Source of the DNA: Akkermansiaceae bacterium
Lineage (GTDB): Bacteria > Verrucomicrobiota > Verrucomicrobiia > Verrucomicrobiales > Akkermansiaceae
Assembly: GCA_030725745.1 (NCBI GenBank)
Contig: JANRFH010000023.1
Span: 1-64,000, forward strand
Reading direction: 5' to 3'
DNA length: 64,000 bases
Both the position numbers and the translations under genes were made by a program. The notes under the pieces were generated by a model. It was not told the DNA's origin and did not search any database. It was given only the letters and a program-made list of their open reading frames with translations. Below, piece after piece: positions 1-64,000 of the stretch (position 1 is its first letter; every line of letters begins with the position of its first letter).

Positions 1-246
1 CTGGTTCTCCGGCGATTCCAATGCTCTGCCGACCTTGTCCTCGAAACTGTCCATGGGGGAACTGTGGGGCGCGGGAGCGGGGATTTCGAGGGGAAAAAAC
101 GGGGGTATCGGCACAAGGAGCGGGGTCGCTCCAGAGCGCCGACGGAGGATATGGAAATTTCCACTCTGGAAGCGCCGGCGGTTCTGCCCACGGAAAAGCG
201 CGGGGGAGTCATTGGCTCCGCCGCGCTTGGGTGGGATGATTTTCAT
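1..246 (-). CDS. Unknown protein, N-terminal part only (runs off the left edge)
   Basis: Reading the minus strand from an ATG at 246 gives an open frame of 82 codons that continues past the window edge. The first 64 residues are rich in proline, arginine and serine, without a clear signal peptide or membrane segment. A second in-frame ATG at 54 begins a more ordinary stretch (MDSFEDKVGRALESPENQ), which may be the true start. No Shine-Dalgarno sequence is visible before either ATG, but several accepted genes here also lack one. I recognise no family. The overlapping plus-strand frames look less protein-like. Confidence 0.35.
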   Translation of the reverse strand, partial: MKIIPPKRGGANDSPALFRGQNRRRFQSGNFHILRRRSGATPLLVPIPPFFPLEIPAPAPHSSPMDSFEDKVGRALESPENQ

Positions 247-342
247 GAGGGGAAGGGAGGTGTATTTGTGAAACGCGGCAAATTGTAGACAGTGGCTTGG
301 GGAAGTCGATGGAATTGGTAGGGGCAAGGAGCGGCGTCTTTA

Positions 343-828
343 TTAAGTGCCGTTCTCAAGCTCCAGAAGGAAGCGTTTGCGCTCGATGCCTCCGCCGTAG
401 CCCGTGAGGGAGCCGTCTTTTCCGATGACTCGGTGGCAGGGGACGATGATGGAGATGGGGTTGCGGCCATTGGCGGTGCCGATGGCGCGCACGGCTTTTG
501 GTTTGCCGCAGAGGGTGGCTTGCTCGGCGTAACTACGGGTTTCACCGTAGGGGATTTTCATGAGGGCTTGCCAAGCGGCTTTTTGAAATGGAGTGCCGAT
601 GAGATCGAGCGGGAGATCGAACTCACGGCGTGTGCCGGCGAAGTAGGAGGCGAGCTGTTTCTTCGTCTCAGTGAGGATGGGATGGGAGGAGTCTTCACTC
701 CATTGGGTGCGGTCACCGGCGGGCTTGGTGTGCTCCTCCATGTAGATGGCCATGAGGCCTCGCGGGGAGGCGACGAGAGTGAGTTGGCCGATGGGTGAGT
801 GGATGTTGGTGAAATGGATGTCGGGCAT
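343..828 (-). CDS. ogt: Methylated-DNA--protein-cysteine methyltransferase
   Basis: This suicide repair protein moves the alkyl group from O6-alkylguanine (and O4-alkylthymine) in DNA onto its own cysteine. The 161 residues are typical of a stand-alone Ogt/MGMT without an Ada regulatory domain. The active-site motif PCHRV lies at residues 130-134 with acceptor Cys131. The DNA-binding helix region around residues 96-124 (ETRSYAEQA, then VRAIGTANGRNP) includes the arginine finger Arg114. The C-terminal GYGGGIERKRFLLELE is standard. It stands alone, with a possible repeat element upstream. Identification is secure; exact substrate preference cannot be read from sequence. Confidence 0.95.
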   Translation of the reverse strand: MPDIHFTNIHSPIGQLTLVASPRGLMAIYMEEHTKPAGDRTQWSEDSSHPILTETKKQLASYFAGTRREFDLPLDLIGTPFQKAAWQALMKIPYGETRSYAEQATLCGKPKAVRAIGTANGRNPISIIVPCHRVIGKDGSLTGYGGGIERKRFLLELENGT

Positions 829-876
829 GGGTAGTCTTTTTAGTCTGCTTGCCTGGGCTCTGGAAGGGGAGATTCT

Positions 877-1042
877 ACCACGGAGGCACAGGGGACACAG
901 AGGTGGTTTGTTGGAGGGGGAAGATGTGAATGGAGGCTTTGACTATGCTGCGCTCCCGTCCAAGCGGTTACGGCTTCGCCTATGTCCGAAGCTTCGCTAT
1001 CGCTCAATCTGCTTTGTGTTCTCCGTGGACTCTGTGGTTTTT
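877..1042. repeat. Inverted-repeat element, ACCACGGAGG/CACAGAG family
   Basis: The left arm at 877-902 reads accacggaggcacagggg and continues acacagag. The right arm at 1012-1042 is its imperfect reverse complement (ctttgtgttctccgtgg, then actctgtggtttt). About 110 bp lie between, containing no reading frame of note. Arms of this type recur between genes in many PVC and cyanobacterial genomes from general knowledge. It fills most of the 281-bp gap between ogt and the acylphosphatase gene. Confidence 0.6.
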
Positions 1043-1109
1043 AATGATTCAGAAAGAGAGGGAAAACCGGATTTGAAAGGGCGGAGGATTTCGGCAAGGA
1101 TTTCCCCGG

Positions 1110-1385
1110 ATGAAAACGAAACGGGTGATATTTGAGGGGCGGGTGCAGGGGGTGGGGTTTCGATATACGACGAAGGATCTGGCGCGGGGCTACGATGTGC
1201 TGGGCACGGTGCGGAATTTACCGGATGGGACGGTGGAGTTGATCATTTCTGGGGAAGGCGGGGAGGTGGAAGAGTTTTTGCGGGATTTGGTGGAGGATTC
1301 AGCGGTGGCGCACCACATTACAGATGTGAGGCAGGAGGAAATTGACCCGTTGCCAGATCTGAAAGGCTTCACTATCGTCGCGTGA
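1110..1385 (+). CDS. acyP: Acylphosphatase
   Basis: This small cytoplasmic enzyme hydrolyses acyl phosphates such as acetyl phosphate and carbamoyl phosphate. The 91-residue length is typical. The signature GRVQGVGFR spans residues 10-18, with phosphate-binding Arg18, and NLPDG at 36-40 supplies catalytic Asn36. Both catalytic residues are present and the fold spans the whole protein. It is followed 43 bp later by the FmdB-type gene on the same strand. Confidence 0.95.
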   Translation: MKTKRVIFEGRVQGVGFRYTTKDLARGYDVLGTVRNLPDGTVELIISGEGGEVEEFLRDLVEDSAVAHHITDVRQEEIDPLPDLKGFTIVA

Positions 1386-1428
1386 CGGAGGCCGGTGGTC
1401 GCCGGGACAAACCGATATTTCTACAACG

Positions 1429-1719
1429 ATGCCAAACTACGACTACGAGTGTCTCGAATGCGGAAAGCGCTTCGAGGTTTTCCAAAGCATGAACGATGCG
1501 AAGCTGACCGACTGCCCGCAGGAGGGCTGCGAGGGCAAGGTGAGGCGCCTGCTTGGAACGGGCGGGGGGATTATTTTTAAGGGATCCGGCTTCTACCAGA
1601 CGGATTACCGCTCTTCCTCCTACGAGAAGGGCGCAAAGGCGGATAAGCCACCAGAGAAGAAGGAGGCAGCGAAGGCGGAACCAAAAGCGGCGAAGCCATC
1701 GGGAGATTCTGCGAAGTGA
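1429..1719 (+). CDS. FmdB-family zinc-ribbon protein
   Basis: This is a 96-residue protein of the FmdB/CxxC putative regulatory family. The N-terminal ribbon begins MPNYDYECLECGKRFE and has cysteine pairs at 8/11 and 29/34, followed by the family's GSGFYQTDYR segment at about 53-61. The remaining 30 residues form a Lys/Glu/Ala-rich, probably disordered tail. The second cysteine pair has four intervening residues. The molecular role of the family is not established; a regulatory or metal-binding role is only inferred. Confidence 0.85.
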   Translation: MPNYDYECLECGKRFEVFQSMNDAKLTDCPQEGCEGKVRRLLGTGGGIIFKGSGFYQTDYRSSSYEKGAKADKPPEKKEAAKAEPKAAKPSGDSAK

Positions 1720-1784
1720 GGGTGGAGATTTCCGTAAACCGTTGCTTCCCAAGGGGCGGTGCGCACTGCTAAGTTCCAATTCAC

Positions 1785-2492
1785 ATGGCGAAGGACGAAG
1801 ATAAAAAGAAGGAGAAGGGCGGCTGCCTCGGCAAGCTGCTGGGTCTCATCGTCATCGCGACGATTGCGGGGCTTGGGGCGTCGATCTACTTCGTGACACA
1901 ACCGCAGGATCTAACGGACTTGCAGGACAGCCCGGCGGAGGCTGGGCGTGGTGGCTCAGTTAGGGACATCAAGACGGTGCTGGAGAAATCGATCCAAGGG
2001 GATCACTCGGTGAGGCTGACGGAGAAGGAGCTGAACCGCTGGCTCGCTAGCGAACTTGATCTCACGCAAGGTGGCGAGCTGGGGGCGAATGTTTCCCTGA
2101 AGCGTGTCTGGGTGAGGCTGCGCGAGGGCGTGGCGGAAATTATTTTCGAGAGGGAAGTGGCGGGTTATCCGATGACTACCTCGATGTTCCTGCAAGTGGA
2201 GCAGCTGGAAACGGGGAAGGGTATGCGCACGAATGTGCACCTTCACGGCGGCGGCTACAGCGATTCTCTGCCGATCCCTACACGTGGCGGGAGATTCGGC
2301 CAGCTGGTGGTGCCGCAGGGTTTCCTGACCTTGGTGCTGCCAGATTTCGAGAAACTAGCGGCGGTTTTCGAAACGGAGATCGAGCTTGGATTTGAGAAGA
2401 TGGCGAGAATTAAGATCGAGGATAAAGCCTTGGTGCTCGACCCCTCTCCGCCGAAGAGCAATGCGAACAGTGGGGGCCCTAGGTCATTCTGA
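1785..2492 (+). CDS. Membrane-anchored protein of unknown function
   Basis: This 235-residue protein has a strongly basic N-terminus (residues 1-18) followed by one hydrophobic segment at about 17-38, consistent with a single-pass anchor and a large exported domain. The rest is predicted mixed alpha/beta without cysteines or catalytic motifs that I recognise. It may contain a lipid- or membrane-protein-like beta domain (alternating segments near 75-190). It precedes another exported unknown and then lgt on the same strand with short gaps, so the three could be cotranscribed and act in the envelope. Confidence 0.75.
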   Translation: MAKDEDKKKEKGGCLGKLLGLIVIATIAGLGASIYFVTQPQDLTDLQDSPAEAGRGGSVRDIKTVLEKSIQGDHSVRLTEKELNRWLASELDLTQGGELGANVSLKRVWVRLREGVAEIIFEREVAGYPMTTSMFLQVEQLETGKGMRTNVHLHGGGYSDSLPIPTRGGRFGQLVVPQGFLTLVLPDFEKLAAVFETEIELGFEKMARIKIEDKALVLDPSPPKSNANSGGPRSF

Positions 2493-2516
2493 TTCCGTAG
2501 GGAATCGCCCGGAACG

Positions 2517-3932
2517 ATGAAGAGATTCCTGTCCGTCATCCTATTTTCAGCCGGTCTCGCTGCTGGTCAGGGGGGTGATCTGGACAATCAGCCGGCGCCT
2601 AGGGCGGTGCCTGTGGAGGATCTTTTGCCGAAGTTTAGCGACGCTGAGGCGGTGGTGAGTCACACGGAGCAATTCCGAATTTACGGGGGGACATCGGCGG
2701 ATCGTGGGACGGCGGCAAACCTTGCGGAGCAGACGAAGGAGGAATTGTTGCGCCTGACGGAGGAGAAAGATGAGTGGAAGATCCCGATAAAGATCCGCCT
2801 GATCGGTGCGGAAGGCGGCGAGGTGCGGGAGCTTGAAACGGCTTTGGGGCTTTTCCACAACGACAACACCTATGAGGTGCATATCTATGTGAGCCTGAGC
2901 CGGGGCTTGCGGAATGAACCTCTGAAGCGCGCGGTGATGGAGGCGCTGGTTTATGCAAAGGGTTTGCGCGACAGGCCTTTCGAGAAAGATGTACCTTTCA
3001 CGGTGCCGCCGTGGGTGGTGGAGGGGCTTTCTGAGGCGACAGCGTGGAGGCTGAAAAAATCCGACAGGAAGCTCTACGATGCGGTTTTTCGGAGCGGCGG
3101 CTTTTACAAGCTAGATGATCTTTTCGGGCTGTCGGATGGCGATTTCCTAACGATCGATGGGGCGTCGCGTGCGGCGTTTCGTGTATCTTCCGGTGCGTTG
3201 ATGATGGCGCTGCTGGAAGAGGCGGGGGGGAAAGATGGCATTTGTAATTTTCTCGACGAACTCGCGGCTTACCAGGGCGAGATGCCGGTGCTGCTGAGAA
3301 GGCATTTCCCGGATTTGAATCTTTCAGAATCCAGCCTCGCGAAGCTCTGGATGTTGCAACTGGCAAACAAGGGCACGGCTCCGCTCACGGAATCGCTGGG
3401 TGTGCTGCAGACAGAGGCGGCGCTGGCTGCGGCGCTGAAGCTGCGTTTCACGGATGTGGAGGGTGTTTTCCAGGAAGTCTCGATTGATGATTGGCAGGTG
3501 ATCGCGGCGCTGGAGGAGAAGGAGCGCGCCGAGGCGGTGCGGCCTGCGGATGAGGAGCTTGTGAGGCTGAGCTACCGGAGCTTCCCCTCCTACCGCATGC
3601 TGCTGCTGGAGTATCAGGGAGTGCTGGAGGATCTGGTAGAGGGAGAAACGGGAAACATCGCGGCATCGCTGGAGGCGCTGGCGACGACGCGTAGCACGAT
3701 GCTGGAAAAGGCGGAGCAGGCGCGGGATTTTATGGATTGGTTCCAGATCACGCGGGCGCGTGAGACTAGCGGTGCGTTTGAGGATTACCTGCGGCTGAAA
3801 GCTCAGTTGAAGACGCGCACGCACAGGCGCAAGGATCACATTTCCGAATACCTCGATAGGCTGGAGCCGCTTTTCGATGTGCCGGAGCCGGAGCGCTACG
3901 ATCCCTTCGCGTTGGACTTCCCGGAATTCTGA
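2517..3932 (+). CDS. Secreted protein resembling a peptidase-MA fold without its metal motif
   Basis: This 471-residue protein has a signal peptide at about 1-17. The region 85-300 has the layout of peptidase MA-like gluzincins: a long helix at 134-150 where HExxH would sit, then PPWVVEGLSEA at 164-174, which matches the P-x-W-x-x-EG element after the metal motif. At the helix the residues are AVMEALVYA, so neither zinc histidine is present. The C-terminal 150 residues are largely helical and charged. Gluzincin relatedness is inferred from this pattern only; catalytic loss would follow if it holds. It lies 24 bp after the anchored unknown and 38 bp before lgt. Confidence 0.7.
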   Translation: MKRFLSVILFSAGLAAGQGGDLDNQPAPRAVPVEDLLPKFSDAEAVVSHTEQFRIYGGTSADRGTAANLAEQTKEELLRLTEEKDEWKIPIKIRLIGAEGGEVRELETALGLFHNDNTYEVHIYVSLSRGLRNEPLKRAVMEALVYAKGLRDRPFEKDVPFTVPPWVVEGLSEATAWRLKKSDRKLYDAVFRSGGFYKLDDLFGLSDGDFLTIDGASRAAFRVSSGALMMALLEEAGGKDGICNFLDELAAYQGEMPVLLRRHFPDLNLSESSLAKLWMLQLANKGTAPLTESLGVLQTEAALAAALKLRFTDVEGVFQEVSIDDWQVIAALEEKERAEAVRPADEELVRLSYRSFPSYRMLLLEYQGVLEDLVEGETGNIAASLEALATTRSTMLEKAEQARDFMDWFQITRARETSGAFEDYLRLKAQLKTRTHRRKDHISEYLDRLEPLFDVPEPERYDPFALDFPEF

Positions 3933-3970
3933 GGGCTGGACGTTTGGCGGTCTGCGTGCAAGCTCGCGCC

Positions 3971-4996
3971 GTGTTCGCCACCTATGTCCATCACTTCGAT
4001 CCGATCATTTTCAGTCTCTCGGAAAGCATCGCCCTGCGCTGGTATGGGATGGCATATCTGGCGGGATTCCTCGGCGGATATCTGCTGCTGAAACGGCTGG
4101 CCGAGCGGAAGCTATGGGTGCTGCCACCGGAGAAGACGGCTGATTTCATCGCGGCGGCTGCCTTGCTCGGGGTCTTTATTGGCGGGAGGCTGGGCTATAT
4201 TTTCTTCTATCAGATCCCGCGCGATGGCTGGGGCAGCGTGACTTCCGATCCGCTCGTAATCTTGCGTGTTTGGGAGGGGGGGATGGCCAGCCACGGCGGT
4301 ATTCTCGGGCTAGTGGTGTTTACTTATTTCTACGCGAAGAAGCACAAGGTCTCATGGACGGGGCTAGGAGACGGGCTCTGCGTGGTCGCGCCCATCGGCC
4401 TGCTGTGCGGCAGGCTGGCGAATTTCATCAACGGCGAGCTCTACGGCAGGGTCGCGAACGGCGTGGCTTGGGCGGTGAAATTCCCCACCGCCCTGAATGA
4501 TGACAAGGCTCCCGAGTGGTTGCGGCTAAATGAGGCTATCTCTGCGGCAGCGGAGTCCGATGCGGGATACGCCGAGATCGTGGAGACCATCCCGCCGGAA
4601 GTGCCGGACGCGGAAATAGTGACCTATCTCTATCACCAATTGATTGCGGCCAGCCGCGATTCCGAGCCGGTCAGAGAAGCGATTTCCCCTTTCCTTGAAG
4701 CGCGTCATCCATCCCAACTCTACGAGGGATTGCTCGAAGGCGGCTTGCTTTTCACTATCCTATGGGTGGTGAGGGTCAAATTCCCCAACGCGCCAAACGG
4801 TCTCCTGACCGGATTGTTCTTCGGGCTCTACGCGACCTTCCGCATCTTCGCAGAGCAATTCCGCGAGCCCGATGCGGCATGGATCATCGAAGGAATGCTA
4901 ACGAAAGGGCAATTCCTCTCGCTGTTCATGTATCTCTTTGCCGCAGCGTTCCTAATATTCGCGTGGAAGCGCAAAGGAGGAACCGTTGCAGGCTGA
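3971..4996 (+). CDS. lgt: Prolipoprotein diacylglyceryl transferase
   Basis: This inner-membrane enzyme transfers diacylglycerol from phosphatidylglycerol to the lipobox cysteine, the first step in lipoprotein maturation. I choose the GTG at 3971 because the protein then begins VFATYVHHFDPI, as the family does; a TTG at 3944 would add nine atypical residues. In the 341-residue product the HGG motif is at about 108-110, the signature GRLANFINGELYGR at 147-160 and HPSQLYE at 246-252. About 85 residues separate the last two motifs, against roughly 40 in E. coli, so there is an acidic periplasmic-loop insertion. Probable lipoproteins in this window, the L,D-transpeptidase and alkaline phosphatase, would be substrates. 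Confidence 0.95.
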   Translation: MFATYVHHFDPIIFSLSESIALRWYGMAYLAGFLGGYLLLKRLAERKLWVLPPEKTADFIAAAALLGVFIGGRLGYIFFYQIPRDGWGSVTSDPLVILRVWEGGMASHGGILGLVVFTYFYAKKHKVSWTGLGDGLCVVAPIGLLCGRLANFINGELYGRVANGVAWAVKFPTALNDDKAPEWLRLNEAISAAAESDAGYAEIVETIPPEVPDAEIVTYLYHQLIAASRDSEPVREAISPFLEARHPSQLYEGLLEGGLLFTILWVVRVKFPNAPNGLLTGLFFGLYATFRIFAEQFREPDAAWIIEGMLTKGQFLSLFMYLFAAAFLIFAWKRKGGTVAG

Positions 4997-5022
4997 AAAC
5001 AGGAAACGCCCTGAACAGGCAA

Positions 5023-5325
5023 TTAACTCAAGCGGAAGACGATGCGCGCCTTGGTGAGGTCGTAAGGAGACATCTCCATTTTCACGCGGTCTCCCACGAC
5101 GAGACGGATGAAACGCTTGCGCATTTTTCCGGAGATGTGTGCCAATACCTCGTGGCCGCTGGCGAGCTTCACTCGGAACATGGTTCCTGCTAGAACGGAG
5201 GAAATTTCACCCTCCACCTCAACTGCTTTTTCTTCATCACTCGGATCGGCCTTTCTCTTGGGGCCAAAGCTTCTGTTGCGGTTGCGTCCGCCCGGGCGGC
5301 GCTTTCTGTTATTTCTTGGAGGCAT
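5023..5325 (-). CDS. infA: Translation initiation factor IF-1 with basic N-terminal extension
   Basis: IF-1 binds the ribosomal A site during initiation. The S1/OB-fold core occupies residues 33-100: [20 protein letters not shown], then [19 protein letters not shown], then [14 protein letters not shown]. The usual protein has about 72 residues; here there is a 30-residue Arg/Lys/Gly/Asn-rich extension ([15 protein letters not shown]), probably disordered and RNA-binding. No internal ATG lies near the conserved core start, supporting the long form. The gene is convergent with lgt and not in a ribosomal protein cluster. Confidence 0.93.
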
Positions 5326-5552
5326 AATCGGTTGCGAGGCAAAAATAGCTGATTGCCCGCGGGGAAGGGATAACAGAAGGGTTTCTGCATATCAACGCCA
5401 AAAAACGGGAGAGAAGTCTACCCGGCTGCAGGCTTTAAATTTGCCAAGAGCGACACTCCACAAGCTGATGCTTGCCAAGGAAGGATTCAGCGGGCAATTT
5501 GTTCGGGCAACACGTTCGTTGCAAAACACATTTCAAAACCCCCAGATTCAAG

Positions 5553-6941
5553 ATGCCAGAAATCACGGATAAAGAACTATCTCCCGCCGCAAAGCCCTTG
5601 TGGCTCAAAGCAATGAGCGCGGTGCAGATGAATAACCTGGATTACGCGGTGAACCTCCTTCAAGCAGTTCTCAAGGAGGAGCCGGGTTTCCTCAAAGGAA
5701 GACAAGTGCTCCGTGGCTGCGAAATCCAGCTTCTGGGTGGGGTGGCCAAGAAAAAAAGTATGTTCGGCGGCGGAGGCATGAGCGTGATGAAACTCACCAG
5801 CCAGGCGAAGAAAGATCCTGTGGCAACCCTCCCACTCATCGAGAAAGAACTTGAGAAGGATCCTACGAGCGATGCTGCCAATGATCTGCTTTTTGATACG
5901 GCCATGAAAATGGATCTTCCGAAGACGGCTGCCTTCGCCCTCGAGACGATCCGTAAGCACAACCCGCAGAGCGTGAAGCTGCTCCATAAACTAGCCGAGC
6001 ATTACCTTGCCCAAGAAGATCCTCTCAAAGCCTCCGAGGTCTATAACGACATCATCAAGCAGGTGCCGAATGATGGCCCGGCGATCAAAGGCGCGAAGGA
6101 TGCCTCTGCCCGTGCTTCGATGAAGAAGCAGCGTTGGGATGAGAACACCAGCATGAAGGATCTCATGCGAGACTCTGCAGCGAACGAGGAGCTGGAAAAG
6201 GCCTCCCGCACCGGCCTGACCCGCGAGCAGCTTGAGATGCGCCGCGACAAGGCTATCGAGAAATACAATGCCGATGCGAACAACCTCGCCGCCTCCAAGG
6301 AACTGGCCGGTCTCTACGAGCAACTCGAAGACTGGGCGAACGCACACACGTTCTACAAATGGGCGCATTCACTCAGCAATGGCGACGTTGCTCTCGAAAC
6401 CAAGGCCTCCCTCATGCACGACCATGCTCTGGAAGCTGAACTCGCCGCCCTAGAAAAGGCGCTGGCGACAGATCCTGATAATGCCGAGCTCAAGGCACAG
6501 TATGACGCTGCCCTTAAGGAACGACTCGCCGAGCAGGTAGCAGAGGCAAAGCGCCGCATCGATCAGAACCCGACCGATCCCCAACTCCGCTACGAACTTG
6601 GAAGCGCCCTTTACAAGAGTGGCGACTACACCGGCGCGATCCCGCACCTCCAGCAGGCCACGCGAAACCCCCACATCCGCACGAAGGTGCTCCTGCTTCT
6701 GGGCAGGACTTTCCGCGCGAAAGGCATGTTCGATCTCTCGATCAAGCAGCTCACCGACGCACTTGCAGATCTTCATGCGATGGACGGCATCAAGAAAGAG
6801 GTGCTTTATGAAAAAGGCCTCATTCACCAGGAAGTGGGAGATAAGCCAGCAGCCCTCGATGCCTTCAAGCAGATCTACGAAGTCGATTACGGCTACCGTG
6901 ATGTCGCGAAGCGCGTGGAGTCTTCTTACGAAGGCGATTGA
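5553..6941 (+). CDS. Tetratricopeptide-repeat protein
   Basis: I choose the ATG at 5553 (MPEITDKELS); a TTG upstream at 5472 would add unlikely residues. The 462-residue product has no signal peptide and seems cytoplasmic. TPR-like helical pairs are visible in the N-terminal 60 residues, at roughly 130-190 and again at about 340-440, with typical G/A/Y spacing such as YELGSALYKSGDYTGAIPHL. A glycine-rich stretch (GGVAKKKSMFGGGGMS) sits near residue 65, and a long charged coiled-coil-like segment lies between TPR blocks. It probably acts as a scaffold; partners are unknown. Confidence 0.8.
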   Translation: MPEITDKELSPAAKPLWLKAMSAVQMNNLDYAVNLLQAVLKEEPGFLKGRQVLRGCEIQLLGGVAKKKSMFGGGGMSVMKLTSQAKKDPVATLPLIEKELEKDPTSDAANDLLFDTAMKMDLPKTAAFALETIRKHNPQSVKLLHKLAEHYLAQEDPLKASEVYNDIIKQVPNDGPAIKGAKDASARASMKKQRWDENTSMKDLMRDSAANEELEKASRTGLTREQLEMRRDKAIEKYNADANNLAASKELAGLYEQLEDWANAHTFYKWAHSLSNGDVALETKASLMHDHALEAELAALEKALATDPDNAELKAQYDAALKERLAEQVAEAKRRIDQNPTDPQLRYELGSALYKSGDYTGAIPHLQQATRNPHIRTKVLLLLGRTFRAKGMFDLSIKQLTDALADLHAMDGIKKEVLYEKGLIHQEVGDKPAALDAFKQIYEVDYGYRDVAKRVESSYEGD

Positions 6942-7018
6942 TCTAGCCGTTTGTGAGATTCATTCGCTGATCATCGAGTTTCGGGTTTTCATTTCCTCTC
7001 AGGAGGATAAACCGAGGC

Positions 7019-8119
7019 ATGCATGATTCGCGAATTGATGCCTTGGCCACACAGCTGGTCGGCTACTCCATAGATTTGAAAAAAGGAGAGAAGGTTCTCC
7101 TCGACCTTTATGACGTGCCGGACTCCATCGGCGTAGCGCTCATCCGTGAGGTGAGGAAAAAGAAAGCTTTCCCCTTTGTCCGCGTTCACCAAGCGAGGTT
7201 GTCGCGGGAAATGCTCAAAGGCGCTGAAGACGAGCAATACAAAGTCATCTCCCGCCACCTGTTGGCGGAAATGAAGGACATGGATGCCTATCTCGCCGTG
7301 CGTGGCAGCAACAACATCTCCGAAACCTCGGATGTATCTGCGCAAAAAATGCAACTCGCTATGAAACGCATGCGCCCAGTCATCGACCACCGCGTTAAGA
7401 AAACCAAATGGTGCGTCCTACGCTGGCCTACTTCTTCGATGGCGCAGCAGGCAAACATGAGCACCGAAGCCTTCGAGGATTTTTACTTCAATGTCTGCCT
7501 GCTCAACTACAAGGCACTACTGCCATCCATGAACGCGCTCAAACGCCTGATGGACAAGACCGAGCAGGTGCACATCACCGGCCCCGGCACCGACCTGAAG
7601 TTTTCCATCAAAGACATCCCGGCCATTGTCTGCGGAGGAAACTACAACATCCCGGACGGCGAGGTCTTCACAGCTCCGGTCAAGGATTCCGTAGAGGGCG
7701 TCATTACTCATAACGCGCCGACTATCTATCAGGGCATCGCTTTCGACTCCATCCGTCTGGAGTTCAAGAAAGGAAAGATCATCAAAGCAGAGGCCGGAGC
7801 GAAAACTAAGGAGCTCAACCGCATTCTCGATACCGATGCAGGTGCACGCTACATCGGCGAATTTGCACTGGGCTTCCACCCAGTCATCCGCGAGCCAATG
7901 CGCGATATCCTCTTCGATGAGAAAATTGCAGGCTCCTTCCATTTTACCCCCGGCCAGGCCTACGAGATCGCCGACAACGGCAACCAATCCCAGATCCACT
8001 GGGACATGGTCAACATCCAGCGCAAGGACTACGGCGGAGGGGAAATTTACTTCGATGGAAAACTGATCCGCAAAAACGGCATCTTCCTGCCGAAGAATCT
8101 TGCGAAGCTGAACGGGTGA
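7019..8119 (+). CDS. M29-family aminopeptidase
   Basis: This 366-residue metalloenzyme removes N-terminal residues from peptides and belongs to the PepS/AmpS/thermophilic aminopeptidase family. Residues aligning with the known two-metal site are visible: Glu215 in [10 protein letters not shown], Glu281 in GEFALG, His308 with Tyr315 seven residues later, and His327/Asp329 in HWDMV. Their order and spacing match the family. There is no signal peptide, so it should be cytoplasmic. It stands alone after the TPR gene. An AATA-loop hairpin (GGGTGA/TCACCC, 8114-8129) overlaps the stop codon. Confidence 0.9.
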
Positions 8120-8161
8120 AATATCACCCTGGGGGTGCGTGTATTTTTCCGCGTGTGAGCT

Positions 8162-8247
8162 GTGATTTCATCACATTTTCCCCTGTGGATTCGTATTGTT
8201 ACGAAAATGTCACCCAGCCTCTCTTCTGAATAAGCGTTAAGCTTATT
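8162..8247 (+). promoter_or_regulatory. Palindrome-rich leader of the TonB-receptor operon
   Basis: Three inverted repeats stand in the 177-bp gap: GTGAT-ttc-ATCAC (8162-8174), TTCGTA-ttgt-TACGAA (8190-8205) and AATAAGC-gttaa-GCTTATT (8229-8247). The middle one overlaps two direct half-sites TTGTTAC and ATGTCAC set 11 bp apart (8196-8213), a layout like a PhoB box. The sequence ACGAAAATGTCAC (8201-8213) reappears with one change at 14833-14845. Some regulator binding is likely; which one is inference. Confidence 0.5.
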
Positions 8248-8296
8248 ACTTCCCGTGCGGTGCACGAGGGAAACGACCGGTGCCATTCACTTTGCC

Positions 8297-11200
8297 ATGG
8301 CATCACCCGACTCGACATCAAAGGTTCAGAAAATTTCCGCATCCACTGTAAAGCGTGGATCATGGTTGTGCGCATGCTCACGATCGAGCTGCGCGAAGGC
8401 CTCCCTGTTTCTCTCTGCAACGCTGAATCTGTGGCCATTATTTCCGATTCACAGCGCCATGGCTGCTGGCGAAATGGTATGGGATCCATCGTTCATCGCC
8501 ACGGAAAATCTTTTCATATGGCCGCCTGCGCTCGAGAGGCCTCTCGTCTATCCCTTGCCAGGACGTCTCACAAACGCGGAATTTTTCCGGCAGATTAGGC
8601 TCGTCTCGCCAGCCACTGAGGAAAATGAGGAGATGCCATGGATTCCCACGGATCTCGGCCCCATAGCCCCGCCGGACGGTATTCCGCTTCTGGGTAGCCC
8701 TGCTGGTCTAGCTATGATGGAGCAAGCGGTAGGCACGGGCATCATCGTCGGCGAGGTCTCAGATGCCACCACGCTCGATCCTATCGTCGGTGCCATGGTG
8801 GAAATAGTCGGCACAGGCCGCATTTCCGAGACCGATGCACAAGGGCGCTTCCAGTTCCAGGATATGCCATCGGGAACTTTCGATATCGAAGCCACGCAGT
8901 TGGGCTATTTCACCGATAGGACGGTCATCACCGTCATCGAGGGCTCGCCCTCGGAAGTCCGCTTTGGACTGCGTGTGAAGCCCACGGATGGCAGTGTCAC
9001 TGAATTCACACTGGAGGAGGAGACGGTAGTCGGCGAATACAATGGTGATTCAGCTGGGGATTTGTTTTTGGATCTTCAGTTAACCTCGAGCATTGCATCA
9101 GGCATCAGCAAGGATGACTTTTCCCGATCTGGCATTGGAGATGCAGGAGACGCGGTTTCCAAAATTTCCGGGGCGAACATCGTTGGTGGAAAATACGCCG
9201 TCGTCAGGGGACTTGGTGATCGATACTCAAACACGCTGGTCAACGGGGCACTGATTTCATCAGCTGATCCCACCCGGAAAGCGGTGCAACTGGATCTTTT
9301 TCCGAGTGATCTCCTTGAGTCGATCTCCATCTACAAGACCTTTAATCCGGAGCTTCCTGCGGAGTTTGCGGGAGGGACTGTCTCGATCAAAACACTCCAG
9401 TTCCCTGAGGAACGTGTCCTTAAAGTCGAATACGGTCGGAAGTATAACACAAACCTAGACGGGGATTTCTACACCTCGGGTGATGATCTTGGGTATTTCG
9501 GACAAGTCGATACAGCGCTACCTGATACGGTTCCTCCGCTCGGGCAGTTCGAATCAGGCCCGACAAGGAGAGTGCCGAGTCCCACAGATCCTCAAGGTCA
9601 GGAAGCGATAGCCAATGCCACCGCCCTCCATTTGAGCTCCCTGCTCAGACCCACCCGTGGAAGCGAGAAGATTCCCGAATCCTTCGCAATCACCTTTGGT
9701 GACACGTTCAACCTCACTGAAGAACTTGAAATGGGTGTAGTGTTCGCAGGGACTTCATCCAACGGAAGTTCGGTAAAACGCGATGTAGTTGTCGGCAGAA
9801 GCCTAAATTCGGGGCCGGACAACGTATCGGGATCGAGCGACGATTTTCTGAACCGAACCCAAGTGGAAGACCGCTACACTTCCTCGGCTGGCTATGGGGT
9901 ACTCGGTTCACTCGGTTTCCGCATGGGTGACAGGCACAGCATCAGTTTTACCGGCTTCCAGAACTACTCGGCCGAGGATGAAGTGACACTTGCGAGAAGA
10001 ATCAATGACAACACCTCCGGAAGCGGTCAGTTCGCAGACTTCGCCGGCCCCGGAAGCCTGCCCAGTGGTGCCCTGCAATCCACTCCGTTTGGAGCGACTG
10101 CGGCCACTTTTCAGGCTTTGGACAATATCACTCCGCTGAGAAGAACGCTGACCCTGAAGCAAGCGGAAGGACATCACGAGTTTGGAGACGAGGACGCACC
10201 ATTTGAAATCGACTGGCTGTATTCCCTCAGCGATGCAGTGGAGGAAAGACCCGGAACCCGTACCACTTTCTTCTCCCAACTGGATTTCACCGATCCTCGC
10301 ATTCAGGATATCACGGGTGCGGTCTTCGATCCGTCCCTTGGGGAAATCCTGACTCTTTCCGATGTCTTCGGAATCAACCCCGCGCTGAACCAGACGTTCC
10401 GGGAAACCTTGAAAACCACCGAGTCATCCACAAACCGACGCCTTGACCTGACATTGCCGATTTTTTCCGATGATGATGAAAATTCTTTCAAAATCAAAAT
10501 CGGAGGAAATGACTTCGAGAAAAACCGCGAAGTGAGAGGTCGCTTCTTCACCTACAACATCGGGCAACCCTTGAACGACCGCCTCGCGACTGAAAATGGC
10601 GGGCAGTTCGGCATCGATTTCCTCGAAGGTCTCAATGGTCTTGTTGATCCGAACGGTGATCCGATTTTCAACGGGTTCGCGAACAATAACCGCTCCGACG
10701 GAATTTTCATCCAGGAGAACACCACTTCCGGAAACACGGTGCGGAACGTGGACGCATCTACGGAGCTTTCCGCACTATACATGCAGGGCAATATTGTTTT
10801 CGGACGCTGGGAAGTCATCGCAGGAGCGCGCTACGAATCGGAGGATAGAACCTTCGAGGTTCTGCAGGGACTGAACCCCGCTGGAACCGTTGTTCCGCGG
10901 ACGACCATTACCAATGATTATGTCCTCCCCGGCATTACCATCACCAGATCGTTCGGGGATGATGAGGAGTTCCTTCTGACCTCGGCGTGGTCGCGTACGG
11001 TCGCGCGACCCACATTCTTCGAGTTCGCTCCGATCCGGACGGTTGATCAGGCTTCCGGAGATGTCTTTCAGGGAAATCCAAATCTCGAAGACACGCTGAT
11101 CGACAATTTCGACGTGCGTTGGGAATGGAAGCCGGATGCGGAATCGCAGCTCGCAATCAGCGCATTCCACAAATCTCTCGACTCTCCGATTGCCCAGGCG

Positions 11201-11710
11201 TTTAACCTCGGCGACAAAACCTTCATTAACGGTGAGAAGGGATCTCTCCAGGGGATCGAACTGGAAGTCCAGAAACGTTTTCTGGAATATTGGACCGTCA
11301 CATCGAATTTCACTTTCATCGATTCCCAGCTCGAATTCCAACAGCCGCCGAGCGGACTGGTATCGACTACCTTTGACGGCCAGCCCAACTACATCTTCAA
11401 CTGTGCGCTCGGCTGGGCTGATGACGAATCGGGACTCTCCGCTACCCTAAACTACAATCTGACAGGTTCTTACCTGACCGCTGTTCCTCTGGGAGCCAAC
11501 GAGCCACCCGTGCGACGCGAAGCCTACAACCAGCTTGATCTGATTATCCAGAAGAAGATCGAATTCGATCATGGTGTCGGAATCGTCACTCTTAGTTTCG
11601 GGAACTTGCTCGATTCCACAGATACTGAAGTGTTCGACGGCACTGAACTGACCTTCCGCTCTTTCAAACCCGGAAGATCTTTCGGCCTCAAGTTCGACTA
11701 CGAATTCTAA
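8297..11710 (+). CDS. TonB-dependent outer-membrane receptor with carboxypeptidase-regulatory-like domain
   Basis: This outer-membrane gated barrel imports a bound substrate using TonB energy. I choose the ATG at 8297, giving 1137 residues and a long signal region ending near AMA-A at residue 56. After a proline-rich linker, a CarboxypepD_reg-like beta domain spans about 149-228, a TonB-box-like EETVV lies near 242-246, and the plug runs 245-368 with VRGLGDRYSNTLVNG and PELPAEFAGGTVSIKT. The barrel follows and ends in the aromatic FGLKFDYEF expected for an outer-membrane protein. The secreted beta-helix gene begins 44 bp downstream and a TonB energizer operon comes next. The substrate is not readable; phosphate or a phosphorylated compound is inferred from the porin in the cluster. 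Confidence 0.93.
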   Translation: MASPDSTSKVQKISASTVKRGSWLCACSRSSCAKASLFLSATLNLWPLFPIHSAMAAGEMVWDPSFIATENLFIWPPALERPLVYPLPGRLTNAEFFRQIRLVSPATEENEEMPWIPTDLGPIAPPDGIPLLGSPAGLAMMEQAVGTGIIVGEVSDATTLDPIVGAMVEIVGTGRISETDAQGRFQFQDMPSGTFDIEATQLGYFTDRTVITVIEGSPSEVRFGLRVKPTDGSVTEFTLEEETVVGEYNGDSAGDLFLDLQLTSSIASGISKDDFSRSGIGDAGDAVSKISGANIVGGKYAVVRGLGDRYSNTLVNGALISSADPTRKAVQLDLFPSDLLESISIYKTFNPELPAEFAGGTVSIKTLQFPEERVLKVEYGRKYNTNLDGDFYTSGDDLGYFGQVDTALPDTVPPLGQFESGPTRRVPSPTDPQGQEAIANATALHLSSLLRPTRGSEKIPESFAITFGDTFNLTEELEMGVVFAGTSSNGSSVKRDVVVGRSLNSGPDNVSGSSDDFLNRTQVEDRYTSSAGYGVLGSLGFRMGDRHSISFTGFQNYSAEDEVTLARRINDNTSGSGQFADFAGPGSLPSGALQSTPFGATAATFQALDNITPLRRTLTLKQAEGHHEFGDEDAPFEIDWLYSLSDAVEERPGTRTTFFSQLDFTDPRIQDITGAVFDPSLGEILTLSDVFGINPALNQTFRETLKTTESSTNRRLDLTLPIFSDDDENSFKIKIGGNDFEKNREVRGRFFTYNIGQPLNDRLATENGGQFGIDFLEGLNGLVDPNGDPIFNGFANNNRSDGIFIQENTTSGNTVRNVDASTELSALYMQGNIVFGRWEVIAGARYESEDRTFEVLQGLNPAGTVVPRTTITNDYVLPGITITRSFGDDEEFLLTSAWSRTVARPTFFEFAPIRTVDQASGDVFQGNPNLEDTLIDNFDVRWEWKPDAESQLAISAFHKSLDSPIAQAFNLGDKTFINGEKGSLQGIELEVQKRFLEYWTVTSNFTFIDSQLEFQQPPSGLVSTTFDGQPNYIFNCALGWADDESGLSATLNYNLTGSYLTAVPLGANEPPVRREAYNQLDLIIQKKIEFDHGVGIVTLSFGNLLDSTDTEVFDGTELTFRSFKPGRSFGLKFDYEF

Positions 11711-11754
11711 ATCCCAAACCAATAGGAAATCACTCCACAAAATACAAAAGCACT

Positions 11755-14700
11755 ATGAAATATAAAACGATATGCATCCTTGCCGGGCTGTCGATATCCC
11801 CGCTTTTCGCGGCGGACGTCACAGTTACGGGAGACATCACGTCCAACACCACGTGGACGGCCGACAATACCTACATTATTGAGAAGCCCATTTTCATCAC
11901 CGGCGGTTCCACGCTCACCATTGAGCCGGGCACTCTGATCCTCGGTGACGAGAACACTACGGAGGGAACCTTCGGATCGCTCATCGCGACTCGCGGCTCC
12001 CAGCTCATCGCCGACGGCACTGCCGACAAGCCTATCGTCTTTACCGCACGCGCCGAGCGCGACGGCATCGCTGGGGATCCTAGCGAGAAACCTGATCCTG
12101 CACTTGGAGACGCATCCTTCTGGGGTGGCGTGATCCTCCTCGGTAACGCCCAGGTCAACAAAATCACCGGTTCCACCAACGATGGTGAGGCTCGTATCGA
12201 AGGCTTCCCGGTTGAAGCGAATACCACCAATACCACCTACGGCGGTGGCGCGACTCCGAATAATGCCGACAGCAGCGGAATCCTCCGCTACGTCTCCATC
12301 CGTTTCGGTGGTTTCCAGTTTGCCGCGAACAACGAGATCAACGGCCTCACCCTCGGTGGTGTCGGCAGCGGCACGATCATCGAAAACGTCGAGGTTATTT
12401 CGAATTCCGATGACGGCGTCGAGTTCTTCGGCGGAACGGTAAACACCAAACGCATCGCGGTGGCCTTCTGCCAGGACGAGAGCTTCGATATCGACCAAGG
12501 TCATTCGGGCTTCCACCAGTTCTGGTTCTCCATCCAGAGCGACGACCCGGCTCTTGGTGACTTCGGCGGAGAGTGGGACGGCGGCAACGGCGATAATGTC
12601 AATCTCGCACCGTTCACGCTTACCAAAATCTATAACATGACCATGCTCGGAACGGGCTCGACCGCTTCCGGCAGCATAGACGACGGGATCAACCTCTCGG
12701 ACAACTTCGCGGGAACCCTCGCCAACTCGGTGATCCACGATTTCAACGGTGCCGCGCTCACCACGCAGAGCGACGGTGTCAACAGCCCGAAACCGAACTT
12801 CCTCAACAACACGTGGGGAGTCTTCGGCGGCGGCGCCGGAATCGTTCCAAACATCGGAGGAGCAGGTGCCACCGATCCAGCAGGATCCGACAACAGCGCC
12901 GTCGGAACCGATCCACTTCTTCGTGGAATAAGCCGCACGCCGAATGGTGGGCTTGATCCACGTCCTGCGAACAACAGCCCGCTTCTGGGTGCAACACTTG
13001 CCGATTTCCCATCGGATGCACCTCCGGGCTTCTTCGAAGCCGTCGATTACCGCGGAGCTTTTGAAACAGCGGAATCCTGCAACTGGCTCCGTGGCTGGAG
13101 TTACCTTTCACAGGCTGGTTACCTTGGCTCTGAAGATGTGAACGTCACTGCCGATATCACGTCCAACACCACTTGGACGGCCGACAAAACGTATATTATT
13201 GAGAAGCCTATTTTCATCACTGGCGGTGCTACGCTCACTATCGAGCCGGGCACTCTGATCCTCGGTGACGAGAACACTACGGAGGGAACCTTCGGATCGC
13301 TCATCGCGACTCGCGGCTCCCAGCTCATCGCCGACGGCACTGCCGACAAGCCTATCGTCTTTACCGCACGCGCCGAGCGCGACGGCATCGCTGGGGATCC
13401 TAGCGAGAAACCTGATCCTGCACTTGGAGACGCATCCTTCTGGGGTGGCGTGATCCTCCTCGGTAACGCCCAGGTCAACAAAATCACCGGTTCCACCAAC
13501 GATGGTGAGGCTCGTATCGAAGGCTTCCCGGTTGAAGCGAATACCACCAATACCACCTACGGCGGTGGCGCGACTCCGAATAATGCCGACAGCAGCGGAA
13601 TCCTCCGCTACGTCTCCATCCGTTTCGGTGGTTTCCAGTTTGCCGCGAACAACGAGATCAACGGCCTCACCCTCGGTGGTGTCGGCAGCGGCACGATCAT
13701 CGAAAACGTCGAGGTTATTTCGAATTCCGATGACGGCGTCGAGTTCTTCGGCGGAACGGTAAACACCAAACGCATCGCGGTGGCCTTCTGCCAGGACGAG
13801 AGCTTCGATATCGACCAAGGTCATTCGGGCTTCCACCAGTTCTGGTTCTCCATCCAGAGCGACGACCCGGCTCTTGGTGACTTCGGCGGAGAGTGGGACG
13901 GCGGCAACGGCGATAATGTCAATCTCGCACCGTTCACGCTTACCAAAATCTATAACATGACCATGCTCGGAACGGGCTCGACCGCTTCCGGCAGCATAGA
14001 CGACGGGATCAACCTCTCGGACAACTTCGCGGGAACCCTCGCCAACTCGGTGATCCACGATTTCAACGGTGCCGCGCTCACCACGCAGAGCGACGGTGTC
14101 AACAGCCCGAAACCGAACTTCCTCAACAACACGTGGGGAGTCTTCGGCGGCGGCGCCGGAATCGTTCCAAACATCGGAGGAGCAGGTGCCACCGATCCAG
14201 CAGGATTCGGTAACAGCTCCGTAGGAACCGATCCTATGCTTGTTGGCATTAGCCGCGTTCCAAACCGTAGTCTCGACCCGCGTCCTCAGCTCGGAAGCCC
14301 ACTTTACAGCTCCACGCTGTCCGGGTTCCCGACAGATGCTCCGGCAGGATTCTTCACTGAAGTGGAATATCGCGGTGCATTCGGTGGCAACAACTGGCTG
14401 AACGGCTGGTCTTACCTTTCGAAGGCTGGTTATCTTTCCGGTCTTCCAGATGCTGACGCTTCTGGGACCACCGGCGGCAATTCGGGTGGTGGTGACCTTA
14501 CCGACACAGATGGCGACGGCATCTCCGACGACCTCGAGAACACCGCAGCACTCATCGCCCTAGGCTTTAACGCTGCTGTGAACAACGTATCGCCAACGAA
14601 CCTGTTCTCGGACATCTACACCTCATCCTCCATCGTGGATCTGAGTGCAGACGACATCGTGGTTCAGAAGACTGGCAACACAGCTACCCTCAACATTCCT

Positions 14701-14820
14701 GTTGAGAGCTCAGTGAACCTCGTGCCTCCGTTTACTCCGGTGGGCAACGCGACAATCACGATCCCGAACGTTCCTGTTGACAAGGAGTTCTACCGGTTCC
14801 GCATCCCATCCGCGGACTAA
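11755..14820 (+). CDS. Secreted parallel beta-helix protein made of two near-identical halves
   Basis: This 1021-residue protein has a signal peptide of about 19 residues (PLFA-AD). It contains two copies, 440 residues apart, of a domain with repeats such as GATLTIEPGTLILGDEN, ISNSDDGVEFFGG and INGLTLGGVGSGT, typical of right-handed beta-helices. Each half ends with NWL-x-GWSYLS-x-AGYL. The C-terminus carries an EF-hand-like DTDGDGISDD (917-926) and a beta-sandwich-like tail. This family is often found beside TonB-dependent receptors in Bacteroidota and Proteobacteria; a role as surface partner or substrate-capture protein is inference. It is 44 bp after the receptor and ends at a strong terminator. 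Confidence 0.85.
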   Translation: MKYKTICILAGLSISPLFAADVTVTGDITSNTTWTADNTYIIEKPIFITGGSTLTIEPGTLILGDENTTEGTFGSLIATRGSQLIADGTADKPIVFTARAERDGIAGDPSEKPDPALGDASFWGGVILLGNAQVNKITGSTNDGEARIEGFPVEANTTNTTYGGGATPNNADSSGILRYVSIRFGGFQFAANNEINGLTLGGVGSGTIIENVEVISNSDDGVEFFGGTVNTKRIAVAFCQDESFDIDQGHSGFHQFWFSIQSDDPALGDFGGEWDGGNGDNVNLAPFTLTKIYNMTMLGTGSTASGSIDDGINLSDNFAGTLANSVIHDFNGAALTTQSDGVNSPKPNFLNNTWGVFGGGAGIVPNIGGAGATDPAGSDNSAVGTDPLLRGISRTPNGGLDPRPANNSPLLGATLADFPSDAPPGFFEAVDYRGAFETAESCNWLRGWSYLSQAGYLGSEDVNVTADITSNTTWTADKTYIIEKPIFITGGATLTIEPGTLILGDENTTEGTFGSLIATRGSQLIADGTADKPIVFTARAERDGIAGDPSEKPDPALGDASFWGGVILLGNAQVNKITGSTNDGEARIEGFPVEANTTNTTYGGGATPNNADSSGILRYVSIRFGGFQFAANNEINGLTLGGVGSGTIIENVEVISNSDDGVEFFGGTVNTKRIAVAFCQDESFDIDQGHSGFHQFWFSIQSDDPALGDFGGEWDGGNGDNVNLAPFTLTKIYNMTMLGTGSTASGSIDDGINLSDNFAGTLANSVIHDFNGAALTTQSDGVNSPKPNFLNNTWGVFGGGAGIVPNIGGAGATDPAGFGNSSVGTDPMLVGISRVPNRSLDPRPQLGSPLYSSTLSGFPTDAPAGFFTEVEYRGAFGGNNWLNGWSYLSKAGYLSGLPDADASGTTGGNSGGGDLTDTDGDGISDDLENTAALIALGFNAAVNNVSPTNLFSDIYTSSSIVDLSADDIVVQKTGNTATLNIPVESSVNLVPPFTPVGNATITIPNVPVDKEFYRFRIPSAD
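11923..12886 (+). repeat. Exact 964-bp direct repeat, copy 1
   Basis: This stretch inside the beta-helix gene matches 13243-14206 by line-by-line comparison, with no difference seen and a period of 1320 bp. On the left, differences begin at 11922 and accumulate; on the right, they begin at 12887. Flanking parts of the two 1320-bp units are similar but diverged. Confidence 0.9.
13243..14206 (+). repeat. Exact 964-bp direct repeat, copy 2
   Basis: This is the second copy of the 11923-12886 sequence, in the same orientation and reading frame. Identity at synonymous positions means recent duplication or ongoing gene conversion rather than protein-level selection alone. A misassembly or collapse at this site is also possible. 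Confidence 0.9.
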
Positions 14821-14832
14821 GAATCCTATCTG

Positions 14833-14845
14833 ACGAAAACGTCAC
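14833..14845. promoter_or_regulatory. Second copy of the ACGAAAAYGTCAC motif
   Basis: ACGAAAACGTCAC lies 13 bp after the beta-helix stop codon and differs by one base from 8201-8213 in the receptor leader. It also forms TGACG-AAAA-CGTCA. It sits just upstream of the terminator and about 60 bp before the DUF3450 gene. A common regulator for both transcription units is possible, but promoter placement here is awkward. Confidence 0.3.
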
Positions 14846-14848
14846 ACT

Positions 14849-14881
14849 GGGGCTGTCGGCAATCGCCGACAGCCCCTTTTT
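14849..14881 (+). terminator. Rho-independent terminator
   Basis: A perfect 12-bp stem GGGGCTGTCGGC with loop AATC is followed by TTTTT. It ends the receptor/beta-helix unit and separates it from the energizer operon. Confidence 0.93.
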
Positions 14882-14902
14882 ACTTCGCACGAATTCAACG
14901 CC

Positions 14903-15685
14903 ATGCGCCTTATTTTACCAACCATCCTGCTGGGATTTTCCCCGCTACTGCAAGCCCAGGAGCCTGCCATCACCCCCACGGAAGAGCTGAAGGTCACCAT
15001 CTCGCAATGGGTGGAAACGATGCGCCAGATCCAAGAGGAGGAAAACGAATGGACGCGCGATCAGGAGGTTCTCGTTAATTACCGCGAAGGCCTCGAGAAA
15101 GAGATTGAGAGCCTGAAGGTTAGCATCGCCGATGCGAAGACGAAGAAGGACGGTTCAGACGCGGATTCGCTCAAGCAAACGCAGGAGCGCGATCGTTATG
15201 TTGCGGCCAAGGACGAGCTATCCGCCATGGTGCGGAGCTTGGAGGAAAAGATGATCAAGAAGCTGCCTCTCATCCCTAATCCACTGCGTATGGAGCCAAA
15301 GGTTGCTCAGGCTATCGAGGATCTTGAACGCGATATCAAGCTGCCCGAAGACAAGCGTGATGAAGGCGTCTCCAAGCGCCTCCTGAACCTTCTGAACCTC
15401 GCCGCAGAGATCGAAAAATTTCAACAAACCGTCGTCCTCCGCCAGGAGCTCCGCAGCGATTCGGACGGCAGGGAATACAACATGAAGGTGGTCTATTTCG
15501 GCCTCGCCATCGCCTATGCGGTGAATGACGACGGCACCCTAGCGCTCATCGGCCAGCCCACCGAAAAGGATGGCTGGAAATTCGAAGAGCATTCCGATCT
15601 CGCCGATGAAATCACGGGTCTCATCAACTCGACGACGGGCGACGCTGACGCCGCTTTCGTAAAACTTCCATTTTCACAGCCATAA
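14903..15685 (+). CDS. DUF3450 periplasmic coiled-coil protein
   Basis: This 260-residue protein has a signal peptide of about 18 residues (LQA-Q) and a long heptad-rich coiled coil at about 30-120. The segment LPLIPNPLRMEPKV (126-139) and the C-terminal YFGLAIAYAVNDDGTLALIG match DUF3450. In Vibrio and Shewanella TonB2 loci a DUF3450 protein precedes the long MotA/TolQ/ExbB-like component, as here, with a 3-bp gap. Its exact role in energizing TonB is not settled. Confidence 0.85.
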   Translation: MRLILPTILLGFSPLLQAQEPAITPTEELKVTISQWVETMRQIQEEENEWTRDQEVLVNYREGLEKEIESLKVSIADAKTKKDGSDADSLKQTQERDRYVAAKDELSAMVRSLEEKMIKKLPLIPNPLRMEPKVAQAIEDLERDIKLPEDKRDEGVSKRLLNLLNLAAEIEKFQQTVVLRQELRSDSDGREYNMKVVYFGLAIAYAVNDDGTLALIGQPTEKDGWKFEEHSDLADEITGLINSTTGDADAAFVKLPFSQP

Positions 15686-15688
15686 TCC

Positions 15689-17140
15689 ATGAGTCGCATC
15701 ATCCGCAATACACTGTTCCTCGGCTTGCTTTCCTCGGTACTCTGCCACGCGCAGTCACCCATCGAAAGTGCCAAGGCCGACCTTGATCAAGCTGTCAAGG
15801 AACTCGGTGCCACCAAAGGGGAATACTCCGATCTGCGCCGTGCGCTTTACCGGGATATCAACCGCCTTGATGACGAGGCGCTGAAGCTCGGCAAGGAGCT
15901 CCGCGACCTCCAGCGCGAGGAGGAGCGCAGGCAGGCGACGAACAAGACGCTCGAACGCGAAGTTGAGGGAAGGAAAACGGATTTCAACTATTCCTCCGGC
16001 ATCCTCGCACAGTATTCGAAGGCTCTCGCATCCCGCCTCCATCCTGCGGAAAACCAGATCTATCTTGAAAAGCTCAACACGCTTGATCAGAAAGCCGCCT
16101 CTGCGGTGGATGATCCGAAGCTCGAACTCGCCGAGCGTATCAAGGCGCTTGATCTCGGCATCGACCGCATCGGTGAGGTCGCGGGCGGCCACCGTTTCGA
16201 TGGGAAGGCGCTGCGCAACGGCAGTGAATCCGTCGAGGGCAAGGTGCTTGTCGTGGGGCCGTCGGTGTTCTTCGCACAGAAAAACGGTGACTTTGAAGGT
16301 GTCGCCACCTATGCCGAGACCGGCACGATGATGCCCACCGTTGTGGCGATCAAGGGCTCGGACGACGAGATCTCCAAGGTGGTGATGGAAGGGAAGGGCG
16401 AGCTGCCTTTCGACGGCACCATGGGCAAAGCCATTGAGGTCGAGGCAGCGAAGGAAGGCCTTTGGGAAACGGCGGAAAAAGGCGGCTACGTGGGTCATGC
16501 AATCCTTGGCCTAGGACTCATTTCCTTCATCATTGCAGGCTTCAAGGTCTGGGAGGTCTCGAAATTCAAGGTGCCGTCCCGCCGTGAGCTCAACCAAATC
16601 CTCGACGACCTTCTCTCAGGAAACAAGGAGTCGGCGATGCGCAAGGCTGCTGCCATTCCCGGCGAGGCCGGTGAGATGGTTCAGATCGGCGTGAAGAATT
16701 TCCATGAGAAACGCCGTGTGCTTGAGGAGTCGCTCTTCGAGAAAATGGTCACCATCAAGCCACACCTTGAGCGCTTCCTCCCGTTCCTTGCCCTGACAGC
16801 AGCCGCAGGCCCGCTGATGGGTCTGCTCGGAACGGTTCTCGGCATCATCAAAACCTTCCAGGCCATGGCGCTCTATGGCTCCGGTAATACCAAGAATTTC
16901 ACCACGGGTATTTCCGAGGCACTCATCACCACGGCTGAAGGTCTCATCGTCGCCATTCCGGTGCTAGTCGTGCACGGCCTGCTCAAGAGCATGTGCAAGG
17001 CGAAATTCGGTGAGATCGAAGGCGCTGCGATCGCTTTGGTCAATGGCACGACGGAACGTGGGAAGGGCAAGCCGCAGCCGGAAGACGACGGCCCTGAAGA
17101 GCCGGATGACGACATCGACCTCGTCCCAACCTCCGCCTGA
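15689..17140 (+). CDS. TtpC-like long MotA/TolQ/ExbB proton-channel protein
   Basis: This 483-residue protein has a signal peptide (CHA-Q near 21), a periplasmic coiled coil at about 25-115 and a soluble beta-rich segment to about 260. The ExbB-like membrane part has helices near 267-289, 364-391 (TAAAGPLMGLLGTVLGIIKT) and 405-432 (TTGISEALITTAEGLIVAIP). The last two carry the MotA/TolQ/ExbB signature. The tail is Glu/Asp-rich. This architecture is that of TtpC, the extra component required by TonB2 systems. It starts 3 bp after the DUF3450 gene and precedes exbB, exbD and tonB. Confidence 0.9.
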   Translation: MSRIIRNTLFLGLLSSVLCHAQSPIESAKADLDQAVKELGATKGEYSDLRRALYRDINRLDDEALKLGKELRDLQREEERRQATNKTLEREVEGRKTDFNYSSGILAQYSKALASRLHPAENQIYLEKLNTLDQKAASAVDDPKLELAERIKALDLGIDRIGEVAGGHRFDGKALRNGSESVEGKVLVVGPSVFFAQKNGDFEGVATYAETGTMMPTVVAIKGSDDEISKVVMEGKGELPFDGTMGKAIEVEAAKEGLWETAEKGGYVGHAILGLGLISFIIAGFKVWEVSKFKVPSRRELNQILDDLLSGNKESAMRKAAAIPGEAGEMVQIGVKNFHEKRRVLEESLFEKMVTIKPHLERFLPFLALTAAAGPLMGLLGTVLGIIKTFQAMALYGSGNTKNFTTGISEALITTAEGLIVAIPVLVVHGLLKSMCKAKFGEIEGAAIALVNGTTERGKGKPQPEDDGPEEPDDDIDLVPTSA

Positions 17141-17157
17141 TTTTCAAGTCTCCACAC

Positions 17158-17766
17158 ATGATAGGCATTTTCAAAGACGGCATCGATCTCTTCCTTTCGG
17201 GAGGTTCGATCATGTACATGCTCGGTGGTGTGGCCTGCATCCTCTATGCATACTGCTTTGCCGCTCTTGCCTATGTGAACAAGGGAAATCTTAACGACAA
17301 GGATTCCGATAAGTGGGAGAACTGGATCGAGAATCCTGATGCTGCGAAAGGCAGGCTCGGCGAAGCGATCACCTATGTGCTCCACGGCCCCACACTTACG
17401 GCAAAGACCGTAGGTCGACGCTTCGATGAGATCCGACTCAGCATCGTTTCCAACATCGACCGCCGCCTTCTAGTGATCAATACCCTCGTCGCCGCAGCAC
17501 CGCTTGCCGGCCTGCTGGGGACGGTGGTGGGGATGCTCGCCATGTTTACCGGCCTCGCACAAGGCACTGGGCCATCAGGTATGGAGAAAGTCGCCGACGG
17601 CATGCAGCAGGCGCTCATCACTACACAGACGGGGCTCACCATCGCCCTGCCCGGCCTCTTCCTCGGCCTCATCGTCAAGTCCAAGCGCGACCGCATCGCT
17701 GCGACTCTCGTGAGGCTGGAGTCCATGATTCTCAGCGCGCGATTCCGGCGCGATTCGCAACTCTGA
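17158..17766 (+). CDS. exbB: ExbB proton-channel subunit
   Basis: This 202-residue inner-membrane protein has three membrane segments, near 17-40, 108-132 and 145-172. The family core APLAGLLGTVVGMLAMF and the following GMQQALITTQTGLTIALPG are present. With ExbD it forms the channel that couples proton flow to TonB. It stands between the long TtpC-like gene and exbD with gaps of 17 and 21 bp, and is much shorter than that relative, as in other TonB2 loci. Confidence 0.93.
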   Translation: MIGIFKDGIDLFLSGGSIMYMLGGVACILYAYCFAALAYVNKGNLNDKDSDKWENWIENPDAAKGRLGEAITYVLHGPTLTAKTVGRRFDEIRLSIVSNIDRRLLVINTLVAAAPLAGLLGTVVGMLAMFTGLAQGTGPSGMEKVADGMQQALITTQTGLTIALPGLFLGLIVKSKRDRIAATLVRLESMILSARFRRDSQL

Positions 17767-17787
17767 TCTTTTCCTACAACCATCCCT

Positions 17788-18195
17788 ATGTTCGGCCGCA
17801 ACCTTTCCGATGAATCCGATGAACCCGTCCACGTTGACCTCTCGTCGATGATCGACTGCGTTTTCATCCTGCTCATTTTCTTCATCGTCTCCACTGTCTT
17901 TGTTGAGGAAACGGGGGTCACGGTGAACAAACCGGATGTCGGCGGCGCCAGTGCGCTTGAGAAGAATTCCATCCTCCTTGCGGTCACCTCCGAGGACAAG
18001 GTTTTCTACGGCGGCGAGAGTGTGGGTGTGCAGGGGGTCATCGGGAAAATCAAACCGCTGCTCACCGAGACTCCGGACATGTCGGTGATCATCCAGGGTG
18101 ACAAGGATGCCACGCACGGCCTTGTCCAGCAGGTGCACGGGCAGGCGATCCTCGCCGGAGCCCAGAAAGACAGGATTTCAGTTTCCACCAAATAG
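17788..18195 (+). CDS. exbD: ExbD energy-transduction subunit
   Basis: This 135-residue protein has a short cytoplasmic N-terminus, one membrane helix at about 22-40 (MIDCVFILLIFFIVSTVFV) and a periplasmic domain. Asp23 in the MID motif corresponds to the proton-carrying aspartate of ExbD/TolR. The C-terminal IIQGDKDATHGLVQQV segment is typical. Its stop is 3 bp before the tonB start. Confidence 0.93.
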   Translation: MFGRNLSDESDEPVHVDLSSMIDCVFILLIFFIVSTVFVEETGVTVNKPDVGGASALEKNSILLAVTSEDKVFYGGESVGVQGVIGKIKPLLTETPDMSVIIQGDKDATHGLVQQVHGQAILAGAQKDRISVSTK

Positions 18196-18198
18196 AGC

Positions 18199-18849
18199 AT
18201 GTCACGCCACGTCTATCGCCCGCCCAGAGGAACCTATACCGGTGTTTTCGCCGTTATCGGTGGCCTGTTGGCGACGATTGCCGTCTTCATCGCCATACCG
18301 CTCTCGCAGAAGCTCAGTGTGATGTTCAACAAGAATCAGGCCGAGCCGCCGGAGATTGTCGTAGAGCCTCCGGAGGAAATGGATTTCGAAACCGAAGAGC
18401 CTCCCGAAGAGCCGGAGGAGGAACCTGAGCCGGAGGAGATGGTTGAGGAATCCACTGAACTTGACCTTGGGATTGATCTCGGTGACCTCACCGCCGGAAC
18501 GGGTGGCGGGTTCACCATGGAGATCCCAGACTTCGGCCTGAAGGGCGGCGACGACGCCTTCGGCGGTGATCTCGACGGGCCGCCGCAACCGGTCAGCAAG
18601 GTTCCCCCGACTTATCCCAGCTCGCTTCTGAGCAAGGGTGTTGGTGGAAGGGTTCTCGTCACGGTCACCATTGATGCGTCTGGCAAAGTCATTGGAACCA
18701 GCATCAAGCAAAGCTCCGGCCAGCCGGAACTCGACAAGGCGGCCATCAATGCGGTGAACCGCTGGAAGTTCAAACCCGGCACCAAAGGGGGCAAGAAGGT
18801 GACATCCATCGCCGTCGTCCCATTCAATTTCGAAGTGAAGAAAAGCTGA
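18199..18849 (+). CDS. tonB: TonB energy-transducing protein
   Basis: This 216-residue protein spans the periplasm and drives outer-membrane receptors. The anchor helix is at about 14-37, a Pro/Glu-rich linker at 49-83, a Gly-rich stretch at 98-127 and the C-terminal TonB domain at 130-216, with PTYPSSLLSKGVGGRVLVTV and NAVNRWKFKPG. The linker is almost purely acidic (PPEE, EEPEPEE) and lacks the Lys-Pro half found in E. coli TonB. The receptor at 8297-11710 is the obvious partner. Confidence 0.93.
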   Translation: MSRHVYRPPRGTYTGVFAVIGGLLATIAVFIAIPLSQKLSVMFNKNQAEPPEIVVEPPEEMDFETEEPPEEPEEEPEPEEMVEESTELDLGIDLGDLTAGTGGGFTMEIPDFGLKGGDDAFGGDLDGPPQPVSKVPPTYPSSLLSKGVGGRVLVTVTIDASGKVIGTSIKQSSGQPELDKAAINAVNRWKFKPGTKGGKKVTSIAVVPFNFEVKKS

Positions 18850-18862
18850 AAATTTCCCCATC

Positions 18863-20308
18863 ATGTTACGCACCATACTCGTCCTCGGCCTGCTTGCGGG
18901 AGTCTCCCCGGCACAGCAGATCATCCCGCCGTCCAATCTTTTCCGTGATCCCGGTTTCGTCCGTGATTTCGTCGGCAGCTACGGTTTCCTCTCCGATGTG
19001 GAGCCGAAGGTATCCAAGGAAGAGCAGGAGCTGCTTGTGACCGTGAGCGAACTCTTCGGCGAGTCACGTTTCCGCGAGGCGGAGCAGGAGATCGTCCGCT
19101 TCGTGCAGATCATCGAGAATCCGACCGATCCCGAAGTGCCGAAGGGTGAGATCAGCCCGGCGCTGGTTTTCGTTTTGGGCAACCTCTACTTCCAGGCAGA
19201 CCGCACCGACGAGGCGCGCCGAGCCTTTCTGGAAGCCATCCGCCGTTTCCCGCGTTTCCGCCGTGCCTACACGAATCTCGGCTACCTCTACATCTCGAAA
19301 AACATGACTGATGAAGCGCTACCCATGCTTCAGAAGGCGGTCGAACTCGGGGAAAGCTCCCCACGTGCCTACGGCTTGTTAGGCTATTGCCACCTATTGA
19401 AAAAGAACGCCCTCGCCGCAGAGAACGCCTACCGCCAGGCCTACCTCATGGACCCGAGTTCGCGCGATTGGAAGCTCGGGCTCGCCCAAGCACTGATGGC
19501 TCAGGACAAATTCGCCGAGGCCTCGAGCCTCATCGGATCGCTCATCGAGGAAAATCCGAACGACAAGCAGCTCTGGCTCCAGCAAACCAACGCCCTGCTC
19601 GCCATGGAGCGCAAGGAAGAGGCCATGGTGAACCTCGAAGCCCTGCGCTTCAAAGGCCTTGCCGATGAATCCAACCTCAACCTCCTCGGCAACCTCTACA
19701 TGGACAGCGATGAGCCTCAGCTCGCGCTCTACGCCTACCTTGCGGCGATGGAAAAAACCGAGAAGCTCGACATCGACCGCACCCTCAAGTCTGCGAAAAT
19801 CCTCAGCGACTACGGCTACCCAGACAAGGCTGACGCTTTCATCCTCAAGGTCAGGGACAAGGCCGGTGTTTCCATTTCCGACGAAGACAAGGTGCGGCTC
19901 ATGCTTACGGAAGTCTCCGTGGCACAGGCGAAAAAACAGCCGGATCGTGTGGAAGGATTGCTCAATCAGCTCTACGAGTTGCAGCCCACCAACGGGGAGG
20001 TGCTCCTTGAAATGGCGAGGCACAAGGATCTTCTTTCCCGCGAAGAGCAGGATGAGGAAAAACGTGCAGAGCTTGTTGTAAAGGCGCGCACCGACTTCCA
20101 AATGGCCGCCCGCATTGAAGACGTCGCCTACGCCGCGAACCTCGGCCTCGGCCAGATGCTCGTGCGCGAACAGCGCTATCAGGAAGCACTACCTGCACTC
20201 CAGGCCGCACTTGCGGTGAAAAAGAGTGATAGCCTCGAACAATACGTGTCGCGCGTGCGCCGCGCCGCCGATCGCCAGGAAGACCGCGCCGCCAAGGAAG
20301 AGTCATGA
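18863..20308 (+). CDS. Periplasmic TPR protein of the TonB cluster
   Basis: This 481-residue protein has a signal peptide ending near SPAQ (about 18) and at least five TPR units between about 60 and 300, for example ALVFVLGNLYFQADRTDEAR and RAYTNLGYLYISKNMTDEAL, then a further helical region to the end. A TPR gene in this position after tonB is common in TonB2-type loci. It probably scaffolds the complex in the periplasm. The porin start overlaps its stop (ATGA at 20305-20308), so the two are translationally coupled. Confidence 0.87.
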   Translation: MLRTILVLGLLAGVSPAQQIIPPSNLFRDPGFVRDFVGSYGFLSDVEPKVSKEEQELLVTVSELFGESRFREAEQEIVRFVQIIENPTDPEVPKGEISPALVFVLGNLYFQADRTDEARRAFLEAIRRFPRFRRAYTNLGYLYISKNMTDEALPMLQKAVELGESSPRAYGLLGYCHLLKKNALAAENAYRQAYLMDPSSRDWKLGLAQALMAQDKFAEASSLIGSLIEENPNDKQLWLQQTNALLAMERKEEAMVNLEALRFKGLADESNLNLLGNLYMDSDEPQLALYAYLAAMEKTEKLDIDRTLKSAKILSDYGYPDKADAFILKVRDKAGVSISDEDKVRLMLTEVSVAQAKKQPDRVEGLLNQLYELQPTNGEVLLEMARHKDLLSREEQDEEKRAELVVKARTDFQMAARIEDVAYAANLGLGQMLVREQRYQEALPALQAALAVKKSDSLEQYVSRVRRAADRQEDRAAKEES

Positions 20309-21624
20309 GAATTTCACCCGCACATGCCCTGCTTCTGCTAGCTCCTTTCGCGCATGCGAACGAGGCGCTGGACGTGCTCGAGGGCAAGATCGATGCAAAC
20401 AGCGTTGTCCTGCCGCCACCGCCCTACAAGGAGGGTGCGGAAGGGGAGGCGGGCGAAGAGGAAGTCGGCGAGTTGATTTACCTCGAACCCGAGTGGGCAC
20501 CGAGTCCGCTCGATTCCATCTGGTCGCGTTCCGTCCTCTACGATTCCACAGCGAATCCATGGGTGCAGCAGGTCGCCATCACCGGCTACTTCGATTTCCA
20601 AGGAAGCTTCGGTCAGGCGGAAACGGATGCCTCCGGGCTCACCCCCGCACGCAATACGGATCTGGACGGCACACGCACACGTCGTGCTCGCCTTGGGGCG
20701 AGGATCCGTGCCTTCAACAACACCGAGATCGAGGCCATCGGAGAGTTCGCCGGAAGCGACGAATACAGCGGTATCGAAAGGCTCAAGGCCTACACACAGC
20801 TCAGCGATACAACCGGTATCACCTACGGAAAATTCCGCCCGAACTTCGGAACCGAATCGCGCACCGAGCAGCAGCTTTCTCCATATTTCAACCGCACGGC
20901 CACCACCGACATGTTCGCACCTGCGAGTTCACTGGGAGTGAGCATCCATCACGCGGGCAAGGATTTCGACTATGATGTGGGCTGGTTCTCGGGCGATTAC
21001 AGCGCGGATCTTCCGTCGGTGGAGGGTGATGGTTTCCTGAATCTCAGCATCTCCCGAACGACTGTGGAGAAAAACGGCGACTCGCTCGCCCGTGTCCGCT
21101 GGCATGCGGACTACATCCACAATTTCGATCCCGGAAACACGAATCCCGCCGGGTATAATCTCGCCGGGCAGCTATCCGCAAACGGCGCACAATTCGTACA
21201 GAACCCCGCCTACCGCCACCTTTTCTCAACCGGGTTTGCGATCGATTCCGACCGATATGCGGTCACCGCTGATTTCCAGCTAGCCAAAGGCAATACGACC
21301 GCATGGGGCCTGTCATTAGGCGGTTCGTATTGGGTGATGCCCGGCACCTTGAAACTGGTCGGACGCTACCAATATGCAGGTACGGATGATGCGCGCGCCA
21401 TCGTCACCACTTTCGGAAATTCCGGCGGCTTGCGCTACGACGATTCCCCGTTTTTCACCGGCGACGAATACCATTCCTTCTACCTCGGAGCGAACCTCCA
21501 CCTCTACAAGGACGGCCTCATCCTCCGCAATGGCCTGGAATACTCCATCCTCAACGACGATGTCGGCAATTCCTTCAACACCGAGGCCTTCACATGGCGC
21601 ACCGGCGCATCCATTTCCTTCTGA
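20305..21624 (+). CDS. Phosphate-selective-porin-like outer-membrane protein
   Basis: This 439-residue protein has a signal peptide (FAHA-N near 18), a Pro/Glu-rich N-terminal segment and a barrel from about 80 to the C-terminal FTWRTGASISF, which ends in phenylalanine. RARLGARIRAFNNTEIEAIG and the run ITYGKFRPNFGTES with SPYFNRTA resemble OprO/OprP-type porins. Phosphate specificity cannot be proved, since many members carry other anions or sugars. Coupling to the TPR gene ties it to the TonB operon. Confidence 0.82.
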   Translation: MRISPAHALLLLAPFAHANEALDVLEGKIDANSVVLPPPPYKEGAEGEAGEEEVGELIYLEPEWAPSPLDSIWSRSVLYDSTANPWVQQVAITGYFDFQGSFGQAETDASGLTPARNTDLDGTRTRRARLGARIRAFNNTEIEAIGEFAGSDEYSGIERLKAYTQLSDTTGITYGKFRPNFGTESRTEQQLSPYFNRTATTDMFAPASSLGVSIHHAGKDFDYDVGWFSGDYSADLPSVEGDGFLNLSISRTTVEKNGDSLARVRWHADYIHNFDPGNTNPAGYNLAGQLSANGAQFVQNPAYRHLFSTGFAIDSDRYAVTADFQLAKGNTTAWGLSLGGSYWVMPGTLKLVGRYQYAGTDDARAIVTTFGNSGGLRYDDSPFFTGDEYHSFYLGANLHLYKDGLILRNGLEYSILNDDVGNSFNTEAFTWRTGASISF

Positions 21625-21668
21625 TCCGAAAAACAACTCATCCTCCGAACCAACAACGAATAAACATT

Positions 21669-22259
21669 ATGAAATCGATTCTCCTCGCACTCGCGCTAGT
21701 CACTCCCGCCTTCGCCGTCCACTTCGATATCGACGCCTTCGGCGGCTATCTCAACGGCTGGGACAAGAGCAACACCTCCACCTACGCATTCACCGATGCG
21801 CATTACAAAACCTACTCGCCCACCATCACCGGCACCCCTTCGGGCGGCCTTTATGTTTCCACCCAGGTCGATCTCCTGGCTTTCGGAGGGCAGGGTGCCA
21901 TCTCGCACATCGACTTGACGTTCAATTCGAGCGGCACACTCGTCAGCGCACAGCTCCGCTCCACAATCGGACGCAAGATCATCGATACCGGCCTTATCAA
22001 TCGTGCGGAAGAACCGGTTGCCACCGCGCCCGTCGAAGGCCAGCCCGCTCCGAAGCCTCCTGTTTTCAATCAGACCGAGCAACTCATCAACGAACTCTTC
22101 AACCGCTACGACGCGGAGATGAGGAAAGTCACGGAAGGCAAGGATGCGGAAAAGCGTGATCTTTTCAGCCGCTTCAGCAACAAGAATGCAAAGACCGCGA
22201 ACCTCGCTGCAGGCCTGCGCCACAATGTGAACCTCATGCTTGCGAGCACACGCCGCTGA
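21669..22259 (+). CDS. Small secreted protein of unknown function
   Basis: I choose the ATG at 21669, giving 196 residues with a clean signal peptide MKSILLALALVTPAFA. An upstream TTG frame overlaps the porin and is unlikely. The first 100 mature residues alternate as beta strands (HFDIDAFGGYLNGWDKS); the C-terminal part is helical and charged after a proline-rich linker near 125-135. I recognise no domain. It closes the TonB/porin operon, 44 bp after the porin. Confidence 0.75.
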   Translation: MKSILLALALVTPAFAVHFDIDAFGGYLNGWDKSNTSTYAFTDAHYKTYSPTITGTPSGGLYVSTQVDLLAFGGQGAISHIDLTFNSSGTLVSAQLRSTIGRKIIDTGLINRAEEPVATAPVEGQPAPKPPVFNQTEQLINELFNRYDAEMRKVTEGKDAEKRDLFSRFSNKNAKTANLAAGLRHNVNLMLASTRR

Positions 22260-22260
22260 G

Positions 22261-22307
22261 CAGGCTTCCGTGCCAGCTAAAGAGACAATTAGCTGGTATA
22301 GATGCCT
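22261..22307 (+). terminator. Stem-loop after the TonB/porin operon
   Basis: CCAGCTAA (22273-22280) pairs perfectly with TTAGCTGG (22289-22296), and outer CAGGC and GCCTG can add to the stem. There is no T-tract, so it is a weak or Rho-assisted terminator at best, or an mRNA 3'-end stabiliser. Confidence 0.4.
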
Positions 22308-22330
22308 GATGCTGTCTGGATTGCAGCGGT

Positions 22331-23230
22331 ATGAAATTTCTTCCGCTCATCTTTTTTCTGCTTTCGCTACAGAACCTTTTTTGCGAAGAGGTTCAGCCGC
22401 CTGCAAATCCTCCCTCTGCATCTGCTCCGCTTCCATGGCATATGGTCAATCTCTGGTGGACTTTGCCGGAGACGGAGAATTTCGAGTCCTATGAGATGGA
22501 AGTCATCATCGATGGCGAAATCGACCCTTCGAAAATCAATCTCTACATCGCTCCGATTGGATTAGGTCAACTCAACGGAGCCAAATTTTACGGAGGCTTG
22601 CAGACGAATACAGGAGGCTTCCCCGCGGCTGATCCTTCTCCGGAATACGTGCCGGGGAATAGCAAAGCAGCCATTTTCTCAAGGTGGGGTGATAAGGGGA
22701 TTGATCGGAGTTATGTCAGGACAGCCGTGGACGGATTTTTCGAAGCAGCCGATTATGAAGGCGACTTCGCCTCCGGCCGCCGCCCTTATGAGTGGACGAA
22801 TGGGCACTATATTTTTTCGCTTAGGAAAATGGACTTTGAAAGAGACTCGGAAGGCAAGGAATGGACATGGGTCGGAGCCTACGCCACAGACGTTTCAACC
22901 GGGATCTCCACTTTCATTTCTGCACTGAAATTCCCGGGGAAAACCCTGACGCTCGGCTCCGCGCATTCATCGTTCATTGAAATCTACGGCGGCAAGGAAG
23001 TCGTGATCGCCGATCTTCCGAAGCTTCAGGTGCAGATCGGAGCGCCACGAATCAATGGAAAACGGCTTCCGATGAACGAACTACGTGTGATATTTCCGAA
23101 AGCTGGCCAGACGGCCTCTCCAGCTATCATGACGGCGGAACTATCGGAAGATAAGCAGTACGTGGTCTGCACGCTTCACAACGAAATCCTGCAACGCAAA
23201 GAGTGGAAATACCCTCTCCCTCAGGAGTAG
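22331..23230 (+). CDS. Secreted protein of unknown function
   Basis: This 299-residue protein has a signal peptide (MKFLPLIFFLLSLQNLFC-E). Cys18 is not in a convincing lipobox. The mature part is mixed beta with many Trp, Tyr and Gly residues, including LPWHMVNLWWTLPETENFES near 34-53. I recognise no family. The 3' end overlaps the DUF1501 gene on the opposite strand by 10 bp. Confidence 0.72.
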   Translation: MKFLPLIFFLLSLQNLFCEEVQPPANPPSASAPLPWHMVNLWWTLPETENFESYEMEVIIDGEIDPSKINLYIAPIGLGQLNGAKFYGGLQTNTGGFPAADPSPEYVPGNSKAAIFSRWGDKGIDRSYVRTAVDGFFEAADYEGDFASGRRPYEWTNGHYIFSLRKMDFERDSEGKEWTWVGAYATDVSTGISTFISALKFPGKTLTLGSAHSSFIEIYGGKEVVIADLPKLQVQIGAPRINGKRLPMNELRVIFPKAGQTASPAIMTAELSEDKQYVVCTLHNEILQRKEWKYPLPQE

Positions 23231-23973
23231 TGCCCGCCACCAAGCAAAGCGCCGAAGTCCTGTGGATGTGTCGGCGAGCCGCATACTTCCATGCCGTCCG
23301 GCGATGTAGCGCCGATCACGCGGCCACCGTGCGTCCCACCTCCAGCGAAAAGGCAGGTGTAGGCTTGTGGATGATGATTGCGACCGCCGTAGCTGTTTAG
23401 CTTTGCGCTGCGGCCAAATTCGGTGGTCATGATCACTAGGGTTTGATCGAGCATTCCGCTGTTTGAAAGATTCTCTAACATTTGACTCAGGCTATCATCG
23501 AGCAACTGGCACTGCATCGCGTTTTTGAGGGAGCTTTGGGTATGTGTGTCCCATCCTTCAAGTTCGACGCGGATATTAGGAACTCCGTTTTTCGCGAGAA
23601 GGAGGGCGGAGGTGATTCCATCCGCCATCGTCCACTCTCCGTAGAAATCCGTGGTGAGGCTTTTTGCCGACTGGTGGTTTCTCGCCGTGTGACTCATCGA
23701 GCGGACGAGGGTGATCTTATCCATGTGCCCTGCAAGGCGTGGGAGGTTTGCACTGATGGAGATGCCGGGAACGTTCGTGGAAATCGCCGGTGCCGCGCCA
23801 GTGCCGGGTTTCGGGTCGAAGGTATCCAGGTGGCTCATCCCACCGTCCATGAAGAGGTGGATGACGGATCGCACGCGTGTTTTCGGCTCTGGCAAAGCGA
23901 AAGCAGAGCCGATCAATCCGGCGGTGGCGGCGGTGATGAAATTCCTCCGGCTGGTGTGATGGAAATTCCGCAT
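23221..23973 (-). CDS. Shortened DUF1501 (sulfatase-like) exported protein
   Basis: This 250-residue protein has a twin-arginine signal (SRRNFITAATAGLIGSAFA). DUF1501 features follow: VIHLFMDGGMSHLDTFDPKP at 37-56, the LPRLAGHMDKITLVRSM segment, WDTH near 150 and the metal-site-like MTTEFGR with GRNHHP. Usual members have about 400-480 residues; here the middle is about 100 residues short and the protein stops at LLGGGHYS, before the usual conserved end. No DUF1549/DUF1553 partner gene is adjacent. It may be a compact variant or a decaying copy. It starts 9 bp after uvrC ends. Confidence 0.75.
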   Translation of the reverse strand: MRNFHHTSRRNFITAATAGLIGSAFALPEPKTRVRSVIHLFMDGGMSHLDTFDPKPGTGAAPAISTNVPGISISANLPRLAGHMDKITLVRSMSHTARNHQSAKSLTTDFYGEWTMADGITSALLLAKNGVPNIRVELEGWDTHTQSSLKNAMQCQLLDDSLSQMLENLSNSGMLDQTLVIMTTEFGRSAKLNSYGGRNHHPQAYTCLFAGGGTHGGRVIGATSPDGMEVCGSPTHPQDFGALLGGGHYS

Positions 23974-23981
23974 GATCTTTC

Positions 23982-25532
23982 TTACCGGTTTTCTCCTAGG
24001 AAATCGAGCAGACTGACGGCGAATTTTTCCGAGATGCCAGGAATCTCTGCGATCTCCGATGGCTCGGCCTTGCGGATGCGGGAAAGCGTGCCGAATTTGG
24101 CTAAGAGCAGTCCTTTCCTACGCGGCGACATGCCGGGGCAATCGTCGAGGGCGCTTTCCTTCATGCGGCGGCGGTAGAGGAGCTCGTTGTAGCCGTTGGC
24201 GAAGCGGTGCGCCTCGTCGCGGATGCGCTGGAGCAGCTTGAGTGCGCCGCGGTCATGCGGGATGAGCAGGGGCGCGGATTCGCCGGGGAAAAAGACCTCC
24301 TCATGCTGCTTCGCGAGGCCGATGAGGGGGAGTTCCTGAAGGCCGAGGGTGCGAAGTTGCCGGAAAGCGCTGGAGAGCTGGCCCTTGCCTCCGTCCACAA
24401 TAACGAGATCCGGCAGCACGATCTTTGCCTTGCCTTCCTTGGCGAGCCGCCGCTGGGCTTCGATCAATGGCTCCTGCGAGAACTCGGTATCCTCGCCGAG
24501 ATTTTCCCGGAGGATGCGCGAGTAACGCCGCAGCACGACCTCTGCCATCGACGCGAAATCATCCTGTCCTTTCACGGTGCGGATGCGGTAGCGGCGGTAG
24601 TTCTGATTGTCTGGAAGGCCATTGGTAAAACGCACCATCGAGGCGACGATGTGGTTAGAAGAGACGTTAGAAATATCGAAGCACTCCATGACACGAGGGG
24701 GGCCATCGAGTCCGAGCGCTTCACCGAGATCGGCGAGGTCTTCGGTGGGTTTCACCGTTGTGGGCACGCCACGGCCTCGCGAAAACTGGCGGGTGGGGGA
24801 GAGGGTCTTGCGGATGTTGTCTAGCACGTCGCGCAGGGTGGCGGCTTTCTCAAAATCGAGTGCCTCCGCTGCTAGCTGCATTTCATCGTGGATTTCTTCG
24901 AAGATGGCTTTCTTGCCTTTCCCCTCCAAGATCAGGCAAGCCTCTTCGACTTTTAACAAATAGTCTTCACGAGAGATGCGGCCGATACATGGAGCGGAGC
25001 AGTTACGGATCACATCGGCGTTGCAGTGCTTGTAATCCGTCTCGCTGGGATTCACCGGGCGGCAGACGCGCAGTCCGAGGCGGCGGTTGATCCAGTTTAG
25101 CGTGTCGTGCAGCGCGGTGGAGTGGGGGAAGGGGCCGAAGTATTTGGAGCCGTCGTCCTTTTTTGCGCGCACCGCAGAGAAGCGGGGGTATGGATCGGAG
25201 AGTTTGATCTTTGCGTGGAGGAAACGTTTGTCATCGCGGAACGCAACGTTGTAGCGGGGGCGGTAGTCCTTGATGAGCTTGCCTTCAAGAAGCAGGGACT
25301 CCTGCTCGTTGCGGACGGTGTGGATTTCAAAATCATGGATCGAATCCATAAGAGCGCGCGTCTTGATGTTCGCCCGCGTTTTGCGAGAAGGGGTGAAATA
25401 GGAGGAGAGCCGTCGCTTGAGATCCAAGGCCTTGCCGACGTAGATGATCGAACCAAGGCGGTCTTTCATCAGATACACGCCGGGCTTGTGAGGCACGTCG
25501 CGGAGTTTGTCTTTCAGCTCTTGGGAAACCAT
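23982..25532 (-). CDS. uvrC: Excinuclease ABC subunit C
   Basis: UvrC makes both incisions in nucleotide excision repair after UvrAB loads damage. The 516-residue protein has the GIY-YIG domain at about 14-95 (GVYLMKDRLGSIIYVGKA), a UVR motif near 200-235, the RNase-H-like UvrC homology region with VIVDGGKGQLSSA, and helix-hairpin-helix motifs at the end (PGMSPRRKGLLLAKFG, EIPGISEKFA). It is somewhat shorter than the usual 600 residues. No LexA-type site was seen in the 83-bp upstream gap. Confidence 0.97.
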   Translation of the reverse strand: MVSQELKDKLRDVPHKPGVYLMKDRLGSIIYVGKALDLKRRLSSYFTPSRKTRANIKTRALMDSIHDFEIHTVRNEQESLLLEGKLIKDYRPRYNVAFRDDKRFLHAKIKLSDPYPRFSAVRAKKDDGSKYFGPFPHSTALHDTLNWINRRLGLRVCRPVNPSETDYKHCNADVIRNCSAPCIGRISREDYLLKVEEACLILEGKGKKAIFEEIHDEMQLAAEALDFEKAATLRDVLDNIRKTLSPTRQFSRGRGVPTTVKPTEDLADLGEALGLDGPPRVMECFDISNVSSNHIVASMVRFTNGLPDNQNYRRYRIRTVKGQDDFASMAEVVLRRYSRILRENLGEDTEFSQEPLIEAQRRLAKEGKAKIVLPDLVIVDGGKGQLSSAFRQLRTLGLQELPLIGLAKQHEEVFFPGESAPLLIPHDRGALKLLQRIRDEAHRFANGYNELLYRRRMKESALDDCPGMSPRRKGLLLAKFGTLSRIRKAEPSEIAEIPGISEKFAVSLLDFLGENR

Positions 25533-25615
25533 TTCGGGAAAACGGACGGGAAATCCTGTCCGAAGATGTCCCGGATCGGAAAACTTGCAAACACCGGATA
25601 GATCTAGCAGGAGGG

Positions 25616-27406
25616 CTATTTCCCGAGGGTCACTTCAAGAGCGTAACCGTTGTTCCCAGTTTCGATACCCTTGAAATCGACTTGAAGCGCATCATCAGTT
25701 TGCGTCCAATTGAGTTCCTTTTCGCTGCCGAGTAGGCGCACTGCTGTGATTTCACCAGCAATATTTCCGAGGGAAAGGATGTGTGCGCTTTCCGAATTTG
25801 GAGCAAGCGACATCGCATAGACCTTCTCACCCTTCGAGCTGAACCAAAACTCGGTGGCCTTCGGCTCTTTCGTTGACTTAGCGTCGATGCCTTCGTTGAA
25901 AACCGTCCAGCGCTCATTGCCGAAGATCGCTTCGGAATTGGTTTTTACCCATTCGCCCATTTCCGCGAAGCTGGCGACGCATTCATCCGGCACCTTGCCT
26001 TTCCCGTCGGGGCCGATGTTGAGGAGGTAGTTACCACCCTTGGAGACGATGTCCACGAAGTTGCGCAGGAGCTCGTGGGGAGTTTTCCAATCGTGGTCGT
26101 ATTCCTTGAAGCCCCATGAATGGTTGGCAGTGCCGCAGGTCTCGAAATGCTTGGCGGCGAGCTCGTTGGCGGCGGGGGTCTTGTTGTCGCCAGCATCGAC
26201 GTAGTCGCCGAAGTCATAGCCAACCCGACGATTGACGACGATGCCTGGGTTTAGTTCGTAAACCATTTTGTAGAAACGGAATGCCTGTTCCTCGGTGATG
26301 AGGCCTTCTCCATCGAACCAGATGAGCCGCAGATCCGGCAGCAGCTTGATCAACTCGGCAACCTGCAGGTAGGCCTTGTTTTCCAGATATTCGAGGTGGG
26401 TGTTCGGGCTTGGATCCCAGAGGTTTTTGCCATTGGGTCGGGTGGAAACTCCGTATTGCTTGTCTCTCTCCAAGACGTTCGCGTAATTCCCATCGCCACC
26501 TTCCGTCCAGTCGTTTCCGTGGGAATAGTAGACGCCGAAATCAAGCCCTTCGGCGCGGCAAGCATCGTAGAGTTCTTTGATCAGGTCGCCTTCGTAATCC
26601 GTGGAATCGGCGATATCAAAATCGGAATGGGCTGAGTCGAATAAGCCGAAGCCGTCATGGTGCTTCGAGGTGATGACCACGTATTTCATACCGGTGTCTT
26701 TCGCGAGCTTGGCGATGTTGGTGGCGAAGGATTTGTCCGGATTGAAATTCTTCGCGTAATCTCTGTACTCCTCTCGAGAGATCTTGAAGGAATTCATGAC
26801 CCACTCCGCGACCCTGGGGCCATCTCCTTCCTCCATACGTTTGCCCTTCCAGATGCCGGCAGCTTTGGAATAGACGCCCCAGTGGATGAACATGCCAAAC
26901 CTTGCCTGCTTGTACCACTCCATCGCCGCGACCTTTTCGGGCGATTCGTGCATCTTCAGCCATTCGTCATAGTATTTGCCGGAGCTGAGGCTGATGCGGC
27001 TTTTCACGTAGCCTTGTGGAACGAGGCGAGCGTATTTGACGGCGGCTTCCGTTTTCAGAGTGAGCGTATGCACTCCGCCCGCTTCAAAGGTTACGGCATC
27101 CGAAAACTCGGCAACTAGGCCGTCTTCTATGATGTACTGCTTTTCTAGTTTTTCGCCCAGCGGCTTGCTGTCGGCGTAGAATGTTCCGGAAATTTCGCCA
27201 GTGGCTTCATTCAGCTCTACTACGACTTGCAGGACGTAGGTGCCGGGATGATTCAGAACGACCTCCCAGATCAACTTTCCGTCCACCGCTGTATCGGCAG
27301 GCATGATGACCGAGCTGTCGGCTCGTTGGCTGAGAGGAGCGCCGTTGGCCGAGAAGGGAAATGCAAGAAGGCTGAGTGCGCAGATGGCGAAGGGACGGAG
27401 GGTCAT
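25616..27406 (-). CDS. Alpha-L-fucosidase, GH29, with N-terminal beta domain
   Basis: This exported enzyme cleaves alpha-L-fucose from glycans with retention. The 596-residue protein has a signal peptide (about 1-22), a beta-sandwich-like segment at 30-130 not part of the catalytic barrel, then the GH29 barrel with RFGMFIHWGVYS (169-180), ITSKHHDGFGLFDS (245-258) and the nucleophile Asp365 in LIWFDGEG. A C-terminal beta domain follows. It is the last gene of the sulfatase/GH29/GH43 set, 21 bp after the GH43-like gene. Confidence 0.93.
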   Translation of the reverse strand: MTLRPFAICALSLLAFPFSANGAPLSQRADSSVIMPADTAVDGKLIWEVVLNHPGTYVLQVVVELNEATGEISGTFYADSKPLGEKLEKQYIIEDGLVAEFSDAVTFEAGGVHTLTLKTEAAVKYARLVPQGYVKSRISLSSGKYYDEWLKMHESPEKVAAMEWYKQARFGMFIHWGVYSKAAGIWKGKRMEEGDGPRVAEWVMNSFKISREEYRDYAKNFNPDKSFATNIAKLAKDTGMKYVVITSKHHDGFGLFDSAHSDFDIADSTDYEGDLIKELYDACRAEGLDFGVYYSHGNDWTEGGDGNYANVLERDKQYGVSTRPNGKNLWDPSPNTHLEYLENKAYLQVAELIKLLPDLRLIWFDGEGLITEEQAFRFYKMVYELNPGIVVNRRVGYDFGDYVDAGDNKTPAANELAAKHFETCGTANHSWGFKEYDHDWKTPHELLRNFVDIVSKGGNYLLNIGPDGKGKVPDECVASFAEMGEWVKTNSEAIFGNERWTVFNEGIDAKSTKEPKATEFWFSSKGEKVYAMSLAPNSESAHILSLGNIAGEITAVRLLGSEKELNWTQTDDALQVDFKGIETGNNGYALEVTLGK

Positions 27407-27427
27407 GGGGATATGCGCTGTGTGAGG

Positions 27428-28501
27428 CTATTTCCAATCCCCGATCTTGAGGTAATAGCCGGCTTCATCGCTGCCGTGGTTGGCGAGGAAAAGGTATTCC
27501 GGTTTCCCGTCTTTCCAGAGGATGTGTGGGCGTTCGCTGCGGGAGAGCTCGCGGCCGAAGTAGTTCGCATCGGTGTCGTAGCTGAGTTCTGGGCGTCCCC
27601 AGTCGAGGCCGTCCTTGGAGGTGTAGAGGAGTCCCGGACGGTTACCGCCGGGCTGGACTTTGTCGCCGGGTTTGATTTTCCCGCTAAGGGCACCCGCGAT
27701 GTCCATGCGGTCTTCAAGGATCATGTAATAGGTGTCGTTGTAGAAAAATGCGTAACAATCCTCGATATCGCGCTGCAGGGACTCGTAGCTGATTAGTGGG
27801 TTCTCGGGATGGTCAATGTAGGGGCCTTCGATCTTGTCCGAAGTGGCCAGTGCGATGGTGCGCAGAGCCTGCTTTTTGTCGGACATGGACTTGTAGTAGA
27901 TGCGGAACTTGCCTTCACGATCCACGAGGAAGGTAGGGTTCGATGCGTGGGTGGCATTGTGGCTGCCTTTCACCTGAGAGGGTTTGATGATCGGGTTGTG
28001 CGGGCTTTCTGTCCATGGGCCATCGAGCGATGCTGCGGTGGCGATTCCGACGGCTTGTGCGTTTTCCTTGTATGACCTGTCGTTCATGAGGAAGACGAGC
28101 ACGTAGGTATCACCGACTTTGGAGATTTGGGGATTGTGGTAGGTGGTCTTGTCGCTGACAAAAGGAACGCCGACGAGTTCATAAGGGCCTTCAATGGAGT
28201 CTGCGACGAAGTGTTGGATTGTACTTTTCGTGCTCCAGTTACCCATGCCTTTTCCATCCTTGTATGGGATTGCTGAGTTGAAGATGTGAAGCTTTCCCTT
28301 CTCGTCATAAATCGGTGCCATGCCCCAGTTCCACCAGCCTTCTTTGGCGGGTAAGATGAATTTGCCGGGTGTGAGGGATTTGAAAAACGAAGACTCCTTG
28401 ATGGGCAATGAAGGATCGATCGTTAGATCATTTTCCGCGTGAGAAGCGAAGGTCGATGCCGCCAGAGCGGAAAGGATAAGTGATTTTAAGCTAAGGGACA
28501 T
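27428..28501 (-). CDS. GH43-like beta-propeller glycosidase
   Basis: I choose the ATG at 28501, which gives 357 residues and a signal peptide MSLSLKSLILSALAASTFASHA; 18 further residues upstream are unlikely. Five-bladed propeller features are visible: NWGMAPIYDEKGKLHIF, TYHNPQISKVGDTYVLVF, ASNPTFLVDREGKFRIYYK and DIEDCYAFFYNDTYYMILED, with acidic residues where clan GH-F enzymes place theirs. It may belong to GH43, GH117 or a related family; the substrate is unknown, though neighbours suggest a fucose- or galactose-containing glycan. Confidence 0.8.
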   Translation of the reverse strand: MSLSLKSLILSALAASTFASHAENDLTIDPSLPIKESSFFKSLTPGKFILPAKEGWWNWGMAPIYDEKGKLHIFNSAIPYKDGKGMGNWSTKSTIQHFVADSIEGPYELVGVPFVSDKTTYHNPQISKVGDTYVLVFLMNDRSYKENAQAVGIATAASLDGPWTESPHNPIIKPSQVKGSHNATHASNPTFLVDREGKFRIYYKSMSDKKQALRTIALATSDKIEGPYIDHPENPLISYESLQRDIEDCYAFFYNDTYYMILEDRMDIAGALSGKIKPGDKVQPGGNRPGLLYTSKDGLDWGRPELSYDTDANYFGRELSRSERPHILWKDGKPEYLFLANHGSDEAGYYLKIGDWK

Positions 28502-28556
28502 GGTTCTATCAATTTCTAGCACAGGTATCTGCATGCAGCTGCTGATGTTTTCCAAG

Positions 28557-28570
28557 GATATTCCAATATC
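28557..28570 (-). promoter_or_regulatory. Palindrome GATATTCCAATATC upstream of the GH43-like gene
   Basis: The 6-bp arms GATATT/AATATC enclose CC, about 56 bp before the gene start. On the minus strand it contains ATTGGAATA, which also occurs twice in the sensor-kinase upstream region (34433-34441 and 34538-34546). Confidence 0.4.
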
Positions 28571-28650
28571 ATCCGAAAAATCATCACTTAGTGCGCCATT
28601 CTAAAGAACCTGCACGCCGATGAGGGAGTGCCGGTGTGTAAAACTGCCCG

Positions 28651-28670
28651 CCCGCTCGGTGGTGAGCGGG
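28651..28670 (-). terminator. Possible terminator of the sulfatase-GH29 unit
   Basis: On the minus strand GAGCGGG and CCCGCTC-type arms (7 bp, loop of 6) lie just after the GH29 stop at 28686. A short T-run (AGTTTTAC) comes about 8 bp later. This makes a modest terminator or an intra-operon processing hairpin. Confidence 0.5.
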
Positions 28671-28685
28671 AAGGATGAAAGAAGT

Positions 28686-30113
28686 CTATTTTTCGAGGAC
28701 GACTTTGATTACCGTGTTGAGTGGATCGATGGCTTGCTCAGGCAGTTTGATTTTTAATACGTCGGATTCCTGTGAGAATTCTGCCGTTTCGCCGTTGGTG
28801 AGGAAGGTTGCGGCGGTTGCTTTGGCTGTCATTTCAGGCAAGGAAAGTTCGCCTCCTTCAGGCCATTCCATGATGTGGAGATAGAGGATGTCACCTTGTT
28901 TGCTGATGCTGATGTCTCCCCATTCAGGAGTTTCTGCGAAGGGATTACGACGTGTGGAGTAGATGGATTCACCGTTTTTTTCCAGCCACTTGCCGAGGAT
29001 TCCGTAGAGGCGGACGGCTTCTGGATCGAGCTTGCCATTGCCCATGGGGCCGTTGTTGAGGAGGTAATTTCCGCCTGCACAAACGGTGTGTACCATGCGC
29101 TCGATCAGCTCCTTTTCCGTGTGGTAGTAGTGATCTCCATGCGTCTTGTAGCCGAAGGATGAGCTCACGCTGTCAGGAGATTCCACGTAGAGCGGCAATT
29201 TCTTGGTAGGCACTTCCTTGTCGCCCACGGAAACATAATCGAAGAGCGAAAGGTTCTCTGCGAGAATCTTGTCTTTACCGCTGTGGATGATACGGGAGTT
29301 GATCAGGCAGTCTGGACGATGCTTGCGCACCATGTCGGAAAACTGCTTCGCACGTTCAAATGTCATCTCCGCCGGGGTGTCGAACCAGATCAGGTCGATC
29401 TCGTAGTTCTTCATGAGCTCTTCTACCTGCGGAAGAGATTTTTTCTGGATGTAGCGATCCATGTCCCTTTCATAACCGACAGGGAGTTCTGGGTGAAGGA
29501 TAGAGAGCTTGGTGCGCTTGTTGAGATAGGGGGCATCCGGTTCATCCCAGTCCTGAGCCTGAGAATAATAGACGCCGAACTTCAGCCCTTCTCGATGGCA
29601 TGCTTCGCTGAGTTCCTTGATGATGTCGCGTTTGAATTCTGTGCCATCGACGATGTTGTAGTCGCTCACCATGGACTTGAAGAGCGCGAAGCCATCGTGG
29701 TGCTTGGATGTGATGACCACGTATTTGATGCCGGAGTCCTTGAAGACCTTGACCCATTCATCGGCATTGAATTCGGACGGATTGAATGCGGCGGCGACCT
29801 TGTGGTATTCCTCCGCGGACATGCCTGCACTGACTTGGATCCACTCAGAGTAACGGAATCCTTCGCCGCGTCCCTCGTATTGGCCTTCCAAGGGAGAGTA
29901 GGCACCGAAGTGGATGAACGCGCCGAATTTGTCGTCCATGAACCATTTTTCCAATCGGGCTTCGGAATCCGGAGTTTGCTTGAGATCGTCCGAGAAACGG
30001 TATTCGAAAGCGTGTTTGGGATCGGGTGCTGCTGGGGCTTTTTTCTCTTCCGCATAAGCGCTAGTGAAAGCGGCGGCGAGGGTGGCGAGTAGGAATATGG
30101 GTTGTTTTTTCAT
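28686..30113 (-). CDS. Alpha-L-fucosidase, GH29
   Basis: This 475-residue exported enzyme has a signal peptide ending AYA-E near 21. Catalytic barrel motifs are KFGAFIHFGAYSP (62-74), VITSKHHDGFALFKS (133-147) and the nucleophile Asp245 in LIWFDTPAE. It lacks the N-terminal beta domain of the other GH29 in the cluster and differs clearly in sequence, so they are not a recent duplication and may act on different linkages. It lies 5 bp after the sulfatase stop, so they share a transcript. Confidence 0.93.
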   Translation of the reverse strand: MKKQPIFLLATLAAAFTSAYAEEKKAPAAPDPKHAFEYRFSDDLKQTPDSEARLEKWFMDDKFGAFIHFGAYSPLEGQYEGRGEGFRYSEWIQVSAGMSAEEYHKVAAAFNPSEFNADEWVKVFKDSGIKYVVITSKHHDGFALFKSMVSDYNIVDGTEFKRDIIKELSEACHREGLKFGVYYSQAQDWDEPDAPYLNKRTKLSILHPELPVGYERDMDRYIQKKSLPQVEELMKNYEIDLIWFDTPAEMTFERAKQFSDMVRKHRPDCLINSRIIHSGKDKILAENLSLFDYVSVGDKEVPTKKLPLYVESPDSVSSSFGYKTHGDHYYHTEKELIERMVHTVCAGGNYLLNNGPMGNGKLDPEAVRLYGILGKWLEKNGESIYSTRRNPFAETPEWGDISISKQGDILYLHIMEWPEGGELSLPEMTAKATAATFLTNGETAEFSQESDVLKIKLPEQAIDPLNTVIKVVLEK

Positions 30114-30118
30114 GATTT

Positions 30119-31564
30119 TTAGATGTCAGAGGGATTCCATGCAGGAATGCCGGTAGATTCTTTTTGTTCCAGATATTTTTTCTCGAAAGGCTTCTCTACG
30201 TCTAGCGAGGCGTCCTCGTTGATCATGAGTGGGCGTGTGTGCTGCCAGTAATCATCCCAGGCTTTTCGTAGCTCTTGAACGACTTCGGGATGCTGTTTGC
30301 TGACGTCGTTTTGTTCGCCGGGATCTTTGTCGATGTCGTAGAGTTCCCCGCTGACCAAGCGCCAGCGATCAGTGCGGACGGCGAATTTCTTATCCTTGTA
30401 TTTGTCAGGATCGGGCGAGCCCTTGCCGAATTGACCGGGTGCGCCTTCCTTCGGCCAGCGGCCACTGTGGAAGAATAGCTTGCGATCTGGCCATGCCGCT
30501 TCGGGATCCTTGATGAGTGGCAGCAGACTGCGGCCTTCTAGACCCAGTTCAGAAATGTCAGCACCTGCCAGTTCGGCGAAGGTTGGGAAGACATCAATGT
30601 GGCGGGCGAGCTTATCGATGTCATAGCCGGGCTTTGTCAGCCCAGGCAGCCGCATGAAGAAGGGCACACGTGCTCCGCCTTGGTTCACCGAAACCTTGGC
30701 ACCTTTCATTCCAGCGTTGAAATATTTCGATCCTTTGGCAGTGCCGTTGTCTGTCATGAAGATGAGCAGGGTGTCATCTGCGATGTCCCATTCTTCGAGC
30801 TTCTCCATTACTAGCCCGACGTTGTCGTCGATGTTCGTGATCATGCCAAAAAAGCCAGCGGCATTCTCATCTCCTTTCGTGTATTCCCGGTACATTTCCT
30901 TGTATTTCTCAGGTGCGTGGAAGGGGCCATGGGGGGCGTTGAGCGCGATGTAGGCGAAGAATGGCTTGTCACGTTTTTCATGCATCCAGCCGAGTGCCTC
31001 GCGGACGAAGACATCCGTGCAAAACCCGCTGGTCTTCTCAAATATGCCGTTGTGGAGAATCGTCGGGTCGAAGTAATCGTTGCCCGGAACATCGCCCTGG
31101 CTACCTGCGAAATTCTGTCCGATTCCTCCAGCTCCATGGATGAAAACTTCGTCGAAACCACGACTTCCCGGTTGATAAGCGTCTTCCTCTCCGAGGTGCC
31201 ATTTTCCGAAAATACCGGTCTCGTAGCCGGCCTCTTTGAGTATATCTGCGACAGTTGTTACATTTAGAGCGAGGCGTTCACGCTCTAGGATGGTGTGTGT
31301 GACGCCGACTTCGAAGGGATTTTTCCCAGACATCAGTGCAGCTCGTGTTGGTGCACAGGTGGGGCTGACATGGTAGTCGGTAAATCGCGTGCTTTCGCTG
31401 TGCAGCTTGTCGAGATTCGGTGTTTTTAGGAAAGGGTGGCCGTGGCAGGCGAGATCACCGTAGCCTTGGTCATCCGTGATGATGAAAAGGATGTTCGGTT
31501 TTTTTTCCGCTGCGGCGGAGGAGATGATGCCCACAAAGGCTAGGAGTAGGGATGTTATCTTCAT
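30119..31564 (-). CDS. Exported type-I sulfatase
   Basis: This enzyme removes sulfate esters, probably from a polysaccharide. The 481-residue protein has a signal peptide (SAAA-E near 19), metal-binding DD at 31-32, and the formylglycine motif C-A-P-T-R at 70-74, followed by AALMSGKNP. FMTDNG later and the alkaline-phosphatase-like fold complete the family. Activity needs conversion of Cys70 by a formylglycine-generating enzyme, not encoded here. It is the first gene of a unit with GH29, and its 108-bp upstream gap holds three palindromes. Confidence 0.94.
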   Translation of the reverse strand: MKITSLLLAFVGIISSAAAEKKPNILFIITDDQGYGDLACHGHPFLKTPNLDKLHSESTRFTDYHVSPTCAPTRAALMSGKNPFEVGVTHTILERERLALNVTTVADILKEAGYETGIFGKWHLGEEDAYQPGSRGFDEVFIHGAGGIGQNFAGSQGDVPGNDYFDPTILHNGIFEKTSGFCTDVFVREALGWMHEKRDKPFFAYIALNAPHGPFHAPEKYKEMYREYTKGDENAAGFFGMITNIDDNVGLVMEKLEEWDIADDTLLIFMTDNGTAKGSKYFNAGMKGAKVSVNQGGARVPFFMRLPGLTKPGYDIDKLARHIDVFPTFAELAGADISELGLEGRSLLPLIKDPEAAWPDRKLFFHSGRWPKEGAPGQFGKGSPDPDKYKDKKFAVRTDRWRLVSGELYDIDKDPGEQNDVSKQHPEVVQELRKAWDDYWQHTRPLMINEDASLDVEKPFEKKYLEQKESTGIPAWNPSDI

Positions 31565-31606
31565 GCTAATGGCTGGCGCTAATAGGGCGAAAAGTATGGT
31601 GATTTA

Positions 31607-31671
31607 CGTTGTGCAACGAGTGGATTGTTTCAATCCGCAGCCCGAAACCGAAATTCTACAAGAACTTGTAG
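31607..31671 (-). promoter_or_regulatory. Three consecutive palindromes upstream of the sulfatase
   Basis: Within 65 bp lie CGTTG-tg-CAACG (31607-31618), GGATTG-ttt-CAATCC (31622-31636) and CTACAAG-aa-CTTGTAG (31656-31671), each with perfect arms. They occupy the only promoter position for the sulfatase-GH29 unit, immediately downstream of the response-regulator stop. The last could alternatively be a weak terminator for the regulator gene. Which protein binds is unknown. Confidence 0.55.
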
Positions 31672-31672
31672 T

Positions 31673-32338
31673 TCACTTCAACAAGCCGAGGCGGAAGGCC
31701 TTGGCGACGGCGCCGGTTGTCGAGCGGGTGCCGAGTTTCGTGAACAGGCCTCGCAGGTGGTAGTCCACAGTTACAGTGGCGATGCATAGTTTTACGCCGA
31801 TCTCCGTGCGGCTGCACCCATCAGCTAAAGAGCTGAGGATTTCAGCCTCTCGTTCGCTTAAAGCGAGGTCATCGTCCGCATTTGGCGGGCTAATGCGCAA
31901 CGAGTCTAGGACGAAGGGTGTGACCGTGCTGCTGAGTGGCACTCCTCCTCCCACCACTTCGTGGATGTGTGTGACGATGCTTTCGAGCGATTCGCTTTTC
32001 AATAGATATCCGGCAGCTCCTGCACGCAAAGCATCAAACACGGTTCTGCGCTGTCCGGAGACTGTCAGGACGATGCATTGTATGGCGGGAAACCTCTTTC
32101 TAATCTCGTAGATCGCTTCAATTCCCTGCTTTTCAGGTAGATTCAGATCGATCATCACGATATTAGGCACTTCGCCTTTATCTAGCATCAAGGCGGCCTC
32201 TTCGAAGCTGCAGAAATGATGGTTGCAGCGTATCGACGTATCCAGATTGAGCTCTTCCGCAAGCTGCTCACCGTAATCGAGGTTGTCCTCGATGATCCAG
32301 ATGGTGACTGGCTTGGAATTGATTTCTGTTCGGCTCAT
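31673..32338 (-). CDS. NarL/FixJ-type response regulator
   Basis: I choose the ATG at 32338 (MSRTEINSKP), giving 221 residues. The receiver domain has WIIEDN at the start and phospho-acceptor Asp64 in MIDLNLP; the LuxR-type helix-turn-helix covers about 154-218, with LSEREAEILSSLADGCSRTE. The gene follows its sensor kinase after 4 bp and lies just ahead of the sulfatase-fucosidase genes on the same strand, so it is the best candidate regulator of that locus. Confidence 0.92.
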   Translation of the reverse strand: MSRTEINSKPVTIWIIEDNLDYGEQLAEELNLDTSIRCNHHFCSFEEAALMLDKGEVPNIVMIDLNLPEKQGIEAIYEIRKRFPAIQCIVLTVSGQRRTVFDALRAGAAGYLLKSESLESIVTHIHEVVGGGVPLSSTVTPFVLDSLRISPPNADDDLALSEREAEILSSLADGCSRTEIGVKLCIATVTVDYHLRGLFTKLGTRSTTGAVAKAFRLGLLK

Positions 32339-32342
32339 TCGA

Positions 32343-34406
32343 TTAAATGGGAATTGATAACTCAAGTGTGGTACCTTTGCCGGGCTCCGACTGCAAATCG
32401 TATTTTGCATGCAGACGCTCGATCCTGCGCTTCATGCTGATTAGGCCGAGGTGCGGGAGATTGTCCTGAATTTTCGAGACTTCCTCGAGATCGAAGCCTT
32501 TGCCATTGTCTGAAATGGTAAGTTCTAGCTGCCCCCTGCGCCACCCGAAGGTTACGTGGATTTCGCTGGCCTGGGAATGTTTGACCGCGTTGTTCAACGC
32601 CTCACGGAAGATCATAAGTAGATCTCTCTTGAACATCACCTTCAGTTTCCGATCGGGGATATCATTGAGGGGTGTGCACTCTAGGTGCAGGAGATCTTCG
32701 GGAACATAGAGCTCTGCCATGTGCATCAGCTTGCTAAGCATTTGCCTGAGGCTATCTGTATCGCTGTTGGTAAACCAGAGGACGTCTTGAAAAGCATTTT
32801 GCATGTTGCCAAGAATGGAATCGATTTTCACACACCTCTCGTGGATTTCTGGTTGATCAGAGATTCTACGCAGCCGCCTCATCGCGAGAGAGACGGCACT
32901 CATAGAACTGCCGATGTCATCATGGAGGTCGGAGCTAATCTGTCTGCGCAATAGAAACGCATGTTTCCTGCGTTGGGAGACTGAGTATGCCGTCACCCAG
33001 ACGGCTGCGACAATGACGATAGCTAGGGCTACCCATCCCCAGAACCACCAGATGGCTGACCAGCGCGCTTCCAAGCGTGCAGCCAGTGCTTGCTTTTCTT
33101 CTAGCTGAAGTCTGAGGACGTCCCGCTCGCCGACCTGCTTGATCCAGTCTAAGAAAAACATCACAGGGCGTCCTGCTGCTTTTTGGTCGATGAGGGATTT
33201 TAACTTTTTGTCTGAAATGGTCGGGCCCTCCACCAAGCGTATGCTTTTCACCGTGTGCGACTTCTTTTTATATCTGGGGATCAATTCACCCAAGGAGATA
33301 ACCGCATTATCCCCATTGTCTGAGAACCCTGAGAACGTGAGCTCTACCCATCGGACGTTATGCACGGTTTTACGCAGACGCAGGGCGTTTTGCCCCGGTT
33401 TTACATGATTTTGCTCCTCCCATTCTGTCTGTTGCCCGTACGATCCATCGGTATTTTCACGATAGGCATTGATCGATATATCACTGGGAAAGCCGAAACC
33501 GGGTATCAGGATACCCTCCGAATAGGCGGCAGGTATCAGGATCATTTCGTGCAAAAGTTTGTTTTCTCCGAGATCCAGCTCAACCGTGATCTCCGGGTGG
33601 ATTTTTGAATCAAATTCTATAGAGAAATCTGTCTTCTCGGAGGGCGTGTCTTTTCCGTTTTTAGAGGCTCCGAGTGGCAGTCCTAGGCTAGTTTTCTGGT
33701 CGACGAGAAATTCTTTGCTCCAATAGGGCAGGGACTCGAATTCGGAACTCACGGTAATGCCCATCGCATGGCTGATGTCGTTATCGGCTACGCAATAGAA
33801 CTCGTCCAAGGCGAAGAGCTCGCGCCCACCATCCATCGCACCACGGAAAACCTCCATCCTTATCGTCCCTGTATAGGGCTGGGGAATATCGACAATGAGT
33901 GGCATCCTGCCTAGCACCGGACAATCTTCATCCATCCACTCCGCGAAGGGGGCGACACTGCCATCGGGATACACTTTCAAAAGGCGGAAGCGTTTCGGGA
34001 AACCATAATTGCGCTCACCTTCGAAGCGCCTCTCCGCTGCGGGCACCAAGATGGCCTGGCCGATTGGTGCTTTCGGGAGATATTCGATATCGACAGTCCA
34101 CCGAGGTGTTTCTGGCAGCTTGTCGAGTGCGGGAAGATATCCTCCGTGATAGCCGTAGGCCTCAAATTGCTGGATTGGTTCAGCTTCGGGTAATTTTGCC
34201 AATTGCTTTTGAATTTCGTCTACCTCCGTATTCAAGGAGTCGAGCACATTGGGGATTTGATGCCAGACCACCCCATCCGTTTCAGGGGGAAGCTCTTCTG
34301 CGCAGGTTACTAGAGTGGCAGCCAAGAATACAGACGCCAGCGTGATTTGAACGCTAGTTGGGAAGATGACAGAGGAGAGACGAAAAGATGGCTGTGAGCT
34401 CAACAT
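32343..34406 (-). CDS. Sensor histidine kinase with periplasmic discoidin-like region
   Basis: I choose the ATG at 34406, which gives a signal-like segment and 687 residues. A large periplasmic part runs to about 450. Its middle has FPSDISINAYRENTDGSYGQ and VRWVELTFSGFSDNG, resembling F5/8 (discoidin, CBM32-like) modules. A membrane helix lies at about 453-476. The cytoplasmic part is a HisKA_3 domain with DLHDDIGSS (phospho-His495) and an HATPase with EALNNAVKHS and SDNGKGF. It is cotranscribed with the NarL-type regulator. A glycan-sensing role is inference. Confidence 0.88.
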   Translation of the reverse strand: MLSSQPSFRLSSVIFPTSVQITLASVFLAATLVTCAEELPPETDGVVWHQIPNVLDSLNTEVDEIQKQLAKLPEAEPIQQFEAYGYHGGYLPALDKLPETPRWTVDIEYLPKAPIGQAILVPAAERRFEGERNYGFPKRFRLLKVYPDGSVAPFAEWMDEDCPVLGRMPLIVDIPQPYTGTIRMEVFRGAMDGGRELFALDEFYCVADNDISHAMGITVSSEFESLPYWSKEFLVDQKTSLGLPLGASKNGKDTPSEKTDFSIEFDSKIHPEITVELDLGENKLLHEMILIPAAYSEGILIPGFGFPSDISINAYRENTDGSYGQQTEWEEQNHVKPGQNALRLRKTVHNVRWVELTFSGFSDNGDNAVISLGELIPRYKKKSHTVKSIRLVEGPTISDKKLKSLIDQKAAGRPVMFFLDWIKQVGERDVLRLQLEEKQALAARLEARWSAIWWFWGWVALAIVIVAAVWVTAYSVSQRRKHAFLLRRQISSDLHDDIGSSMSAVSLAMRRLRRISDQPEIHERCVKIDSILGNMQNAFQDVLWFTNSDTDSLRQMLSKLMHMAELYVPEDLLHLECTPLNDIPDRKLKVMFKRDLLMIFREALNNAVKHSQASEIHVTFGWRRGQLELTISDNGKGFDLEEVSKIQDNLPHLGLISMKRRIERLHAKYDLQSEPGKGTTLELSIPI

Positions 34407-34432
34407 TTGGGAGGGGTTTTCGTGGTTTCTAC

Positions 34433-34546
34433 ATTGGAATACCCCACAAATAGGGCATGCAGCATTGGTTATTCTACTCACTGGAGCCGATCGAGCGAGA
34501 GTATATTCGCTGATTGGCGGGTAACTTATTAGAATCCATTGGAATA
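34433..34546. promoter_or_regulatory. Two ATTGGAATA copies between the kinase and L,D-transpeptidase genes
   Basis: The 225-bp divergent intergenic region holds ATTGGAATA at 34433-34441 and 34538-34546 in the same orientation. The reverse complement is inside the palindrome ahead of the GH43-like gene. No other structure is clear in this gap. Confidence 0.35.
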
Positions 34547-34631
34547 AGTATCCAAGAAGGGCTTCATATTACGGAGGTTGCATTGGTGCAGATTTTGCTG
34601 TATCCCCCTGCACCCCAAAAGATACGTGCCC

Positions 34632-35276
34632 ATGACATTTAAAAACATCAGCCAGCTTTGCCTTATCGGCCTATTCGCATTTCTTGCGAGTTGCGCCACG
34701 AAAAAAATCGACCCGGAACTTTCGAAAACGGATCCGGAATACAAGAATCCTTTTGAAGAAGGGACTTACGAGCACTTCACCGCAGAAAAGGACTATCCCA
34801 AGACCTACGACACTTGGACGAATGTTCAGCTTCTGCCTCAGACCAATTCCTCAAATTCCTGGGTGAAGGTCAGCCTTAAGTTGCAGCGCGCCTTCCTCAT
34901 GAACGGGGATCAGATCGTCATCGATTACCCTATCTGCTCCGGGATAGCTAGCCGCCCGACACCTCCCGGCGACTACAAGGTTCTTGAGAAAATTGTTAAT
35001 AAGCGTTCGAACCTATACGGCAAAATCTATGATGCCGATGGCGTATGTGTGAATAGCGACGCCGATACGAAGTCCGATGTCGTTCCCGAAGGTGGTAAAT
35101 TCGTAGGAGCATCCATGAGCTACTGGATGCGCCTCACCAACGATGGCGTAGGCCACCACATCGGCAATGTGCGCCGCTACCCCGCCTCCCACGCCTGCAT
35201 CCGCGGGCCGAGCAAGACAATGCCTATCGTTTACTCCAAGATGGCGGTGGGCTCGCGCATTCTTGTTGAGCGTTGA
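34632..35276 (+). CDS. L,D-transpeptidase lipoprotein
   Basis: This enzyme forms 3-3 cross-links in peptidoglycan or attaches proteins to it. I choose the ATG at 34632 (MTFKNISQ). The 214-residue protein has a lipobox LASC with Cys21, and a YkuD domain ending with GHHIGNVRRYPASHACIRGP, where Cys189 is the nucleophile. The motif is SHACIR where SHGCIR is usual. It stands alone, followed by a strong bidirectional terminator. Confidence 0.9.
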   Translation: MTFKNISQLCLIGLFAFLASCATKKIDPELSKTDPEYKNPFEEGTYEHFTAEKDYPKTYDTWTNVQLLPQTNSSNSWVKVSLKLQRAFLMNGDQIVIDYPICSGIASRPTPPGDYKVLEKIVNKRSNLYGKIYDADGVCVNSDADTKSDVVPEGGKFVGASMSYWMRLTNDGVGHHIGNVRRYPASHACIRGPSKTMPIVYSKMAVGSRILVER

Positions 35277-35292
35277 TTAATATTTTCCTAAT

Positions 35293-35329
35293 AAAAAAGC
35301 CCGCAGGAGATCATCCAGCGGGCTTTTTT
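35293..35329. terminator. Bidirectional terminator
   Basis: A 12-bp perfect stem AAAAAAGCCCGC / GCGGGCTTTTTT with a 13-base loop lies between two convergent genes, the L,D-transpeptidase and the cytochrome b562-like gene, and has T-runs on both strands. Confidence 0.92.
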
Positions 35330-35352
35330 ATTCGAGAGGGGTGGGGGAAGGT

Positions 35353-35763
35353 TTATTCCTCCACGTATTTGTCGTGGCCGGTCTTTTTGCTTTCGCGCAG
35401 CGCAGTGACACCTTCGGCGACCTTTTCCATGTCGCCATCGAGGAAGGCGAGTTCGATTGAAGCGAGGGTTGAGATGAGTTGCCCCATCATTTCGCGATAT
35501 TTTGCGGCTGCTTTCGCTTTGTCCGGGCCGTCGGGCATGTCGGTCACCATTTCCGGGAGAAGTGAGATGGCCTTGATCATAGCGTCCTGAGCCTCGCGGG
35601 TAAGTGCGGCTCCTTTTTCGGGATCCTCCTCGCGGCGGAAGGCCTTGTAGGCGTCGTTCATGATCTCCATCTGCTCGCCAAGGGGCGTATCTTCGTCGGC
35701 AGTTGCTGGCTGAATGAACATCGCGGAAGCAGCGATGGCGGGTAGGAAGTATTTCAATTTCAT
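35353..35763 (-). CDS. Cytochrome b562-like periplasmic protein
   Basis: This 136-residue protein has a signal peptide (ATA-D near 22) and a four-helix layout. The N-terminal helix GEQMEIMNDAYKAF matches cytochrome b562 (NMETLND) with Met32 at the heme-ligand place, and the last helix LRESKKTGHDKY matches LKTTRNAYHQKY with His130 as the second ligand. The ligand spacing is 98 residues against 95 in E. coli. Heme binding would be noncovalent. It stands alone and no redox partner is adjacent. Confidence 0.75.
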   Translation of the reverse strand: MKLKYFLPAIAASAMFIQPATADEDTPLGEQMEIMNDAYKAFRREEDPEKGAALTREAQDAMIKAISLLPEMVTDMPDGPDKAKAAAKYREMMGQLISTLASIELAFLDGDMEKVAEGVTALRESKKTGHDKYVEE

Positions 35764-35905
35764 GATGTCGTAATTAAAATGAGCTTCACGGGAAGTCCAA
35801 GGGAAAAGGAAGGCATCTCCATTAGAAATTTTTAACTACAATGTCCTCTGCGCTCCCATTGCGGTTAAATACCTCTGCAATCGGCTCTTTCGGTTCAAAT
35901 GTAGG

Positions 35906-38281
35906 ATGTCCAAATGGGAAAAGCAGCAGCCATCCATTTCTCGGAAAATGGCTTCTAAGCCGCCGTTTCCCGCCTACATTCGCAGTGTGGACGCAGAGGA
36001 AAACGATTCCCCGGAGAAGCCCTTATCACGGCGATGGAGGCTTCTTCTCAAGGCGCTTATTGTAATGATCCTACTTGGCGCCTTCGGGTGGTTTGTCCTG
36101 CCTTGGTTCTTCCCTATACCGGAGTCCCTCACTCAGAGCCCCGTCGCCTCGCCCGTCCTTCTAGATCGCCATGGCGCGCCGATCCGTTACCTGACTTCGT
36201 CGGACTTTTCGCGCTCCGCCCCGGCGCAGCTTTCGGAAATTCCCGCCCGGCTCATCGATTCCACACTCGCTGCGGAGGATAAGCGCTTCTATCAGCACCA
36301 CGGCATCGATGTCTTCGCCACCGCTCGCTCTGCCTGGGATTTCCTCCGCTACAGGCGTGCTGTTTCCGGAGCTTCCACCGTCACCCAACAGCTGGCCAAG
36401 CTCTCTCGACCTCCCTCCGAACGTAATCTCACCGCGAAATTCTTCGAGGCCATGCTCGCACGCAGGTTGGAAATGACATGGGACAAAGACCGCATCCTTG
36501 AGGCATACTTCGCCCGCTTGGAATATGGAAATCTCCGCACCGGCCCGGTCGAGGCCGCGCGATTCTATTTTCAGAAACCCCTCGGCGACCTATCTCTCGG
36601 TGAGTGTTCCCTTCTCGCCGGGCTGCCACAGGCTCCCTCCCGCCTGAACCCTGTCCGCCATCCCGAGCGTGCGTTAAAACGCCGCGCTTTCGTTCTGGAT
36701 CGACTTGCCGTGACCGGGAAATACAAGGAAGCCGCCATCGAGCTAGCACGCGCCGAGCCGATCACCCTCCGCCCCCTGCGTGAAACTGCCTCTGCTCCGT
36801 GGCTAAGCCGTGTGGATCAAGATGCCGCCCGCATGCGCTCCACTCTCGATCTCTCGCTCCAGCAGGACATCGAGCAGATCGTCCGCGAGGAGACCGCGAA
36901 ACTCAAATCCGCCAACCTCCGCCACGCTGCAGTCGTCGTCATTGACAATGCCACCGGCGACATCCTCGCCATGGTCTCCTCCGCAGATTGGAATGACTCG
37001 CGCGGTGGCCAGATCCACGGCGCACTCACCCCCCGTTCTCCTGGATCGACACTGAAGCCTTTTACCTACGCTCTAGGCTTCCGCCACCTCGGGCACCTGC
37101 CCTCCACGGTCATCGCCGATGTGCCGCTGCGCCTCCGCACCGAGCAAGGACTGCAGCTACCGGAAAACTACGACCGCACCTACCGCGGCCCGGTCACCAT
37201 CCGCACCGCGCTCGCCTGCTCGCTGAACATCCCCGCACTCCGCGAAATGGAATCGCTCGGCGGTGAGGAAAAGCTCCGAGATTTCCTCGGAGAGCTAGGC
37301 ATCTCCACCCTCACCGAAGATCCCGGCCACTACGGCCTCGGTCTCACACTCGGCAACGCCCCTGTGAAACTCCTAGAACTCACCAACGCCTACGCCTGCC
37401 TCTCGCGCATGGGCGGCTTCCTCCCCACAAGACTTTTCATGGATGAGCAAACACCTGTGGAAAAACCTCTGCTCGATCCCACCAATGCCTGGCTCATCGC
37501 CGACATCCTCTCGGACAAGGATGCCCGCGCCCCAGCCTTCTCCTCCGGCGGGCCGCTCGACCTGCCCTTCCGCTGCGCGGTGAAAACCGGCACCTCCTCG
37601 GATTTTCGCGATAACTGGTGCATCGGCTTCACACCGGAATTCACCGTGGGAGTTTGGGGAGGAAATTTTGAGAACCGCCCCATGGAAAATATCTCCGGCG
37701 TCTCTGGCGCTGGCCCGATCTTTCACCGATCTTTGGTGCGCGCCCATAGAGGCAAGCCCGCCTCTTGGTATTTAGAGCCGGAGGGTATGAAGAATATCAG
37801 CATCGACCCGTGCACAGGAAGAGACCTCCGATCAATAGCTCCCATCAGCAACACAAGTCTCATACTGGAGAGAGTCATCTCAGAAAAAGTCCCCATCTCT
37901 CGCCCCATTCCTCTTGCCCGCCCCACCGACTACGATGAAAAGGGTCGCGCCCTCCTCGATGCCACCTACCGAGAGTGGTATGGCAGCAAGCACAATCGCC
38001 GCCGCAACGAACTTGCCCTCGACGAGGACTCCATCAACGCCGTGTCTTTGGAAATCGAGCGTCCGCGCGATGGCTCAACCATCCTCCTAGATCCAGAAAT
38101 GCCCGGCAGCGGCGGCCTAAAACTCCTCAGCAACCTACCCGAGTTTACCACCTGGTCTTGCGACTCACTTGAGATCAGCGGCGACACCGCCTCTCTCACA
38201 CCAGGCACCCACGTCATCACCGCCACCGACACCCGCGATGGCAGTGAACACACGGTCAGCATCGAGGTGAAATCCCTCTGA
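35906..38281 (+). CDS. pbpC: Penicillin-binding protein 1C
   Basis: This bifunctional inner-membrane enzyme polymerises and may cross-link peptidoglycan. The 791-residue protein has a membrane helix near 47-70, a GT51 domain with catalytic Glu124 in AAEDKRFYQHHG and STVTQQLAK, a transpeptidase domain with SPGSTLKP (Ser381), SLN (439-441) and KTG (560-562), and the PBP1C-specific beta domain from about 690. A second possible start is the ATG at 35948. No alpha-2-macroglobulin gene, a frequent E. coli-type partner, is next to it. Confidence 0.94.
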   Translation: MSKWEKQQPSISRKMASKPPFPAYIRSVDAEENDSPEKPLSRRWRLLLKALIVMILLGAFGWFVLPWFFPIPESLTQSPVASPVLLDRHGAPIRYLTSSDFSRSAPAQLSEIPARLIDSTLAAEDKRFYQHHGIDVFATARSAWDFLRYRRAVSGASTVTQQLAKLSRPPSERNLTAKFFEAMLARRLEMTWDKDRILEAYFARLEYGNLRTGPVEAARFYFQKPLGDLSLGECSLLAGLPQAPSRLNPVRHPERALKRRAFVLDRLAVTGKYKEAAIELARAEPITLRPLRETASAPWLSRVDQDAARMRSTLDLSLQQDIEQIVREETAKLKSANLRHAAVVVIDNATGDILAMVSSADWNDSRGGQIHGALTPRSPGSTLKPFTYALGFRHLGHLPSTVIADVPLRLRTEQGLQLPENYDRTYRGPVTIRTALACSLNIPALREMESLGGEEKLRDFLGELGISTLTEDPGHYGLGLTLGNAPVKLLELTNAYACLSRMGGFLPTRLFMDEQTPVEKPLLDPTNAWLIADILSDKDARAPAFSSGGPLDLPFRCAVKTGTSSDFRDNWCIGFTPEFTVGVWGGNFENRPMENISGVSGAGPIFHRSLVRAHRGKPASWYLEPEGMKNISIDPCTGRDLRSIAPISNTSLILERVISEKVPISRPIPLARPTDYDEKGRALLDATYREWYGSKHNRRRNELALDEDSINAVSLEIERPRDGSTILLDPEMPGSGGLKLLSNLPEFTTWSCDSLEISGDTASLTPGTHVITATDTRDGSEHTVSIEVKSL

Positions 38282-38339
38282 GCACATCGGCCTAATGGCT
38301 GATTTTGGAAATTTTGGTTTGTTCCGGGTCTTGCTCCCT

Positions 38340-38455
38340 CTCCTCCCATATTCCTCCTTCTCTCCTTTTGGAAAATAGCCGGAAAGTGGTGATAATGGTC
38401 GATAGAGGGTGCGGGCTTTTTCTTTACGGGGAGGGTGGGAGGAAGATGGGAGAAG
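38340..38455. repeat. Purine-rich inverted repeat
   Basis: In the 292-bp gap after pbpC, 38340-38357 (ctcctcccatattcctcc) and 38438-38455 pair as an inverted repeat with 16 of 18 matches. The arms are nearly pure pyrimidine and purine. They could form a long-range hairpin or a triplex-prone tract. Nothing else is visible in this gap. Confidence 0.5.
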
Positions 38456-38573
38456 AAGGAGGAAGACTTGGGTTGGTGGTTTATTAGTCACTGCTCAAAT
38501 CAGGACAGCACGGAGCGCCATGCCTACCTCTTTGATCACTTGCACACCCGCAATCTTCGCCGAGACTCTGCCC

Positions 38574-39038
38574 ATGATCCATACCCTCGCCCAAGAGCAG
38601 TTCCTCCCCATCACACTCACTGAAGCATGGGATTTCTTTTCAAGCCCGCGCAACCTCGACGAGATCACGCCCGACGACCTCGGCTTCAAGATCGTCTATC
38701 AGCCCGGCGAGAAAATGTATGAAGGCCAGATCATCGAATACCGCGTCATGATCCTCCCCGGCATCTGGCTCCCGTGGGTCACCGAAATCAAAGCCGTTGA
38801 AGAAGGGAAATCTTTTTTCGATGAACAACGCTTCGGCCCCTACAAATTCTGGCACCACATGCACAGCTTCGAGGAAAAAGACGGCGGTGTTCTCATGAAA
38901 GACCTCGTCCACTACGCCCTGCCACTCTGGCCGTTCGGCGAGATCGGCCACGGGATTTTCGTCCGCCCGAAGCTAGAGAAAATCTTCGGCTTCAGGAAAG
39001 AGGTGCTCGAAAAGCGCTTCGGCAAGCGACCTGAATAG
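38574..39038 (+). CDS. SRPBCC-family ligand-binding protein
   Basis: I choose the ATG at 38574 (MIHTLAQEQF), giving 154 residues. The START/Bet v1-like fold begins with the standard FLPITLTEAWDFFSSPRNL and has a strand-rich centre (WVTEIKAVEEGKSFFDEQ, YKFWHHMHSFEE) and a long C-terminal helix. These small hydrophobic-cavity proteins bind lipids or aromatic ligands; the ligand here is unknown. No obvious operon partner is present. Confidence 0.85.
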   Translation: MIHTLAQEQFLPITLTEAWDFFSSPRNLDEITPDDLGFKIVYQPGEKMYEGQIIEYRVMILPGIWLPWVTEIKAVEEGKSFFDEQRFGPYKFWHHMHSFEEKDGGVLMKDLVHYALPLWPFGEIGHGIFVRPKLEKIFGFRKEVLEKRFGKRPE

Positions 39039-39060
39039 TGCTTCTGCATGGGAATTTTTT

Positions 39061-39157
39061 TTAACCGCAGATGACACAGATGGACACAGATCGAAATGCA
39101 GGGAAGACTGAGGCACCACATCCTCTTCCATCCGTGTATTCCTTGCTATCTGTGGTT
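39061..39157. repeat. Inverted-repeat element, TTAACCGCAGATGACACAGAT family
   Basis: The left arm (39061-39092) reads ttaaccgcagatgacacaga then tggacacagatc. The right arm (39129-39157) is its degenerate reverse complement, ending ctatctgtggtt. The 5' half of this family is a common intergenic repeat in PVC and some other bacterial genomes. No reading frame lies inside. Confidence 0.6.
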
Positions 39158-39203
39158 CAGCTCTTATTGACCAAGATGGACAGGGTGTTCCTGAAACGGG
39201 CGC

Positions 39204-39326
39204 TCATTCGATGCCGCTGCTCGAAGTCGGCGGTGCTATCAGGGCTGGATTGTCTTCTGCATTTGCTACAACTGGGCACCACAGGAACGCCGTTGCGAGT
39301 ATAAGGTTGAAAATTCTTTTTTTCAT
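39204..39326 (-). CDS. Possible 40-residue secreted peptide
   Basis: An ATG at 39326 starts a frame of 40 residues. The first 22 form a convincing signal peptide (KKRIFNLILATAFLWCPVV then ANA-E) and the mature part is only about 18 residues (EDNPALIAPPTSSSGIE). It lies 31 bp after the DUF2007-like gene on the same strand. The palindrome GATGAA-a-TTCATC (39339-39351) sits between them. It could be a truncated remnant or a genuine small exported peptide. Confidence 0.4.
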   Translation of the reverse strand: MKKRIFNLILATAFLWCPVVANAEDNPALIAPPTSSSGIE

Positions 39327-39357
39327 AAGGGGATGGTTGATGAAATTCATCCGTCGA

Positions 39358-39675
39358 TCACTCTTGCGTGAGGGGCGACTGGCAGTTCCAGCAGGCGCCG
39401 AAGTTTCCGGGCGAGGTTTCACCGCAATTCGGGCATGTGATTTCGGTGCCGGAGAGTTTCTCGGTTTCTTCGAGGTGCTCTTTGATGAGGGCGTAGGCGC
39501 GGTCATAGTCTTCGGAGTGAACGACACAGAGGGCAGGAAAGAAATCGGGGATGGAGACGCCCTCGGTGGTCGAGAGATTTTCGTTTTTGATGAAGGTGGG
39601 GATTTCCGCAGCTTCTAGAAGAGATTGGTAGAAGGTGACTTTCGTGAGATCGCGTTCGCGGAAGAGTTCTTTCAT
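39358..39675 (-). CDS. DUF2007-like protein with C-terminal zinc ribbon
   Basis: I choose the ATG at 39675 (MKELFRERDL), giving 105 residues. The N-terminal 70 residues resemble the DUF2007 signal-transducing-protein fold: VTFYQSLLEAAEIPTFIKNE and YDRAYALIKEHLEE. The end is a four-cysteine ribbon with Cys81/84 and Cys95/98. Function of the family is unknown. Confidence 0.75.
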   Translation of the reverse strand: MKELFRERDLTKVTFYQSLLEAAEIPTFIKNENLSTTEGVSIPDFFPALCVVHSEDYDRAYALIKEHLEETEKLSGTEITCPNCGETSPGNFGACWNCQSPLTQE

Positions 39676-39849
39676 GGGGGATAGTGATTGATTCTGAGGT
39701 TCGGTTCGTATGGTGAAGAAGCAAGGGTTAGATGAAAAGGCAAGGGTGCACGTATCGCCGAGAAATCTTGTTATTAGGGTTCGAAATGAAAGGATGTCCT
39801 TTTCCAAGCCGTCTATACTCTTCACTGTCAGCACTTAGAAATACCCGTT

Positions 39850-42525
39850 ATGAAGACCCTAATACCTTTAGTTTTAATCCCCATCGCCGCCACAGGGTGG
39901 ACACCATCCGATACTGGTTTCATGGCTCCTTTGGATACCTTTGTCGTCAAGGAAGGGCTTGAGGTAACGGAATGGGCGGTGAGCCCGATGTTGCGTAATC
40001 CGACAAACATGGACATCGATCACCTCGGGCGTATCTGGGTGACAGAGGGCGTGAACTACCGGATGAGAGGCGATCAAAGGCAGCCAGAGGGTGATCGCAT
40101 CGTTATACTCGAGGATACGGACAAGGACGGGAAAGCGGACAAAAGCTCGGTCTTCTGGCAGGATCCGGAGCTGGTGACGCCGCTCGGTATCGCAGTCTTT
40201 GACAACGTCGTCATGGTCGCTCAACCGCCACATATGCTGAAGCTGACCGACACGAACCGGGATGGCAAATTCAGCGAGAAGGACGGCGATGTGCGTGAGG
40301 TGTTCCTGACGGGTTTCAACGGGCGCAACCACGACCACTCCCTGCACTCCGTGACATCGGGGCCCGATGGCAAATGGGTTTTCAACCAAGGAAACTGCGG
40401 AGCGATGTTTGAGGATAAATCGGGGACGACCATTAAGCTGGGCGGAGCGTATATCGACGAGCGCTACTCGAAAAATGTGGCCAATGTGAAGGAGATAGCG
40501 GGTCAGCCATCAGGCGACGGATTTAGCTACAATTCAGGAGCCGCGATCCGGCTGAATCCCGATGGAACCGGGGCGAAGGTGATCGGGCACGGCTTCCGGA
40601 ATTCCTACGAGCAGATCACGAACTCGTATGGCTTCGTCTTCCAGAACGACAACGACGATCCACCGGCCTGCCGGGTGACTCACATGCTGGAGGGCGGCAA
40701 TGCCGGGTTCTTCTCGCGCGATGGGAAGCGGACATGGAGGGCGGATCAGCGCCCGGGTCAAGACACGCCGACTGCGGAGTGGAGGCAGGATGATCCCGGC
40801 ACGATGCCTGCGGGCGATGTCTATGGCGGCGGCTCGCCGACAGGTGTGTCGTTTTATGAAAACGGCGCGCTTGGAGAGGAGTTTGTCGGCACCCTGCTTG
40901 CCTGCGAGCCAGGGCAGAACCTGATTTTCTCCTACCAGCCGGAGCTGGAGGGAGCCGGGATGAAACTGGTGCGTGATGTGTTCGTGACGACAAATCCCGC
41001 GAACGATTTTGCTGGCTCGGATTTCACCGGACAAGGCAGGGCGGCTGCTGGAACCGCTCTGATGCACAACTTCCGCCCATCGGATGCGACGGTGGGAGCG
41101 GATGGCGCGATCTATGTGGCTGACTGGACGGACTCGCGTGTCGGCGGGCACGGAACGAATGACCAGGGAGCGACCGGGGTGATCTATCGGATCGCACCGA
41201 AGGGCTTTAAGCCGGTGGTGCCTGAGATGGATCTTACGACGATAGAAGGCGCGGTGACTGCGCTGAAATCGCCAGCCAACAATGTGCGGTGGCTTGGATT
41301 TGAGAAGCTGAAGTCCGAGGGCGAAGGCGCATTCGATGCCGTGGCTGAGGTGATGAAGGATGCAAATCCTTTCGTTGCTGCACGTGGCATCTGGCTGCTT
41401 CCTTACATGGGTGAAGAGGGAATCCAAGTGCTCGAGGGGCTGCTAACTCACGATGATGAAAAGATACGCCTCGCGGCATTCCGTGCGATCCGCCGTAGCG
41501 ACGGGGTAGTGGATGCGTTCTCTTATGCTAAGCAACTGGCGAATGACGAATCGCCTGCGGTTCGCGCAGAAGCTGCGATTGAAATGAGATACCGCAGCTA
41601 CGATGAGGCGCAGGAAGTGCTCTTAGCGGTGGCGAAGGGATATGACGGCAAAGACCGCTCGTATTTAGAATCGCTGGGTCTCGGTGCTGGGAAAAATACC
41701 GAGGCACTTTGGCAAACGCTTTCCACTGAGATGAAGCCGGGTGCGTCGGAGGAATGGTCGGAGGCTTTTGCTCGACTCACATGGCGCTTGATGCCGGAAG
41801 CCGCTGTTCCGGCTCTCGCTGAACGCGCAGCTTCCGAAAAGCTCTCCAATGAAGCTCGCATCCTAGCGTTAGATTCCCTGGCTTTCATCAACACCCGTGC
41901 ATCGGCAGATGCGCTGATCTCCATAGCGTTAGAGGATTCTCCGGTGAAAGACACCGCCTCATGGTGGCTGCAAAACCGCGAGGGCGGGGAGTGGGCGTTC
42001 ATGAAGCTGGGCGCGGAGTTGAAGGAAAAAGGAATATTGAAAGCTCCTGTGAAAATCCAAGCGATCACCATGCCGACGAAGCCGGAGAAGACAAACTATT
42101 CAGTTAAGGATGTGCTGGCGCTCAAGGGCGATGCGACGAAAGGCAAAGCACTGGCAGCACGTTGCGTGATGTGTCATCAAGTCGATGGACAGGGCGCGGA
42201 ATACGGCCCGGCGCTCAAAGGCTTCGGCAAGAATCAGACGGATGAGGTCTTGATTCAGTCTCTCATCGATCCATCAGCAGAAATTTCCCATGGTTTCGAT
42301 GGTCGGGAGCTGATCCTGAAAGACGGCGGTGCGATCCACGGGCTGGTGATCGGCGATGGCAAGACGGTGACGATCAAATCCACCGGAGGTGTGACTCAGC
42401 AAGTGCCGAAGAATAAGATCAAGGCGAACAAGCCCTTGGAGCAATCCCTCATGCTAAGCTCGGATCAGCTTGGGCTCAGCGCTCAGGACACAGCTGATAT
42501 CGTCGAGTGGCTGAAAGGGTATTGA
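39850..42525 (+). CDS. PVC-type membrane-bound dehydrogenase-like cytochrome
   Basis: This 891-residue secreted protein has a signal peptide near 1-16, a beta-propeller of the PVC heme-binding/dehydrogenase family at about 25-440 (PTNMDIDHLGRIWVTEGVNY), HEAT repeats to about 720, and one c-type heme site Cys772-x-x-Cys775-His776. The last 60 residues have the family's ILKDGGAIHGLVIGDGK element. Such proteins are numerous in Planctomycetota and Verrucomicrobiota, and are thought to oxidise sugars or related compounds; the substrate is not known. Confidence 0.9.
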   Translation: MKTLIPLVLIPIAATGWTPSDTGFMAPLDTFVVKEGLEVTEWAVSPMLRNPTNMDIDHLGRIWVTEGVNYRMRGDQRQPEGDRIVILEDTDKDGKADKSSVFWQDPELVTPLGIAVFDNVVMVAQPPHMLKLTDTNRDGKFSEKDGDVREVFLTGFNGRNHDHSLHSVTSGPDGKWVFNQGNCGAMFEDKSGTTIKLGGAYIDERYSKNVANVKEIAGQPSGDGFSYNSGAAIRLNPDGTGAKVIGHGFRNSYEQITNSYGFVFQNDNDDPPACRVTHMLEGGNAGFFSRDGKRTWRADQRPGQDTPTAEWRQDDPGTMPAGDVYGGGSPTGVSFYENGALGEEFVGTLLACEPGQNLIFSYQPELEGAGMKLVRDVFVTTNPANDFAGSDFTGQGRAAAGTALMHNFRPSDATVGADGAIYVADWTDSRVGGHGTNDQGATGVIYRIAPKGFKPVVPEMDLTTIEGAVTALKSPANNVRWLGFEKLKSEGEGAFDAVAEVMKDANPFVAARGIWLLPYMGEEGIQVLEGLLTHDDEKIRLAAFRAIRRSDGVVDAFSYAKQLANDESPAVRAEAAIEMRYRSYDEAQEVLLAVAKGYDGKDRSYLESLGLGAGKNTEALWQTLSTEMKPGASEEWSEAFARLTWRLMPEAAVPALAERAASEKLSNEARILALDSLAFINTRASADALISIALEDSPVKDTASWWLQNREGGEWAFMKLGAELKEKGILKAPVKIQAITMPTKPEKTNYSVKDVLALKGDATKGKALAARCVMCHQVDGQGAEYGPALKGFGKNQTDEVLIQSLIDPSAEISHGFDGRELILKDGGAIHGLVIGDGKTVTIKSTGGVTQQVPKNKIKANKPLEQSLMLSSDQLGLSAQDTADIVEWLKGY

Positions 42526-42534
42526 TTGTGATGG

Positions 42535-42652
42535 GGAGCGCGGGTCGGTGTGCCCCTTGGGTATTGTAAGCCGCTGTCTTGCACTCCGATTCTCTCTCGG
42601 GGCTTGAATGGAATATCGGAGTATCAGACAGCGGCTTACAAAGCCGCGCTCC
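42535..42652. repeat. Inverted-repeat element between convergent genes
   Basis: Inner arms 42566-42590 and 42615-42639 (gtaagccgctgtc and gacagcggcttac at their outer ends) pair with few mismatches. The outer ends GGAGCGCGG and CCGCGCTCC add a longer stem. The element stands between the PVC cytochrome gene and lexA and may also serve as a transcription stop for both. Confidence 0.65.
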
Positions 42653-42662
42653 ATATTGGCCG

Positions 42663-43277
42663 CTACGCGGATTTGCGTAAGAGGGCGACCATGACGCCCT
42701 GGATGAAGAGCTCACCGGTGGGGATGAGGTCGGGGTAGGCGGAGTTTTCGGCGTGGAGGTAGGTGCGGCCTTTTTCGGAGACGAAGCGCTTGAGAGTGGT
42801 TTCTCCATCGATGAGGGCGGCGACGATGTCACCGTTGCGTGGTTCGCGTTTTTCGAGGACGACGGTGTCGCCATCGCAGATGTGGGCGTCGATCATGGAC
42901 TCGCCGCGGACGCGGAGGGCGAAGGTGTCGCGTTTACGGCCGATGCCGATGGAGGTGACATCGATAGAGAGGCAACCTTCCTGTTCTTGCTCGGCGGCTT
43001 CGGCGTAGCCAGCGGCGATGGAGCCGTAGATGGGGATGTCACAGATTTCCTCGCGGTCGAGGTCTTCGGGGAAAATGACGGCGCGAGCTTTTCCGGGGAG
43101 GCGCTGGATGACGCCTTTTTTCTCAAGGGCGCGGAGGTGGCTCATCGCGGCTGTCTGGCTGGCGAATCCGAAGTAGTGCTGGATTTCGCGGGTGGAGGGC
43201 ATGATGCCGGTCTCGTGGTGAGCCTTGCGGAGGTAGTCGAGGATCTCGATCTGACGGGTAGTGAGTGAATGTGACAT
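42663..43277 (-). CDS. lexA: LexA SOS repressor
   Basis: LexA represses DNA-damage genes and cleaves itself when RecA filaments form. I choose the ATG at 43277 (MSHSLTTRQ), giving 204 residues. The winged helix covers 1-65 with STREIQHYFGFAS. The cleavage Ala89-Gly90 lies in SIAAGYAE, with catalytic Ser127 in GESMIDA and Lys163 in TTLKRF. A perfect verrucomicrobial-type LexA site lies 13 bp upstream, so it is autoregulated. It is divergent from the helicase/PdeM pair. Confidence 0.97.
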   Translation of the reverse strand: MSHSLTTRQIEILDYLRKAHHETGIMPSTREIQHYFGFASQTAAMSHLRALEKKGVIQRLPGKARAVIFPEDLDREEICDIPIYGSIAAGYAEAAEQEQEGCLSIDVTSIGIGRKRDTFALRVRGESMIDAHICDGDTVVLEKREPRNGDIVAALIDGETTLKRFVSEKGRTYLHAENSAYPDLIPTGELFIQGVMVALLRKSA

Positions 43278-43289
43278 AATTTTGAACAG

Positions 43290-43303
43290 TGTTCTTGAGA
43301 ACA
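43290..43303. promoter_or_regulatory. LexA operator
   Basis: TGTTC-TTGA-GAACA is a perfect copy of the TGTTC-N4-GAACA motif described for Verrucomicrobia. A further GAACAGTGTTC overlaps its left side (43284-43294). It lies between lexA (start 43277) and the divergent helicase gene (start 43376), so it may control both. Confidence 0.85.
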
Positions 43304-43375
43304 AAGTGCAGTGGAAATGGCGAGGCGTAAAGAAGGAAATTCCACATGCAAGCTATGCGATCTGTGTTTCAATGA

Positions 43376-45862
43376 ATGGCTATCAAATCGGAAATGCTTC
43401 ACCCACTGCTCAAACGCTGGCTCGAATCCAAGGGCTGGGAGGCGTTTCATTTTCAGGAGGAGAATTGGAAACGTTATTTGGAGGGAAGTTCGGGACTGCT
43501 GCATGCGCCGACGGGGTTCGGGAAAACTTTGGCGGTCTGGCTGGGGCCGCTGAGTGAATCCCTTGGGGCGTTGGGTATTTCCGAAGGGGAGATTCCGAGC
43601 AAGGCACAGCTCGCGGCGCTGCCCTGCGAGGTGCTGTGGATCACTCCTCTGCGGGCGCTTTCTCAAGACACCCTGCGTGCGCTGCGTGAGCCGATGGATG
43701 ATCTGGGAATCGCTTGGCCGATTGAAGCGCGGACGGGAGATACCTCTTCATATCGGAAGGCGAAGCTGCGGGAGAAATTTCCACATACCTTGGTGACAAC
43801 GCCGGAATCGCTTTCGCTGATGCTGACCCATCCGGACACACGGAAAAAATTGGCTCATCTGAAATGTGTGATCGTCGATGAGTGGCACGAGTTGCTTGGA
43901 ACGAAGCGCGGGATTCAGACGGAGCTATGCCTTGCGCGGCTGCGTAAGTGGCGTGGCACGGCGCTACGGACATGGGCGCTTTCAGCGACGCTTGGAAATC
44001 TGGAAGAAGCTGCGAAGCCACTTCACAAGCATCAGAAATCCGTTCCGAAAAACTTCCACATCCTTCCGGCGGACTTGGAGAAGAAGATCGAGATCACGAC
44101 GATGATCCCGGATGAGATCGAATCCTTTCCATGGGCTGGGCATCTGGGCACGCGGCTGGTGGGGAGGGTGGCGCGGCAGATCAAGAAGGCGAACACGACT
44201 TTGCTTTTCACAAACACGCGCAACCAGACGGAGAATTGGTTCCAGCAGTTGAGCGGGCTGGGGATTTTTGCGGATAACGAAATCGCGCTGCATCACGGCT
44301 CGCTGGATCGGGAGGAGCGCGCGCTGGTGGAGGCCGGGCTGCGAGATGGCACGTTGCGATGCGTGGTGTGCACTTCATCGTTGGATCTCGGGGTGGATTT
44401 CTCGCCGGTGGATCAGGTGATACAGGTGGGGTCGCCAAAGGGGATTGCGCGGCTGACGCAGAGGGCGGGACGTGCAGGGCACTCGCCGAATCAGATTTCA
44501 CGCATCTTTTGTGTGCCGACGAATGCGCTGGAGCTGGTGGAGTTTTCTGCGGCGCGTGATGCCTGGGAGAGGCGTGAGATCGAAGCCCGGCGCATGCTTG
44601 GCAAGCCGCTCGATGTGCTGGTGCAGCATTTGGTGTCGCTCGTCCTAGGTCAGCCAGCGAAGCCGGAGGATCTGCGGAAAGAGATCACTTCCAGCCATTC
44701 CTATCATGATCTCACGGATGCGGAGTGGAAGTGGTGCATTGCTTTCATCACCAATGGCGGGGCGCTCTCGCAGTATCCGCAGTATAAGAAAGCGGTGCTG
44801 GAGGGTGGTTTGCTCAGCGTGCCCGATAAGCGCACAGCGCAGCTTCATCGGCTAAATATCGGGACGATCACTTCGGATGCGGCGATCACGATAAAATTCA
44901 CTGGCGGGCGTATCCTTGGGAGTGTTGAGGAGTCGTTCATTTCCAAGCTGAAGCCCGGCGGGCAGTTTGTCTTCGCCGGGCGGAGACTGGAGCTTGTTCG
45001 TTTTCACAAACTCAACGCAACCGTGAGGATGGCGACAAAAAAGACGCGGGGCGATGTGCCGAGCTGGAGTGGAGGGCGGCTACCGCTTTCCTCGGAGCTC
45101 GCGAGATCGGTGGCGAGGCAGCTACATACACCGACGGATAATGCGGAGATGAAGGCGGTGGCGCCGATTCTGGAAATTCAAAAGAGGTGGTCGAGCATTC
45201 CTACTGCGGAGAAGTTGCTGGTGGAGTTCACGACTTCGCGTGAGGGCGAGCATCTGTTTTTTTTCCCTTTTGCGGGACGGCTGGCGCATGAGGGGCTGGC
45301 CTCGCTGACGGCGTATCGGATTTCCCAACGCAGTGGAGAATCAATTCACACGACGCAGAATGATTATGGATTTTCGCTGACCGCACGGCGCGGGCTTTCG
45401 CTAGATGAGGGGGTGCTGCGGGAGGCGCTTTCTCCGGAGAATCTGGAGGAGGATTTGCTCTCGTGCATGAACACGGCGGAGATGTCGCGGCGGCAATTCC
45501 GAATCATCGCGAGGGTGGCGGGGTTGTTGGTTCCTGATCTGCCGGGAAACCGGAGGCCGGTGCGGGATCTGCAGGTTTCGGCGCGGTTGTTGTTCGAGGT
45601 TTTTACGAGGTATGATCCGGATAACCTCCTGTTAGAGCAGAGTCGGCGTGAGATTCTTGAGGGGCAGCTTGAGCTTGCGAGGCTGGAGGAGACCTTGGTT
45701 TCACTGGCTGGGAAATCCTTTGAGCTTGTGGAAACGGAGCGCCTCACTCCGATGGCGTTTCCGCTGTGGGCGGATCGGCTTTCGGCCTATTTACCTGCGG
45801 GTGACGCGGCTACTCAGCTTGAAAAGATGCTGTTGCGACTGCAGGCTGAGACGAAGAAATGA
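43376..45862 (+). CDS. Ligase-associated DEXH-box helicase (Lhr-like)
   Basis: This 828-residue SF2 helicase translocates along DNA and belongs to the subfamily found with DNA ligases and the nuclease PdeM. Motif I is APTGFGKT (44-51), motif II is DEWH (168-171), and a later motif RLTQRAGRAGHS corresponds to motif VI. The C-terminal half has the Lhr-core winged-helix and four-helix-like regions. The stop overlaps pdeM (ATGA at 45859-45862), so the two are coupled. The usual ligase and exonuclease partners are absent here. The LexA site upstream suggests SOS control. Confidence 0.92.
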   Translation: MAIKSEMLHPLLKRWLESKGWEAFHFQEENWKRYLEGSSGLLHAPTGFGKTLAVWLGPLSESLGALGISEGEIPSKAQLAALPCEVLWITPLRALSQDTLRALREPMDDLGIAWPIEARTGDTSSYRKAKLREKFPHTLVTTPESLSLMLTHPDTRKKLAHLKCVIVDEWHELLGTKRGIQTELCLARLRKWRGTALRTWALSATLGNLEEAAKPLHKHQKSVPKNFHILPADLEKKIEITTMIPDEIESFPWAGHLGTRLVGRVARQIKKANTTLLFTNTRNQTENWFQQLSGLGIFADNEIALHHGSLDREERALVEAGLRDGTLRCVVCTSSLDLGVDFSPVDQVIQVGSPKGIARLTQRAGRAGHSPNQISRIFCVPTNALELVEFSAARDAWERREIEARRMLGKPLDVLVQHLVSLVLGQPAKPEDLRKEITSSHSYHDLTDAEWKWCIAFITNGGALSQYPQYKKAVLEGGLLSVPDKRTAQLHRLNIGTITSDAAITIKFTGGRILGSVEESFISKLKPGGQFVFAGRRLELVRFHKLNATVRMATKKTRGDVPSWSGGRLPLSSELARSVARQLHTPTDNAEMKAVAPILEIQKRWSSIPTAEKLLVEFTTSREGEHLFFFPFAGRLAHEGLASLTAYRISQRSGESIHTTQNDYGFSLTARRGLSLDEGVLREALSPENLEEDLLSCMNTAEMSRRQFRIIARVAGLLVPDLPGNRRPVRDLQVSARLLFEVFTRYDPDNLLLEQSRREILEGQLELARLEETLVSLAGKSFELVETERLTPMAFPLWADRLSAYLPAGDAATQLEKMLLRLQAETKK

Positions 45863-46506
45863 CCATCGAACTCGGCAATACTCCCGTCACCTTGCTCGCC
45901 GAGCATGCGGTGTTTTTGGAAAAGTCTGCGGTGCTGGTGCTCTCGGATTTGCATCTTGGGAAGTCGGCGACGTTTCGCGAAAAGGGGATACCGGTGCCCG
46001 AGGGTGATACGCGGCATGATCTGGATAGGGTCACGGCACTCGTTGAGAAACATCATGCGGCTTGTCTGGTGGTAGCCGGGGATTTGTTTCATGCGAAGGG
46101 AGGGATGAGCGAACATGTGCTGGGGTTGTTCCGAGAATGGGCGGCAGGGATAGTGGTTCCGATCATTCTAACAGAGGGAAATCATGACCGGATGGCGAGG
46201 CTTTCGAGGTATGAGCTGCCGATTGAAGTGGTGCCGTTTTCTGAAATCGACGGTCTACACATCACCCACGATCCGGATGAAATTCCTGATGGGATGGTGG
46301 GTATCGCGGGGCACTTGCATCCGGGGATCCGTTTGCCGGAATCGCCGAGGAGGAGTATCCGTTTGCCTTTTTTTTACCTACGGAATGGGCGTGAGCTGGT
46401 GCTGCCAGCATTCTCTCGGTTCACGGGTCTGAATATTGCCAAGCCGAAGAGGGGGGATCGGGTGTTTGTTCCGAGCCGGGAGGATGTGCTGGAGGTGCCG
46501 ATGTAG
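45859..46506 (+). CDS. pdeM: Ligase-associated metallophosphoesterase PdeM
   Basis: This 215-residue metal-dependent phosphoesterase acts on DNA ends or nucleic-acid phosphodiesters with the ligase-associated helicase. All calcineurin-like motifs are visible: SDLHLGKS (Asp30, His32), AGDLFHAKGG (Asp75, His78), EGNHDR (Asn108-Asp110) and AGHLHPGI. It is translationally coupled to the helicase gene. The length and the motif LHLGKSATFRE are typical. Confidence 0.93.
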   Translation: MTIELGNTPVTLLAEHAVFLEKSAVLVLSDLHLGKSATFREKGIPVPEGDTRHDLDRVTALVEKHHAACLVVAGDLFHAKGGMSEHVLGLFREWAAGIVVPIILTEGNHDRMARLSRYELPIEVVPFSEIDGLHITHDPDEIPDGMVGIAGHLHPGIRLPESPRRSIRLPFFYLRNGRELVLPAFSRFTGLNIAKPKRGDRVFVPSREDVLEVPM

Positions 46507-46515
46507 GGAGCGTTG

Positions 46516-48714
46516 CTACTTCAGCGCCTGAAGGTAGGTGTCGCGGAGTTTTTCGGCTTCGGACTTGGCGTTGATAAGCTCCCGAGTAGTGGCGTCGATG
46601 GATCGGCGAAGGTCGGCGAGAGCGGTTTCCTGCTGATGGAGGGTGTCGGTAAGGTTTCCGACGGAGGCGTCTAGGGCGCGGAGGGTTGCTTGGGCTTCGG
46701 TGAGGTGTGAACCGGTGAGTTGGGTTTCGCCGAGGGCGGTGGCGAAGGCGGCGCGTTCGGCGCGCTTGTCGTTGAGTGTGGCAGTGGGTGTTGATAGATC
46801 GATGAGGGTTTGGCGGAAGTTTGCGAGCTGATCCTGTCTGTTGATGGCGAAGGCGTGGGTTTTCTCTGAGGCGGCGAGGACGCGGGTGTTGATGGCGGCG
46901 GCGGAGAGGGATTTCTCGCGGGCGATGAGGGTGGCGAGTTCGGTTTCGGCGAGTTCTAGGGACTTGTCGGGAGGGGCGGGCTTGCGGGCTTCATCGGCAA
47001 TTTTCCGTGCTTCGTTGAGCTTGTTTTTTGCGGGTTCGAGGCGGGCGCGGGCGGCATCGCGGTTTTTCTGTGCGGCGGTAAAGGCGGCGTTTGCTTTGGC
47101 TATTTCTTCGGGTGCTGTTTCCTTTTTTGCCTTTAGCTGATCGAGGGTTCTCTTGGCTTCATTGACGCCTTTTTCGGAAGCGTTGAGGATGTTTTTGGTT
47201 TGTTCGAGGGCTTTTTCTGCGGCGGCGAGAGCGTCGATGGCTTGCTGGACTGATTTGTTTCGTTCTTCGTTTGCGGCGAGGGAGGTGGAGATGGTTTCGC
47301 GGACTTCGTCGATGCGGGCGGTGACCAGTTCGATGCGGGTTTCGATGCTCTGGGGGTTGTTGAAAAAGGTGGTGATTTCCGGCTGGCCTTGGCCTTCGGT
47401 GAGGAAGGTGTGGATGGCTCCGTAGGCGTCGGCGATGAAGGCGCGTTTGCCATCGTGGGAGATGGCGGCGGAAATGGGGAGGGAGGGGAGCTTGATGTCG
47501 CGGAGTTTGTTGAAATCGGGTTTCCAGAGGCGTGCGAAGTCATCGCGGCCAGCGGAGATGGAGGTGCCGTTTTTCGCGAAGGAGAAGGCGGTAACTCCGC
47601 CTTTGTGGGCGTCGATTTTCTTCACTTCGCCGCCGTTGTTCATTTCCCAGAAACGGACAGAGCCGTCCTCTGAGGCGGAGGCGAGGATGTTGGAATCGGA
47701 GCGGTAGGTGAGGGCGGTGATGGCTGCCTGGTGGCCGCGGAGGGTGTGGAACTCGGCGGCGGTTTCAGCTTCCCAGACCCAGACGCCGCCGTTGCGGTCG
47801 CCGCTGGCGAGGAGGATGCCATCGGGTGATATGTCGAGGGCGGTGATCCAGTCGGTGTGTTTTTTGACAGAGTGGAGCTGCTCGCCGGTGGAGGTGTCCC
47901 AGAGCTTGAGGAGCTTCGAGGGGCCGCCAGTGGCGACGATGTCAAAGGATGGGCGGATGTCTGAGGCGAGTATGGAATCGAATTCTTTGCCAACAGTTAA
48001 AGCGCGGGAGCCGGTGGTGATGTCGAAGGTGACGGTGATGCCGTTTTTCCCCGGGATGCCGCCGCCGACGATGAGGTAGCGGGCGTCTGGTGTGAAGGAG
48101 AGGGAGATGGGATCGCCCTCGGGGAAGTGGAGGATGCCGATGAGTTCGAGCGTTTCCGTGTGGTAAAGGAGGATTTGTTTCTGGCCGGTGACGGCGAGCA
48201 GGGGTGCCCAAGGGGAGCTGGCGATGGCGTGGACGGCGGAGGGTTTTTCCGTGACGACGGGAGGCTCTAGCAAGAGATGCTGAGGCATGGGCGGCGGGCC
48301 GTCGGGTTTTGCTGTGGGGTCGGAGGTGAGGGCTGTCTCGAATTTAGGCTTCGAGGGTTTGCGGGCGGTGGAGGATTTCGTTTCGAGGAGGCCGCCTTCG
48401 ATCCATTTTTCGAGGACTGCGATCTTGTCGGCGCCGAGTTTTTCGCCCTCGGGCGGCATGAAGGGTTCGGCTGAGTGTTTGGAGAGGTTGATGAGGGTTG
48501 AGGAGGTGTCTCCGGGCTCGACGATTTTCCCGGAGGAACCGCCTTTCATGGTGCCATTGAAACTAGAGAGATCGAGACCGCCCTTGGTTTTGTCAGGGTT
48601 GTGGCAGTTCAGGCAAGACTGCTCAAAGATGGGGAAGACGTGGTCGTCGAAAGAGATTTTCTCCTGGGCGTGGAGCAGTCCGGTGAGGGGGATGATGTAT
48701 AGGAGGCGCCGCAT
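46516..48714 (-). CDS. Secreted cytochrome-WD40-coiled-coil protein
   Basis: This 732-residue protein has a signal peptide (LLHA-Q near 16), one CxxCH heme site at Cys34/Cys37/His38 (SCLNCHNPDKTKGGLDLS) in the PVC Planctomycete-cytochrome-C domain, WD40 repeats at about 155-455 (DWITALDISPDGILLASGDR), and a long Ala/Glu/Lys/Arg-rich coiled coil from about 465 to the end. The domain order cytochrome-propeller-coiled coil is typical of PVC bacteria. A redox-sensor or structural role is only a guess. Confidence 0.87.
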   Translation of the reverse strand: MRRLLYIIPLTGLLHAQEKISFDDHVFPIFEQSCLNCHNPDKTKGGLDLSSFNGTMKGGSSGKIVEPGDTSSTLINLSKHSAEPFMPPEGEKLGADKIAVLEKWIEGGLLETKSSTARKPSKPKFETALTSDPTAKPDGPPPMPQHLLLEPPVVTEKPSAVHAIASSPWAPLLAVTGQKQILLYHTETLELIGILHFPEGDPISLSFTPDARYLIVGGGIPGKNGITVTFDITTGSRALTVGKEFDSILASDIRPSFDIVATGGPSKLLKLWDTSTGEQLHSVKKHTDWITALDISPDGILLASGDRNGGVWVWEAETAAEFHTLRGHQAAITALTYRSDSNILASASEDGSVRFWEMNNGGEVKKIDAHKGGVTAFSFAKNGTSISAGRDDFARLWKPDFNKLRDIKLPSLPISAAISHDGKRAFIADAYGAIHTFLTEGQGQPEITTFFNNPQSIETRIELVTARIDEVRETISTSLAANEERNKSVQQAIDALAAAEKALEQTKNILNASEKGVNEAKRTLDQLKAKKETAPEEIAKANAAFTAAQKNRDAARARLEPAKNKLNEARKIADEARKPAPPDKSLELAETELATLIAREKSLSAAAINTRVLAASEKTHAFAINRQDQLANFRQTLIDLSTPTATLNDKRAERAAFATALGETQLTGSHLTEAQATLRALDASVGNLTDTLHQQETALADLRRSIDATTRELINAKSEAEKLRDTYLQALK

Positions 48715-48831
48715 CGGTGTAATGGATACGTTAGTAGGAGGGTGGAGTTTTCAGTTGGGATTTTTTAATGAGGAAGGCAGGAATGCAGGAACTTGGGTTG
48801 TTGTTGTTTTGAGAGGTAGGATGACGCAGTT

Positions 48832-50433
48832 TTAAGAGGAGGTGGGTGATGATTTTCTGCGGGAAAGAAATATCACTGTGAAGGCCATAATGATGGTGGC
48901 TATGATGGTGGAGAGGGCTGCGTGGAGGCCGAGGGCGATGAAGGAGTAGGATACGGCAGAGAAGCCTGCGGCGATGGCGGCGAAGGGGAGTTGGGAGTGC
49001 ACGTGGGCGGTGGGTTCACAGCCGGAGGCGATGGATGAGACGATGGTGGTGTCTGAGAAGGGGCTGCAGTGGTCTCCGAAAACGGCTCCGCCAAAGACTG
49101 CGCCGATGATGGCGGGGGAGAGGGCGAGCATTTCAGCGGGGGAAAGCCCAGCAGCGGTGGCGGCGGCAATGCCTGCGGGGAGAGCGAGGGGCATGAGCAA
49201 GCCCATGGTGCCCCATGATGAGCCGGTGGCGAAGGCCATGATGGAGCCGGAGGCGAAGACGGCGAGGGGGAGCCAGGCAACGTTGAATTTTTCCGAGAGG
49301 AGGGTGGCGATCTGTTCGCCTGCGCCGAGGGCGGAGAAGACGTTTCCGAGCGACCATGCGAGGACGAGGATGACTAGGGCGGGGAGGAGGTTTGCGGCGC
49401 CGTGGTAGGCGGCTTCTGAGGCGGGGGTTTTCCGTGATTTAGGATACATGACCCATGCGGCGGCGATGCCGAAAATGCTTCCTGCAACGAGGGCGTAGGG
49501 GCCTGCGCTACCGCTGAATGCCTCACGCCAGCCGGTGAGGGTGAAGGGATCGGTGGGTGGGGATGAGAGGAGGGGGAAGGCCGCGAAGATGCCGAGGACT
49601 AGCGCAATGAGAGGGATGATCGCATGGCGGGTGGGGATGGATGAGGTGGTTGGTTCGTCATTCTCCGCAGGGGTCTGGGGGAGGTAGCGGCGCATGGCGC
49701 GCGGCTGGTAGTTGAGGAAAATGGCAAGTGGTATGAGGAGGAGGGTGAGGAGGCAGTAGGGGTTTGCGGGGATGGAGGCGAAATAGAGGGAGTAAGGTTC
49801 GACGGGAAAAGGTGCGTCGGCGAGTCCTTCCTTGATGAGGCTGAGCTGGGTGGCGATCCAGGTGGAGATGAAGGCGACGCAGGCGACGGGAGAGGAGGTG
49901 GAATCGACGACCCATGCGAGGCGCTCGCGGGAGACACCCGTGCGGTCGGCCAGCGGGCGGGCGATGCGACCTGTGAGCAGTGAGTTCGCGAGGCCGTCGA
50001 AGAAGCAGAGGAGGCCGATTAGATAGACACCGCCGAGGAGGCTTTTTTGTGGGTGCTTTGCCTTCGTAGTGAGGCGGGCGAGGAGCGTGTCGAAGCCGCC
50101 GGATTTTTCCAAGATGCCCGCGAAGGCTCCGAGGATGAGGGTGAAAACGATGGCTCCGATGTGCCAAGAGCCTTCGAGGGAGGGGAAAATGTAGTCGGCA
50201 AAGATCGCGCGAATGGCGGCGATAGGGCTATCGTGATGGATAAGGAACGCACCGGCGACGACCCCGCTGCCGAGGCCGAGTGCGGCTTGGCGGGTGAGGA
50301 TGATGACGATGAGCGCGCAGAAGGCCGGCCAGAGGGCGGTGATGGCGGGGTTTTGGGTGAGGAAGGGAAGAATGAGTGTGAGGGCGATCAGCGCGGAGAG
50401 GATGATGATTTTCTTCACTGGGCTCACTTTCAC
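48832..50433 (-). CDS. NhaC-type Na+/H+ antiporter
   Basis: This 533-residue inner-membrane protein has 11-13 predicted membrane segments. Features of the NhaC family include the early repeated helices, GLANSLLTGRIARPLAD and a late GAVFGDHCSPFSDTTI, in which polar and acidic residues are likely ion ligands. I accept the GTG at 50433 as start because it overlaps the hicA stop (GTGA at 50430-50433) and no in-frame ATG is close. It might exchange other cations or substrates, as NhaC relatives do. Confidence 0.88.
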   Translation of the reverse strand: MKVSPVKKIIILSALIALTLILPFLTQNPAITALWPAFCALIVIILTRQAALGLGSGVVAGAFLIHHDSPIAAIRAIFADYIFPSLEGSWHIGAIVFTLILGAFAGILEKSGGFDTLLARLTTKAKHPQKSLLGGVYLIGLLCFFDGLANSLLTGRIARPLADRTGVSRERLAWVVDSTSSPVACVAFISTWIATQLSLIKEGLADAPFPVEPYSLYFASIPANPYCLLTLLLIPLAIFLNYQPRAMRRYLPQTPAENDEPTTSSIPTRHAIIPLIALVLGIFAAFPLLSSPPTDPFTLTGWREAFSGSAGPYALVAGSIFGIAAAWVMYPKSRKTPASEAAYHGAANLLPALVILVLAWSLGNVFSALGAGEQIATLLSEKFNVAWLPLAVFASGSIMAFATGSSWGTMGLLMPLALPAGIAAATAAGLSPAEMLALSPAIIGAVFGGAVFGDHCSPFSDTTIVSSIASGCEPTAHVHSQLPFAAIAAGFSAVSYSFIALGLHAALSTIIATIIMAFTVIFLSRRKSSPTSS

Positions 50434-50651
50434 TTGTTATACTCTTTGAGGAAATCTTCGGGCGATACACCTGCCTGTTTCAAAATTCCTCGGAGAGTTC
50501 CGGTTTTGATCTCCTTGTGCATAGGGACTACGCAACCGGAGGAGTCTCGTTTCATGATTAGGTGGCTACCACGCTGGCGACTTTCTTCGAAGCCCATTCG
50601 CGCAAGAATCTTGCAGCAATCGTTGCCACTTATGTTCGGCAGCTTAGGCAT
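50430..50651 (-). CDS. hicA: HicA-type mRNA interferase toxin
   Basis: This 73-residue toxin degrades mRNA and is neutralised by HicB. The double-stranded-RNA-binding-like fold and the catalytic His30 in QRGSHLIMKR are present. Its start overlaps the hicB 3' end by 8 bp and its stop overlaps the antiporter start, so translation of all three is linked. Confidence 0.93.
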   Translation of the reverse strand: MPKLPNISGNDCCKILARMGFEESRQRGSHLIMKRDSSGCVVPMHKEIKTGTLRGILKQAGVSPEDFLKEYNK

Positions 50652-50847
50652 TCGAGAGCTCGAAGCTAGTTATCAGAGAAGGCTTCGTGAAGTTCACTGG
50701 GAACTCCTCCAAGAAAAGCTCTGTGGCCTCGCGGAGATTTTCCACAGCTTCGTCGAGGGTCTCACCTTGGGAGGTGGTTCCTGTTTCTGGGTTGTAAGAA
50801 ACGTAGCCTCCCTCTTCTGCTTCTGTGATGACTGCGCTGAGAATCAT
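50644..50847 (-). CDS. hicB: HicB-type antitoxin
   Basis: This 67-residue antitoxin is upstream of hicA, in the reversed HicB-HicA order. The degenerate RNase-H-like fold shows EEGGYVSYNPETGTTSQGET and DEAVENLREATELFLEE. It ends shortly after the fold and has no C-terminal helix-turn-helix or ribbon domain, so DNA binding, if any, must use another surface. Confidence 0.92.
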   Translation of the reverse strand: MILSAVITEAEEGGYVSYNPETGTTSQGETLDEAVENLREATELFLEEFPVNFTKPSLITSFELSNA

Positions 50848-50925
50848 GCCGAAAGACTACCTTCGGTTGACCCCGTTTGCAATAGGGATGAATTGACGCA
50901 GAGGAAGAACAAGGATCTGGTCTTT

Positions 50926-52764
50926 CTAAACCAATCGGGCTGCGAGGAGCTCGCGCTGGAAGATGAGTTCTTTCGGCAGGTGGTCGTAGAGGTCGATGAA
51001 GAGTTCGCCTTGGGAGACGAGTTCGGTGCGCCATTCGTTGCGGTCGAATTTCATGACGGCATCGAAGTCTTCTTTGGAAAAATCGGGGAGATCTTCGATG
51101 TTGAAGTTCTCGTAGTCCGGGATCCAGCCGATCTGTGTTTCGTGGCCTGCGGCTCCGCCTTTGCAGCGTTTCACGATCCACTCGAGGACGCGCATATTTT
51201 CGCTGAAGCCCGGCCACATGAATTTGCCGTCTTCGGTTTTGCGGAACCAGTTCACGTGGAAGAAGCGCGGGAGGTGGAGGAGGTGGCGTTGCATGCCGAG
51301 CCAGTGGCCGAAGTAATCGCCCATGTTGTAGCCGCAGAAAGGCAGCATGGCCATGGGGTCGCGGCGGACTTTTCCGATGGTTCCAGCTGCGGCGGCGGTC
51401 ATTTCTGAACCCATGGTAGCACCGACATAGACGCCGTGAGACCAATTGAATGCCTGATATACTAGAGGCATAGTGGTTGCGCGGCGGCCTCCGAAGATGA
51501 CTCCGTCGATGGGGACTCCGTCGGGGTTCTGCCACTCGGGATCGATGGTGGGGCACTGTTTGGCGGGAGCGGTGAAACGGGAGTTCGCGTGGGATGAGGG
51601 AGTTCCGGAGGCGGGTGTCCAGTCGTTGCCTTTCCAGTCGATGAGGTGGGCGGGTGGTTCTTTGGTAAGGCCTTCCCACCAGACATCGCCGTCGTCGGTG
51701 AGGGCGACGTTGGTGAAGATGGCGTTTTCCTTCATTGACTCCATGGCGATGCGGTTGCTTTCCCAGTTGGTTCCGGGGGCGACACCGAAGAAGCCGGTTT
51801 CCGGATTGATGGCGTGGAGTTTGCCGTCTTTATGCGGCCAGATCCATGCGATGTCATCGCCGACGATGGAGGTTTTCCAGCCCTTGTCCGCGTAAGGCTT
51901 CGGCGGCTCTAGCATGGCGAGGTTGGTTTTTCCGCAGGCGGAAGGGAAAGCGGCGGTGACGTAGGTGGTGGAACCATCCGGGGCGTGGAGGCCGAGGATG
52001 AGCATGTGCTCGGCCATCCATTTGTGCTCGCGGGCGATGTTGCTGGCGATGCGGAGTGCGAGGCATTTTTTTCCTAGGAGTGCGTTGCCGCCGTAGCCGG
52101 AGCCGTAGGACATGATTTCTCGGGTATCGACGAAATGGGAGATGTATTTGTCGTCGTTGCATGGCCATGCGACATCGGCCTGGCCATCGGCAAGTGGAGC
52201 GCCGACGGAGTGCATGCATTTGATATACTGGGCGTGGCCGTCGCGTTTTTTCGGAGCGGCTCCGGATGTCTCATCTTCGAGGCGCTTGAGGACATGCGAT
52301 CCCATGTGTGCCATGATGCGCATGTTCACTACAACGTAGGCGCTATCGGTAACCTGCACGCCGATCTTGGCTAGTGGGGAATCGAGTGGTCCCATGCAGA
52401 AGGGGATGACATACATGGTGCGCCCGGCCATGGAGCCGGTGAATTTTTCAGTGAGGAGCTTGCGCATCTCGACGGGATCCGCCCATTTGTTGGTTGGGCC
52501 TGCTTGGTCGGGGCGTTTGGTGCAGATGAAGGTGCGCTCTTCGACACGGGCGACATCGGAGGGCTCGGAGCGTGCGAGGAAGGAGTTCGGGCGTTTTTCC
52601 GGATTTAGGCGGAGGAAAGTGCCTTGGTCGCAGAGTTGTTGGGTGAGTGTGTCCCACTCCTCTTGAGAGCCATCGCACCAGACGACATCTTTCGGGGTGA
52701 AAAGGGCGGCGGATTCGTCAACCCATTTTTGAAGATCCTGATAGCTGGTTCCTTCAGTGTTCAT
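50926..52764 (-). CDS. pckG: Phosphoenolpyruvate carboxykinase (GTP)
   Basis: This enzyme interconverts oxaloacetate plus GTP with phosphoenolpyruvate plus GDP and CO2, feeding gluconeogenesis. The 612-residue length is typical of the GTP form. The P-loop PSACGKTNL (274-282) contains the characteristic Cys277, and [15 protein letters not shown] (220-234) and the PEP-binding arginine regions are visible. It stands between hicBA and alkaline phosphatase on the same strand. The ATP-type enzyme would have a quite different sequence. Confidence 0.97.
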
Positions 52765-52855
52765 TACATTTCTAGAGAAACGCTTTTCAGAGCAGTGAGC
52801 AAGGATAGCCGGAGCTTATGATGGGATATGCAGAGGAATCAGCAGGAAAAGGAAA

Positions 52856-54250
52856 TTAAGCGAGCAATTCGAGCAAATGCCTGTGGATTTCCTGATTGGG
52901 TGTGATGCCGTGGAAACGATCAGATTGCGAGCCGAATGCGGAGATGATGGTCGGATCCGAGGTGTGTGAGGTGCCTGTCCAGCCGATGCCTGTGTGATTT
53001 CCGACGATCTGGCCGAGGATGCCCTGAGGATTGCTTAGTTGGTTGCTCCACTCTGTGAATGGCTTACTCGTAAGGCTGGCGAGAAGGGTTTGGGTCTCCT
53101 CCGGGGTGAGTGTGATGCCGAGTTTTTTCCTAATGAAAGTGGTAAGGAAGACGGGGTCTTTCGATTTTTGCTTTCGCCAATCCTGAATCATTTTTTCGTG
53201 GGAGGAAGTGATGCGGGTGATTTTTTTGAATGCTTCGTCGCTGTCCTTGTATTTCACTCCCGTGCCGTTGAGTCCCGGGTTGGCGTTGCCGTGGTCACTG
53301 GTGACGATGAGTAGGATGTCGTCACGGTTTTGTATCATTTCGAGGACTTTTCCGATGGCGTCATCGAAGGCGAGTTGATCCCAGAGAAGGCCGGCAATGT
53401 CGTTGAGGTGTGCGCCGTGGTCGATGCGACCGCCTTCGATCTGGATGAGGAACTTTTCCTTGGCGGGGAGGAGGCGTTTGAGTGCGACCTCAGACATCTC
53501 GGCGAGGGTGGGAATGGATTTTTTCAATTCTTTGTCGTTGAGGCGATCAACTTCGAATTCCATGTGTTTCTTTCCAAAAAGTCCGAGGAGTTTTTCACTT
53601 TTGGATTTTAGGAGGGAGTCGCGATCCTGGAGAAAGTCGTAGCCGGATTCTTGGTAGGGGAGTATGGCGTCGCGGGAATCGACTCGTTGTCGCGGGTCGA
53701 AAAATTTCATGCCTCCACCAAGGATGATGTCGACGACTCCGAGGTATTGTGGGGCGATGAGGTGTTCGTCATCGCGATTTGGGGTTACGGCGGCGAAGCC
53801 GGCGGGTGTGGCATGGGTGATGGAAGCCGTGGAGACGAGGGCGGTCTTGTGGCCGAGCTGTTTGAGCTGGCGCATGATGGGGAGGGACTCGGTGCCATCA
53901 GGGCGGACATTGACGGTGGTGTTGTTGATTTTCACACCGCCACCCCATGCCGAGGATGCAGCGGCGGAATCCGTGACCATGGAGTTGGCGGATGAGGTTT
54001 CCATGAGGCCGTGGGTGGCATCGTTGTTATCGATGAGTTTCCACCAGTGGGTGCCTTTTCCGTGGACGATGTTCGAGAAATTCTCGGCCATGGTGAGGAC
54101 TCCGTGGGACATGCCGTCCGAGACCATGAAGATGACGCCTTTGACTTCGGGAGGCGAATTTGCCTGAGCCTTTGATTTGCAGCCGCTGAGTATGGCGGTG
54201 GCGCCGCCGAGTTTCAGAAGGTCTCTACGGCTTAAAGACGACTTCGGCAT
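52856..54250 (-). CDS. Alkaline phosphatase, Tat-exported lipoprotein
   Basis: I choose the ATG at 54250 (MPKSSLSRRD); a GTG three codons upstream is possible. The 464-residue protein has a twin-arginine signal SRRDLLKLGG and then a lipobox LSGC with Cys24, so it should be lipidated. PhoA-type active-site residues are present: Asp45 in VSDGMSHG, nucleophile Ser95 in VTDSAAASS, GGRIDHGAH, SDHGN and a late GTSHTS histidine. It releases phosphate from phosphomonoesters outside the inner membrane. No Pho-type site was clear upstream. Confidence 0.92.
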   Translation of the reverse strand: MPKSSLSRRDLLKLGGATAILSGCKSKAQANSPPEVKGVIFMVSDGMSHGVLTMAENFSNIVHGKGTHWWKLIDNNDATHGLMETSSANSMVTDSAAASSAWGGGVKINNTTVNVRPDGTESLPIMRQLKQLGHKTALVSTASITHATPAGFAAVTPNRDDEHLIAPQYLGVVDIILGGGMKFFDPRQRVDSRDAILPYQESGYDFLQDRDSLLKSKSEKLLGLFGKKHMEFEVDRLNDKELKKSIPTLAEMSEVALKRLLPAKEKFLIQIEGGRIDHGAHLNDIAGLLWDQLAFDDAIGKVLEMIQNRDDILLIVTSDHGNANPGLNGTGVKYKDSDEAFKKITRITSSHEKMIQDWRKQKSKDPVFLTTFIRKKLGITLTPEETQTLLASLTSKPFTEWSNQLSNPQGILGQIVGNHTGIGWTGTSHTSDPTIISAFGSQSDRFHGITPNQEIHRHLLELLA

Positions 54251-54292
54251 CCCAGCCACAGTAGCGACGAAATGCTGGTTCGCAAGGATGCA

Positions 54293-54305
54293 GAATGTGA
54301 CATTC
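54293..54305. promoter_or_regulatory. Palindrome GAATGTGACATTC upstream of alkaline phosphatase
   Basis: A perfect 6-bp-arm inverted repeat with one central base lies between the alkaline phosphatase start and the stop of the upstream DUF1080-heme gene. It could be an operator or a short hairpin in the 68-bp gap. Confidence 0.35.
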
Positions 54306-54318
54306 TCGCCAAGCTGCT

Positions 54319-57300
54319 CTATTTCAGGGTGGAGATGTAGGCGATGAGGTCTGCGATGGTTTCATCTGGGAGACCGCCGAAGACGGGCGGCATGAAGGAA
54401 CGTCCGGGGACGAAGTTCGCCTTTTTGATTTCCGCGGTGGGGACGAAGATGCGCCCTCCGCCCATGGCTGCGACAGTTTTGCCGAGGGGTTCGTCTTTAT
54501 CGAGATAGCCTTCTATGGAGGAGCCATCGGTTTTGGTGATGCGGTAGAGGCCGTAGGCACCTTCGACGGCATCGTCGGGTGAGACGATGGCGGTGATGAG
54601 GTGTTCGAGATCGCGGAGGCCGGAGCCATCGAGGGGAGGGGCGATGTTTTGTCCTTCGCTGCCGACGGCGTGGCAGGCTAGGCAACTGGCGAAGGTTGCT
54701 TTGCCTGTTTCGGGGTTGCCGGGATTCTTGCCCACATATTTGACAAGGTATTTGATCTTGGCTGAAGCGAGCTTTTTCTGTTCGGTGATTTTTTGGTCGC
54801 TGGCGGCTTTGATGGCTCGAGCGTTTGGGTCACGACCGAAAGCTGCGGCTACGCGGTCTGCGGAGGAGCGGTCGAAAGATTCGTTAGTGAGTTTTTTCTC
54901 AGCGTAGAGATCTATGAGGATTTGTGCGCCGGGTCTTGATTGGGAGAAAACGGAGACGAGAGATGCTGCGTCCTGTTCTTCCATAAGTGTTAGGAAAGCT
55001 ACTTTTCCTGCGACGGGATCTGCTTGGGCTACTGCGTGTGCGGCATCGATGCGAAGATCCAGAGGGAGCGATTCATCTGATGCGACAGTGGAAAGGCTTT
55101 TGATGTTCGCTTTCGGGTTGAGCGCCATGGCGGAGACGAGGAGTCTGAGGGTGGCGGGGTCTTTTCCTTCGGTGCTGATTTTCCAGACATCCGTATTGAG
55201 TCCGGTGATCTTCAGGCTTGCGATGGCATTGAGGCCAAGTGCCAAGGTTTCATCGGATTGGATCAGGAGTTTCACTGCCGGGGTGAGGATGTTTGCAAGC
55301 GCTTTTGATTGGATGCGGGATTGGTTTGCGAGGGCGATGCGGACGTAAGCCTCGGCGTTTGCCGGGTCTTGGAAGGTGGGGGCTACTGCTTTGTAGATTT
55401 CGCTGTTGTCCAGGGTGCCTGCGATTGCGACGAAGGTTTCTGGGTCGATTTCTCCTTCGGAAACTTTGCTCCAGAGTTTGAGGAAGATGTCTTTTTTTGA
55501 GTTTTCGTCTTCGAGTGCTTGGCTAGCCCAGAGGATGTTCGCGGGGTTGTGTTTGTCTGAGGCTGCTGCGAGGTAGGTTTTGAGTTCGGTAGGGAATTTC
55601 TCAAGAGCCATGCGTGCGAGGAAGCGCTCGAAGCTGCGCTCGTAGGAGCCGCCGAGTTGGAGGCCGGCGATGTCGGGTTTGCAGGCTTGGACGAGGAGGG
55701 CGATGACGGCGGGATCTGATTGATCGAGGTCGCCGAGGGTACGGATGGCCTGGGAGCGGAGCATGGCGGTGCTATCCTCGATGGAGGGTGCGACGAGAGC
55801 GGCGACTTGGGTGGGTGTGATGGAGAAGGTGGCGAGGGAGCGGATGGCTTCGCGGCGGAGGTTTTCGTCTTCTACGGTGACGAGGTTTTTGATGAGGCTT
55901 TCATCGAATTGGTCGAGATCCTCTAGTGACCAGAGGGCGTGGATGCGGGTGGTGATGTCGACTTTTTCATCAGCGGCGATGGCGATGAGTTGTGGTGCTA
56001 GATCGGTCAAGCCTTGGTCGACGATCTGCTGCCATGCGGCGCGTTTTTCCCAGAGGATGGGGGATTTGAGGTGGGTGATGAGTTGCTCTGGGGAGGCTTT
56101 AGTGACATCGGGGATTTCACGAGCGGGTTGGCTTTCGTGGCGGATGCGCCAGATGCGGCCGTGTGATTTGTCGCGATCCGGGTGATCGGTGCTGACTTCG
56201 TTGTGGGAGACGATTTTGTTGTAGAAATCAGCGACGTAGAGGCAGCCATCGGGGCCGAACTCTAGGTTGACCGGGCGGAACCAATCGTCCTCTGAGGTTA
56301 GGAAGTCCGGGAGGTGCTCTGAAGTGATAGTCCCGTTAGGGTTGCGGACGACACGGACGGCGTTGATGGTGTTGGTGATGGGGTTGGCTAGGAGAGCGAT
56401 GTCTTTCCACTCTGCTGGGAAGCCACCTGCAAGGTCATCTGAAAATTCGAGGCCGGAGATGCCGGTGCCGCCGACGCGGAAGTCATGGACTTCTGGAAGG
56501 AGTGGTTGGTAGCTACGGATGTCTTTCCTTGCGGGGCCGGAAATGGCGGTGCCGTGCTCGAAGGGGACGACGCAGAAGGCGCGGTCGTTTGCTTCGGTGC
56601 CGTACCATTGGCCGTTTCCACGGAGCTGGAGTCCCCACATGTTTGCAGGGCCGCTAGATATGACTTCGAAATCCTGGTGGTCAAGTGTGAAGCGGACTTG
56701 GCATGCGCCATCGACACGTGCTTCTTTCCCGGATGCTACGGCGGTGACGAGTCCGTTATTGAGAGCTCCTTGGGAGAAATGGATGTAATTTCCGGGGCTA
56801 CGGACAAGAAGATGAGCCATGGTGTGGGTATCGGTGAAGCCGAAGCCGGTGAGGACAGGTTCCATCTTGTCGGCTTTGTCATCGCCGTCTGTGTCACGGA
56901 GGAGGAAAAGCTCCGAGCCGTGGGCGACGTAGGCGCCGTCTTTGTAGGGAAGGATGCTCTGTGGGATGGAGAGGCCGTCTGCCCAAACGTGAAGTTTTCC
57001 ATCGGCGGTTTTGGTAGGATCATCAAGGATGAGGATCTTGTCGGTGCCTTTGGTTTTGAGCTGATAGAGATCGCGGATGCGTTGGAACTTGGGGTTGTTC
57101 GCTTGAGCCTCTGTATCATTCATGAGCTTGAGCACTTCTCCAAAACTGATTCCGGTGATGGGATCGAGGGGATACATCTCTGCGGTTTGTGTCCAGAGAC
57201 GGCCAGCGTCGTCGAAGGTGAGGTCAATGGGGTTGATGACTCCATTTTCCTCTGAGGCGACGAGCTCGATGACAAATCCTTCGGGGACGGTAAAGCCTGC

Positions 57301-58650
57301 GAGTTGCTCGGCAGGGCTGAGAGCTTCGGTGCGTCCGGATTGGGTTTTCTTGCCCGTTACTTTGGGCATATTGCTTGGCTTTGCTTTGGCCTGGCGTTTT
57401 TTGGTTTCTTCAGGAAGCAGTTTTCCCTGAGCGGAAAAAGCATCGAGTGTGATGTGCCCCCATGAGCCTTCGTTCTGATCGACGAGGCGGAGGTAGACGG
57501 GCTTGCCGACCCACTGGGCGACGTTCCAAGTTTTAGGTATGAAGACTTCGGAATTGTTTCCGGAGGCTCGCTGGATTTCTTTTCCATCGAGTGTATAAAG
57601 GGCGACGAAGGTGTTGGAGTGGCGGCCGCCGGAGACGGCGAGTGTGATGGTGTCGCCGGAAAGCTCAAAGACGGGGGATTCGAGGATGCCGAGTTGTTTG
57701 TCTGATGGGACGTCTTTGAGCGCTTCGAGTGAGCTGAGGAAGAACTTGCCTTCCTTGTTCGAGGGAGTCCCGCCGTTTCGAATGATTGAGTTTTCTGCGA
57801 CGGGTTGTCCGAAAAAGCCCTCGGCGACATACCAGCCTTGGAGGTCACCGGTTTCGAAATCGAAGGTTACGCGATCTGCTCCCTTTGGAGGGGAGGGGAT
57901 TTTTGCTTCGGGTGAGGCGGCGGGAGTTTCTTTAGCACCAGCTTTTGGTTTGCGGGGTGGTTTGACGAGTTTGATGGCTTCTTCGACGCCTCCGAGGGAT
58001 TCCCATGTGGGGGCATCGGGGGTGGGTGGAAGCTCTTCGACGGTGATGTCCTTGAACTGAACGAGTGCAACTCCGCCGCTGTGAACTTGTGGGGCGATGA
58101 CTCCATCGAGGGCGATGTTGGGGTTTTCCTCGATATAGTCGGTGGCGAGGACGTCGTTGATCCAGACGCGGATGCGTGTGCCTTCGGCGCGGATGCGGTA
58201 ATCGTTCCAGCCGAAGGTATCGATGACTTTCGAGAGGGCTGCTTCATCGACGGGCATGGCGATGGGCTTGTTGCGGCGGTGTTCGTCGTAGATTTTTCCG
58301 AACCATTTGTCTCCACAATCAACTTGGTAGCCCGAAATTCTTTCGCCGCCTGCTCGCTGGCTACGAATCTGGATGCCACTATTGATGAGGCCGGTGGTGG
58401 GGTCTCCGCTGCATTTGATGGTTAGCTTGAGTTCGAAGTTCTGGAAGGACTGCTTGGTGGAGATGAAGTAGTTGGTCTTGATCTTCTGAGTGGTCGATCC
58501 GCCGGTAATGACGCCGTCTTCGACGCGCCAGATTTTTTCGTTATAGTCCCAGCCTTCGAGAGTCTTGCCGTCGAAGAGTGAGATTGGGTCTGCGTGAAGG
58601 GTTGTTAGGCCTGTGAGAAGGAAAAGTAGTGATCGAAGTGGGGCTTTCAT
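54319..58650 (-). CDS. Giant DUF1080-dehydrogenase-like-HEAT-cytochrome fusion
   Basis: This 1443-residue secreted protein has a signal peptide (LHA-D near 20), an N-terminal DUF1080/3-keto-disaccharide-hydrolase-like beta domain at about 22-205 (ISLFDGKTLEGW, GLINSGIQIRSQR), a second lectin-like beta domain at about 255-410, the PVC propeller at about 455-850 (NPIDLTFDDAGRLWTQTAEM), HEAT repeats to about 1290, and a C-terminal cytochrome c with Cys1323-x-x-Cys1326-His1327 and a likely distal Met near 1420. Hydrolysis and oxidation of a sugar in one chain is an attractive inference. A candidate operator shared with the PEP-hydrolase operon is upstream. Confidence 0.88.
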   Translation of the reverse strand: MKAPLRSLLFLLTGLTTLHADPISLFDGKTLEGWDYNEKIWRVEDGVITGGSTTQKIKTNYFISTKQSFQNFELKLTIKCSGDPTTGLINSGIQIRSQRAGGERISGYQVDCGDKWFGKIYDEHRRNKPIAMPVDEAALSKVIDTFGWNDYRIRAEGTRIRVWINDVLATDYIEENPNIALDGVIAPQVHSGGVALVQFKDITVEELPPTPDAPTWESLGGVEEAIKLVKPPRKPKAGAKETPAASPEAKIPSPPKGADRVTFDFETGDLQGWYVAEGFFGQPVAENSIIRNGGTPSNKEGKFFLSSLEALKDVPSDKQLGILESPVFELSGDTITLAVSGGRHSNTFVALYTLDGKEIQRASGNNSEVFIPKTWNVAQWVGKPVYLRLVDQNEGSWGHITLDAFSAQGKLLPEETKKRQAKAKPSNMPKVTGKKTQSGRTEALSPAEQLAGFTVPEGFVIELVASEENGVINPIDLTFDDAGRLWTQTAEMYPLDPITGISFGEVLKLMNDTEAQANNPKFQRIRDLYQLKTKGTDKILILDDPTKTADGKLHVWADGLSIPQSILPYKDGAYVAHGSELFLLRDTDGDDKADKMEPVLTGFGFTDTHTMAHLLVRSPGNYIHFSQGALNNGLVTAVASGKEARVDGACQVRFTLDHQDFEVISSGPANMWGLQLRGNGQWYGTEANDRAFCVVPFEHGTAISGPARKDIRSYQPLLPEVHDFRVGGTGISGLEFSDDLAGGFPAEWKDIALLANPITNTINAVRVVRNPNGTITSEHLPDFLTSEDDWFRPVNLEFGPDGCLYVADFYNKIVSHNEVSTDHPDRDKSHGRIWRIRHESQPAREIPDVTKASPEQLITHLKSPILWEKRAAWQQIVDQGLTDLAPQLIAIAADEKVDITTRIHALWSLEDLDQFDESLIKNLVTVEDENLRREAIRSLATFSITPTQVAALVAPSIEDSTAMLRSQAIRTLGDLDQSDPAVIALLVQACKPDIAGLQLGGSYERSFERFLARMALEKFPTELKTYLAAASDKHNPANILWASQALEDENSKKDIFLKLWSKVSEGEIDPETFVAIAGTLDNSEIYKAVAPTFQDPANAEAYVRIALANQSRIQSKALANILTPAVKLLIQSDETLALGLNAIASLKITGLNTDVWKISTEGKDPATLRLLVSAMALNPKANIKSLSTVASDESLPLDLRIDAAHAVAQADPVAGKVAFLTLMEEQDAASLVSVFSQSRPGAQILIDLYAEKKLTNESFDRSSADRVAAAFGRDPNARAIKAASDQKITEQKKLASAKIKYLVKYVGKNPGNPETGKATFASCLACHAVGSEGQNIAPPLDGSGLRDLEHLITAIVSPDDAVEGAYGLYRITKTDGSSIEGYLDKDEPLGKTVAAMGGGRIFVPTAEIKKANFVPGRSFMPPVFGGLPDETIADLIAYISTLK

Positions 58651-58721
58651 GGAGGTTTTTATGAAGTCTATGGAGAATTATACTGTGATTAGTCTCGAAG
58701 TTATCAGAATCTGCATGGTGC

Positions 58722-58739
58722 AAATCCACATGTGCATTT
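58722..58739. promoter_or_regulatory. AAATCCACAT operator-like site ahead of the DUF1080-heme gene
   Basis: AAATCCACAT (58722-58731) overlaps an inverted ATGTGCATTT (58730-58739), 72-89 bp before the gene start. The left half-site is identical to the half-site at 62058-62067. Confidence 0.5.
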
Positions 58740-59613
58740 AGTCGCGAAAGTGTGTCGGGCGTTTTCCTGTCCAGCGTTTGAAGGCGTTCGAGAACGTGAA
58801 GGGGCTTTGGTAGCCGACGGCTTTTGCGATGGTATCGATTTTGTCCTCGGTGGTTGTGAGGAGGGAAACGGCATGGCGCATCCTGAGATAGGTGATTTGC
58901 TGGATCGGGCTGCGGCCTAGCTGCTGCTGGCAGAGGCGGCGGAGGTGCTCTTGGCTGAGATGAGCGATGGACTCCATGTCAGTAAGCGTCCAGTCGTGAG
59001 CTAGGTCTTTTTCGACGGCTTGCCAGACACGCCAGAGGCGGTCGTCATCTTGAAAAGGTGAGGCGGCACGCGCAACGAAGCCATGGATGAGCTCGACCCA
59101 GTGGTGGAGTGCGGCGGGTTGTTCGATATTGTTGATTAGCTCACCGGAGAGTCCGGCGATGGCGTGCTTGAGAGGGAGAACGTTGCCTTTTTGGACAACA
59201 GGGCTGTTTGATGAGAGGATGGGTGAAGTTTCACGAGCTTCCTCGTAGCGCACCCATGCGAAGCTCCAGAGGTGATCATTTTTTGCGCGAATGGCGGTGG
59301 GGGCGAAGGCGGGTAGGAGACAGATCTCGTTTTCTACAAGTGTATGCCACTGGCCATCGATGAGAGTTTCCCCCTCACCCTCTAGGCCGATGAGAGCAAA
59401 AGTGCCAGAGGCTTCGGAGCGTATGACTTTGAAGGGCGCTTTTGCCCACATAAGGCCTACGTGGGCGATGAGGTGGTTCTGGAGAAGCGGGCAGACAGGA
59501 GTGTCTCTTAGCCACGAGCGGTCGTCGGATTTATCGGCACGAATGGCCTGCCATCGGGTTTCTTTGCCGAAGTTTTCTCGATCCTCCTCATAGCTATCCG
59601 CCGCTTCATCCAT
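58738..59613 (-). CDS. AraC-family transcriptional regulator
   Basis: This 291-residue regulator has a cupin-like N-terminal sensor (TFALIGLEGEGETLIDGQWH at about 70-89) and two helix-turn-helix motifs in the last 85 residues: LTDMESIAHLSQEHLRRLCQ, then DKIDTIAKAVGYQSPFTFSN followed by FKRWTGKRPTHFRD. It is the last gene of the PEP-hydrolase/Tm-1/Dabb operon, 11 bp after Dabb, and lies just before the DUF1080-heme gene. Autoregulation and control of both units are inferred from the shared half-sites. Confidence 0.93.
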   Translation of the reverse strand: MDEAADSYEEDRENFGKETRWQAIRADKSDDRSWLRDTPVCPLLQNHLIAHVGLMWAKAPFKVIRSEASGTFALIGLEGEGETLIDGQWHTLVENEICLLPAFAPTAIRAKNDHLWSFAWVRYEEARETSPILSSNSPVVQKGNVLPLKHAIAGLSGELINNIEQPAALHHWVELIHGFVARAASPFQDDDRLWRVWQAVEKDLAHDWTLTDMESIAHLSQEHLRRLCQQQLGRSPIQQITYLRMRHAVSLLTTTEDKIDTIAKAVGYQSPFTFSNAFKRWTGKRPTHFRD

Positions 59614-59624
59614 CTGGTTCGGCT

Positions 59625-59933
59625 TTACTCGGGGAGGTTGAAGTCGAAGACGACGATGCGTTCGAGATGGGGGACGACGACGTCTTTTACGTCTTCGTGG
59701 ATGGGGTGGGGTAGGTATTCGTCGCGGGCGGTGGGGCTGGCGAAGGTCATGATGAAGCCGTGGGTGTATTCATCGTTGAGGCCTTCGGCGGAATCGTAGG
59801 GGCCGTAATTGAAATCGAGCAGGCCGGGGATTTTTCCGACCATGTCGTTCATGGTTTGGAAGCAGTGGGAGATGGTTTCGTCGGTGGTTCCGGCTTTGAA
59901 CTGGAAGCATCCGTAGTGTTTTACTTTTGGCAT
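59625..59933 (-). CDS. Dabb-family stress-responsive alpha/beta-barrel protein
   Basis: This 102-residue dimeric alpha/beta-barrel (ferredoxin-like) protein begins KHYGCFQFKAGTTDETISHC and has the typical FNYGPYDSAEGLNDEYTHGF and YLPHPIHEDVKDVVVPHLE. The family includes small enzymes and ligand-binding proteins of catabolic operons. The 4-bp gap after the Tm-1-like gene ties it to that operon. Confidence 0.9.
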   Translation of the reverse strand: MPKVKHYGCFQFKAGTTDETISHCFQTMNDMVGKIPGLLDFNYGPYDSAEGLNDEYTHGFIMTFASPTARDEYLPHPIHEDVKDVVVPHLERIVVFDFNLPE

Positions 59934-59937
59934 GGTC

Positions 59938-61146
59938 TTATTTCTTTAGGTGGTTGAGGAGGGTTTCGGCGCAGGCTTTTGAGAAGGCTGGGTCGTTGAT
60001 GGTGGTGTCCATCTCGATGACCGGGATGGAGGGGTTGAGGTTTGATTTCAGCGAGGAGAAAAGGGCTTGGTCGGCTGCTGGATCGTGGAAAGGCTGACCT
60101 TCCGCGCTGATGATGCTGATGGCTTTGGTGGGGATGAGCACGGTGACGGGGGCGGTGTAGGTGTTGACCTTTTCCGCGATGATTTTTCCGAGGGCGGTGC
60201 ATTCCTCGGCGTTGGTGCGCATGAGGGTGACCTGGGGATTGTGGATGTAGAAATTGCGGCCGTTGAATTTTTCCGGGACGGTCTCGCGTGCGCCGAAGTT
60301 GACCATATCGAGGCAGCCGGGGACGACGATGGCGGGGATGTTGGCCTTGGCGGTGGCATCGAGGCGGGTGGAGCCTGCGGTGAGTGTGCCGCCGACGTAT
60401 TCGTCCGCCCACTCGGTGGTGGTGATGTCGAGGACGCCGGCGACGAGGCCGTCTGCGATGAGGGATTCCATGGTTTTTCCGCCGGTGCCGGTGGAGTGGA
60501 AAACGAGGGTCTCGTAGCCTGCGGCATCGATGATTTCGCGGGCGTGATCGACGCATTGGGTGGTGTTGCCGAACATGCTGGCGGCGATGAGCGGGAGGTC
60601 TTCGGTGGAGGCGGGGAGCTCCGCCTCGACCATGCCGCAGATGGCTCCGGCGGCGCGGGTGAAGACGGTGCGGGTGATGCGGTTGAGCCCGGCGACATCG
60701 GCGATGCTGGGCATCATGGTGATGTCCTTTTCTCCGACGTAGTGGGCGGTGTTGCCACTGGCGAGGGTGGAGACCATGACTTTTGGGAAGCCGAAGGGCA
60801 GGCCGCGCATGGCGGCGGTGCCGATGGCGGTGCCGCCGCCTCCGCCGAGGGAGATGATGCCGTCGATTTTACCTTCGGAGGCGAGTTTTGCGACGAGGAC
60901 GGGGGCGGCCTTGCTGATGGCGACGACGCATTCGCCACGATCCTGACGGGCGATGAGCGAGTCGAGGTCGATGCCTGCGGCGGCGGCGACTTGCTCGCGG
61001 GTGATGTCAGGTGCGACGGTGGGCGGGGTGGAGGTGCCTACGTCGATGAGGAGGGTTTTGTGGCCTTTTTCCCGGATGAGATCGGCGATGAAGCTGTGTT
61101 CGGTGCCTTTCGTATCGAGGGTGCCTAGGACTGCGATGGTTTTCAT
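59938..61146 (-). CDS. Tm-1-like ATP-binding (UPF0261) protein
   Basis: This 402-residue cytoplasmic protein belongs to the UPF0261/Tm-1-like family, whose plant member Tm-1 confers resistance to tomato mosaic virus. The N-terminal domain starts IAVLGTLDTKGTEHSFIADL and has GIISLGGGGGTAIGTAAMRG; the C-terminal half has ETLVFHSTGTGGKTMESLIA and GCLDMVNFG. Its start overlaps the stop of the PEP-hydrolase-family gene by 4 bp. The two families are regularly neighbours or fused; the reaction is unknown. Confidence 0.92.
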   Translation of the reverse strand: MKTIAVLGTLDTKGTEHSFIADLIREKGHKTLLIDVGTSTPPTVAPDITREQVAAAAGIDLDSLIARQDRGECVVAISKAAPVLVAKLASEGKIDGIISLGGGGGTAIGTAAMRGLPFGFPKVMVSTLASGNTAHYVGEKDITMMPSIADVAGLNRITRTVFTRAAGAICGMVEAELPASTEDLPLIAASMFGNTTQCVDHAREIIDAAGYETLVFHSTGTGGKTMESLIADGLVAGVLDITTTEWADEYVGGTLTAGSTRLDATAKANIPAIVVPGCLDMVNFGARETVPEKFNGRNFYIHNPQVTLMRTNAEECTALGKIIAEKVNTYTAPVTVLIPTKAISIISAEGQPFHDPAADQALFSSLKSNLNPSIPVIEMDTTINDPAFSKACAETLLNHLKK

Positions 61147-62015
61147 TTGATCCTTTTGACGGGGATGGATTTGAACTCGCGGGTGAGCTCGGTGATGGAT
61201 TTTTCAACGGCGATGCGCTCGATGGAGGAGGCACCGACGAAGCCGACGGTGTCGGTGTGTTCGTTGATGTAGGCGGCGTCCGAAGGTGAGAGGATAGGGC
61301 CGCCGTGGGAGAGAATCATGATGTTTTTGTTCACGGAGTGGGCGGCTTCGCAGATCGCCTGGGTTTTTTGGGCGGCTTGGTCGAGGCCTATGGAGGCGTT
61401 GCTGACGCCGATCGAGCCGCCGACGGTGCAGCCGACGTGGGCGATGACGACATCGGCTCCGGCTTCGGCCATGGCTTTCGCCTCGGCCGGGGTGGCGACG
61501 TAGACGATGGAGAAGATGTCCATTTTCGAGGTAGCGAGTTTCACGCAGTCGATTTCCTTCTGCATGCCCATGTTGGTTTCCTCGATGGACTGGCCGAACT
61601 GGCCGTCGATGATGGAGTGGGTGGGGAAATTGTTGATGCCGGAGAAGCCCATGGCTTTCACCTGCTGGAGGAAATGCCACATGCGGCGGCGCGGGTCTGA
61701 GGCGTGGACGCCGCAGATGACGGGGATTTCCTTTACGACGGGGAGAACTTCGAATTCGCCGATTTCCATGGAGATCGCGTTGGCATCGCCGTAGGCCATC
61801 ATGCCGGCGATGGAGCCGTGACCCATCATGCGGAAACGGCCTGAGGCGTAGATGATGATGAGGTCGGCTCCGCCTTGCTCGATGAATTTCGCGGAGATGC
61901 CGGTGCCGGCTCCTGCTACGATGATGGGTTCGCCTTTCGAGAGAGTGTCGCGGAGGCGCTCGATGACTTCAGTGCGTGTGTAGGGATTTCCGATCCCGGT
62001 CCATGGGTTAGGCAT
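61143..62015 (-). CDS. Phosphoenolpyruvate-hydrolase-family TIM-barrel protein
   Basis: This 290-residue protein belongs to the PEP-hydrolase/isocitrate-lyase-like TIM-barrel superfamily. GEPIIVAGAGTGISAKFIE (34-52), FPTHSIIDGQFGQSIEETNM and ADVVIAHVGCTVGGSIGV are family motifs. It is the first gene of the four-gene operon that ends with the AraC regulator. The presumed chemistry is on a phosphoenolpyruvate- or oxaloacetate-like C3/C4 acid, but the substrate is not known. Confidence 0.9.
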   Translation of the reverse strand: MPNPWTGIGNPYTRTEVIERLRDTLSKGEPIIVAGAGTGISAKFIEQGGADLIIIYASGRFRMMGHGSIAGMMAYGDANAISMEIGEFEVLPVVKEIPVICGVHASDPRRRMWHFLQQVKAMGFSGINNFPTHSIIDGQFGQSIEETNMGMQKEIDCVKLATSKMDIFSIVYVATPAEAKAMAEAGADVVIAHVGCTVGGSIGVSNASIGLDQAAQKTQAICEAAHSVNKNIMILSHGGPILSPSDAAYINEHTDTVGFVGASSIERIAVEKSITELTREFKSIPVKRIK

Positions 62016-62057
62016 AAGGTGGAGATTAGGGGTGAAATCGGGATCTGGCCATATCTG

Positions 62058-62081
62058 AAATCCACATTTAGATGTGGATTT
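62058..62081. promoter_or_regulatory. AAATCCACAT inverted-repeat operator ahead of the PEP-hydrolase operon
   Basis: Perfect arms AAATCCACAT and ATGTGGATTT flank TTAG, 43-66 bp upstream of the operon start. The left arm recurs ahead of the DUF1080-heme gene (58722). Confidence 0.6.
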
Positions 62082-62098
62082 TAGTGGCTAGTGCCGGG

Positions 62099-62115
62099 TG
62101 ATCAGTGATCAGTGG
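62099..62115. repeat. GTGATCA tandem fragment
   Basis: Two and a half units of TGATCAG (gtgatcagtgatcagtgg) sit between the operator above and the gyrA/parC gene. Similar tandem GATCAGT strings are scattered between genes in this group. The rest of the 270-bp gap (62116-62285) shows no feature beyond the expected gyrA/parC promoter. Confidence 0.4.
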
Positions 62116-62285
62116 AAGACTGGGGTTGTGGTGCAGTGCTCTGGGGCGGGCTGAAGATTTGAGGAAATATTTTGAAGAAGTTTGTTCCTCCATGTCCGCG
62201 CTGCTTCCATTGCGGTCCGGTTGTTGCTTAAAGTTTGTTTACAATTGCTTGCACGGAGAGAGGGAGTCCGGTAGCACACTTGGCC

Positions 62286-64000
62286 ATGTCACAAGATCCG
62301 GATCACCACATTTCCTTGGGGGAGATGTATTCCGATTATTTCCTCGATTACGCGAGCTACGTTATTTTGGAGCGCGCGGTGCCGCATTTGTATGATGGGT
62401 TGAAGCCGGTGCAGCGCCGGATCCTGCACTCGATGAAGGAACTGGACGATGGGCGCTACAACAAGGTCGCGAACATTGTGGGAAATACGATGAAGTATCA
62501 CCCGCACGGCGACCAATCGATCGGGGATGCGATGGTGCAGATCGGGCAGAAGGATCTGGTGATCGACTGCCAGGGAAACTGGGGAAACACGCTGACGGGC
62601 GATGGCGCGGCGGCTCCGAGGTATATTGAGGCGAGGCTGACACCTTTTGCGCTGGAGGTGATTTTCAATCCGAAGACGACGAAATGGCTGCCTTCCTATG
62701 ACGGTCGGAATAAGGAGCCGGAGACCTTGCCTGTGAAATTCCCGCTCCTGCTTGCGCAGGGTGTGGAGGGGATCGCGGTGGGGCTGGCGTGTAAGATTTT
62801 GCCGCATAATTTCAACGAGCTGATAACGGCTGCGGTGGCTTATCTGAGGAAAGAGCCGTTCGAGTTGGTGCCGGATTTCCCGACTGGTGGGATCATGGAT
62901 GCTAGCGAGTATCGTGACGGGATTCGTGGCGGAAAGATCCGGGTGCGTGCGCGGATTGAGATCGAGAAGAAGAATATCCTGCGGATCACAGAAATTCCGT
63001 TCGGGACGACGACGGGAGGGGTGATGGATTCCATCGTCAACGCGGCGGACAAGAACAAGATCAAGATCCAGAAGATCGAGGACAATACGGCGGCTCACGC
63101 GGACATCCTGGTGTATCTGCAGTCCGGGGCTGACTCTGAGATGATGCGGGATGCGCTGTATGCGTTCACGGATTGCGAGATGAGCATTTCGCCAAACTCC
63201 GGGGTGATCGTGGATGGAAAGCCGGCGTTTCTCGGGATGACTGAAATCCTGAGGCGGACGACGGATCAGACCAAGGAGTTGCTGAAAATCGAGCTGGAGA
63301 TCCGGCTCGGCGAGCTGGGTGACAAGTGGCACTTTTCCTCGCTGGAGAAAATTTTCATCGAGAACCGCATCTACCGGGACATCGAGGAGTCGGAGACCTG
63401 GGAGGCCGTGCTCAAGGCGATCGATGATGGCTTGAAGCCGTTCAAAAAGCTTCTGAAACGCGAGGTGAGCGAGGAGGATTTGGTGAGACTGACGGAGATC
63501 CGGATCAAGCGGATTTCAAAATTCAACAAGTTCAAGGCCGACGAGGAGATCAAGGCGATCGAGGACGAGATCGAGCAGACCGAGAAGAACCTACGGAACC
63601 TGACGCGCTACACGGTGCGGTGGTATGAGCAGCTTGGGAAAAAATACGGCAAGAACAGGCAACGCCTGACGGAGATTTCTTCCTTCGCGAAGGTGGACAG
63701 GACGATGGTTGCTGCGGCTACGGAGACGCTATTCCTCGATGCGAAGAATGGCTTTGCGGGAACTTCTTTGAAAAAGGAAGAGGCGCTGGAAAAGTGCTCG
63801 ATGCTCGACGACGTGATCGTTTTCTCTGCCGACGGGAAGGTAAAAGTGACGAAGGTCGCCGACAAATTCTTCGTGGGTCAGAGGCCGCTACGAGTCGCCG
63901 TTTTCCGCAAGGACGAGGATCTGATCTACTCGATGATCTACCGCGACGGGCGCGACGGTAACATCATGGCCAAGCGTTTCACCATCGGTGGAGTAACGCG
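62286..64000 (+). CDS. DNA gyrase/topoisomerase IV subunit A (3' end outside window)
   Basis: This subunit breaks and rejoins DNA. From the ATG at 62286, 571 codons are present. LYDGLKPVQRRILHSM (36-51) and the catalytic Tyr113 in APRYIEARL are clear, with KYHPHGDQSIGDAM (70-83) and the following breakage-reunion domain, then a coiled-coil-like stretch (about 400-450). The sequence type (HHISLGEMYSDYFLDYASYV) resembles the Bacteroidota/PVC proteins annotated as topoisomerase IV A. Whether it is GyrA or ParC cannot be decided without the C-terminal domain or the genome partner. Confidence 0.93.
   Translation, partial: MSQDPDHHISLGEMYSDYFLDYASYVILERAVPHLYDGLKPVQRRILHSMKELDDGRYNKVANIVGNTMKYHPHGDQSIGDAMVQIGQKDLVIDCQGNWGNTLTGDGAAAPRYIEARLTPFALEVIFNPKTTKWLPSYDGRNKEPETLPVKFPLLLAQGVEGIAVGLACKILPHNFNELITAAVAYLRKEPFELVPDFPTGGIMDASEYRDGIRGGKIRVRARIEIEKKNILRITEIPFGTTTGGVMDSIVNAADKNKIKIQKIEDNTAAHADILVYLQSGADSEMMRDALYAFTDCEMSISPNSGVIVDGKPAFLGMTEILRRTTDQTKELLKIELEIRLGELGDKWHFSSLEKIFIENRIYRDIEESETWEAVLKAIDDGLKPFKKLLKREVSEEDLVRLTEIRIKRISKFNKFKADEEIKAIEDEIEQTEKNLRNLTRYTVRWYEQLGKKYGKNRQRLTEISSFAKVDRTMVAAATETLFLDAKNGFAGTSLKKEEALEKCSMLDDVIVFSADGKVKVTKVADKFFVGQRPLRVAVFRKDEDLIYSMIYRDGRDGNIMAKRFTIGGVT

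Follow-up and report, generated by a model that had tools for sequence, protein, structure and literature searches.

Sequence comparison indicates that a predicted beta-helix gene has very probably undergone intragenic concerted evolution, with homologous exchange between two old tandem units acting separately in each lineage. The gene lies in the window (the whole 64,000-nucleotide stretch of DNA analysed here, belonging to genome G000), and its features and surroundings are listed in Table 1. Unit copies are more alike within a genome than between genomes, the duplication is older than the split between G000 and G004 (a same-genus species with a one-contig genome), and the pattern recurs in separate lineages, making this a clean, testable case of homogenisation within a single bacterial gene.

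Table 1. Features of the two-unit beta-helix gene and of its neighbourhood in the window
Feature	Position	Strand	Remarks
Two-unit beta-helix gene, 1021 aa	11755..14820	+	Open frame; N-terminus signal-peptide-like by eye
Gene layout: N-terminus, unit 1, unit 2, DTDGDGISD-type linker, C-terminal module	11755..14820	+	
Unit 1, 440 codons	11815..13134	+	Predicted right-handed beta-helix, then own C-terminal tail
Unit 2, 440 codons	13135..14454	+	Protein 92% identical to unit 1; different C-terminal tail
Homogenised core copy 1, 964 bp	11923..12886	+	
Homogenised core copy 2, 964 bp	13243..14206	+	Identical to copy 1
5' flank of unit 1	11815..11922	+	Partner 13135-13242, dS 0.97; groups by genome
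Unhomogenised unit 1 tail	12887..13128	+	Groups with G004 unit 1 tail
Unhomogenised unit 2 tail	14207..14454	+	Groups with G004 unit 2 tail
Linker and C-terminal module	14455..14820	+	Has stand-alone matches in other genus proteins
TonB-dependent receptor: CarboxypepD_reg, Plug, OMP_b-brl_3	8255..11710	+	Pfam
Energising cluster: DUF3450 (TtpB-like), MotA/TolQ/ExbB protein, second ExbB, ExbD, TonB, TPR protein	14903..20308	+	
439-aa protein ending the cluster	20305..21624	+	Porin-like by eye only

At an offset of 1320 bp, or 440 codons, the two core copies (11923-12886 and 13243-14206) match over 964 bases without a mismatch, and they form the only exact direct repeat of at least 25 bases in the window (direct repeats were searched). 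Homology runs past both ends of the core, with 19 differences across the 108 bp of the 5' flank and approximately 40% on the 3' side. The earlier note had described 964 identical bases, synonymous positions included, between diverged flanks, and had proposed counting the synonymous differences between the units; the offset comparison confirms the description, and the count gives 0 differences at the 230 synonymous sites of the core. The flanks show dS values of 0.97 (5', 36 codons) and 1.2 (3', 78 codons, dN 0.31) between the units, so that chance does not explain the identity of the core, nor does protein-level selection by itself. Strong selection that keeps the units identical without recombination is thus almost certainly not the explanation: purifying selection on the protein is indeed strong, with a core dN/dS of 0.12 between species, but approximately 55% of synonymous sites differ between species against none between the units. 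The beta-helix gene has a single locus in G000, which is 95% complete. Judged by its gene content, the window may come from Verrucomicrobiota.

The gene of G004 also carries two units, which share exact runs of 320, 356 and 405 bp (1081 matching bp) split by two 1-bp gaps. Whole units are 92.5% identical in DNA within G000 and 93.5% within G004, compared with 77% between the two genomes. With site patterns in the four-unit alignment given as species : paralog (unit) : cross, we observe a phylogenetic flip along the unit: columns 1-1090 (the core) show 228:1:1, grouping by genome, whereas columns 1091-1350 (the last ~250 bp) show 4:28:1, grouping by unit position (Fisher, 3e-32 for the contrast). 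Trees of the same units with G028 as outgroup follow this pattern, the core tree recovering the G000 unit pair at 98/97 and the G004 unit pair at 100/100, and the tail tree recovering the unit-1 pair of G000 and G004 at 90/93 (not starred) and the unit-2 pair at 99/98. In AU tests, the tail rejects the G000 pair (p = 7.7e-5) and the core rejects G000_u2+G004_u2 (p = 0.0022); the core does not reject G000_u1+G004_u1 (p = 0.168), although the likelihood of that arrangement falls by 521 units. The two species also have in common an insertion specific to unit 1. A core that groups by genome joined to a tail that groups by unit indicates that the duplication predates the G000/G004 split and that the core was homogenised separately in each lineage. 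Of the two origins proposed by the earlier note, recent duplication or gene conversion, the second therefore stands, as conversion or homologous exchange between old tandem units, and the first does not: recent duplication is ruled out for G000 and G004 by tails that group by unit, and the flank dS also speaks against it.

The 5' 108 bp of the G000 units group by genome, yet their dS is near 1, and by sequence this stretch reads as an older homogenised tract that has since decayed. Between G000 and G004 the unit 1 tail has a dN of 0.082 and a dN/dS of 0.048, with dS near saturation; its conservation across species, set against a dN of 0.31 between units, suggests that the two tails have different jobs. 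In unit 2 of G004 (L031 4657-6352), the two single-base gaps relative to unit 1 leave the sequence between them out of frame, which is either a sequence error or the mark of a decaying copy.

The following course of events would account for these patterns. An old duplication would have produced two tandem beta-helix units in one gene, and homologous recombination between them, by gene conversion or unequal exchange, would overwrite the solenoid part of one unit with that of the other; with this happening separately in each lineage, the units of one genome would resemble each other and differ from those of other species. The tails of approximately 240 bp, the first leading into unit 2 and the second into the C-terminal module, would have diverged beyond the reach of overwriting, with selection probably maintaining the difference, and this would explain why the tract stops at almost the same point in both species. 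Given the whole-codon offset, exchange could also change the number of units, to one, two or more, without loss of the reading frame. The unit spacings observed (1320, 1341, 1470, 1506 and 1515) are all multiples of three.

Searching 73 genomes of the genus, including the window's own, we found matches in 27, and 22 locus genomes were retained after leaving out G003, G009, G018, G041 and G055 (short or weak matches). In 10 of the 22 no contig end falls within the gene; half of these carry one unit (G005, G012, G028, G046 and G103) and half two (G000, G004, G021, G037 and G101). The single unit of G028 may, judged by eye, be a recombinational deletion. The units of G037 are 97.2% identical in DNA, with 1273 bp exact, and those of G101 are 93.7% identical, with a longest run of 297 and a dS of 0.14, which by sequence looks like an aged version of a homogenised core. 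Near-identical unit ends are also found at contig ends in the fragments of G014 (99 bp exact) and in pieces of G052, where runs of 28+98+98 and 20+104+23 bp are separated by single differences. The units of G021 are 76.5% identical and not homogenised. G075, from another family of the order, carries a single 2546-aa frame with five units (L033 6059-12700). These are 68-77% identical in DNA, and the protein tree places units 1 and 3 on one branch and units 2, 4 and 5 on a second, as would arise if units had been copied in pairs. The diverged units of G021 and G075 indicate that homogenisation is not constant. Across species, with one genome each, the number of units per gene is thus 1, 2 or 5.

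Outside the G000/G004 pair, the age of the duplication relative to species splits varies. The patterns for G014/G021 are mixed (23:25:11 in the 3' piece, 30:11:6 in the 5' piece), with 0:10:1 in the last tail block and 11:0:0 in one block of the 5' piece, and G021 unit 2 joins G014 unit 2 at 96/94 in a tree without G014 unit 1. For G052/G101 both pieces group by genome, at 67:1:0 and, in the tail piece, 33:0:1, so that separate duplications are possible for that pair. An independent, very recent tandem duplication in each species, with no conversion, would likewise fit the whole-unit protein tree, in which units group by genome in G000, G101, G037 and G075, and the five intact one-unit genes of the genus; we nevertheless regard it as very unlikely as a general explanation, since the G000 and G004 tails group by unit position and the unit-1-specific insertion is common to both species. 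Separate homogenisation of old units is established for G000 and G004 and is likely in other species.

An exact 964-bp repeat is difficult for short reads, and the earlier note had raised an assembly problem as an alternative. We observe a contig end inside the gene in 12 of the 22 genus genomes, against 3.2 expected for 3 kb (P = 3e-6), and inside the neighbouring receptor gene in 0 of 20 (Fisher, 7e-5; G024 and G100 were left out as their receptor gene lies outside the fetched stretch), with P values that are rough because the expectation comes from contig counts and rounded genome sizes and the genomes are related. This excess of contig breaks fits hidden near-identical units, for which there is sequence evidence in G014 and G052 only; strain mixtures could also break contigs at the gene. 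A graph assembly that flattened differing cores or set the wrong number of units is, however, an improbable source of the pattern. The 5', middle and 3' contexts of the repeat are distinct, near-identical units are also present in the one-contig genome of G004, G101 and G021 show graded versions, and flattening would not yield cores that differ between species. Judged from the assemblies, an assembly problem is therefore unlikely as the sole cause, although in the window short reads could have flattened a few differences or hidden an extra unit. The repeat suggests a reason for the frequent breakage of this gene in drafts, and unit counts from public assemblies are not to be trusted without long reads.

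Structure prediction gives unit 1 the fold of a right-handed parallel beta-helix. An AF2 model built from 36 sequences (L063 and L064 left out of the alignment) has a pLDDT of 80.6 and a pTM of 0.88, with 35 residues under 50. A first model from 7 sequences was unreliable (pLDDT 49), and its Foldseek list was set aside. Against the retained model, the 50 VIA matches listed, many of them beta-helix proteins, have Z scores of 22.6-18.2; the best of them (Z 22.6 to 20; alignments of 250-290 residues with 9-14% identity) include a pertactin complex, NosD, alginate epimerases and tailspikes, all of which we take to be right-handed beta-helices. Foldseek with the same model found nothing that reached E 0.001; its best hit had E 1.3e-3, and TM-scores were low. 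Sequence searches with unit 1 returned 0 Pfam families and 0 PDB matches, while Pectate_lyase (Pfam) was found in 5 of 36 family members (best E 0.00095) and Beta_helix (Pfam) weakly in 1 of 27 (E 0.59); none of 6 proteins had a PHROGs match at E 0.01. Rejected candidates were a kinesin light chain, the sole PDB match of the profile (E 2.4), and three weak hits that fell short of the curated threshold: CEL_III_C with the entire protein (E 3.5e-4), dinitro_DRAG (E 0.003) and FG-GAP in 2 of 27 family members. The secreted beta-helix of the earlier note thus holds as a fold, by prediction for unit 1, while secretion is indicated only by a signal-peptide-like start recognised by eye.

The solenoid strands of the model stop at residue 337, residues 341-370 are poorly predicted, and 38 of the 50 listed VIA matches stop at model residues 360-369. 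The identical core stops at unit residue 357, close to the end of the solenoid, so that the exchange tract would correspond roughly to the solenoid, and the unexchanged tail to a linker or cap. An exchange boundary visible in the sequence thus lies near a structural boundary of the predicted solenoid. Downstream of the units, the C-terminal part (14455-14820) has matches of its own in genus proteins that are otherwise unlike this one (G041, G101:C12, G009 and G003); it has no NCBIfam match and could be a sorting or anchoring module used by several proteins.

The receptor that the earlier note had placed beside the beta-helix gene is supported by Pfam as TonB-dependent, and the neighbourhood is conserved within the genus, where a receptor upstream and DUF3450 downstream recur with exceptions. 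The second ExbB/ExbD are unmatched as separate genes in seven genomes (G001, G002, G005, G012, G037, G044 and G103), and in G046 the contig stops 1.9 kb downstream, with no DUF3450 match. The five-unit gene of G075 also has a receptor upstream, and on a planctomycete contig TonB-like and TPR sequences adjoin a relative of the family. No receptor or cluster match was found beside 9 same-order relatives (flanks of ~1.5 kb) or 4 Flavobacterium relatives (flanks up to 10 kb), which counts against a role tied to the receptor. The beta-helix family often adjoins TonB receptors. The 439-aa protein (20305-21624), with no Pfam or NCBIfam match, is also the last member of the cluster in many relatives.

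By Pfam, the window cluster is a Ttp-type set (DUF3450, ExbB-type, ExbB, ExbD, TonB and a further protein), and the same set is present in relatives. We take its TPR protein to be TtpD, and the full Vibrio gene order is likewise our assumption. Its likeness to the TonB2 system of Vibrio vulnificus (TtpB2, TtpC2, TtpD2) lies in the association of DUF3450 with ExbB, ExbD, TonB and further proteins; in that species TonB2-driven iron uptake requires TtpB2, the DUF3450 protein, as well as TtpD2 (PMC6957404). Here, unlike in V. vulnificus, a receptor and a beta-helix gene precede the cluster. A comparable pairing is seen in the haem system in which HxuA, a right-handed beta-helix surface protein, serves the TonB-dependent receptor HxuC (PMC4873976). 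By analogy, the likeliest role of our protein, at about an even chance, would be that of a secreted or surface partner gathering substrate for the adjacent TonB receptor. The window unit differs from HxuA in having no PDB sequence match, and HxuA is exported by a two-partner system, whereas no such partner was matched among the nine window proteins scanned. A further scenario, in which the two solenoids stay identical because they have to work as a matched pair on the receptor, the number of units is a fast in-frame recombination switch varying within populations, and the diverged tails are where exchange stops, is speculative and rather doubtful.

Concerted evolution is a known process. It is described for internal modules of PKS/NRPS genes (PMC4256081), which resemble the present case in that tandem intragenic modules are homogenised per lineage by internal recombination and diverged parts can escape. 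The present case differs in that the homogenised units are two beta-helices in a TonB-linked protein and the boundary at the tail is sharp and common to two species. PMC12863079 reports no recent conversion between its giant genes and suggests homogenisation across strains. None of the papers listed by our literature searches was recognised as treating this beta-helix gene family or the homogenisation of its units. Recombination between homologous segments of a surface-type protein also recalls the antigenic variation of vlsE and msp2/p44, which the earlier note had suggested. A device with recombining cassettes is nevertheless extremely improbable: unlike those systems, G000 (95% complete) has no silent cassettes or second locus that we could find, and exchange makes the copies alike, the outcome being uniformity.

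In IMG/VR, 237 of 304 candidate stretches encode relatives of the beta-helix family. Among 80 of the 237 (L073-L152), a receptor match lies upstream in 12 and ExbB upstream in 2 (several of these loci nearly duplicate one another), and the receptor at L116 shares its main Pfam domains with that of the window. At L083, one of the loci checked, a type IX sorting-signal protein lies downstream. A bacterial and not a viral origin is thus possible for some of these contigs. In the window itself, two antisense open frames of 343 and 316 aa (11707-12738 and 13108-14058, - strand) mirror the two units and are probably a by-product of codon use.
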